34,305 nt of DNA, from positions 1 to 34,305 of the forward strand of contig CAMNMC010000107.1 in the NCBI GenBank assembly GCA_946544235.1. The letters run 5' to 3'. The DNA is from an uncultured Lachnospiraceae bacterium. GTDB taxonomy: Bacteria; Bacillota; Clostridia; Lachnospirales; Lachnospiraceae. Positions 1 through 34,305 of this stretch are shown here, in pieces. A model generated the notes under the pieces. That model made no database searches. It saw nothing but the letters and a program-made list of their open reading frames with translations, and was not told the DNA's origin. The first letter of the stretch is position 1; every line of letters starts with the position of its first letter. Both the position numbers and the translations under genes were made by a program.

Positions 1-18
1 ATGTATATTTAGGCTTAT

Positions 19-90
19 TCCTCGATAGCTCAATGGTAGAGCACTCGGCTGTTAACCGAGGGGTTGTTGGTTCGAGCCCAACTCGGGGAG
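19..90 (+). tRNA. tRNA-Asn (GTT)
   Basis: The full cloverleaf can be folded: acceptor TCCTCGA (19-25) pairs with TCGGGGA (83-89) with one G-U, the D arm is GCTC/GAGC, the anticodon stem CTCGG/CCGAG (44-48/56-60) encloses CTGTTAA with anticodon GTT at 51-53, and the T arm is GTTGG-TTCGAGC-CCAAC. The discriminator base is G90. The 3' CCA is not encoded. Confidence 0.96.
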
Positions 91-114
91 CTTGAGCAAT
101 AAAAGCTCACATAT

Positions 115-139
115 ATCAATTCCGCTTCGCGGTGTTGAT
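115..139 (+). other. hairpin between the two tRNA genes
   Basis: ATCAA/TTGAT and CCGC/GCGG arms enclose a TTC loop, giving an interrupted stem between tRNA-Asn and tRNA-Cys. No T run follows, so it is more likely a processing or spacer structure in a shared transcript than a terminator. Confidence 0.4.
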
Positions 140-155
140 CTAAATTAATAATTAT

Positions 156-226
156 GGCGCCATGGCCAAGTGGTAAGGCAAAGGTCTGCAACACCTCTAT
201 CACCAGTTCAAATCTGGTTGGCGCCT
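156..226 (+). tRNA. tRNA-Cys (GCA)
   Basis: Acceptor GGCGCCA (156-162) pairs perfectly with TGGCGCC (219-225). The D arm is GCC/GGC and the anticodon loop CTGCAAC carries GCA at 188-190. The discriminator is T226 and CCA is not encoded. It follows tRNA-Asn by 65 bp and is followed by a terminator, so the two are probably co-transcribed. Confidence 0.95.
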
Positions 227-234
227 CTCTTTGG

Positions 235-272
235 GAGCAGAAATCAAAGTATCAGATTTCTGCTCTTTTTCT
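235..272 (+). terminator. rho-independent terminator of the tRNA pair
   Basis: A perfect 11-bp stem, GAGCAGAAATC (235-245) and GATTTCTGCTC (255-265), has a 9-nt loop and is followed directly by TTTTTCTT. Confidence 0.9.
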
Positions 273-775
273 TATGCAAAACAGGTGCTTCAGCATTAAA
301 AGAATATAGTATTTTATATAATTTTTTGGTATAATTTTTTACAGACGATTTTAGTTACTCATTTTGATATTTTTTATCAATAATTAGTATATTTCCCATA
401 TTTTTAAGGTGTATATTTGTTTTACTGGCGGATTATTTGAACTATACCGGATGGGCTAGCGACATCAGTTGTACCGGTAATACAGTAATGCTGGATCCGA
501 TAGGTTTATGGCAGACTCATATGTCTGTCATGATTCGTCAGACAGAATATGACATCCTGCGGATACCACTGAAGAACATGTTGTTTTAGATGGCATGTTG
601 TTTGATAGCCGGACAGAATGTATCATCTGGCCGGTTATTAATGATCGTCATCAAATATTTATCACATGTTAAATGTGGAAAATTTTATGACAGAGCGGAT
701 TATCGTAAGGATGATTGGATAAACAAAAACATCCGCATAGTATTATGCGGGAAGAAAAAAATGGGAGGGAACAGT
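273..775 (+). promoter_or_regulatory. long gene-free leader of the GH16 gene with inverted repeats
   Basis: I see no convincing gene in these 503 bases. The left half is very A+T-rich and contains a TATAAT-like box at 330-335. The right half holds inverted repeats: GTCTG/CAGAC at 523-527/539-543, flanked by CATAT/ATATG, and a perfect hairpin CCGCATA-GTAT-TATGCGG at 733-750, just upstream of the ribosome site (763-769). An upstream in-frame extension of the GH16 reading frame (from 590) lacks a ribosome site and has no secretion character, so I treat it as untranslated leader. Function is inferred; no known riboswitch class was recognised. Confidence 0.4.
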
Positions 776-2302
776 ATGAGAAAAAAAGGTCTTAAGACAC
801 TCGCGCTTGTAGCAGTATTTTCTCTTATGCTCACAGGCTGCGGCAAGAAGGATGAGAAGGAAGACAAAACTACAGTGACGACAACAGAAGCGACAACTGA
901 AACTACTACGATCAGTGAGCCAACAGAGACTGAGGCTACAACTGAGACAACGGAAGATACCACCGAAACTACAACAGAGGCTACTACAGAAGCCACAACA
1001 GAGGATATTCCTGAGGAGATCGTTTACGACGATGATCAGGGAGACTATCATCTTGTATGGTCTGATGAATTCGATGGCGATAAGCTGAATGAAGAGAACT
1101 GGAACCGTGAGGTTCATTCACCTGGATGGGTTAACGCTGAGTGGCAGGCATATACAAAGGATGAAGAATATGCTTACGTTAAGGACGGCAAGCTTGTTAT
1201 CCAGCCTACAAAGACTGAGAACAATTTTGGCAAGACAGAATACTACTCAGGAAGAGTAAATACAAACAACAAGCATACCTTCAAATACGGCCGTATTGAA
1301 GCACGTATCAAGGTTCCTGAAGGCAAGGGCTTCCTGCCGGCATTCTGGATGATGCCAGAGCTTGAAGGTTATTATGGCGTATGGCCTAAGTGCGGTGAGA
1401 TCGATATCATGGAGGTACTCGGTGATAATTTAAATACTCAGTACGGTACACTTCATTTCGGTGAGCCACATACACAGAGACAGGGAACCTATCAGATCGA
1501 GGGTGACTTCTCTAAGGAATATCATGTATTTGCAATTGACTGGGAGCCGGGCCTTATTACCTGGTATGTTGACGGACACAAGTTCTTTGAGACAAATGAC
1601 TGGTTCACAAAGTATGCAGGCGGAGAAGAGAAGCCATATCCGGCTCCGTTTAACCAGAATTTCTATATCATCTTAAACGTTGCTGTCGGCGGTTCATGGC
1701 CGGGAGATCCTGATGAGACAACTATCTTCGATGAGCGTGCAGCAATGTATGTTGATTACGTAAGAGTATATCAGAAGGATGAGTATGACGAGAATGTAGA
1801 GAAGCCTGTACGTGAGTACAAGTGGAAGGAAGCTGATGATACAGGAAACTTCATCACAAACAGTGATTTTGCCGAGGCAGAGGATCTTACGGATGATGTT
1901 GACTGGAAATTCATGACCTTCAACGATGGCGCAGGTTCAGCTGAGATCAAGGATGGCGAGATAACCATCAAGACAGAGGCAGCAGGAACAGTTGATTATG
2001 CAGTACAGCTTGTTCAGCCAAACATGCCTATGCATAAGGATTCAAAATATAAGCTTACTTTTGAGGCTAAGGCAGATGAGAAGAGAACACTCATTACCTG
2101 CGTAAGTGCTCCTGAAGTAAACTGGATCAGATATCTGGCTGATACAAAGGTTGATGTTGATACAGAGTGGCAGGAATACAGCTTCGAGTTCGATATGACT
2201 GAAGCAGACGATGATATGGGCCGTGTAGAATTTAACATGGGTAACCAGGGTTCAACAGCTACACTTCATATCAAGAATGTTAGGTTAGAAATCGTGGAGT
2301 AA
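776..2302 (+). CDS. GH16 endo-beta-1,3(4)-glucanase lipoprotein with C-terminal carbohydrate-binding module
   Basis: 508-residue secreted glycoside hydrolase expected to cut beta-1,3- or mixed beta-1,3/1,4-glucans (laminarin, lichenan) at the cell surface. Residues 1-22 are a lipoprotein signal with lipobox LTGC (Cys22). Residues about 35-80 are a Thr/Glu-rich linker. A GH16 domain spans about 90-330 with the catalytic signature GEIDIMEV, nucleophile Glu208, Asp210 and acid/base Glu213. From about 345 a beta-sandwich resembling CBM4/9 follows. The start was chosen at 776 because GGGAGGG lies 6 bases upstream and a proper signal peptide begins there; the longer frame from 590 is rejected. It is monocistronic, with a hairpin-rich leader and a shared terminator against the convergent AraC gene. 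Exact glucan specificity cannot be read from sequence. Confidence 0.92.
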   Translation: MRKKGLKTLALVAVFSLMLTGCGKKDEKEDKTTVTTTEATTETTTISEPTETEATTETTEDTTETTTEATTEATTEDIPEEIVYDDDQGDYHLVWSDEFDGDKLNEENWNREVHSPGWVNAEWQAYTKDEEYAYVKDGKLVIQPTKTENNFGKTEYYSGRVNTNNKHTFKYGRIEARIKVPEGKGFLPAFWMMPELEGYYGVWPKCGEIDIMEVLGDNLNTQYGTLHFGEPHTQRQGTYQIEGDFSKEYHVFAIDWEPGLITWYVDGHKFFETNDWFTKYAGGEEKPYPAPFNQNFYIILNVAVGGSWPGDPDETTIFDERAAMYVDYVRVYQKDEYDENVEKPVREYKWKEADDTGNFITNSDFAEAEDLTDDVDWKFMTFNDGAGSAEIKDGEITIKTEAAGTVDYAVQLVQPNMPMHKDSKYKLTFEAKADEKRTLITCVSAPEVNWIRYLADTKVDVDTEWQEYSFEFDMTEADDDMGRVEFNMGNQGSTATLHIKNVRLEIVE

Positions 2303-2324
2303 AGCTAATGTAACAAGCCATGCA

Positions 2325-2387
2325 ACATAAAAATGTGAGACACAGATGGGATGCTTGCATACCAATCTGTGTCTCATGTTTTTATGT
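2325..2387. terminator. bidirectional terminator between GH16 and AraC genes
   Basis: ACATAAAAA plus TGTGAGACACAGAT pair with ATCTGTGTCTCATG plus TTTTTATGT, giving a stem of about 23 bp with two G-U pairs. A and T runs flank it on both sides, so it can stop both converging transcripts. Confidence 0.8.
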
Positions 2388-2408
2388 TATACGGCGCCTA
2401 CGGCGATG

Positions 2409-2436
2409 GTTCTTGATGCGCGCAGCGCGTCAAGAA
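2409..2436. terminator. second GC-rich hairpin downstream of the AraC gene
   Basis: GTTCTTGATGCGC pairs with GCGCGTCAAGAAC (one G-U) around a 2-3 nt loop. It lies 15 bases past the stop of the AraC gene on the minus strand. It has no immediate T run on that strand, so it may act as a 3'-end stabiliser or together with the 2325-2387 hairpin. Confidence 0.5.
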
Positions 2437-2450
2437 CAGTGCATGGATTG

Positions 2451-3191
2451 TTAACTCCACGATTTACCATTATTCTGTTGTCTGTATTTTTTCGGTGTGA
2501 TTCCGACAGTAGTCTTAAAGGCCTGGATAAAATGGCTCTGTGAGGCAAAGGACAGCCTGCAGGCTATATCAAGGATAGACTCGTCGGTATCGCGCAGCAG
2601 TTCCTCGGATATTTCAATCTTACGCTCGCGGATATAATCACTTATAGGGATACCGATCTCCTTATTGAACTGTCTCGACAGATAGCTGGCAGAAACATTT
2701 GTGTATTCGGCAAGGTCGTTTAGTGTGAGTCTGTCATAGATATGTGAATAGATGTAATCGAGACATTTCGTAACAGGTCTTGAGATGCCGCGCTTATGCT
2801 TGATAAGACGCATCTTACCGGTAAAATCCAGGACCATGCTGTTGTGGATCTCTTCAACCTTCTCAAGGGTTGTGGCATTGTCCAGTCTTCGTATATAGTA
2901 GTCGCTCATACGGAAGGCACGCTCCGATTCAAGACCGTTCTGGATGCAGCCCCTTGTGATTATTGCGGCTGTCACGACCATATGATATTTGATATTTGTA
3001 AGTGGATTGGACGAAAGAACACCGACACCGCTACTGTCCATAAAGCGGTGCTCATCACAGTTCTTATGGATCGCTTCCATATTTCCGCTGAAGACATTGT
3101 GGAAGAAGGAAAGCTCCTCGCTTGTATCGCGGTGAACGGAAGAATCCTCGTCATATGTTATCAGATGAATATTGTTTGGTTTGTTTGCCAT
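2451..3191 (-). CDS. AraC-family transcriptional regulator
   Basis: 246 residues. The C-terminal ~100 residues (about 140-240) are a two-HTH AraC/XylS domain: CLDYIYSHIYDRLTLNDLAEY, SASYLSRQFNKEIG and the late signature SILDIACRLSFASQSHFIQAFK..GITPKKYR. The N-terminal part is a helical region of the kind often preceding HTH_18 in Clostridia, not a recognised sugar-binding cupin. The start has GGAGGG about 8 bases upstream. It converges on the GH16 glucanase, so control of glucan use is a reasonable but untested guess. The target genes are not visible. Confidence 0.9.
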   Translation of the reverse strand: MANKPNNIHLITYDEDSSVHRDTSEELSFFHNVFSGNMEAIHKNCDEHRFMDSSGVGVLSSNPLTNIKYHMVVTAAIITRGCIQNGLESERAFRMSDYYIRRLDNATTLEKVEEIHNSMVLDFTGKMRLIKHKRGISRPVTKCLDYIYSHIYDRLTLNDLAEYTNVSASYLSRQFNKEIGIPISDYIRERKIEISEELLRDTDESILDIACRLSFASQSHFIQAFKTTVGITPKKYRQQNNGKSWS

Positions 3192-3460
3192 AGTATGTCC
3201 CTCCGTAAATCGCTGATTCTGATCGGTTCGACAGGGAATAAGTATAATAAGTGATCACCTATCATATATATAAATTTTAACATATTTTGGTATTTTCACG
3301 CAATGAAAAAGCAAGTTTTGCTTGAAGAATTGAGATAATGTGTTTATTATATGAATATTCGGGTGAATTACGGTTTCCGGTTATATTTATATCGGCTGCC
3401 GGTAATTTGTAAAAGTTTTAATCGGATATAATATTTATTGATTATCCGGGAGGATAAAGA

Positions 3461-4390
3461 ATGGTTTATAATAATATTCTCGACGCAGTCGGACATACTC
3501 CGATGATACGTCTTAACAGGATGCCCGAGGAGGGCAGTGCAGAGGTCCTTGTCAAGATGGAAGCCCTGAATGCCGGTGGTTCCATCAAAACGAGAACGGC
3601 CTTAAATATGATAAAGCAGGCTGAGAGAGAAGGCCTGATCGACCAGAATACAATAATAGTAGAACCTACAAGCGGTAATCAGGGAATAGGACTTGCCCTG
3701 GTGGGCGCAGTCAGGGGCTACAGGACAATAATAATCATGCCGGATTCTGTCAGTGAAGAGAGAAGAAAGCTTGTAAATCATTATGGTGCTGAAGTTATTC
3801 TTATCCATGATTCGGGTGATATCGGCGCATGTATCGAGGAGTGTCTTCAGACAGCTCTTAATATGGCTAAAGAGAACCCTAAGGTTTTTGTTCCTCAGCA
3901 GTTTGAGAATCCAAATAATACTCTGGCACACAAGAAGCATACTGCACTTGAGATAATGGAGCAGGTTGAGGGACCTATCCATGGTTTCTGTTCAGGTATC
4001 GGAACCGGTGGAACAATTACCGGAATCGGAGAGGTTCTGAAGCGTCAGTATCCGGAGATAGAAATCTGGGCTGTTGAGCCGAAGAATGCGGCAATCCTTG
4101 CCGGAGGAACGATCGGTACTCACCTTCAGATGGGTATCGGCGACGGCATCATACCGGATATCCTTAACCAGACTATTTATGATTATATCTATGTGGTTTC
4201 GGACGAAGAAGCGATCGAAACCTCTAAGAGACTTGCAAGGGAAGAGGGCCTTATGGTCGGAATCTCCAGCGGTACAAATGTTGCCGCTGCGCTTAAGCTG
4301 GCTAAGAAGCTCGGTCCGGGCAAAACGGTTGTGACTGTACTTCCGGATACGGCAGAGAGATATTTTTCAACACCTCTGTTTGAAGACTGA
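3461..4390 (+). CDS. PLP-dependent cysteine-synthase-family enzyme (O-acetylserine sulfhydrylase-like)
   Basis: 309 residues, the usual length for CysK/CysM. Fold-type II PLP enzymes of this family replace the acetyl group of O-acetylserine with sulfide to make cysteine. PLP lysine is Lys43 in NAGGSIKTR; the phosphate loop is GIGTGGTITGIG; the C-terminus STPLF is typical. Two motifs deviate from classical CysK: NPxxSVKDR is NAGGSIKTR, and the substrate-loop TSGNTG is TSGNQG. This suggests a subfamily with altered substrate or sulfur donor, so no gene symbol is given. The start is secure: GGGAGGATAAAG precedes ATG. It stands alone, 100 bp before the MATE gene, with no terminator seen between them. 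Confidence 0.85.
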   Translation: MVYNNILDAVGHTPMIRLNRMPEEGSAEVLVKMEALNAGGSIKTRTALNMIKQAEREGLIDQNTIIVEPTSGNQGIGLALVGAVRGYRTIIIMPDSVSEERRKLVNHYGAEVILIHDSGDIGACIEECLQTALNMAKENPKVFVPQQFENPNNTLAHKKHTALEIMEQVEGPIHGFCSGIGTGGTITGIGEVLKRQYPEIEIWAVEPKNAAILAGGTIGTHLQMGIGDGIIPDILNQTIYDYIYVVSDEEAIETSKRLAREEGLMVGISSGTNVAAALKLAKKLGPGKTVVTVLPDTAERYFSTPLFED

Positions 4391-4425
4391 TATGCGTATG
4401 ATCAGTTTTATGCGTATGATCAGTT
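4391..4425 (+). repeat. 18-bp tandem duplication downstream of the cysteine synthase gene
   Basis: TATGCGTATGATCAGTT occurs at 4391-4407 and again at 4409-4425, an 18-bp period. The first copy begins at the base after the stop codon. It is probably a slippage duplication. Confidence 0.85.
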
Positions 4426-4490
4426 CTGCTCAGAGATACGACTGTTAATGTTTGGGGACATTTATTTTAGTCAGTTTAGGAGTAATACAC

Positions 4491-5903
4491 ATGGCCGTAA
4501 ATGAGACAAATATTGGAGATATGTCAGAAGAGACTGACATGAATGGTCAGAAAACAAATAAAGAGAATAAAATGGGTGTCATCCCGGTGAAGAAGCTTAT
4601 CGTATCGATGTCGCTTCCGATGATGATTTCAATGCTGGTACAGGCGCTCTATAACGTTGTGGACAGTATTTTCGTTGCACAGGTGAGTAAGGATGCGCTT
4701 GCGGCGGTAACTTATGCCTTCCCGATGCAGAACCTGATGATAGCGGTTGGTTCGGGTACAGGCGTTGGTATAAATGCACTTCTTTCAAAGTCGCTTGGTG
4801 AAAAGCGTTTTGACCGTTCAAATGCAGCTGCCAACAACGGACTCTTGCTTACGCTCATAAATGCGTTTGTATTTTTATGTATAGGTTTATTTGGGGCCGG
4901 GCCTTTTATCAGGAGTCAGGTAAGCAACCCACAGATAGTAGAATATGGTACAACCTATCTCAGTATCTGCAGCTGCTTCTCCTTCGGTATCTTCTTCCAG
5001 ATGACCTTCGAGAGACTGCTTCAGTCAACAGGACTTACGATCTACAGTATGATCTCGCAGGGAACAGGTGCGGTTATAAATATCATATTTGACCCGATAC
5101 TTATCTTTGGATATTTTGGTTTTCCGAAGCTCGGAGTTGCCGGAGCGGCTTATGCGACTGTTCTCGGACAGGTGGTTGCCGCAACCATCGGTTTGATACT
5201 TAACCTCAAAGTCAATAAAGAAATACAGTTCAGTATCAAGGGAATATTTACACCGGTTGGTGACGTTATAAAGAGGATTTATAAAGTTGGTATTCCATCG
5301 ATACTTATGATGTCGATTGGTTCGGTTATGACATATATGATGAACCAGATACTCAGTACCTTCTCGACAATGGCAACTACAGTATTTGGTGCGTACTTCA
5401 AGCTTCAGAGTTTCTTCTTCATGCCGATTTTCGGTCTGAACAATGGACTTATCCCTGTTCTTGCATACAACTATGGTGCAAGGAAGAAGGACAGGATTAA
5501 AGAAGCACTCAGATTCTCGATGAAGCTTGCAATCTCAATAATGCTGGTCGGACTTATTTCCTTCCAGATAGTACCGAAAATACTGCTTGGCTTCTTCAAT
5601 CCTGACGAAGAGATGCTAAAGATCGGAGTTCCGGCGCTCAGGATAATCAGTCTGTCCTTCCCGATAGCCGGTGCATGTATCGCCATGGGTAGTGTATTCC
5701 AGGCCTTTTCGAAGAGTATGTATTCGCTTATCGTTTCAATCGGCCGTCAGCTTGTGGCACTTATTCCGGCAGCCTGGCTGCTTTCGAAAACAGGTGTGGT
5801 AACAAATGTATGGTGGGCATTTCTGATCGCGGAGGGTGTATCACTCATACTCTCAATGTTCTTCTTCAGGAAGGTACACAGGGATATTGTTGATAAGCTG
5901 TAA
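4491..5903 (+). CDS. MATE-family multidrug/metabolite exporter
   Basis: 470 residues from the chosen start, typical for MATE antiporters, which export cationic drugs or metabolites using Na+ or H+ gradients. About 12 membrane segments are visible in two homologous halves. The first half begins with VKKLIVSMSLPMMISMLVQ and has DSIFVAQVSKDALAAVTYAFP; the second has an equivalent LIPVLAYNYGARKKDRIKEAL loop. The start at 4491 is preferred over 4452 because AGGAG (4478-4482) sits 8 bases upstream and the product begins with a hydrophilic leader of about 35 residues. The substrate cannot be inferred; no regulator adjoins it. Confidence 0.92.
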   Translation: MAVNETNIGDMSEETDMNGQKTNKENKMGVIPVKKLIVSMSLPMMISMLVQALYNVVDSIFVAQVSKDALAAVTYAFPMQNLMIAVGSGTGVGINALLSKSLGEKRFDRSNAAANNGLLLTLINAFVFLCIGLFGAGPFIRSQVSNPQIVEYGTTYLSICSCFSFGIFFQMTFERLLQSTGLTIYSMISQGTGAVINIIFDPILIFGYFGFPKLGVAGAAYATVLGQVVAATIGLILNLKVNKEIQFSIKGIFTPVGDVIKRIYKVGIPSILMMSIGSVMTYMMNQILSTFSTMATTVFGAYFKLQSFFFMPIFGLNNGLIPVLAYNYGARKKDRIKEALRFSMKLAISIMLVGLISFQIVPKILLGFFNPDEEMLKIGVPALRIISLSFPIAGACIAMGSVFQAFSKSMYSLIVSIGRQLVALIPAAWLLSKTGVVTNVWWAFLIAEGVSLILSMFFFRKVHRDIVDKL

Positions 5904-5907
5904 TTAA

Positions 5908-5950
5908 CAAGGCACAGACTCGTTCATGGAGTCTGTGCCTTGCTTGTTTT
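5908..5950 (+). terminator. terminator of the MATE gene
   Basis: CAAGGCACAGACTC (5908-5921) pairs perfectly with GAGTCTGTGCCTTG (5929-5942) around a 7-nt loop, followed by CTTGTTTT. Confidence 0.9.
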
Positions 5951-6051
5951 ATGAATAAATACAAGTTTTGCGGGATAGACAATCTATCTGGTTTGATCAA
6001 TTCCGTTTAGATATTCAGATGCCGGATTTGGTTTTTCATGCAATGTTCATT

Positions 6052-6570
6052 TTATGCCATATAGTTGTATGAGCCGGATGCGTTCATATTCTGAGGTGTG
6101 TTCATTACGTAGATTGCAGGCATCTTTGGCTTTCTTGCAAGCTTTACGATTCCAATGATCAGGAAAACGATACTAAGGATAAACATCAATACTGCAAATA
6201 AACCGGAACCGGCGTCAACTCCGCCTGAACGATATACATGCATTGCCTGGTTCTCAAGACTTGTGAATTTATTAACCTCTGCTATTGCGATGATAAAGCT
6301 TATGATACCGAGTGCTAAGAAGATAAGACCTGATATGGTTTTCTTCTTTCTCAGCTGAGCATAGGTTTCTGCCGGACTGCCCATTCCTGTCGGGTTCCAT
6401 GCGCTGTAACTGTTTGCAGCTGCCTGATACTGGTTGTTTCCGTTGTTTGCTGCTGAGTACTGACCATAGTTACCGGTCGAAGGCGTATAATACAGACCGC
6501 TTGTACCTGCCTGATACTGATTCTTTGATGCATACATTCCATTCTCTCTCATTGTCATTTCGTTATTCAT
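6052..6570 (-). CDS. small two-helix membrane protein, putative target of the membrane-tethered sigma factor
   Basis: 172 residues; not recognised as a named family. Residues 1-75 are hydrophilic and rich in Asn, Gln, Tyr, Ser and Ala with repeated NQYQA-type words, suggesting a disordered or low-complexity arm. After the basic stretch LRKKKT, two membrane helices follow (TISGLIFLALGIISFIIAIAE and LFAVLMFILSIVFLIIGIVKLA), separated by an outside loop of about 25 residues, then a basic KLARKPK and a short tail. The start at 6570 is chosen over 6636 because GGAGGAAG lies just upstream. The promoter region (6617-6657) shares a 41-bp element with the sigma operon at 9715-9755, so co-regulation is likely. 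Function unknown. Confidence 0.75.
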   Translation of the reverse strand: MNNEMTMRENGMYASKNQYQAGTSGLYYTPSTGNYGQYSAANNGNNQYQAAANSYSAWNPTGMGSPAETYAQLRKKKTISGLIFLALGIISFIIAIAEVNKFTSLENQAMHVYRSGGVDAGSGLFAVLMFILSIVFLIIGIVKLARKPKMPAIYVMNTPQNMNASGSYNYMA

Positions 6571-6616
6571 AGTTTCTTCCTCCGTTTTTTCTGCCCCTTG
6601 GGCTGTATTTTTTGTT

Positions 6617-6657
6617 CTTATACCTATAAGACACATGAAATCCGGATTAGATTTTAC
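6617..6657 (-). promoter_or_regulatory. putative ECF-type promoter, copy 1 (upstream of the two-helix membrane gene)
   Basis: Read on the minus strand, three blocks match the element at 9715-9755: TAAAATCTAA, then 6 variable bases, TTTCATGTGTCTTA, 3 variable bases, GTATAAG. In total 32 of 41 positions are identical. The arrangement resembles an alternative-sigma promoter with a -35-like AATCTAA, about 14 bases, and a -10-like GTCTTA; no sigma-A hexamers fit. The likely transcript start lies about 50 bases before the ATG at 6570. Promoter activity and its sigma factor are inference. Confidence 0.65.
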
Positions 6658-6793
6658 AAATTTTAAAAAATTTTGAAAATTTTTGTAATTTAATGAAAAA
6701 TATTTTTATGAGAAGAATAAATTTTAAAATTCAATAGAAATATTATACGATTTTCATAATTATATGGTTGTGAGGTATGATGGGAATATAAAA

Positions 6794-6815
6794 GGGCGTG
6801 ACATTTGTCACGCCC
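6794..6815 (-). terminator. terminator of the sigma-fusion operon
   Basis: GGGCGTGACA (6794-6803) and TGTCACGCCC (6806-6815) form a perfect stem. On the minus strand it is followed by TTTTATAT, and it lies 43 bases past the stop codon of the sigma fusion. Confidence 0.85.
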
Positions 6816-6858
6816 CGGTCGATTGGTTTAAGAAGATATAAGAAGATATATATTATAA

Positions 6859-9477
6859 TTATTTTTCAGTCGGTGCAATATAAACATGCGTATCAGCGGT
6901 TTTATAAATGATATAAACCTTGAGTCTGCCCTCACTATCGATAATGTCTTCGTAAGAGAAACCGTTAAGGTTTTGATCAAATGTCAGAATATCATATGTA
7001 ATCCCATAATCCTTAAGAGAATCGTAGGCTGCCCCCGGCATAAGAATGATATATTCGCCGTTTAATGCATTCGCAGCATCACCAACAGAGTTAGCGGTCT
7101 TAAAGCTGATCGTATAACGGTCAGGACGCTTCAGCTCCGAAATATCCGCGGTTGCTTTTGCTTCAGAACCATCACCCATCATTGACATATAGTATTCACG
7201 ATAGGATATGTGTTCATCATCCGGGAAGGAAAGCTCCGTACCGCCTCGTCCGTTGCCTGTTATAAATGATATTGTATTTTTGCCCAATACAGAGAAAAGG
7301 TTTTCATACAGCTTACCTCTGTCAGGATCTGCACCAAACAGATATTTTATCGAAATATCGGTCTCGTATGATTTTCTGAACAAAAGCTCAGCGTCATCGC
7401 CGACAAATCCGCGGTTTTTGAGGTATTTCAGATTTGATATGATACCATTCTCGTCATCGAGCTCGTATTCGGCGTAATTGTACGCATCTTCGGTACTTGT
7501 CACGGTTCCGCTGCCATCAGTTTCCACATATGTAATATAAAGCGTCTGAGCTCCGCCGGCACCGGTGGCTTTTCTTTCACCGTAAAGATATTTAACAGGT
7601 GTCAGATCCTTAACTGAATATACTGAAAAATAGCTTTGATATGGGAGGAGACTCATGGTTTCATAAATATACCCTGCAACGATATATTTCTCTCCGTTCT
7701 GGCTCATTAAATATATGTCGTCTATACGCTGCTTATGATCAATGTCCGGATAAAGCTTTGCAGAAGCGGTGATGGTTACTTCGTCATCATCATCGCATTC
7801 ATACAGCTCGGCAGTAAATTCATAATATTCATAAGTGTAAGGCTCATCGCCGAGCTCTGTTTTGTCATTTCGTCTTATGACAAGCATCTCAGAGATGCCA
7901 TCATTATCAAAATCCTCGATCTTAGCTTCACAAATACCGGAATAGTCGTAAGGATAATCTGCCAGTGTCGGCCAGCTGTCCGATTCTTCAGGTCCGTAAT
8001 TTTTTATTGTGTAGGCCTCAAGTGTTAAGGTATCCGGATTAAAGGTATATCCGGTTACGGTGCAGTCCGTATCGAAGACCTCGATAGTTGTCTGTGAAGG
8101 ATCGTAAATATTATATTTTGGGATCAGGTCTGTTTCCAGGTAATCCCGTAGGGTTTCGTCTGCAGATACTTTGGTAAAACCACTTTCCGAAGAGGCTGTT
8201 TCGGTTTTTCCGTTATCTTCACCGAAGATGTCGGAAGCTGTACTGTCAGAACCTCCTGCATACTGAGAAGATGATCCGTCCTCGTCATCAATATAACCGG
8301 TTACAGTTTCATTTTTAGTATCCTTATCATCCTTGTTTGAGTTTACGAGGGTGACTGTTCCTACGGTAAGCCCGCCGACAAGTACGACACTCGCTGCAGT
8401 TACAGCTACCTTTCCGGCAATTGTACCGAAAATCCCTGCCTTTGCAGCGGTACTGCCAGAAACTGCGGCCACCTTTGAAACTGCTGCTCCGGCTGTCAGG
8501 GCACTTACGGATGAACCTGAACCAGCAGCTCCGGCAGCGGCACCTGCTGTAGCTGAACCCACTCCGCCGGCCGCAGCGTTTACACTTGATGCACCTGAGC
8601 CTGCACCCGCATAACCCGTACCGGTAGTACCGGATACTGCTACTGAACCGGCTGAAGAAGCACCGGATGCAGAACCGGAACTCACCGTACCGGATGCAGC
8701 CCCTGCAGCACCGGCTGCCGCGGCACCGGCCTCGTAAATATATGATCTTTTCTGCAATTGCATAAGTATAAAGAGAAGAACAACAGGAGAGACGCTGTAA
8801 AGCCTGTAACCTCTTTTCTCGAGTTCCTCGCCCTTGGCTTTGATCTTCTTTCTTCCGTAGTTAAGACGTGAGGTAACTGTATTTTTACTGCATTCGAGAG
8901 CAGTTGCGATCTCATCTACACTATGGCCTTCGAGATAGAACATGATCATGCATATCTTCTGTTCTTCCGGAAGGGAGGAAAGCAGCTCATTTACCAGATC
9001 GGCGGTTTCCTGCTTGGAATATCTTTCTTCGGGATTGAAATCAATCCTCTCATCAACTATAAGATCCTGAAATTCTGTAATATCGCCTTCGCCGTCATCA
9101 TGGTCCATTTCCGAGAACAGAACCGGATTCTTAACTCTCAGATAGTTCTTGGCTGTATTTGCAACTATCATACCAAGCCAGGAATCGAACTTCTCAGGAT
9201 CATTCAGCATATTAAGATTCTGGAAGGCTTTCATGTATGCATCCTGAAGAACATCGGCCACGGTGTCATCGTTCTTTACATATTTCTGCGCAACATAGTA
9301 TTTTGCCTTATAGGTTTTATCATAAAGGTAAGTGAAGCCATCATTATTGCCATTCAGCGCAGCACGTACGGCATCACCTATACTGTTGATACGCCCGGGC
9401 TGCATCACCGGTGTGCCGCAGTTTCCGCAAAAGGCAGCATCATCTTTCAAAACCTGTCCACAATTTCTGCAATACAT
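6859..9477 (-). CDS. zinc-ribbon / ECF-type sigma-70 / transmembrane / ectodomain fusion protein
   Basis: 872 residues, over four times the length of an ordinary ECF sigma factor. Residues 1-24 are a zinc ribbon (Cys3, Cys6, Cys17, Cys20). Residues about 47-114 are sigma region 2 (KYVKNDDTVADVLQDAYMKA, NDPEKFDSWLGMIVANTAKN), and about 160-215 region 4 with HTH (LEGHSVDEIATALECSKNT). Residues 245-345 are Ala/Gly/Ser/Thr-rich. One membrane helix lies at about 356-378. The remaining ~490 residues are predicted to lie outside; they are acidic and contain DFDNDGISE (522-530), a calcium-loop-like DxDxDG motif as in FG-GAP/VCBS-type repeats. The start follows GGAGGG and sits 4 bp after a 49-residue ORF. 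I infer a membrane-anchored sigma factor with its own sensor. Whether it is released by proteolysis or works while tethered is unknown. Confidence 0.85.
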   Translation of the reverse strand: MYCRNCGQVLKDDAAFCGNCGTPVMQPGRINSIGDAVRAALNGNNDGFTYLYDKTYKAKYYVAQKYVKNDDTVADVLQDAYMKAFQNLNMLNDPEKFDSWLGMIVANTAKNYLRVKNPVLFSEMDHDDGEGDITEFQDLIVDERIDFNPEERYSKQETADLVNELLSSLPEEQKICMIMFYLEGHSVDEIATALECSKNTVTSRLNYGRKKIKAKGEELEKRGYRLYSVSPVVLLFILMQLQKRSYIYEAGAAAAGAAGAASGTVSSGSASGASSAGSVAVSGTTGTGYAGAGSGASSVNAAAGGVGSATAGAAAGAAGSGSSVSALTAGAAVSKVAAVSGSTAAKAGIFGTIAGKVAVTAASVVLVGGLTVGTVTLVNSNKDDKDTKNETVTGYIDDEDGSSSQYAGGSDSTASDIFGEDNGKTETASSESGFTKVSADETLRDYLETDLIPKYNIYDPSQTTIEVFDTDCTVTGYTFNPDTLTLEAYTIKNYGPEESDSWPTLADYPYDYSGICEAKIEDFDNDGISEMLVIRRNDKTELGDEPYTYEYYEFTAELYECDDDDEVTITASAKLYPDIDHKQRIDDIYLMSQNGEKYIVAGYIYETMSLLPYQSYFSVYSVKDLTPVKYLYGERKATGAGGAQTLYITYVETDGSGTVTSTEDAYNYAEYELDDENGIISNLKYLKNRGFVGDDAELLFRKSYETDISIKYLFGADPDRGKLYENLFSVLGKNTISFITGNGRGGTELSFPDDEHISYREYYMSMMGDGSEAKATADISELKRPDRYTISFKTANSVGDAANALNGEYIILMPGAAYDSLKDYGITYDILTFDQNLNGFSYEDIIDSEGRLKVYIIYKTADTHVYIAPTEK

Positions 9478-9481
9478 ATTG

Positions 9482-9631
9482 TTAACCCTCCATGCTTTCC
9501 ATAAGCATCTTATAGATCAAAAGCTTAAGCTTTGTATTTTCATCATGGTTCTGCATATCGTATCTCATAAGCATTATAAACCATTTTAAGTATTTATCAT
9601 CCATTTTTTCTGTATCTTTGTTTTCTTTCAT
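9482..9631 (-). CDS. 49-residue small protein, translationally coupled to the sigma fusion
   Basis: Small ORF starting MKENKDTEKMDD and ending MLMESMEG, rich in Lys, Asp, Met and Leu, and mostly predicted helical (KYLKWFIMLMRYDMQ, KLKLLIYKMLME). It has an excellent ribosome site, AAGGAGG, 9 bases before its ATG. Its TAA is 4 bases before the ATG of the 872-residue sigma fusion, and the fusion's own GGAGGG lies inside its last codons, so the two are probably translated together. No membrane segment or known family is recognised. A co-factor or anti-sigma-like role is possible by position only. Confidence 0.7.
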   Translation of the reverse strand: MKENKDTEKMDDKYLKWFIMLMRYDMQNHDENTKLKLLIYKMLMESMEG

Positions 9632-9714
9632 ACATATACGCCTCCTTAGATCATATAACTTTGTTAATGGTATCCGTAAGATATTTAGGCATGTGTTACC
9701 ACGCCTCGAATATC

Positions 9715-9755
9715 CTTATACTATTAAGACACATGAAAGGGGTTTTAGATTTTAT
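9715..9755 (-). promoter_or_regulatory. putative ECF-type promoter, copy 2 (upstream of the sigma operon)
   Basis: Minus-strand partner of the element at 6617-6657, with the same three blocks (TAAAATCTAA, TTTCATGTGTCTTA, GTATAAG) at identical spacing. It lies about 85 bases upstream of the 49-residue ORF. Location before the sigma gene itself suggests positive autoregulation, which is common for ECF sigma factors. Confidence 0.65.
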
Positions 9756-9800
9756 AATACGAAAAAAACAGGCTCAGGTTTATACGATAAGAAGGCGCAA

Positions 9801-9956
9801 ATGGAATATCAGTCAATGGATCTCTCTTTTCAGAGGGATGCTATAAGCTATGGTGTTTCATGGTGGTTTGCTCTTATCGGACTGGTATTTCTTTTTATAA
9901 GACCATTTGTATATCTGTGTAAGAGACAGAATTTCTATACCGGATTCAGGAAATAA
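9801..9956 (+). CDS. doubtful 51-residue single-helix membrane protein
   Basis: In-frame ORF beginning MEYQSMDLSFQRD with one hydrophobic helix (WWFALIGLVFLFIRPFVYL) and a basic tail. A weak ribosome site (AAGAAGG, 6 bases upstream) precedes the ATG. The frame stays open to 9618, but that part crosses the promoter element and the 49-residue ORF on the other strand, so the short form is favoured. No family recognised. It could be a real small protein or a gene remnant. Confidence 0.35.
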   Translation: MEYQSMDLSFQRDAISYGVSWWFALIGLVFLFIRPFVYLCKRQNFYTGFRK

Positions 9957-9972
9957 ATACGTACTTCCGGCT

Positions 9973-10001
9973 TTGACACAGTGGCAAAAAAAGAGTAGAA
10001 T
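9973..10001 (+). promoter_or_regulatory. sigma-A promoter of the GGDEF/EAL gene
   Basis: Perfect -35 TTGACA (9973-9978), 17-bp spacer, -10 TAGAAT (9996-10001). The leader to the first candidate ATG is about 85 bases. Confidence 0.8.
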
Positions 10002-10092
10002 TATATATGCAGAGTTATGGGAAAATATGGTGGAATCGTATCTCTGCAGTGGGGTTAAAGATATTATTGGGGAATAATATCGGTTACAAAGG

Positions 10093-11790
10093 ATGCAGGT
10101 ATATATGGGTGGAAATAACAGAGATAAATATATAGAATTCATCAGACGACTGGTGGATCTTACACATTCAGAGATCTTTGATCATGAAAAGTATAAGGTG
10201 CTGATAGCTGATATATGTCATCATTACAGACTTGCCAAGGGTGTAACGGAGTTTTACCCAACGCCGAGGATGGAAATGATGAAGCAAGGCGAGGTTTTCT
10301 GTGATTTCGATAATGGGAAGGGCGAGAAAATACTTTATCATCTTCGTATCGTATCACAGACCAAAGCGGTCATCATAGGAACTCTCTATGTTGAGGATAA
10401 TGATGAGGACTGGACCGGCGAGGAGATGGAGCAGCTTGACACCCTGTTCAGGATAATTATCGGTTTCGTCAGTCGTAAGCGCCTCATCAGAACTGTTGAG
10501 GATTTTGGTTTTCATGACATCGAGGGTTATCGTAATTTCCGTGCTTTTGCCCGTTATCTGGATATAACCAATTCAGAGAATCGCCTGGGCGGAAAGATTG
10601 CTTTCCTTTTTGATCTGCACAATTTTGGTATAGTTAATCAGGAGATCGGACGTAAGAACGGCGATAAGGTTCTGCTTAACTTCTACCATATGGTTGAAAA
10701 AGCCATAGGTGATACAGGTATAATCATCCGTCTGGGTGGCGATAAATATATAGGTGTATTTGATCGTAAGGTCAAGAGAGAAGTATTTGAGCTTATTTCA
10801 GGTGCAAATGTTCCATATGATGACGCCGGCGAAAAGTCTGTAAGAGTATCTGCAGCGGCAGGTATCTATATGCTTCCAAATCCTTTTATGATGAAGAGTC
10901 CTGGCGATATCATGGACAAGATCATGATCGCAGGCAATGCAGCAAAGAGGGAGACAGAAGGCGCCATCGTTATTTATGACGATAAGATGAAGGCCGAGAA
11001 GGACCGCGTCAAGAAGGTTCAGACCGAATATAAGAAGGCCCTGGAGAAAGAGGAATTCCTTGTTTATTATCAGCCGAAAGTTGATATTGTCACCAGAAAG
11101 ATTGTAGGGGCAGAGGCTTTATGCCGCTGGATGAAGAAGGGCAAGATCGTTCCTCCGATGGAATTCATCCCGATCCTCGAGATAAATAACGATATCTGCG
11201 AGCTGGATTTTTATATGCTGGATCATGTCTGCCGGGACATCCGCAGATGGCTGGATGAAGGCAGGGAGGTTGTTCGCGTATCGGTAAATATGTCAAGGAA
11301 GCATCTGGTGGACGTTGATCTTCTGGATCACATCATGGCGATCATTGACAGAAACAATGTGCCTCATGAATATATCGAGATCGAGCTTACGGAGACCACG
11401 ACTGACGTTTTCTTCCGTGATCTGAAGAGAGTTGTCAGCGGACTTCAGGAGCAGGGTGTCTGGACAGCTGTTGATGATTTCGGAATGGGCTACTCGTCAC
11501 TTAATCTGATCCGTGAGATACCATGGAATGTCCTTAAGGTTGATAAGAATTTCGTCCCTAAGAATATGAATGACGAAAGAAGCATCGACAACCTTATGTT
11601 TAAGCACGTTATCTCTCTTGCCCAGGATATGGGTCTTGAGTGTGTTATCGAAGGTGTTGAGACTGTGGATCAGCTTGAGGTGCTTCGTAGAAATAACTGC
11701 AATATAGCGCAGGGGTATTTCTTCGACAGACCGCTTCCGAAGGAAGAATTTGAATATAGGATGGATCAGAAGATATATCCGGAAGAATAA
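10093..11790 (+). CDS. cyclic-di-GMP phosphodiesterase (EAL) with degenerate GGDEF domain
   Basis: 565 residues without membrane segments, so cytoplasmic. The N-terminal ~135 residues look like a GAF-like sensor region. A GGDEF domain follows (about 140-310), but its signature is GGDKY in RLGGDKYIGVF, so diguanylate cyclase activity is probably lost and the domain may only bind GTP. The EAL domain (about 320-560) looks intact: AEALCRW, SVNMSRKHL, ELTETT, AVDDFGMGYSS, KVDKNF and EGVET are all present. I therefore predict c-di-GMP hydrolysis. The start could also be the ATG at 10105 (four codons later); neither has a strong ribosome site. It is monocistronic between a strong promoter and a terminator. 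Confidence 0.9.
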   Translation: MQVYMGGNNRDKYIEFIRRLVDLTHSEIFDHEKYKVLIADICHHYRLAKGVTEFYPTPRMEMMKQGEVFCDFDNGKGEKILYHLRIVSQTKAVIIGTLYVEDNDEDWTGEEMEQLDTLFRIIIGFVSRKRLIRTVEDFGFHDIEGYRNFRAFARYLDITNSENRLGGKIAFLFDLHNFGIVNQEIGRKNGDKVLLNFYHMVEKAIGDTGIIIRLGGDKYIGVFDRKVKREVFELISGANVPYDDAGEKSVRVSAAAGIYMLPNPFMMKSPGDIMDKIMIAGNAAKRETEGAIVIYDDKMKAEKDRVKKVQTEYKKALEKEEFLVYYQPKVDIVTRKIVGAEALCRWMKKGKIVPPMEFIPILEINNDICELDFYMLDHVCRDIRRWLDEGREVVRVSVNMSRKHLVDVDLLDHIMAIIDRNNVPHEYIEIELTETTTDVFFRDLKRVVSGLQEQGVWTAVDDFGMGYSSLNLIREIPWNVLKVDKNFVPKNMNDERSIDNLMFKHVISLAQDMGLECVIEGVETVDQLEVLRRNNCNIAQGYFFDRPLPKEEFEYRMDQKIYPEE

Positions 11791-11793
11791 GAT

Positions 11794-11837
11794 AAAGAAA
11801 TCCCACGTGAAGATAAATCACGTGGGATTTCTTTTTA
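11794..11837. terminator. bidirectional terminator between EAL and Nudix genes
   Basis: AAAGAAATCCCACGTGA (11794-11810) pairs perfectly with TCACGTGGGATTTCTTT (11818-11834) around a 7-nt loop, with T runs on both strands. The Nudix stop codon (11835-11837) abuts it. Confidence 0.92.
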
Positions 11838-12377
11838 GTGCTTTTTTGTCGGATCCTTATGTGTAAAGGCGCCGTTATGATTTCTGAGGAAATACAGGAG
11901 TGATATAAAGGACGACTTATATAACACAAACTCCTTGTTGCGGAGCATCTCGAGTATTTCTTCTTCAGTAGCCCACTTAACCTGTTCTACCTCAGTCTCC
12001 TGAAGCTTAAGGCTGTCCAAATCAACATCCAGATTTATTGTATATATATCGTTAAAACCGCCGTCGAAGTATATCGTCATTGCCGGACGTACTCCGGTAA
12101 GGTCATAATCAAGTCCGATCTCTTCCTTCAGCTCTCTGGAAGCTGCCTGCTGGCTTGAATCCCCTGCGAGCGCACTGCCTCCTGCAGTCAGATCCCACAT
12201 GCCTGACCAGCCGTTTTTGAAGGGCTGTCTCTTTTGTATAAGCAGTCTTCCATCACTTCCGAATACGCATACATGTACAACAAGACGGTAGTAGCCTGCA
12301 GGGACTTTTGTACCTCTTTCAAGCGTTTTACCGGTTCTGTTTCTGTTTATGTCATACAGATCAAAAAACTCAGACAT
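11835..12377 (-). CDS. Nudix hydrolase (IPP-isomerase-like subgroup)
   Basis: 180 residues. Nudix enzymes hydrolyse nucleoside-diphosphate-linked compounds. The Nudix box is GGSALAGDSSQQAASRELKEEIGL; the first conserved Glu is Asp here, while the metal-binding REL.EE core is intact. The N-terminus (FFDLYDINRNRTGKTLERG..VPAGYYRLVVHVCVFGSDGRLLIQKR) is of the YfcD/Idi-like type with a leading WD/YD..G segment. The start has GGGGAGGA upstream. Convergent with the EAL gene; no partner gene points to the substrate. Confidence 0.88.
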   Translation of the reverse strand: MSEFFDLYDINRNRTGKTLERGTKVPAGYYRLVVHVCVFGSDGRLLIQKRQPFKNGWSGMWDLTAGGSALAGDSSQQAASRELKEEIGLDYDLTGVRPAMTIYFDGGFNDIYTINLDVDLDSLKLQETEVEQVKWATEEEILEMLRNKEFVLYKSSFISLLYFLRNHNGAFTHKDPTKKH

Positions 12378-12482
12378 GATCTATCCTCCCCGATTAATAC
12401 ATATTTAAAACTATGTGAGAATTATAACATTTTCACGGGGCTTTTAACAGGGGCATTTTATTGATTATATATGAATATATTA

Positions 12483-12511
12483 TTGAAAGAAATATAGCTG
12501 TAAGTTATACT
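12483..12511 (+). promoter_or_regulatory. sigma-A promoter of the 12558-15039 operon
   Basis: -35 TTGAAA (12483-12488), 17-bp spacer, -10 TATACT (12506-12511), then a short leader of about 40 bases with AGGAGG before the first gene. Confidence 0.75.
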
Positions 12512-12557
12512 GAAAAGCAGTGAAATATAACTATTCCGATATAAACAGGAGGCAGGC

Positions 12558-13109
12558 ATGATGGAAGAAAAAAAGGTTCATAAGGGACTGATCGGATACA
12601 AGGTTTTAATAAAGCGATGGAGTGATGTTGCTGACAGCCGGGTTATGGAGGAGCTTCTGATGGATCTTGCGGGCTACAACGAGGAAGACGCAGAGAAGCT
12701 GATCGATTCAGCACCTCCGGTACTTATAGCAGTTGATATGACACATTCGGGAGCGGTTTATCTTGCAGCAGCCTTTGAGATGTACGGCTGCACAACGGAT
12801 GTTTATTACCAGGATGAGCATATTGAGTTCAGTGAAGAGATTCCGGAGATATTTAATATCGAGGGTGATCTCACGGCTAAGTCAAGATATGTATTTGAAA
12901 ATATATCCAATCATAATCGTGTCAGCTTTGATGAGGAAAAGGATAAGACTCCGGGAAGCTTCAGCAGCTACCACATGAGTAATGAAAGACTTATCATGAA
13001 TCATAAGAGGAGACCGGTTGAGCATAAAACCATCACCCAGAAGCCGCTCGGATATGTTCCTGAGGGAATTCTGGGATGGCAGCATCGAAGAGGCGGAAAT
13101 CCGAGATAA
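12558..13109 (+). CDS. hypothetical protein with ribosomal L7/L12 C-terminal-domain-like region
   Basis: 183 residues, not a named family. Residues about 13-85 read like the L7/L12 C-terminal (ClpS-like) fold: YKVLIKRWSD, an LL.DLAGYNEEDAEKLIDSAPPVLI helix-turn and then a helix and strand ending GCTTDVYY. In L7/L12 the equivalent is a lysine-rich A..LV..AP segment. The rest is polar, ending in a basic RRGGNPR tail. ATG at 12558 or 12561 are both possible behind AGGAGG (12547-12552). Its stop is 49 bases before iorA and no terminator separates them, so it is likely part of the same transcript and may be an accessory factor for that enzyme. That link is inference. Confidence 0.75.
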   Translation: MMEEKKVHKGLIGYKVLIKRWSDVADSRVMEELLMDLAGYNEEDAEKLIDSAPPVLIAVDMTHSGAVYLAAAFEMYGCTTDVYYQDEHIEFSEEIPEIFNIEGDLTAKSRYVFENISNHNRVSFDEEKDKTPGSFSSYHMSNERLIMNHKRRPVEHKTITQKPLGYVPEGILGWQHRRGGNPR

Positions 13110-13158
13110 CATTATCGAAGATATATCATAAATAATGATAAAAGAGTGAGAATAAAAA

Positions 13159-15039
13159 ATGCATGAAGAGTTTTTAATGGGAAATGCAGCGATCGCACGC
13201 GGAGCGATAGCTGCGGGACTTAATCTTATAGCCGGATATCCCGGCACACCTTCCACAGAGGTGCTTGAAAATGTGGCAAAGTCGAAGAGAGAGGGAACCT
13301 ATGTCGAGTGGTCCGTAAATGAGAAGGCCGCACTCGAGGTGGCTGCCGGTGCTACCTATGCCGGAGCCAGAACCATGGTGACAATGAAGCAGGTTGGACT
13401 GAATGTTGCTTCGGACCCTCTGATGAGCCTTGAATATGTCGGAGTAAAGGGCGGAATGATAGTTCTGGTTGCTGATGATCCGGGACCGATATCATCTCAG
13501 ACCGAGCAGGACACAAGGAAGTTTGCGGAGTTTTCAAAGCTTCCATGCTTTGATCCGTCTTCTGTTCAGGAGGCGTATGAAATGGTCAGCGAGGCTTTCG
13601 AACTGTCCGAGAAGTACGGAACGCCTGTCTTTCTTCGTTCTACGACAAGAGTATCACACGGCTATGCAAGTATATCCGTAAAGGATGAAGATGAATATTA
13701 TACAAATACACCGGAAGGCTTCGTGAAGGATTCAAAGAGATGGGTTATATTTCCGCGTCTCTCCTATGCAAATCATCAGAAGATAGAGGCCAGAAATGCA
13801 GAGCTGTCGAAGGTTTTCTCGGAGTACAAGAGAAACAAAATACTCTTTGGTGCTGAGAGATCTGAGATCGGTATCGCAGCGGGCGGTATCAGTTATTCAT
13901 ATGTTCTCGAGGCCATGAAGGAAACCGGAAGACTGTCGCTCTTTAAGGTCAGTACACCCTTTCCGTTCCCTGAAGAGAAAGCGTTAGAGTTCCTTAAGGG
14001 TAAGAAGGAAGTACTCTGCATAGAGGAGCTTGATCCTGTTATTGAAAGGGAGCTTATCTATGTATGCGGTAAATATAATCTGGACGTCAGGATCAGAGGA
14101 AAGCTGACCGGAGATACTCCGAACGCAGGAGAAAATACGATCGACAGCGTGAAGGAGAATATACTGAGTTTTATTTCCGACAACGCATCCGGCAGTGATA
14201 CTGAAAATTCCGGTGTGGCAGCTACTGTCAGTACCGGTAATTCAGACAGTGAGACAAATAACGATTCAATATCCGGCAGCGGAGAGAGAGAAACACCTCC
14301 GCCACTTCCGGTTCGCCCACCGGTCCTCTGTGCAGGCTGTCCGCACAGGGCTTCCTTCTACGCGGTCAAGAAGGCCATGCAGGGAAGAAAGACCATTTTC
14401 TGCGGCGATATCGGTTGTTATACACTTGGTAATGCCATGCCGCTCGACATGGTTGATACCTGCCTCTGTATGGGAGCAGGTGTAAATATAGCCCAGGGCG
14501 TCGGACATATCGAGCCGGACACAAAGTGCTTTGCCTTTGTGGGTGATTCAACCTTCTTCGCTTCGGCTATAACAGGTGTTGTAAATGCAGTCTACAATCA
14601 GGCAGATATGACACTTATCGTTCTTGATAATTCAACAACCGCAATGACCGGCCATCAGCCGCATCCGGGAACGGGGCATACCATGATGGGCGAGATCGTT
14701 GCGAAGATAAATATAGAACAGGTGCTTCGCGGAATCGGACTCACAACGGTTGAGACCATTGATCCGCTTGATATGAACGGATCGATCGAGCTTATTAAGA
14801 GAGTTGCGGATGAGCCGGGCGTGAAGGCGGTTATATTTAAATCGCCGTGCGTTGCGATCGTTCCGCCGAACAAGGCTCTTCATATCGATCAGGAAAAATG
14901 TATCAAGTGTAAGAAATGTATCCGCGAGATCGGCTGTCCGGGCATAGTTATAAATGACGGCAGGGTTGAGATCGATACATCTCTTTGTACCGGATGTACG
15001 CTTTGCTCACAGATATGCCCTGTTGGTGCGATTTCCTGA
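13159..15039 (+). CDS. iorA: indolepyruvate:ferredoxin oxidoreductase, alpha subunit
   Basis: 626 residues, family-length. IorA uses thiamine diphosphate to oxidatively decarboxylate aryl pyruvates to aryl-acetyl-CoA, passing electrons to ferredoxin. The pyrimidine-binding half starts GNAAIARGAIAAG..IAGYPGTPSTEV; the TPP-binding half has CGDIGCYTLG, GAGVNIAQG and GDSTFFASAITGVVNA. The C-terminus carries two 4Fe-4S motifs (CIKCKKCIREIGCP and CTGCTLCSQICP). Residues about 341-385 are an Asn/Ser/Gly/Asp/Thr-rich insertion followed by a Pro run, between the two halves. The beta subunit gene iorB is not next to it: an ABC gene follows. The upstream ribosome site is weak (GAGTGAG). Confidence 0.93.
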   Translation: MHEEFLMGNAAIARGAIAAGLNLIAGYPGTPSTEVLENVAKSKREGTYVEWSVNEKAALEVAAGATYAGARTMVTMKQVGLNVASDPLMSLEYVGVKGGMIVLVADDPGPISSQTEQDTRKFAEFSKLPCFDPSSVQEAYEMVSEAFELSEKYGTPVFLRSTTRVSHGYASISVKDEDEYYTNTPEGFVKDSKRWVIFPRLSYANHQKIEARNAELSKVFSEYKRNKILFGAERSEIGIAAGGISYSYVLEAMKETGRLSLFKVSTPFPFPEEKALEFLKGKKEVLCIEELDPVIERELIYVCGKYNLDVRIRGKLTGDTPNAGENTIDSVKENILSFISDNASGSDTENSGVAATVSTGNSDSETNNDSISGSGERETPPPLPVRPPVLCAGCPHRASFYAVKKAMQGRKTIFCGDIGCYTLGNAMPLDMVDTCLCMGAGVNIAQGVGHIEPDTKCFAFVGDSTFFASAITGVVNAVYNQADMTLIVLDNSTTAMTGHQPHPGTGHTMMGEIVAKINIEQVLRGIGLTTVETIDPLDMNGSIELIKRVADEPGVKAVIFKSPCVAIVPPNKALHIDQEKCIKCKKCIREIGCPGIVINDGRVEIDTSLCTGCTLCSQICPVGAIS

Positions 15040-15143
15040 CGATTGCCAGTTGTTCTGAAGATTTCTTACTGTGATGATCATGAAATACAGTTCGTTTTAA
15101 TAATCTGCAGAGCATGCCGGCAGGTTTGATATGTATGTAATTC

Positions 15144-15159
15144 ATGAATAGCTATTCAT
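15144..15159. promoter_or_regulatory. 16-bp perfect palindrome upstream of the first ABC gene
   Basis: ATGAATAGCTATTCAT is a perfect palindrome 35 bases before the ATG at 15194, next to an A+T-rich TTATATATTTTG stretch. It could be an operator; no regulator is assigned. Confidence 0.35.
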
Positions 15160-15193
15160 TATATATTTTGCGAATATAGATGAGGCAGATGTT

Positions 15194-15895
15194 ATGAGCT
15201 ACGTGGAATTCAGAAACGTAAGTAAGATATATAACAGCGGCGACGTTAAGGTTGAGGCGCTGAAGGAGGCTTCCTTTGAGATAGAGAAGGGCGAGATATG
15301 CATCATAGTAGGTCAGTCCGGTGCGGGCAAGACCACCCTGCTCAATATCCTCGGAGGAATGGATAAGCTGACCACGGGAGAGATACTTCTGGATGGCAGT
15401 GACATTTCCAAATATAGCAAGAAGCAGCTTGCAACCTACCGAAGGAGAGATATCGGGTTTGTATTTCAGTTTTACAATCTGATACCTAATCTTACTGCGC
15501 TTGAAAATGTTGAGATCGCCTCGCAGCTTTCGAAGAATCCTATGGATCCGGCAGAGGTTTTAGAGAAGGTCGGGCTTTCCGAAAGAGAGAGTAATTTCCC
15601 TGCCCAGCTTTCCGGCGGAGAGCAGCAGAGAGTATCGATTGCAAGAGCACTTGCGAAGAATCCGAAGCTCCTTCTCTGTGATGAGCCTACCGGTGCACTC
15701 GATTATGAAACCGGTAAACAGATACTCCAGATCCTTCAGGACTGCAGCCGTGAGCGTGGCATGACGGTTATAATAATCACGCACAACTCTGCACTTACAG
15801 CAATGGCTGACCGTGTCATTCGTGTGAAGAGCGGGCGGATTTCGTCTGTAAAAATGAATGAAAATATCGTTCCGATATCGGAAATTGAGTGGTAG
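15194..15895 (+). CDS. ABC transporter ATP-binding protein, first pair (LolD/MacB-like)
   Basis: 233 residues. Walker [14 protein letters not shown]-loop [16 protein letters not shown], signature [15 protein letters not shown], Walker [13 protein letters not shown] and H-loop IITHN are all present, so it should hydrolyse ATP. This subgroup powers FtsX/MacB-type permeases that act on lipids or peptides at the outer face of the membrane instead of classical import. It is followed by about 250 bases and then the first permease, which has its own probable promoter, so it may be transcribed separately from the rest. Confidence 0.93.
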
Positions 15896-15973
15896 ATTTA
15901 TAAGAGATAAAATATAGCATTTCATTATCGACATTTTTCGGCGATAAGGAGATGTTATATTTTTTTATACATT

Positions 15974-16003
15974 TGTTAGAGAACTGTTAGAATGGTATAT
16001 TAT
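15974..16003 (+). promoter_or_regulatory. promoter with 11-bp-spaced direct repeat before the first permease
   Basis: TGTTAGA occurs at 15974-15980 and 15985-15991, an 11-bp period, followed by a -10-like TATATT at 15996-16001. OmpR-type response regulators typically bind direct repeats of this spacing over a poor -35, and such a regulator is encoded at 22489 in the same cluster. The link is inference. Confidence 0.5.
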
Positions 16004-16146
16004 CTTAACATTACATTATGAAAAGTATGATTTCTCATAGATGATCAAGTATTATTATATCAGACAGAACAGGCAAAAAGTGGATAATTATTTAACTTTG
16101 CAGAATCGCTAAAACATGAATCATCATGGACAAGGGGAAGAAAAAG

Positions 16147-18780
16147 ATGAAAAGTTTACGAGGGCTGGTATTCAGGTACATATGGAAAAACAAACTAAGA
16201 GCGGCTATGACGATCGTGGCCGTTTCTATTTCTGCGTTTGCAATATTTACTATATTTTCCTTCGGACTGGGTATTGGTTATAACAAGAGATTAAACCAAT
16301 ATAAGAGTGAGGGAAGCTGGGATGCTGCATATCTGATCTCAAAAGGTACGGCAGAGGAGTTTCTGAAGCTGAAGAAGGGGGAGCCATCTGATGTTTCAGA
16401 CAAAAGCTGTAAAATAAAGGATATATATGTCGCAGCAATCAGTGAAAGTATTCTTTATGTAGATGATGCGGCATATTTTAAAGGAGTATCTTTAAAAAAT
16501 GGTCGATATCCTCAGAATGAAAAAGAAATCATTGTATCAATAAATACACTTAATAATGCGGACTTTTTTGTTACGCCAAATCCTCAGGTCGGTAAGAAGG
16601 TTAAGATCAAAAGAATGCATAAAAATCAGCCCGAAGAAAAGATTCTGGTTGGTATTTATGATAGTGGGAGCGATTATGATACTTCGACGTTTGAGGATTT
16701 TGCCAGTCGCATCTATACGCTTTGGGGCAGCTTGATGAACAGTAAGATTGCGGAGGAGTCAGCGTATGATGGTTTAAGTTGTGATCCGCGTGATCTGCCG
16801 ATCAGTGTGATGGGGTCAGAAATTGTTGATTCTGAAGAATATAATGTTCTGGTTTCCTTCACCCAAAAGAAAAATATAGAAAAGCAGGCAGAAATACTTG
16901 GCGACAGGATAGGGACTTCACCTGAAGTAAATGCTGCTGCAATAGCTCTTTATGAGCCGGACAAGTCGGCAGATGATTACGCGAGTGCATTTTTCACAGC
17001 TGTTCTTTTGATAGTCGCAGGAATCATCGGACTGGTGGTAATGGTCATCATCCGAAACTCATTCAACATATCAGTCAGTGAGAGGGAAAATGACTATGGA
17101 ATGTACAGATGTATCGGTCTGACAAGAAAACAGATCATCAAGATGGTTCTGTTTGAGGGATTTATAATCGGAGTGATCGGTACGATTGTCGGCGTTTTGA
17201 TAGGAATACCCGGATGTAAAGGTCTTTATTCTGTTTTAAACAAAGCCAGAATAACGAATCTGTTTATTAGTGAACTTATGTCAGAGACCGGCACGCTTCA
17301 TTTTTATTTTATGTGGAAGGCACTTGGACTTACGGCTCTTTTTATGGCTGTTATAGTAGGCTATTCAATGGTTTCTTCTATTGAGAAGCTTTTTAAGATG
17401 AGTCCGATAAATGCTCTTCGAAGCAGAGACGATATTGATAAAAGAGTTACGAAAAGGCTTCTTAAAAAGAAGAGAAAGAGTGTGTTAAAAACCGGACCTG
17501 CAGGGTATTCGGTGTGGTATGGTTTTAAAAACACAAGGCTGAGAAAAGGCAGATTCTATCTGCTTGTCATAAGTCTTTCGGTATGTCTTGGTGTTGTTAT
17601 TCTTATAGGCTGTATTCTCAGAACGGTGATCTATACTGAACTGAATAATCAGATGAAGCCGGCTATAACGATTGACGGAAAATGGGATAATCAAAGCTTT
17701 TCAGATATAAATATTGATCAGCTGAAACAGGATTTTTCGGGGAAGAAGGGCTTTAATGAAATTGGATATTATACAGGAGACGTTATTCATTGTGGAAAGA
17801 ATGTTGATGAAGAAATATGGCAAAAAACCTATGGCTATGTGAAATTCTACGGACTGTGTGAACGGTATTATAAGTTATTTGAAAAATATACGGAAGAGCT
17901 TTCTCTCTCTGAAGAAGCTGATGCTAATAATGTGATAATGATCAAGGGCAAAGTAAAGGATGACAGGTATCCTCCTGAGATAAATAAGGGAGATGATATA
18001 GATTATTACGGCACTAAGATTCATATTGCAGGCGAGTTATCGCCGGTTGTCTTTGATCAGCAGGTGATGAGGGAGCTTCCGGATCTGTTTAATATCGGAA
18101 ATGGATATTACTATTTTTTCTATCTCTCTGAATCGGGCGAATCAATAATAGATCAGGATAAGATAAAAGAGGATCAGGAAGCTGTAAAAAGCAGTAATAC
18201 CGAAGAAGAAAATACCGGTCTGTATAGTATGAATAATCTTCTGTCGGACAACTGGAAGATGATATTTGTATATGAGGATCTGCTTGAGGCTGATGGAAGT
18301 ATAAGCACTTATTTATCAAATAACAGATACAATTATTATGATGATTCTTTCATTATTCAGGGAATGCATATGGTCAGGGATGTTGTTAATTTCATAGTTG
18401 CCATTATCCTTGTGGTTATTATGTTAAATCTTGTAAATGTCAGATCCGCTGATATCCTCCAGAGAAGAAAAGAGATCAGACTTCTCAGAAATATAGGCTT
18501 CAGCAAGAGAGATATCAGAAAATCTGTCATATCGGAAGGCTTACTGGTCAGTATTTGTGCGACGATTGCGGGTTTTATCCTCGGCGCAGGACTTGCATAT
18601 CTGCTGGCTAAGGCAATCTATACAGGAAACGGAATGATGGGAATGTTCGATCCGTTTTATATGAAGATTAATTTCAGTGTAGACTGGACAACGTTTATCA
18701 TCACGGCAGCGGTTGTATTTGCAATCAATATCATAACCAGTCTGATCGCGCTGGCGCTGGTGAAGAATGACTACAAATGA
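16147..18780 (+). CDS. FtsX/MacB-type ABC permease, first pair
   Basis: 877 residues with two FtsX-like halves. A membrane helix near the N-terminus (MTIVAVSISAFAIFTIFS) is followed by an outside domain of about 230 residues and then three helices around about 275-410, including the conserved cytoplasmic loop DYGMYRCIGLTRKQIIKM. A second helix (FYLLVISLSVCLGVVILIGCI) begins the second half: about 220 outside residues, then three C-terminal helices with RRKEIRLLRNIGFSKRDIRKS. The start at 16147 is chosen over 16126 because AAGGGGA lies just upstream. It closely resembles the second permease at 19691. Substrate unknown; antimicrobial-peptide handling or envelope maintenance is likely from context. 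Confidence 0.9.
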   Translation: MKSLRGLVFRYIWKNKLRAAMTIVAVSISAFAIFTIFSFGLGIGYNKRLNQYKSEGSWDAAYLISKGTAEEFLKLKKGEPSDVSDKSCKIKDIYVAAISESILYVDDAAYFKGVSLKNGRYPQNEKEIIVSINTLNNADFFVTPNPQVGKKVKIKRMHKNQPEEKILVGIYDSGSDYDTSTFEDFASRIYTLWGSLMNSKIAEESAYDGLSCDPRDLPISVMGSEIVDSEEYNVLVSFTQKKNIEKQAEILGDRIGTSPEVNAAAIALYEPDKSADDYASAFFTAVLLIVAGIIGLVVMVIIRNSFNISVSERENDYGMYRCIGLTRKQIIKMVLFEGFIIGVIGTIVGVLIGIPGCKGLYSVLNKARITNLFISELMSETGTLHFYFMWKALGLTALFMAVIVGYSMVSSIEKLFKMSPINALRSRDDIDKRVTKRLLKKKRKSVLKTGPAGYSVWYGFKNTRLRKGRFYLLVISLSVCLGVVILIGCILRTVIYTELNNQMKPAITIDGKWDNQSFSDINIDQLKQDFSGKKGFNEIGYYTGDVIHCGKNVDEEIWQKTYGYVKFYGLCERYYKLFEKYTEELSLSEEADANNVIMIKGKVKDDRYPPEINKGDDIDYYGTKIHIAGELSPVVFDQQVMRELPDLFNIGNGYYYFFYLSESGESIIDQDKIKEDQEAVKSSNTEEENTGLYSMNNLLSDNWKMIFVYEDLLEADGSISTYLSNNRYNYYDDSFIIQGMHMVRDVVNFIVAIILVVIMLNLVNVRSADILQRRKEIRLLRNIGFSKRDIRKSVISEGLLVSICATIAGFILGAGLAYLLAKAIYTGNGMMGMFDPFYMKINFSVDWTTFIITAAVVFAINIITSLIALALVKNDYK

Positions 18781-18841
18781 TGACGGGCGGAAGATATGAC
18801 AGGATGTTACGCATAGTGATAGAAAACAGGAGGACAGAAAA

Positions 18842-19528
18842 ATGTCAGGCTTGATCATAACACAGAAACTTAATAAAACCTATGGAAAGGGAGATTCCGC
18901 AGTCGTTGCGGTCAATAACATAGATCTTACGATCAGGAAGGGCGAGTTCACGGCCATCGTCGGAACTTCGGGTTCGGGCAAGTCGACACTCATGCACCTT
19001 CTTGGAGGAGTTGACGATCCGACAAGCGGTAAGGTGCTGATAGAGGGTGAGGATATATTTGCGCTGAATGATGAGAAGAGATCGATTTTCAGAAGACGCA
19101 ATATAGGATTTATATTCCAGGAGTACAATCTGATCCCTATACTTACCGTTGAGGAAAATATAGTTATGCCGATTCTTCTTGATGGTAACAAGGTTGATAA
19201 GAACGAGGTGGAGGAACTACTTGAGAGACTGGGACTTGCCGACAGGAGAAATCATCTGCCGAGTCAGCTTTCCGGTGGCCAGCAGCAGAGAGTTGCGATC
19301 GGCAGAGCTATCGTCAACAGACCGTCCATCATCCTAGCGGATGAGCCGACCGGTAATCTCGACAAGCGAAACAGCGAAGAGGTTATCAATATGATGTTCG
19401 AAGCGGTTCGTGATAGAAACGAAACGCTTGTCATCGTTACGCATGAGATGGATATTGCAGCCATGGCTGACAGGATCATCCACCTTGAGGACGGCAAGAT
19501 CGTGAGCGATACGATGCAGACGAAGTAA
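18842..19528 (+). CDS. ABC transporter ATP-binding protein, second pair
   Basis: 228 residues with Walker A GTSGSGKSTLMH, Q-loop FQEYNLIPILTVEENI, signature LSGGQQQRVAIGRAI, Walker B IILADEPTGNLD and H-loop VTHE. It belongs to the same LolD/MacB-like group as the ATPase at 15194 but is a distinct paralogue. AGGAGGAC precedes its ATG, 60 bases after the first permease. Its position between the two permeases leaves open which of them it serves. Confidence 0.93.
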   Translation: MSGLIITQKLNKTYGKGDSAVVAVNNIDLTIRKGEFTAIVGTSGSGKSTLMHLLGGVDDPTSGKVLIEGEDIFALNDEKRSIFRRRNIGFIFQEYNLIPILTVEENIVMPILLDGNKVDKNEVEELLERLGLADRRNHLPSQLSGGQQQRVAIGRAIVNRPSIILADEPTGNLDKRNSEEVINMMFEAVRDRNETLVIVTHEMDIAAMADRIIHLEDGKIVSDTMQTK

Positions 19529-19587
19529 TGTATGTTATATGAATGACAGACAGATTTGTCTATTATGATTGAATAGTAGAAGGATCA

Positions 19588-19653
19588 GTTTATTATGCGG
19601 CTGAAGCGACAGATGGGAATGTTTACTACTCGGTTGAGGTAGCAGATGGATAT
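19588..19653 (+). repeat. two imperfect 33-bp coding-like repeats in the spacer before the second permease
   Basis: Two adjacent 33-bp units (19588-19620 and 19621-19653) share 23 of 33 bases, differing mostly at third codon positions. Read in one frame they encode VYYAAEATDGN and VYYSVEVADGY and stay open to a stop at 19681. There is no ATG start or ribosome site for this frame (a TGA lies at 19570), so it looks like the tail of a decayed or displaced coding sequence. Confidence 0.5.
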
Positions 19654-19690
19654 ACGAGTGAATTGATGAGAGAAAAGGAGTAAGGCACAA

Positions 19691-22459
19691 ATGAAGAATC
19701 TCAGAGGACTTGTATTCAGATATTTAGCAAAGAATAAGGTTCATTCAGCTACGGTAATTCTTGCGGTAACATTATCTGCTCTGATAATATTTACGCTTTT
19801 TTCTACAGGAATAAATATAGATCGGAGCAGTGTCGAGAACGCTTATGAAGCGTCCGGCTGCTGGGATGCGGTTTATAGTGTTGATTTCAGGACAGCAAGA
19901 GAAATGGCAGGTAAATCCGAAGAAGGTTCAAATGATAATAAACAGTATATTTTTATCAATAAGAATCAAGAAATAAGTGCCAGTGATGCTGGATTATTAA
20001 AGAATCTTGTGATTTTGAACGGAAGACTGCCGAGATCATCAGATGAGGTGATGGTTTCTACGGATGTTCTGATGCACCCGGATGAGTTTGGGCGGCTCGC
20101 CGGATATGATATTAAGCCCGGAGGATTTATAATTTACAAACGAAAAGAACTGGTCGGGATTTCAGAGGAGGAATTTGAGAAAAGAGCAGATGAGCTTATT
20201 AATGAAGCGCATATGAAAGCATATGAGAGAGTAAAGGATACGCCGGAATTTCTGGCAGAACTTGAAACCTATGAGAAGAGACGGGCGGATGGAAGCAGGG
20301 AGGTACCGGATAGTATCTATGAGCTTCCGTCGGTGAGAACTACAGAGGAGGATTTTGCCGAATACTATGCTTTTTGTGATGAATATATGCCTGTGACCTT
20401 TGTTAAGAGAAGAATATCGGGCATATTTAAAAGTGACAGTGCAGAGGTTCTTGAGAACTATATTACGATATGTAAGGGCTTTTCTTATTCTGCCAATTTT
20501 GTGACTGTCGGAGGTGAAACGGACGATACTGATAAGGTACTTGTAATAGCAAGCTTTAACAATAAGAAAAAACTTTATGAATGTGCCGAAGAGCTGGGTG
20601 ATATTTATGGTGCAGAACCAAATGTAAATGAAACTGCCCTGAGCTTATATGAGCCATCACGTACGGTGACGGCATATAAAACCTACCAGCTTTATGCGAC
20701 ACTTCTTATCATTGTTCTTCTCTTTGGTTTTGTTATTATTGTGATTATCAGAAATGCATTTAACATATGTGTTAATGAGCGTGAATACGATTACGGAATG
20801 TTCAGGTGTATAGGGCTTACAAGGAAGCAGATAATCAAGATGATAATCCTTGAAGGTACGGTACTCGGGATGGTCGGAATTGCGATAGCCATGCTTATCG
20901 GCGTACCGCTTAATAAGCTGTTTATCATTATGGCAAACCGTTCGCCGTTACTGTATAAATATATTTCAGAGTATTCAGGAACAAAGGGATTTATAAGATA
21001 CCATTTCAGTGTTGTACCGTTTCTGATCACCGGTATATTTATGATAATAACCGTATATTTTTCAATGGTTGCAGCTATTGAAAAGCTTTGCCGGATGAGT
21101 CCGGTGACAGCACTTTGTGGCAGGGATGATGTTGAAGGTGATAAGGCTGTCAGGAGACTGATACGTTCTGACAAGAAACATCGTAGAGAAGCAGAGAAAA
21201 CAGGCAGAGGATCACGGAATAAGAGGTCAGGGAGTCTGGTGGCAAAGCTGTTCGGTTACGAGGTGGGCTACGGTTTTAAAAATATTGTCGTCAGGAGCAG
21301 GAGGTTTATTCTTTCTGCATTTACCATGGCGCTTGGAGTTACTCTTGTTATCGCCAGCAGTGTTGTTGCAAGAACGGCATTTAATACCGAATATAATAAC
21401 CAGGAAAAACCGGCAATAACGATTGATTCTGAGAATATTGATACTATCTATAGTGATATCAGAAAAATGGATGGCTTTCATCACATGGATAGTTATGTGA
21501 TGCAGTATATTTATAATGAAAATCCTGAAACGGAAAAGGAAAGAACTGAGGCAGCCAATAATACTTATATAGGTCTGTCTGATAATTACTACGATATGCT
21601 GATATCCTATGCTGAGCTCGGGGAGATGACGACAGAGGAAGGTGTTGTAAATGTCATACTTAAGAAGTCTCAGTACGATGACGAGATTATGGATAAATAC
21701 TATGATGACGTTCAGATCGGAGATATAATATCTGCTAACGGAAAGAAGCTTTACGTATATGGGATAGTTGAGGGAAGAGCCTATGATCATTTTATCTATG
21801 AAGGAATGCTTAAGGGCGAGGATAGAATGAGTATTCCTATGGCATACGAGGCATTTATTTATGATTATAAGTATGACAATCTGCTTTTTCAAATAGATAA
21901 CCATCTTAATGGAATGGGCATAAATACATCCGGTTATGGTGAAGTCTATATTGATTATGAGGATTATGACGGTGCAATAGAGAATTATCTGAGGGAAGCG
22001 AATGTTAAATTTCAGGAAACAAGCGATGGCATACAGGCAGTTAATTCCATTAGGAAACTTAGTTATGTGATAGCTGTTATAATATCTATATTTGTAACAA
22101 TAAATATGATAAATGTACGTTGCGCAGATATGGATAGCAGAAGGAGAGAATTCCGCTTGCTCAGAAGAATAGGCTTCAGCAGAAAGGGGATCAAAAAATC
22201 CGTTTTATCAGAGGGGTTGATAGTAAGTTTGATAGCAGCACTCTCGGGAGTGATTTTGGGGATAGCGGCAGGCTTCATTATTTCAAAATTAGAATATGCA
22301 GGTGGTGGCTTCACAGGCAGTTTCAATGACAGTTTTATGCAGATCAGATACAGTATTAACTGGCTGATAATTCTCATCAGTGTTATAATGGTCGTGGGCT
22401 TATATTATCTGATCGGATTAATTGCTTTTCGCCATTCGGAAAAAAAGCGTGAGGATTGA
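19691..22459 (+). CDS. FtsX/MacB-type ABC permease, second pair
   Basis: 922 residues, a paralogue of the permease at 16147: both start MK.LRGLVFRY, share the loop DYGM.RCIGLTRKQIIKM, the NNQ.KPAITID motif after the middle helix, and the RR.E.RLLR.IGFS..K.S segment near the end. It has eight predicted helices in two FtsX-like halves with two large outside domains. The first outside domain is longer than in its partner and highly charged. The ribosome site AAGGAG lies 10 bases upstream. It is followed 29 bp later by the response regulator. The two permeases may form a heterodimer or act on two substrates. Confidence 0.9.
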   Translation: MKNLRGLVFRYLAKNKVHSATVILAVTLSALIIFTLFSTGINIDRSSVENAYEASGCWDAVYSVDFRTAREMAGKSEEGSNDNKQYIFINKNQEISASDAGLLKNLVILNGRLPRSSDEVMVSTDVLMHPDEFGRLAGYDIKPGGFIIYKRKELVGISEEEFEKRADELINEAHMKAYERVKDTPEFLAELETYEKRRADGSREVPDSIYELPSVRTTEEDFAEYYAFCDEYMPVTFVKRRISGIFKSDSAEVLENYITICKGFSYSANFVTVGGETDDTDKVLVIASFNNKKKLYECAEELGDIYGAEPNVNETALSLYEPSRTVTAYKTYQLYATLLIIVLLFGFVIIVIIRNAFNICVNEREYDYGMFRCIGLTRKQIIKMIILEGTVLGMVGIAIAMLIGVPLNKLFIIMANRSPLLYKYISEYSGTKGFIRYHFSVVPFLITGIFMIITVYFSMVAAIEKLCRMSPVTALCGRDDVEGDKAVRRLIRSDKKHRREAEKTGRGSRNKRSGSLVAKLFGYEVGYGFKNIVVRSRRFILSAFTMALGVTLVIASSVVARTAFNTEYNNQEKPAITIDSENIDTIYSDIRKMDGFHHMDSYVMQYIYNENPETEKERTEAANNTYIGLSDNYYDMLISYAELGEMTTEEGVVNVILKKSQYDDEIMDKYYDDVQIGDIISANGKKLYVYGIVEGRAYDHFIYEGMLKGEDRMSIPMAYEAFIYDYKYDNLLFQIDNHLNGMGINTSGYGEVYIDYEDYDGAIENYLREANVKFQETSDGIQAVNSIRKLSYVIAVIISIFVTINMINVRCADMDSRRREFRLLRRIGFSRKGIKKSVLSEGLIVSLIAALSGVILGIAAGFIISKLEYAGGGFTGSFNDSFMQIRYSINWLIILISVIMVVGLYYLIGLIAFRHSEKKRED

Positions 22460-22488
22460 TTTGTCTTGACAAATAAAGGAATGTAAGG

Positions 22489-23271
22489 ATGCAGAAGATT
22501 CTTGTTGTTGAGGATGACAGTGCGCTTGCTGTCGGACTGAAGATTGCTCTAACAGATGCGGGATATCTCTGTGAGGTAGCGGAGACATTCACGCGTGCGA
22601 AGGAGATTCTTGAAGAAGGGAATAGGATGACTGAATATTCCCTTCTTATTTTTGATGTGATGCTTCCGGATGGAAACGGTCATGAGCTTCTCAGAACATA
22701 CAGGAATGCCGGCGTAAAGCTGCCGGTGATCTTTCTGACGGCTGTTTCGGATGAAGAGAGCGTTGTCAGAGGGCTTGATCTTGGTGCTGATGATTACATT
22801 ACCAAGCCGTTTAGAAACGCAGAGCTGCTGTCGAGAGTGAGGGCAGTGCTGCGAAGATACGAAAACATGATTACTGCTCCGGGAGGTGAATCCAGTAAGG
22901 CAGATGGAGTAAGCAGCAAAAGAAATCCTGTGATCACGGATCAGGATGATATAAAAAATGCAGAGGGAGTTTATTCATACAGAGAACTGGTCATAGATAC
23001 AAAGGCTGCAACAGTAACTCTTTCCGGAAAAGAGCTTGCGCTTTCTTCGGGCGAATATAAGCTTCTGGTGTATTTTCTGAAGAATCAGGGGATATGCCTC
23101 ACAAGGTCAAATATTCTTGAGAAGATATTCGATGAATCCGGTAATTTCGTTGATGACAGTGCACTGTATGTCTACGTGAACAGGCTGCGTGATAAGATCG
23201 GGGATCTGAAGAGAAAGGATCCTTATATAAAGACTGTCAGAGGAATCGGATACCGCATGGAGAAAATGTGA
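22489..23271 (+). CDS. OmpR-family response regulator
   Basis: 260 residues. Receiver domain about 1-120 with acidic pocket Glu8/Asp9/Asp10, phospho-acceptor Asp56 in LLIFDVMLPDGNG and Lys106 in DDYITKPF. A winged-helix DNA-binding domain (about 165-258) has ELALSSGEYKLLVYFLKNQG, DDSALYVYVNRLRDKI and the end VRGIGYRM. Between them lies an unusually long polar linker (about 125-163) rich in Ser, Asp, Asn and Lys. The stop overlaps the GTG start of the kinase by 4 bases (GTGA). It presumably controls the ABC genes upstream; the direct repeat at 15974-15991 is a candidate site. Confidence 0.94.
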   Translation: MQKILVVEDDSALAVGLKIALTDAGYLCEVAETFTRAKEILEEGNRMTEYSLLIFDVMLPDGNGHELLRTYRNAGVKLPVIFLTAVSDEESVVRGLDLGADDYITKPFRNAELLSRVRAVLRRYENMITAPGGESSKADGVSSKRNPVITDQDDIKNAEGVYSYRELVIDTKAATVTLSGKELALSSGEYKLLVYFLKNQGICLTRSNILEKIFDESGNFVDDSALYVYVNRLRDKIGDLKRKDPYIKTVRGIGYRMEKM

Positions 23272-24461
23272 TAATCATGCATACAGAACGTGAGATAAAG
23301 ATAATAACTACTGTATTTATTTCGGTGCTTCTGATCACAAATACTGTTTTGACGGCTGTGATCAAGGAGCCTCTTTTGGCGTGCCTGATCGCATCTCTTG
23401 CGCTTGTAATTCTGTATATTTCGGCGGTTGTTATGGTAAAGCGTATTTATGCAAGAATTGCCGGTGTAAGGACTGCTGCGAAGGAGCTGTCTATTCGGAA
23501 GTCAGCAAATAATGAATCGGAAGGTCTTTCGGCGATAAAGCAGGAAATGCTGACCGAGGGTGAGTTTGGCAAGCTTTCGGGAGCAATCTATGATATGTAC
23601 ACAGGTATTCTTGAAGCGGCGGACAGGGAGAAGGAACAGAAGCTTTATCTGAAGGATATGATCTCTGACATGTCGCATCAGTTAAAAACTCCAATCGCAA
23701 GCTTGACACTATTTACGGATATATTATCATCACACGCTGCATCACAGGGCTGGGGTGAGGAAGAGATAGATATCCTCCGCAGGGAGGAGGGACAATTGGA
23801 GCGGATGAGATGGCTCACACTATCGCTTCTTCAGCTTGCTCGTCTTGAAATAAACTCAGTTGAATTTAAAAAGATCAAAACGCCTGTACTGATGCTGCTT
23901 CAAAATGCAGCGGCAGAGCTCCTTCCGATGGCCGAGCAGAGGGGGGTAAATATAGTAGTTGAGGATGCTGAGTCTGAACATTTCAACGATGATGGACAGG
24001 ATATTATAAATACGGTGGTTCCCGGTGTTGAACAGAATGAAGCGCATTTAGAGGAAAATACAAGACATGACAGTATTTCAGCGGAGATAGAGGCCGATCC
24101 GGAATGGATGCATGAGGCACTCAGCAATATTGTAAAAAATGCTATCGAGCATAGTCCTGAGGGTGGAACCGTAACTCTCGGCTGTACAAGGACTCCTCTT
24201 ATGATAAAGCTCACAGTGACTGATACCGGGAGAGGCATCCCTGAGGCGGACAGACTTAAGGTATTTGAACGTTTCAGCCATTCCTCCGATGCAGCTTCAG
24301 TTAATCCGGACAGTGTCGGCATCGGTCTTCCGCTCAGCAAAAATATAATTGAGGAGAACGGCGGACGTATTTATATTGAATCGAGATTTATCGATGAATG
24401 CAAGGCTTCGGAGAAATCATACACTACTGTAAATATAATATTTAATAATACGATGAAATAA
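23268..24461 (+). CDS. sensor histidine kinase
   Basis: 397 residues from a GTG start that overlaps the response regulator stop; GGAG lies 5 bases upstream. Two membrane helices (about 11-31 and 36-58) with almost no outside loop, as in intramembrane-sensing kinases paired with FtsX-type transporters. The H-box is DMSHQLKTP (His137), the N-box NIVKNAIEHS, G1 DTGRGIP and G2 GIGLPLSK. An Asp/Glu/Asn-rich insertion sits between the H-box and N-box. With so little outside sequence, it probably reads the transporter and not the ligand itself. Confidence 0.94.
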   Translation: MIIMHTEREIKIITTVFISVLLITNTVLTAVIKEPLLACLIASLALVILYISAVVMVKRIYARIAGVRTAAKELSIRKSANNESEGLSAIKQEMLTEGEFGKLSGAIYDMYTGILEAADREKEQKLYLKDMISDMSHQLKTPIASLTLFTDILSSHAASQGWGEEEIDILRREEGQLERMRWLTLSLLQLARLEINSVEFKKIKTPVLMLLQNAAAELLPMAEQRGVNIVVEDAESEHFNDDGQDIINTVVPGVEQNEAHLEENTRHDSISAEIEADPEWMHEALSNIVKNAIEHSPEGGTVTLGCTRTPLMIKLTVTDTGRGIPEADRLKVFERFSHSSDAASVNPDSVGIGLPLSKNIIEENGGRIYIESRFIDECKASEKSYTTVNIIFNNTMK

Positions 24462-24601
24462 TCAGATGCAACGTCAATATAACACGTGCAACCGGAGGTT
24501 GACGAAAATATACATTCGGGTTGGTTGAAAAGAGAGGGCGTAGAATTTATTATAATATCACGCAAGAAATTCAATAGCCCCCCATACCGAATAAGACGGT
24601 A

Positions 24602-24656
24602 TTCACACACCTGTAAGCGAAGTGACGAGCGCATATAGGTGTGTGAAGTTTTTTTT
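24602..24656 (+). terminator. strong terminator closing the ABC/two-component cluster
   Basis: TTCACACACCT (24602-24612) pairs with AGGTGTGTGAA (24637-24647), followed by G and a run of eight T. The loop can extend the stem with GCG/CGC pairs. It separates the kinase from the convergent dehydratase gene, whose stop is at 24655. Confidence 0.85.
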
Positions 24657-25773
24657 ATGACAGATATGCTTCAATCTCACGGTCCATCTCGGCTGAGATA
24701 TCGCCATCGTTCATCCAGACTCTTGACCATTCAACAACCTTTTCTAAGGCATCCTCGATGCCCCACTTAGGTTTCCAGCCAAAGGTGGACTTAAGAAGCG
24801 AACAATCAAGCTTAAGGAAGTTTGCTTCATGAGGGCCGCCATCATAACGGTTTTCCCAGCTGAGGCCTTCTCCCCATTTTGAACAGAAAATATCAACCAG
24901 CTCACCGGTTGTGACGCAGTCCTTATCATCGGGACCAACGTTGTAGAAGCCGGCATATTTTGTATCTTCGTACTGAGCCTTTGCAATCATAAGATATGCG
25001 AAAAGCGGCTCAAGGACATGCTGATAGGGACGTGTGGAATAAGGGTTGCGGACGATGATCTTTCCGGCATCAGGGTTGTTTCCGTTTGCTGTTGAAGATA
25101 CATCAGTTGTTTTGTTCGGCTCAGCAGCTTTGTTTGCTGTTGCGGCTCTCACGCAGTCAGGGACTATTCTGTCCACAGCAAAATCTCCTCCTCCGATAAC
25201 GTTGCCCGCGCGGGCTGTAGAGACGCGTACTCTCTCTATATCATAAAATGAATTGATATAGCTGTGAGTCACGAGCTCGGAGCAGGATTTACTGTTTGAG
25301 TAAGGATCGTAGCCGTCGAGAGGCTCATTCTCCCGGTAGCCCCAGGCCCATTCGTTGTTTTTGTAAACCTTATCTGTGGTTACGTTCAGGAAAGAGCGGA
25401 CACTGTCGTGGGTCCTTACGCATTCGCAGATATTTACGGTGCCCATAACGTTTGTTGCATATGTGCCTACCGGATCCTTGTAGGATTCACGGACAATCGG
25501 CTGAGCTGCGAGGTGAAGAACTATTTCCGGCTGAACCTCATCAAAAACCTTTGAGAGATGGTCCAGACTGCGGATGTCACCAACGATGTGGCGAATATTT
25601 TTCTCGATACCTGAAAGCTTGAAAAGACTTGGTTCTGTAGGTGGCTCGAGTGAATAGCCTGTTACATCTGCGCCTGCGTTGATAAGGATACGGCAGAGCC
25701 ATGAGCCCTTGAAGCCGGTGTGACCGGTGACAAGAACCTTTTTGTTTTTATAGAAAGCAAGAAGATCTGACAT
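24655..25773 (-). CDS. rfbG: CDP-glucose 4,6-dehydratase
   Basis: 372 residues, an extended short-chain dehydrogenase/reductase that turns CDP-glucose into CDP-4-dehydro-6-deoxyglucose. NAD-binding GHTGFKG (residues 17-23), NVTTDKVYKN with the catalytic Thr-Asp, and the YxxxK-type YSNSK helix are present, plus RPYQHVLEPLFAYL typical of this enzyme. The start at 25773 is chosen over 25821 because AGGAG is 8 bases upstream and the protein then begins at the usual place. Residues about 210-237 are an Ala/Asn/Thr/Pro insertion in front of the conserved PYSTRP segment. The next enzyme, rfbH, lies divergently, 1.1 kb away; the cytidylyltransferase rfbF is not in view. Confidence 0.92.
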   Translation of the reverse strand: MSDLLAFYKNKKVLVTGHTGFKGSWLCRILINAGADVTGYSLEPPTEPSLFKLSGIEKNIRHIVGDIRSLDHLSKVFDEVQPEIVLHLAAQPIVRESYKDPVGTYATNVMGTVNICECVRTHDSVRSFLNVTTDKVYKNNEWAWGYRENEPLDGYDPYSNSKSCSELVTHSYINSFYDIERVRVSTARAGNVIGGGDFAVDRIVPDCVRAATANKAAEPNKTTDVSSTANGNNPDAGKIIVRNPYSTRPYQHVLEPLFAYLMIAKAQYEDTKYAGFYNVGPDDKDCVTTGELVDIFCSKWGEGLSWENRYDGGPHEANFLKLDCSLLKSTFGWKPKWGIEDALEKVVEWSRVWMNDGDISAEMDREIEAYLS

Positions 25774-26150
25774 AGTATTTCTCCTGTTAATTTTATGAGA
25801 TGGATATCTGATTTTGAGCATAATTATGAGTAACAGTTCGTCGTTTGAACAGTAGACAAACTACGAGTCACAAGCATACGGTGATCATATGCAGGACACC
25901 AATATCAGTATACTACAAACTATTGCTGTTTCATATATAAAATTAAGTGCTTTTTCGGTTGTAAGAAAGAGATAATACGAAGAAAAACAGGGATTGTAAT
26001 TGTTGATCAGTGATCATCACGGGTAGATTAATATGAACCGGTAAAATAAATTGCGTCAGAGTGCATTAAAGTATATAATCAAAAAGATGAGTGGTCCTTA
26101 CGTATAAAGGGACTGAATATCGGTGAATAATATTTGGTTAAGGTATTATC
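25774..26150. promoter_or_regulatory. 377-bp divergent region between rfbG and the GtrA gene
   Basis: No gene is visible. It is A+T-rich and holds the rightward promoter at 26051-26079 and a small hairpin GTCCTT/AAGGGAC near 26094-26112 in the rightward leader. A leftward promoter for rfbG must also lie here, but no hexamer pair is convincing. Confidence 0.5.
26051..26079 (+). promoter_or_regulatory. sigma-A promoter of the GtrA-rfbH unit
   Basis: -35 TTGCGT (26051-26056), exactly 17 bp, -10 TATAAT (26074-26079). The leader is about 65 bases to the GtrA ATG. Confidence 0.75.
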
Positions 26151-26711
26151 ATGACAAAAGCTGATATTAAAACGGACAATAAAATATGGTATCTGATCAG
26201 TCTGATATGCTTCTATATACTTCGGTTTTTTCTTGGAATATTTCATAAGGAACTCACGAAGAGCGGTTTCGAAGCCTTCATGCAGTTTGTAAAATTTGGC
26301 ATAGTCGGACTCAGCAATACGATCATTGCTTATATAATCTATGCGGGAGTGCTGTTCCTTTTTGAAAGCAATGACTGGCTGCCGAAATACGATTACCTGA
26401 TAGCATCGGTGCTTTCCTTTGTGTTATCGGTGCTCTGGTCATTTTTCTGGAACAGCAGAAAGGTATTTGTTGTTGAAGAGGGCGAGAAGAGAGACTGGTT
26501 TCCGGCGCTTGTGAAAACCTTTGTGGCATATTCGTTCACGGGGCTTTTCCTCAGTAATGTGCTGCTGGTTATCTGGGTTAAGGTATTTCATATCTCAAAA
26601 TATATTGCACCGCTCATTAATCTGATCGTTACGATTCCGCTGAATTTTATCATAAATAAGTTTTGGGCTTTCAAGACTAAAAAAACGAGCGGAAAGAAGA
26701 ATCAAGAATAA
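26151..26711 (+). CDS. GtrA-family membrane protein (putative polyprenyl-phosphate sugar flippase)
   Basis: 186 residues with four predicted membrane segments: FVKFGIVGLSNTIIAYIIYAG, LIASVLSFVLSVLWSFFW, YSFTGLFLSNVLLVIW and an end IAPLINLIVTIPLNFIINKFWAFK, which is the GtrA signature. GtrA proteins are thought to flip lipid-linked sugars for polysaccharide or teichoic-acid decoration. The N-terminal tail of about 20 residues is charged. Its placement with rfbG and rfbH suggests a role in moving a dideoxy- or deoxysugar donor across the membrane. Confidence 0.88.
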   Translation: MTKADIKTDNKIWYLISLICFYILRFFLGIFHKELTKSGFEAFMQFVKFGIVGLSNTIIAYIIYAGVLFLFESNDWLPKYDYLIASVLSFVLSVLWSFFWNSRKVFVVEEGEKRDWFPALVKTFVAYSFTGLFLSNVLLVIWVKVFHISKYIAPLINLIVTIPLNFIINKFWAFKTKKTSGKKNQE

Positions 26712-26832
26712 AGTGCTATGCAGAAAACTGCAGGACGTAAATTCCTGGAAAAGAACAGTAAAAGATCATAAAACCACTGGATATAATAATGTTGAATATA
26801 TGATAACAGATGAGATGATATAAAAATCTGAA

Positions 26833-26884
26833 GGGAGGTATGATTCCGGTTGGGATTAAAATAACCGGATCATGTTAGGAAAAT
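26833..26884 (+). promoter_or_regulatory. hairpin-bridged ribosome site of rfbH
   Basis: A strong GGGAGG (26833-26838) lies 46 bases before the rfbH ATG. Between them is an 11-bp stem with one bulged T (26840-26851 with 26863-26873). If that hairpin forms, the GGGAGG is brought to about 12 bases from the ATG. Only a weak AGGA (26877-26880) sits in the normal position. The start of the stem also contains an ATG for a 12-codon ORF, but it is 1 base from the GGGAGG, too close to be used efficiently. Confidence 0.5.
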
Positions 26885-28264
26885 ATGGGAAATAAGGAAA
26901 ATGTGCAGGAAACAAGAGAGCAGCAGCTCCGTGCTGAAATACTTGAAAAGGTAGCTGAATACGCAAAGGAGTTCCATGTTGAAAAGCAGAAAAGCAGAGA
27001 TGATAATTTTAAGGAAGGCGACAGGGTGCCTTATGCCAGCCGAGTTTATGACGAGAAGGAAATGGTAAATCTTGTTGATTCGGCACTGGAATTCTGGCTT
27101 ACGGCAGGAAGATATACAGAGGAGTTCGAGAAGAAGTTTGCAGAGTATCTGGGTGTCAGATTTGTGAGTCTGGTCAATTCGGGCTCAAGTGCCAATCTTA
27201 TTGCCTTTGCGGCACTGACTTCACCACTGCTCGGTGAAAGGGCTGTACGTCCGGGTGATGAAGTGATCACTGTTGCTGCGGGCTTTCCGACGACGGTAAA
27301 TCCGATCATTCAGTATGGCTGCGTGCCTGTATTTCTGGATGTGGATATTCCGGGCTACAGTGTTAAAACTGAGCTTCTTGAGGAGGCTTATTCCGAGAAG
27401 ACCAAGGCCGTTATGATGGCTCATACTCTGGGAAATCCTTTTAATCTTAAGGCAGTTAAGGAGTTCTGCGATAAGCATAATCTGTGGCTGGTTGAGGATA
27501 ACTGTGATTCGCTCGGATCGCTTTATACAATTGACGGCGTGACCAAGCAGACCGGTACCATCGGTGATATCGGAACATCTTCGTTCTATCCGCCGCACCA
27601 TATGACCATGGGCGAGGGAGGAGCGGTATATACCGATAATCCTCTTCTTCATAAGATCATCAGGTCGATGCGTGACTGGGGACGTGACTGTATATGTCCT
27701 CCGGGCTGCGATAACTTCTGCGGTCACAGATATGACGGCCAATATGGAGATCTGCCGAAGGGATATGATCATAAATACGTTTATTCGCATTTCGGATATA
27801 ACCTTAAAGCGACGGATATGCAGGCTGCCGTAGGCGTAGCACAGCTTGAGAAGTTCCCGGAATTTGCTGAAAAGAGAAGAGAGAATTTTAAATATCTTTA
27901 TGAAAAGCTTGCTACCGGTGGTGCTGAGGAGAAGCTTATCCTTCCTGTTGCTGAGGCGGATTCTGATCCTTGCTGGTTCGGATTTATCGCGACCTGCCGC
28001 GAGGGTGTTGACAGAAAGAAGGTTGTTCCGTACATCGAGTCGAAGAATGTTCAGACGAGAATGCTCTTCGCCGGTAATCTTATCAAGCATCCTTGCTTTG
28101 ATGAGATGAGAGCATCGGGAAAGGGCTTCCGTGTAGTAGGGGACCTCAAAAATACAGATCTTATCATGGACAACAGCTTCTGGGTCGGAGTTTATCCGGG
28201 CATGACAAAGGACAAACTTGATTACATGGCGAAGGTTATTCTTGAGGCAATTGCTATCGACTAG
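26885..28264 (+). CDS. rfbH: CDP-4-dehydro-6-deoxyglucose 3-dehydratase (E1, PLP/[2Fe-2S] enzyme)
   Basis: 459 residues. It removes the C3 hydroxyl of CDP-4-dehydro-6-deoxyglucose using PMP and an iron-sulfur cluster, with a reductase partner. The fold is aminotransferase-like (GSSANLIAFAAL, AAGFPTTVNP, VEDNCDSLGS). The PLP lysine is replaced by His in FYPPHHMTMGEGG (His238/His239), the hallmark of E1, which therefore cannot act as a transaminase. Cys269, Cys271, Cys275 and Cys279 in DCICPPGCDNFC are the likely [2Fe-2S] ligands. With rfbG it makes the precursor of 3,6-dideoxyhexoses such as paratose, abequose or tyvelose. No E3 reductase (ascD-like) is in the window. Confidence 0.94.
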   Translation: MGNKENVQETREQQLRAEILEKVAEYAKEFHVEKQKSRDDNFKEGDRVPYASRVYDEKEMVNLVDSALEFWLTAGRYTEEFEKKFAEYLGVRFVSLVNSGSSANLIAFAALTSPLLGERAVRPGDEVITVAAGFPTTVNPIIQYGCVPVFLDVDIPGYSVKTELLEEAYSEKTKAVMMAHTLGNPFNLKAVKEFCDKHNLWLVEDNCDSLGSLYTIDGVTKQTGTIGDIGTSSFYPPHHMTMGEGGAVYTDNPLLHKIIRSMRDWGRDCICPPGCDNFCGHRYDGQYGDLPKGYDHKYVYSHFGYNLKATDMQAAVGVAQLEKFPEFAEKRRENFKYLYEKLATGGAEEKLILPVAEADSDPCWFGFIATCREGVDRKKVVPYIESKNVQTRMLFAGNLIKHPCFDEMRASGKGFRVVGDLKNTDLIMDNSFWVGVYPGMTKDKLDYMAKVILEAIAID

Positions 28265-28341
28265 AACCTCAAAAATGTCAGAGTTATATGCGAGTTATTG
28301 GTGGTATCGCTGATATCCATCGAATAATATAATAATAAAAC

Positions 28342-28388
28342 AACCGGCAGTATATTCTCAAAAGAGAGTATGCTGCCGGTTTTATTAT
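28342..28388. terminator. bidirectional terminator after rfbH
   Basis: AACCGGCAGTATATTCTC (28342-28359) pairs with GAGAGTATGCTGCCGGTT (28364-28381), flanked by A-rich and T-rich sequence, so it can end rfbH and the convergent Uma2-like gene. Confidence 0.88.
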
Positions 28389-28452
28389 TGATCAATCATC
28401 CGAATAAAGAATCAATGGTGATTAATTAGATAACTAAGATAACGGATATAAA

Positions 28453-29319
28453 TTATAATCTGTCTTCAAACAGGAAACGTATCTTATCATATATCTTGCC
28501 GAACTCAACCTTGCATTCGCCATTCCATATTCCCACAGGAATTGTGTCCTCAAAGGAATATTCTACCGGTTCTGAGGACTTTTCAAATTCATAAACCATT
28601 ATTGCCTTCTCATCGGGGATGACCACCCAGTATTCTCTGACACCGGCATTTTTGTATTTTTTGAGTTTACGGACAGTATCCATGTACCAGTTGCTTGGCG
28701 ACAGAACCTCTACTATAAGATCGGGAGCGCCCTTAACTCTTTCGTAAGTAATTTTTTTTCTGTCACAGACTACCAGAACATCCGGCTGAACCATTGTTTT
28801 ATCATCGTTGTCGAGTTGGACATCTGTTGGAGCGATGGATGGGACACAGGGACCTCCGTTATTTTCAATAAACCTTTCAAACTCATTTAAAAGAAGACCG
28901 CCAATTCTCTGATGCACAAAGGTAGGAGCAGCCATATCGTAGAATTTGCCATCAATAAGCTCAATCCTTGTGCCTTCCGGAAGGGCGAGATAATCCTCCA
29001 GAGTCTTGTTGTCGTACGAATCAATATTTAGCGCGTTTGAACCCTTGAAGGATCCATATGAAGAACGTTCAGCTACCATATCGGCTTTGGAGAGTTCGTC
29101 ATCCGAAGGTTCCTTATTGTAGTTGTCGCTGTTAAGATCCAGGATATCAAATGCCTTACTGAGTTTGATAAGCGTGCTGCGGCGCGGAGTACTCGTTATT
29201 CCACAGAAGATCTTCTGGACGGTGCCAAGAGGAACATCCGACAGATCAGCTATCAGCTGGCTCGAGCAGCCGTGCTCTTTTTTCAGTTTCATCATCTCTT
29301 TAAGTGTATAAATTGCCAT
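28453..29319 (-). CDS. Uma2-family (DUF820) nuclease-fold protein with N-terminal HTH
   Basis: 288 residues. The C-terminal ~190 residues have the Uma2 PD-(D/E)XK core: PEGTRIELIDGKFYDMAAPTF, VQPDVLVVCDRKK, APDLIVEVLSPSN, then LKKYKNAGVREYWVV. The first ~60 residues form an XRE-like helix-turn-helix (SSQLIADLSDVPLGTVQKIFCG). The start at 29319 is chosen over 29337 because GAGGAGG lies 7 bases upstream. Uma2 proteins are common and multicopy in many bacteria with no settled function; the HTH suggests that this one acts on DNA. No partner gene is adjacent. Confidence 0.85.
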   Translation of the reverse strand: MAIYTLKEMMKLKKEHGCSSQLIADLSDVPLGTVQKIFCGITSTPRRSTLIKLSKAFDILDLNSDNYNKEPSDDELSKADMVAERSSYGSFKGSNALNIDSYDNKTLEDYLALPEGTRIELIDGKFYDMAAPTFVHQRIGGLLLNEFERFIENNGGPCVPSIAPTDVQLDNDDKTMVQPDVLVVCDRKKITYERVKGAPDLIVEVLSPSNWYMDTVRKLKKYKNAGVREYWVVIPDEKAIMVYEFEKSSEPVEYSFEDTIPVGIWNGECKVEFGKIYDKIRFLFEDRL

Positions 29320-29473
29320 ATCAATTCCTCCTCGCATCCGAAATATTTCTTTTATATTACCATAATATATCCAATATAACTGTATGTCAAACAGGATATA
29401 GTGAAAATAATTATTAATGGAAAAGAAAAGGAATAAATACGGTACAGGTAATGTGAAGCTCTGCTAAATACAA

Positions 29474-29502
29474 TTGTTTAAATGCTGTATTAATGGTATA
29501 AT
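29474..29502 (+). promoter_or_regulatory. sigma-A promoter of the decarboxylase gene
   Basis: -35 TTGTTT (29474-29479), 17-bp spacer, perfect -10 TATAAT (29497-29502). The leader is about 63 bases. Confidence 0.75.
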
Positions 29503-29571
29503 ATAATGATAGGCAAATCGAATTAAACTGATATTTTGTATCGTGATACAGATATCAACCGGTAACAAAAA

Positions 29572-31440
29572 ATGATAGAGCATATAAACAAAACAATCGA
29601 CAGATATTTAAATACAAATGCCGAGGAAGCTGATACGGAACGGACGAAATATCCCTGGCATATGCCGGGGCATAAGAGGAAGCCTGCGCCGTGGGAGTTA
29701 TATGATGCCGATGGGAATGTCAGCTGCGAAGAGGAAGGCAATGTGGAGGCTGAGGTAACCGGCAATAATATGTTCAGCAGGATATTCTCACGTGATCTGA
29801 CGGAGGTTCCGGGGCTTGATGACCTGCATTATCCGACAGAGATGATAAAGCTTTCAATGGAGGAGCTTGAGAAGGTTTATGGTTCGTACAAGACGTATTA
29901 TCTTGTAAATGGGGCGACCTGCGGAAACCTTGCGGCTATTTTTGCGTGCGTTAAGGAAGATATTGCGGGTGATAAAGCGTCTGAGATAAAATCGGACAGG
30001 TATTATTCCGGCACAGGGCGTAGTAATAATGCTAGCAACACTGTTATCAGGAGCGATGGAAAGACAGAGCATGTCTCCTATGATTTATATTCCGAGAAAA
30101 TTATGAAAAACAAGAAGCAGAAGGCGGTTATCATTGCGAGGAACTGTCACAAATCAGTATTCAATGCGATGCAGCTGCTGGATGTGAAGCCGATATACAT
30201 CTATCCTGAAATCTCGAACGAACTGAGTATCGACGGAGAAATCAGGGCGGAGGATATACGTAAAGCAATAGAGAGAAATTCGCAGCTGGATATCCGCTGC
30301 TGTATTATCACATCTCCGACCTATGAGGGCGTGATCTCAGATATTCGCGCTATCAGCGAGGTTCTGCATGAGGCAGGGATCCCGCTTATTGTTGACGAGG
30401 CGCACGGTGCGCATTTTCCGTTTTACGTGAGTATGTCTGAATCCACTGAAATGAATACTGAAAATGGAATGACTGATCATTTTGCAGACAGTATTGAAAA
30501 CGATATTCAAAATAATTGTGGGATCGATAAATGTGATTTCCCTTGCAGCGCTCTCTACCTCGGTGCGGACATCGTGATCCAGAGCCTACATAAAACACTT
30601 CCGTCGCTTACGCAGACCGCGGTTCTGCATATTTCCAAAACATCAATGAATGATAATAGCGGCGGTCATAATTCTCAGTCGATTAAGGATGAGAATAGCA
30701 ATATGAATCGTATAAGAGATAACCAACTCGATGCACTGGCACGAAATATAGAAAAATATCTTTCGATTTTCCAGTCCAGCTCGCCGTCGTATATCTTTCT
30801 CCAGACGATGGAAAAATGTATATCATGGTGTGATGCAAACAGAGTTGAGTTTAAGGAGCATTATGAGAGAATACTGCATTTCAGAGAGGTCTTCAAGCAG
30901 GCCGGACTGAAGAACCTGAGACTTTTTGAGTATAAAGCTGAATCAGATACAGAACCGGATCATATTTCCCCGGATTTTACCCGCTTAGTCTTTATGGTTG
31001 ACGGTATAACCGGCAGGAAAGCGGCAGAGATACTGGAGGAGAAATACGGTCTTGTGTTTGAGATGGCCGGAACGGACTATATTACTGCTATTTCGACGGT
31101 TGCAGATGTCGAAAATGATCTGCAGGAATTGTTAAGTGCCCTAATAGATTTTGATAAGTATATTTCGGATAATAAAGAAGAGACAGCGGAAGCCGGAATA
31201 AAAATCAGTATTTCTCTAAAAACAGATGAGGGTGTATTACCGCTGGAGAAGGCAGCAGGCAAAAGGATAACCGATTATATCTATGTTTATCCTCCGGGGA
31301 TACCTATCATAGCGCCGTATGAGATAATCAAGGAAGAGCATATAAGAGAGGTATATCACAGCGCAATATGTGGTTATGAAATACGAAGCGTATCTTGTAG
31401 GGTTATTATTCAAAAAAGAAAGGAGAATATTAATGAATAA
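29572..31440 (+). CDS. Orn/Lys/Arg decarboxylase-like PLP enzyme
   Basis: 622 residues. The Gram-positive small-type decarboxylase core is clear: WHMPGHKRKPAPW, DLTEVPGLDDLHYPTEMI, NGATCGNLAAI, RNCHKSVFNAMQL, SPTYEGVISDIRAI, VDEAHGAHF and the PLP lysine Lys341 in QSLHKTLPSLTQ. Members make polyamines (cadaverine, agmatine or putrescine); the substrate cannot be told from sequence. Several polar insertions rich in Asn, Ser and Glu interrupt the core at about residues 132-170, 288-320 and 355-385, making it longer than relatives of about 480 residues. No good ribosome site precedes the ATG (only ACCGGTAAC). Its last 8 bases overlap the start of the restriction gene. Confidence 0.85.
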   Translation: MIEHINKTIDRYLNTNAEEADTERTKYPWHMPGHKRKPAPWELYDADGNVSCEEEGNVEAEVTGNNMFSRIFSRDLTEVPGLDDLHYPTEMIKLSMEELEKVYGSYKTYYLVNGATCGNLAAIFACVKEDIAGDKASEIKSDRYYSGTGRSNNASNTVIRSDGKTEHVSYDLYSEKIMKNKKQKAVIIARNCHKSVFNAMQLLDVKPIYIYPEISNELSIDGEIRAEDIRKAIERNSQLDIRCCIITSPTYEGVISDIRAISEVLHEAGIPLIVDEAHGAHFPFYVSMSESTEMNTENGMTDHFADSIENDIQNNCGIDKCDFPCSALYLGADIVIQSLHKTLPSLTQTAVLHISKTSMNDNSGGHNSQSIKDENSNMNRIRDNQLDALARNIEKYLSIFQSSSPSYIFLQTMEKCISWCDANRVEFKEHYERILHFREVFKQAGLKNLRLFEYKAESDTEPDHISPDFTRLVFMVDGITGRKAAEILEEKYGLVFEMAGTDYITAISTVADVENDLQELLSALIDFDKYISDNKEETAEAGIKISISLKTDEGVLPLEKAAGKRITDYIYVYPPGIPIIAPYEIIKEEHIREVYHSAICGYEIRSVSCRVIIQKRKENINE

Positions 31441-32131
31441 GAAATATATTGATGATGATATTTTGTTCAAATATGAATACCATAACTATGGTCATGCTTT
31501 GGAAATACTACATGAAAGCTTTCCAAATGAGTGGAAGGAAATTCAGGATTGCTTAAGAAAGATAAAACTAACAGTTGAGGATATTTCTAAGGCAGGGGGG
31601 AATGAGAGCCCTATTCCCAAAAAGTTTGATGACGTTCTGTATCCTTATGGATGGAGAGAGATTCGTATTAGCGGTGATTTGATTGTAAAAAAATATCCTA
31701 GACAGATTTCACAAAGGCGCGGTCGATTTGCAGATGAACCATTCGAAACAGAGGTTATTGAGGGGTATATTGACGGACATAATATTGATTTCCTTAAAAA
31801 TCGAGTGGCTTTTGATCTTGAGTGGAACAGCAAGGACCAGACTTTTGATAGAGATCTTTTAGCAATGAGAACATATTTTGATTGTGGATTAATAGATGTT
31901 GGGATAATAGTTACGAGATCAGAAGAATTAAATGATATTTTTAAAGAAATTGGAATTATGCCTAAATATGGGGCCAGTACAACCTGGATGGGGAAATTAA
32001 CTTATAGGCTTGATAGCCGTAGGAACGGTGGATGCCCTATTTTGGCAATCGGTATAAGGAAGGGAGCTGTAGAAGGATATGAGCGAATTAAAACATACGA
32101 TAAACTCCTTAATGAGTTTCACAGCAGGTAA
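31433..32131 (+). CDS. BglII/BstYI-like type II restriction endonuclease
   Basis: 232 residues from the ATG behind AAAGGAG. The C-terminal half matches the BglII-family nuclease pattern: HNIDFLKNRVAFDLEWNSKDQTFDRDLLAMR followed by YFDCGLIDVGIIVTRS-like sequence, a PD-(D/E)XK-type core. Relatives cut GATC-centred sites, but the target here is unproven. The coding sequence is clearly more A+T-rich, with more AGA/TTA-type codons than its neighbours, which suggests acquisition. The start lies inside the last codons of the decarboxylase gene (8-bp overlap) and its end overlaps the methylase start by 53 bases. The upstream extension to 31370 is rejected. Confidence 0.85.
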   Translation: MNKKYIDDDILFKYEYHNYGHALEILHESFPNEWKEIQDCLRKIKLTVEDISKAGGNESPIPKKFDDVLYPYGWREIRISGDLIVKKYPRQISQRRGRFADEPFETEVIEGYIDGHNIDFLKNRVAFDLEWNSKDQTFDRDLLAMRTYFDCGLIDVGIIVTRSEELNDIFKEIGIMPKYGASTTWMGKLTYRLDSRRNGGCPILAIGIRKGAVEGYERIKTYDKLLNEFHSR

Positions 32132-32753
32132 AAAGTATAACACAATATATGCAGATCCGCCATGGCAATTTCAGAACAGAACTGGAAAAGTTGCACCAGA
32201 ACATAAAAGGCTTATGCGTTATGAAACAATGACTTTGGATGATATTAAAGCACTCCCTGTTGTTGATATTGCAGATGATAAGGCGCATTTATATCTGTGG
32301 GTTCCTAATGCCCTATTGCCAGAAGGGTTGGCAGTTATGGATGCTTGGGGATTTGAATACAAGTCCAATATCGTTTGGGAAAAAATCCGAAAGGATGGAG
32401 GACCAGATGGTCGAGGAGTTGGATTTTATTTCCGCAATGTGACGGAATTGCTTTTGTTTGGAATAAAGAAAAAAAGCTCACCTAACAGGACTTTAGATCC
32501 AGCGAGATCACAAGTTAATATTATACGTACTATGAAGAGGGAACACAGTCGTAAACCTGATGAAATAATACCAATTATAGAGTCGTGTTCACAAGGCGCT
32601 CGAATTGAATTATTTGCAAGAGGAGTGCGCGAAGGTTGGGATATGTGGGGAAACCAAGCAACAGAAGAATATGAACCTACATGGAATACGTACAAAAACC
32701 ATACAGTAGCAAACGTTATTGCAGAGGATCATGACTATGGTCAGATAGGCTGA
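32079..32753 (+). CDS. MT-A70-family DNA adenine-N6 methyltransferase
   Basis: 224 residues. The catalytic motif is YADPPWQF near residue 26, followed by MTLDDIKALPV, LYLWVPNALLPEGLAVMDAWGF and KSNIVWEKI, with RNVTELLLFGIK and the HSRKPDEIIPIIES end typical of MT-A70 enzymes of restriction-modification systems. It should protect host DNA from the nuclease gene just upstream. Overlap is 53 bases in another frame; a second Met at 32112 is also inside the overlap but has no ribosome site. MT-A70 methylases are m6A enzymes, so the pair is predicted to recognise a site with a modifiable adenine. Confidence 0.88.
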   Translation: MSELKHTINSLMSFTAGKKYNTIYADPPWQFQNRTGKVAPEHKRLMRYETMTLDDIKALPVVDIADDKAHLYLWVPNALLPEGLAVMDAWGFEYKSNIVWEKIRKDGGPDGRGVGFYFRNVTELLLFGIKKKSSPNRTLDPARSQVNIIRTMKREHSRKPDEIIPIIESCSQGARIELFARGVREGWDMWGNQATEEYEPTWNTYKNHTVANVIAEDHDYGQIG

Positions 32754-33059
32754 CATATTAATAAGATGTAGAGTTTCAGTTAAGATGGTAATTATTATTT
32801 CCATATGTATGAAATAAGCAATACTAGGTATAAGGGTTTTAGAGACGGTTTTAAAAATATTGAAGGAAGATTATAGTATGCCAGTTTGACCTGGGCAGGC
32901 CGGTCTGAAGGGAAATATTATAATAAAATCGTTGCAAATTAGGTTGATAAAAAATACAATGTATATTGTATACAGTTTTTTCGATGTTAAGAATAACTAA
33001 TAGTTCTTTGAAACATTGCTTATACGAAAAGTGACAATGAAATTGGGGTGATTTACGGA
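32754..33059 (+). other. 306-bp gene-free spacer between the restriction-modification pair and ispE
   Basis: A+T-rich, no convincing ORF and no clear terminator after the methylase. A short GC-rich patch (GGGCAGGCCGG near 32893-32903) stands out but has no assigned role. The promoter and palindrome at 32932-32971 lie in the right half. Confidence 0.5.
32932..32971 (+). promoter_or_regulatory. ispE promoter with 18-bp palindrome over the -10
   Basis: -35 TTGCAA (32932-32937), 17-bp spacer, -10 TACAAT (32955-32960). A perfect palindrome ATACAAT-GTAT-ATTGTAT (32954-32971) covers the -10. It may be an operator; GntR-type regulators, one of which lies at 34145, use palindromes of similar size. 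The pairing is inference. Confidence 0.6.
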
Positions 33060-34022
33060 ATGATCACTAAGAAAGCATACGGAAAAGTAAATCTTGGACT
33101 TGATATAACAGGCAGGCGTGAGGATGGCTACCATCTTGTTCGTATGGTCATGCAGTCGGTGGATATTTTCGATACGCTGACCTTCGAGAGACTAACACAT
33201 AATGAGATAATCACAGATGAAAACAGTATCAAAAACAGTGGGTCAGCAAATACTGTAAGCGGCGAAGCGGCAGATGGTGGTATTGCAGAAAAACCACCTA
33301 TAATCATCACTGCCACCAATGATCCATCCCTCTCTCTTGGCGAGGATAACCTGATCTATAAAGCGGCTCGTCTGCTGATGGACCGATTTAATATCGCTGA
33401 CGGTGTAAGGATTTCTCTCACAAAAGAGATTCCGATAGCTGCGGGAATGGCCGGCGGAAGCAGTGACTGTGCGGCTACTTTAAAGGGAATAAATGAACTC
33501 TTCGAGCTGGGGCTCAGCGAGGAAGAGCTGCGAGATATCGGAGTAACTCTCGGGGCGGATGTTCCCTACTGTATCATGGGAGGAACCGCACTTTCTGAGG
33601 GAATAGGCGAGATACTTACAAGACTGCCTGATATTCCGAAGGTGACATTTCTAATAGCAAAGCCTGAGTTCGGAATATCCACGAAGGAGGCTTATGGTGC
33701 ATTTGACAGTATTCCGGAGGCGGACGTGAAGCATCCGGACATCGACGGAATGGTTGAGGCGGTGCGAAGCGGTAACCTCAGCGGTATCACGGACCGACTC
33801 GGAAATGTACTTGAGCAGGCATCTATTCCGGCTCATCCGCAGATAGAAGAGATAAAGAAGATAATGGGTGAAAACGGAGCGGAGGCTGCTCTTATGAGTG
33901 GCAGCGGACCGACTGTTTTCGGAATATTTACAGATACGGACAGAGCATGGGCAGCGCTCGAAAGGCTGCAGGAGAGCGAACTTGCCGCGGAGCTTTTTGT
34001 TGCCGGACCTGCACAGGTATAG
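33060..34022 (+). CDS. ispE: 4-diphosphocytidyl-2-C-methyl-D-erythritol kinase
   Basis: 320 residues; GHMP-kinase of the non-mevalonate isoprenoid pathway that phosphorylates CDP-ME. The start at 33060 (ATG after GGGGTG) gives MITKKAYGKVNLGLDI, the standard N-terminus, so the GTG at 33048 is rejected. ATP-binding GHMP motif IPIAAGMAGGSSDCAAT, GADVPYCI and the C-terminal GSGPTVFGIF are present. About 30 residues rich in Asn, Ser, Gly and Ala (33214-33300) interrupt the N-terminal domain before IIITATNDPSL, where relatives have a short loop. Confidence 0.95.
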   Translation: MITKKAYGKVNLGLDITGRREDGYHLVRMVMQSVDIFDTLTFERLTHNEIITDENSIKNSGSANTVSGEAADGGIAEKPPIIITATNDPSLSLGEDNLIYKAARLLMDRFNIADGVRISLTKEIPIAAGMAGGSSDCAATLKGINELFELGLSEEELRDIGVTLGADVPYCIMGGTALSEGIGEILTRLPDIPKVTFLIAKPEFGISTKEAYGAFDSIPEADVKHPDIDGMVEAVRSGNLSGITDRLGNVLEQASIPAHPQIEEIKKIMGENGAEAALMSGSGPTVFGIFTDTDRAWAALERLQESELAAELFVAGPAQV

Positions 34023-34144
34023 TGTTATATTTATGTTCGGGCAGCATAACATATTGATCAAATCCACATTGATGATCTTCGAAAAGAAATGGGATATAAG
34101 AAGGATTATCAGATAGTTGTAAGAGTATTAGGAGTAACGCATAT

Positions 34145-34305
34145 ATGAAACTGGAAATGGATCCAAATGAATTTCTCCCCCTTCGGGAGGTTGTATTTAA
34201 GACTCTGAGAAATGCGATAATCAAGGGCGAATTTCAGCCGGGCGAGCGTCTCATGGAAGAGAAGATCGCTGCAAATCTTGGCGTCAGCAGGACTCCTGTC
34301 AGAGA
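34145..34305 (+). CDS. GntR-family transcriptional regulator, N-terminal part (cut by window end)
   Basis: 53 codons are visible. The winged-helix start FKTLRNAIIKGEFQPGERLMEEKIAANLGVSRTPVR is the GntR DNA-binding signature; the effector domain is outside the window, so the subfamily (FadR or other) cannot be told. AGGAG lies about 10 bases upstream. It follows ispE by 122 bases in the same direction. Confidence 0.9.
   Translation, partial: MKLEMDPNEFLPLREVVFKTLRNAIIKGEFQPGERLMEEKIAANLGVSRTPVR

Follow-up and report, generated by a model that had tools for sequence, protein, structure and literature searches.

Paired 41-bp elements on either side of a membrane-fused ECF sigma gene in a Lachnospiraceae bacterium are very probably promoters read by that sigma factor

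ECF sigma factors carrying their own membrane anchor have been described before. Autoregulation and proteolytic activation have been proposed for ECF52, ECF48 and ECF53 (type SCO4117, Streptomyces coelicolor) in the sections of two papers drawn on here (PMC8999054, PMC5826349), and the first of these also records that release of IutY (ECF243, Pseudomonas putida) by Prc and RseP proteolysis has been shown. It further places ECF262 (SFB89493.1, Ruminococcus albus), which has a Clostridia host, under 'Others' among the ECFs with regulatory extensions; ECF262 may be identical with the family described below. According to the part of PMC8103513 used here, a separate cotranscribed anti-sigma is not obligatory for all ECFs, few sigma contacts set ECF promoter specificity (Todor et al. 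2020, as described there), and swaps of the L3 specificity loop redirect -10 recognition (Campagne et al. 2014, as described there). A literature search of titles and abstract starts in one library found no recognisable description of the promoter, the family or ECF262.

The window analysed here is a stretch of 34,305 nucleotides from an uncultured Lachnospiraceae bacterium. Its relevant features are as follows.

6052..6570, minus strand: gene for a two-helix membrane protein of 172 aa with an Asn/Gln/Tyr-rich N-terminus, predicted target of element 1
6614..6656, minus strand: element 1, predicted ECF-type promoter of the two-helix gene (matrix score 31.8, rank 1 in the window); -35 TAAAAT at 6656-6651, 17-bp spacer, -10 TGTC at 6633-6630
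6793..6816, minus strand: terminator-like hairpin, past the sigma operon and ahead of the two-helix gene
6859..9477, minus strand: gene for the membrane-fused ECF sigma factor, 872 aa (Pfam, NCBIfam, hydropathy)
9145..9147, minus strand: codon of Asn111 in the sigma factor (covariation with the first -10 base); aligned to NTAKNYL in E. coli sigma-E
9205..9207, minus strand: codon of Leu91 in the sigma factor (covariation with the last -10 base)
9482..9631, minus strand: unannotated gene for a 49-aa microprotein, first in the sigma operon; no Pfam match
9712..9754, minus strand: element 2, predicted ECF-type promoter of the sigma operon (matrix score 28.0, rank 2 in the window); -35 TAAAAT at 9754-9749, 17-bp spacer, -10 TGTC at 9731-9728

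Pfam places a zinc ribbon at residues 2-24 of the sigma factor, region 2 at 51-115 and region 4 at 162-212; these are followed by an Ala/Gly/Ser-rich linker, one transmembrane (TM) helix predicted by hydropathy from about residue 357, and an outer domain of about 500 aa. Sigma regions 2 and 4 only, with a short linker between them, are the trait of ECF group IV and are what this protein shows; TIGR02937 scores above its cut-off. Exactly one helix is predicted by hydropathy beyond residue 225 in 73 of 75 family proteins of at least 400 aa. As in ECF48/52/53, a TM segment C-terminal to the sigma domain joins it to an extracytoplasmic part (PMC8999054, PMC5826349). The zinc finger of those groups, however, is described in the C-terminal extension, where Pfam found no ZAS-like finger here; the zinc ribbon, where present in this family, is N-terminal, and in the window sigma it is the only one. 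ECF52 is described from Actinobacteria only, whereas the 77 loci named by record title belong to Lachnospiraceae, Oscillospiraceae/Ruminococcaceae and other Clostridia or Bacillota, with no representative of the Actinobacteria in which ECF48/52/53 occur. IutY likewise unites sigma and membrane-bound part in one protein, but in IutY that part is an anti-sigma (PMC8999054) and the system is described as Gram-negative iron-starvation cell-surface signalling; Pfam found no anti-sigma domain in the window sigma or in the seven relatives scanned.

The preliminary description of this DNA had drawn attention to minus-strand positions 6617-6657 and 9715-9755, said to agree at 32 of 41 positions in blocks of 10, 14 and 7 bases. 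This count was reproduced, with one lone match in addition to the three runs. By its sequence, the element is a predicted ECF-type promoter of the form TAAAA(C/T)-N17-(T/C)GTC. Both copies (TAAAAT, TGTC) deviate by one base per box from the AAC/CGT hallmark of ECF group IV promoters. The boxes of the family are TAAAAC and CGTC or TGTC. The window -35 departs from TAAAAC, which is a point against the promoter reading; the TGTC deviation accompanies Asn111 in the sigma factor. Start points are predicted at about 6619 for element 1, from conserved matrix positions 38-39, and at about 9717 for element 2.

Each element had been placed upstream of a gene start. This is true of both, but element 2 first precedes the 49-codon ORF (9482-9631), with 86 nt between the predicted start point and its ATG, and the sigma gene comes second, starting 4 nt past the end of that ORF. 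At the other copy, a mechanically listed ORF start at 6636 falls within the -10 of element 1, and the two-helix gene probably begins at 6570, preceded by GGAGG. The hairpin (6816-6793) sits after the sigma stop codon and ahead of element 1, which suggests that the two-helix membrane gene is probably a separate transcription unit.

The same architecture was found by computation at related loci. In 70 other loci with relatives of the fused sigma, TAAAAC-N17-YGTC occurred at 81 sites in 51 loci, and every other spacer from 8 to 30 gave 0-9 sites. Seven duplicates of earlier loci had been removed from this set, which still holds the close relatives L068/L069 and L075/L077; L074 and L083 are overlapping stretches of a single contig. 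Of the 81 sites, 77 were intergenic and 63 had a predicted gene start no more than 250 nt downstream (median 58 nt), compared with 7 of 66 sites with control spacers. A membrane or signal segment was present in 38 of the 46 downstream genes classed as 'other' (which include five sigma genes, and one gene counted twice through L074/L083), against 330 of 718 in the background. The distribution is local: up to 500 bp from the sigma gene there were 6.55 sites per 10 kb, and past 3 kb (to 8 kb) 0.29-0.30, a drop of about 20-fold. A matrix trained on 76 sites, all from other organisms, gave its two highest scores in the window to elements 1 and 2, at 31.8 and 28.0, with 7.1 for third place and 11.6 for the best of five shuffles.

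The host assembly (2.87 Mb, 82% complete) was searched for further copies. The full element was found in two places at no more than three mismatches in 24 fixed bases, with none for the reversed control, and a wider pattern found the window pair at 0 mismatches and one 3-mismatch place on contig C36 in the whole assembly. Random or coding copies of the full element across the genome, named in the preliminary description as evidence to the contrary, were thus looked for and not seen. The bare core gave a different result: TAAAAY-N17-TGTC occurred at 11 places against 29 in reversed controls, and TAAAAC-N17-YGTC at 7 against 19. Because the bare core is not enriched genome-wide, the signal depends on where the sites lie and on the matrix, which is wider than the core. 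Core matches no commoner than in the reversed control are what chance similarity, a dispersed repeat or a duplication remnant would give; the element nevertheless has only two genome copies, and a matrix trained elsewhere picks exactly these two, so that we find such an origin scarcely credible. The downstream genes, moreover, show no evident relation, in line with the earlier statement that the loci had not been duplicated, and the spacer preference and the covariation described below also speak against such an origin.

Among the 11 TAAAAY-N17-TGTC places, only the window pair scored above 12 with the matrix; one on contig C57 lay within coding sequence (11.4), and one on contig C6 lay about 97 nt ahead of a paralog operon (10.9). 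For a stricter core, matches in 61 genomes of the genus were overall no commoner than controls; in the window's genome all three were at the locus of a further fused sigma, paralog 3, with none in the control. Eight regions around stricter-core matches held nine sites. These lay ahead of, or close to, a microprotein detected by profile (L196, L199), ahead of a 40-aa ORF resembling the microproteins by eye (L201), ahead of a secreted-looking protein (L195), within coding sequence (L198, L202) or without a gene start (L200); L197 had two, one 310 nt ahead of a secreted-looking protein and the other without a gene start. The regulon seems to be private to this locus, in contrast to SCO4117, whose motif CSGYN-17-SRHA is described at 29 promoters, against TAAAAY-N17-YGTC here.

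The -10 box is linked to the sigma factor by observed covariation with two residues. Position 111 corresponds approximately to RpoE Asn84. When sites were located with the -10 bases ignored, the first -10 base was T in 32 of 33 Asn111 loci (one mixed) and C in all 28 Asp111 loci. This repeat covered 79 aligned loci, with mixed loci shown and L080 and L095 left out; 14 of the 79 had no site in the scan, some of them carrying other or lower-scoring sites. The first residue test had left out L080, L074, L083, the mixed L063 and L093 and loci without TAAAAC sites, and had kept the window and L033 despite their TAAAAT. In the mixed loci, one of three sites is CGTC (L063, Asn) or there is one additional TGTC (L093, Asp). 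Independent switches of residue 111 and the first -10 base agreed in 7 of 7 cases on supported branches, and in 5.9 of 6 on average in a larger tree. Within the window's own genome, paralog 3 (Thr111) has three CGTC elements, and its relative L043 (Asn111) three TGTC elements. The last -10 base was T at six loci, all with Phe or Tyr91, and C at 59 loci, 58 with Leu and one with Val; base and residue each change three times on the tree, with only two supported independent switches. In contrast to the published ECF residue-to-base code, this rule comes from natural covariation within one membrane-fused family; position 111 may already be part of that code.

The host genome holds three related fused sigmas, and another of its ECF sigmas could read the element, alone or alongside the window sigma. 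The foremost candidate is the C6 paralog, which is 71% identical to the window sigma, shares Asn111 and has a similar upstream element, TAAAAT...TTTCAGATTGTC. The spacer and downstream bases of that element are, however, unlike those of the window pair (10.9 against 31.8 and 28.0). The first -10 base is also shared more within a locus than between loci: it was common to all sites in 27 of 30 multi-site loci, compared with a shuffle mean of 11.4 (seven coding sites were set aside, the shuffle treats loci as independent, and the window row has one chance site). We consider reading by another sigma of the genome improbable.

Conserved bases in the matrix of sites reach past both the -35 and the -10, as they might if the element were the operator of a DNA-binding regulator and an ordinary promoter lay at another place. 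The preliminary description had found no fitting sigma-A hexamers; this stands for element 2, but the -35 side of element 1 is overlapped by two weak matches on the minus strand, 9 of 12 each (6689-6660 and 6679-6651), which would also suit an operator. The surrounding region holds 18 such matches, compared with 10.7 in shuffles. Against an operator, the rigid 17-bp spacing, the gene starts a median of 58 nt downstream and the covariation with region 2 are properties of a promoter, and we regard it as very unlikely. A sigma-A promoter was weighed along with the operator and the repeat or duplication, and all were judged unlikely.

Reading of the element by the fused sigma, as originally proposed, is supported by the recurring -35/17-bp/-10 layout, the proximity of sites to sigma genes, the sharing of the -10 base and the region-2 covariation. 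Because the -10 bases covary with sigma residues, the layout recurs and the outside-trained matrix picks the window pair, it is very probable that the element is read by the sigma encoded at the locus. Autoregulation and one membrane-protein target, as originally suggested, would follow from its reading both copies; at the sequence level, element 2 ahead of the sigma operon agrees with the positive autoregulation characteristic of ECFs. As a whole explanation, we hold it highly likely that the membrane-fused ECF sigma reads both 41-bp copies, one on each side of its gene, as promoters.

RNA polymerase with the fused sigma would recognise TAAAAT and TGTC at a fixed spacing of 17 bp and would start about 11 nt past the TGTC. 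Transcription from element 2 would yield the 49-aa protein and then the sigma in a positive autoregulatory loop, and element 1 would drive the neighbouring two-helix membrane protein as its own unit. With its cytoplasmic sigma half joined by one predicted TM helix to an outer sensor domain, the protein would most likely be held inactive by its tether until an envelope signal leads to regulated intramembrane proteolysis and frees the sigma. The 49-aa protein probably tunes sigma activity or stability. In 34 of 80 loci, the window included, a small ORF like it immediately precedes the sigma gene; the window copy, taken alone, is a weak family member (leave-one-out E 0.12). In L035/L058, the gene immediately ahead of a related sigma encodes a homologue of the two-helix protein (E 9.5e-21) and is itself preceded by an element, TAAAAA-N17-TGTC. 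No known anti-sigma family was found among the neighbours with Pfam and NCBIfam, the 49-aa protein having no Pfam match and the two-helix protein falling below every cut-off; either might be a new kind of anti-sigma.

Many species of gut and rumen Clostridia carry these fused sigmas, for which we found no described promoter, target or signal in the library searched. It is conceivable, if on balance doubtful, that they form a widespread, hitherto undescribed family of one-protein signalling systems in Clostridia, in which an outer sensor, one helix and an ECF sigma are combined, each paralog has its own letter code, the regulon is roughly its own operon plus adjoining membrane or secreted proteins, and new two-helix microproteins of 40-65 aa directly regulate the tethered sigma. 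The element provides a readable promoter for this family, with one residue predicting a promoter base, and three paralogs with different promoter letters in one genome offer a test bed. The element also leads to an unannotated microprotein in many of these operons and to membrane or secreted proteins that may be under the control of each sigma, and the sensing function thereby becomes testable.

On the minus strand of the window, the gene for the fused sigma lies between two look-alike copies of a 41-bp sequence, elements 1 and 2, which read as ECF-type promoters. The features are, in minus-strand order:

9754-9712, minus strand: element 2
9482-9631, minus strand: unannotated 49-codon ORF, downstream of element 2 and ahead of the sigma gene
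6859-9477, minus strand: fused sigma gene, 872 codons
6816-6793, minus strand: terminator-like hairpin, between the sigma gene and element 1
6656-6614, minus strand: element 1
6052-6570, minus strand: two-helix gene, 172 codons, encoding two hydrophobic helices

The fused sigma contains a zinc ribbon (residues 2-24), ECF sigma region 2 (51-115) and region 4 (162-212), followed by a long linker rich in Ala, Gly and Ser, a single predicted transmembrane helix near residue 357 and about 500 further residues. No domain match was found for this outer domain.

The full-length fused sigma, used as query, gave matches in 10 of 37 genomes of the genus, its own included (E 1e-10 or better). Two more related fused sigmas are encoded in its own genome, on contigs C6 (71% identity, sigma part) and C43 (36%). 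Scanning reference genomes yielded 77 loci, from the best 80 of 140, with hosts that are by title Lachnospiraceae, Oscillospiraceae and other Clostridia. After removal of seven duplicates, TAAAAC-N17-YGTC was found at 81 sites across 51 of the 70 loci, compared with 0 to 9 sites per length for any other spacer from 8 to 30. The sites were intergenic in 77 of 81 cases, and for 63 a gene was predicted to start no more than 250 nt downstream (median 58 nt), as against 7 of 66 sites at 20 control spacers. Within 500 bp of the sigma gene there were 6.55 sites per 10 kb; farther out than 3 kb, the density was 0.29-0.30. When a 43-bp matrix built on 76 such sites, none of them from the window's genome, was run on the window, the two elements ranked first and second; the third place scored 7.1, and the best in five shuffles 11.6. 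TAAAAC-N17-YGTC was absent from some loci, several of which have other -10 forms. TGTT is present in L115, L117 and L130 (two copies each) and in L112 (one copy), CGTT in L127 and L133, and TATC in L080 (two copies) and L092 (one copy); L125 has one CATC and one TATC.

Elements 1 and 2 are identical at 32 of 41 positions, bearing out the likeness reported in the preliminary description. The genome-wide search proposed there was run on the window's own assembly (2.87 Mb, 119 contigs) and located the element at two places with three mismatches or fewer, and at none in the reversed control; a looser 38-base pattern added one place, with 3 mismatches. The bare core (-35, N17 and -10) was not enriched in this assembly, with 11 places against 29 in reversed controls. 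Matrix scores of these 11 places were 31.8 and 28.0 for the window's elements, 11.4 for a place inside coding sequence, 10.9 for one before the paralog operon on C6, and at most 3.6 for the remaining seven. The regulon looks like two promoters in this assembly, which is 82% complete.

Of the 30 loci with two or more intergenic sites, 27 had the same first -10 base at all of them, a number reached in none of 10000 shuffles (mean 11.4). Among the 52 loci compared first, all 27 with Asn at residue 111 of the sigma had T; of the 25 with C, 24 carried Asp and one Thr. On a tree built without residues 107-115, residue and base changed eight times each, and all seven independent pairs on supported branches were concordant. 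A second site search, in which the -10 bases were ignored, covered 79 loci, 14 of them without a site. Here Asn111 loci had T in 32 cases and mixed bases in one, and Asp111 loci had C in 28; among rarer residues, Ser and Thr went with C, Arg with T, and Ala with mixed bases. On the larger tree (79 rows, 63 having both traits) each trait changed nine times, and the six supported independent pairs were concordant in 5.9 cases on average and never opposed. The E. coli sigma-E residue aligned to residue 111 is the second Asn of its NTAKN stretch, presumably residue 84. Around the gene of the C43 paralog (L034:3560-6985), which has Thr111, there are three CGTC elements; they precede a small ORF and two genes whose products look secreted and lipoprotein-like, respectively. 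A relative of this paralog, the Asn111 sigma of L043, has three TGTC elements.

The last -10 base was T at six loci, all with Phe or Tyr91, and C at 59, with Leu91 in 58 and Val in one; the TGTT and CGTT forms accompany Phe or Tyr91. Base and residue changed three times each on the tree, with only two supported pairs. Residue 91 aligned to the stretch preceding NTAKN of E. coli sigma-E; we take it to correspond to residue 64 and to lie within loop L3. A review describes L3 as a specificity loop for the -10 (PMC8103513). The base 3′ of TAAAAC covaries with region-4 residues 187 and 181.

A homologue of the two-helix protein was found in Eubacterium sp. RGIG2622 (E 9.5e-21), its gene lying directly 5′ of a related sigma gene, behind TAAAAA-N17-TGTC; no other convincing homologue was found among the loci searched (next E 0.013). 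Downstream genes other than small ORFs encoded a membrane or signal segment in 38 of 46 cases, five of the genes counted being sigma genes, compared with 330 of 718 ORFs of the same loci. Zinc-ribbon membrane proteins are among the targets in L064, L066, L085 and L074, an echo of the N-terminal zinc ribbon on the window's sigma. At L043:8580-8730, where an element precedes a membrane gene, the bases immediately past the element and those of its -10 region make up an inverted repeat (CACTTGTCTA ... TTAGACAAGTG), which may be a hairpin or a further layer of control.

Small ORFs stand directly before the sigma gene at 34 of 80 loci (19 seeds, 15 non-seeds), as detected with a profile of 23 seed ORFs (cut-off E ≤0.01); at 11 further loci the match lies elsewhere or has other spacing. 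They have about 38-65 codons and, as read by eye from the sequences, two helix-like stretches. Leaving out one seed at a time recovered 18 of 23 at E <0.01, the failures being the window's copy (E 0.12) and those of L041, L101, L118 and L043. Pfam gave no match for the window's small protein and two others scanned, nor did NCBIfam for five other small proteins, those two among them. Inhibitor, stabiliser and component of the sensing path are all conceivable roles for the small protein. Similar microproteins lie behind the same promoter in L196 and L199; no sigma gene was found in either stretch.

ECF sigmas fused to a membrane segment, promoters of ECF type and autoregulation all belong to known kinds. 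ECF48, ECF52 and ECF53 differ in having a C-terminal zinc finger and an actinobacterial host, neither of which applies to the window's fused sigma. ECF262, tabulated with an example from Ruminococcus albus (PMC8999054), may be the present family. Titles and abstract beginnings of the open-licence papers searched yielded no description of the promoter, the family's residue rule or the small protein.

The proposal that the fused sigma reads the element is supported by the promoter architecture, the linkage of bases to residues and the local distribution of sites, all of them features of sequence. On these grounds, the fused sigma most likely directs transcription of its own operon, which would start from element 2, and of the neighbouring two-helix membrane gene, which would be served by element 1. 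Leucine-rich or choline-binding repeats in the outer domains of two scanned relatives suggest that these domains sense the envelope. Proteolytic release is known for IutY (PMC8999054) and proteolytic activation has been proposed for ECF52 (PMC8999054, PMC5826349); by analogy with both, the likeliest switch would be intramembrane proteolysis that frees the sigma.
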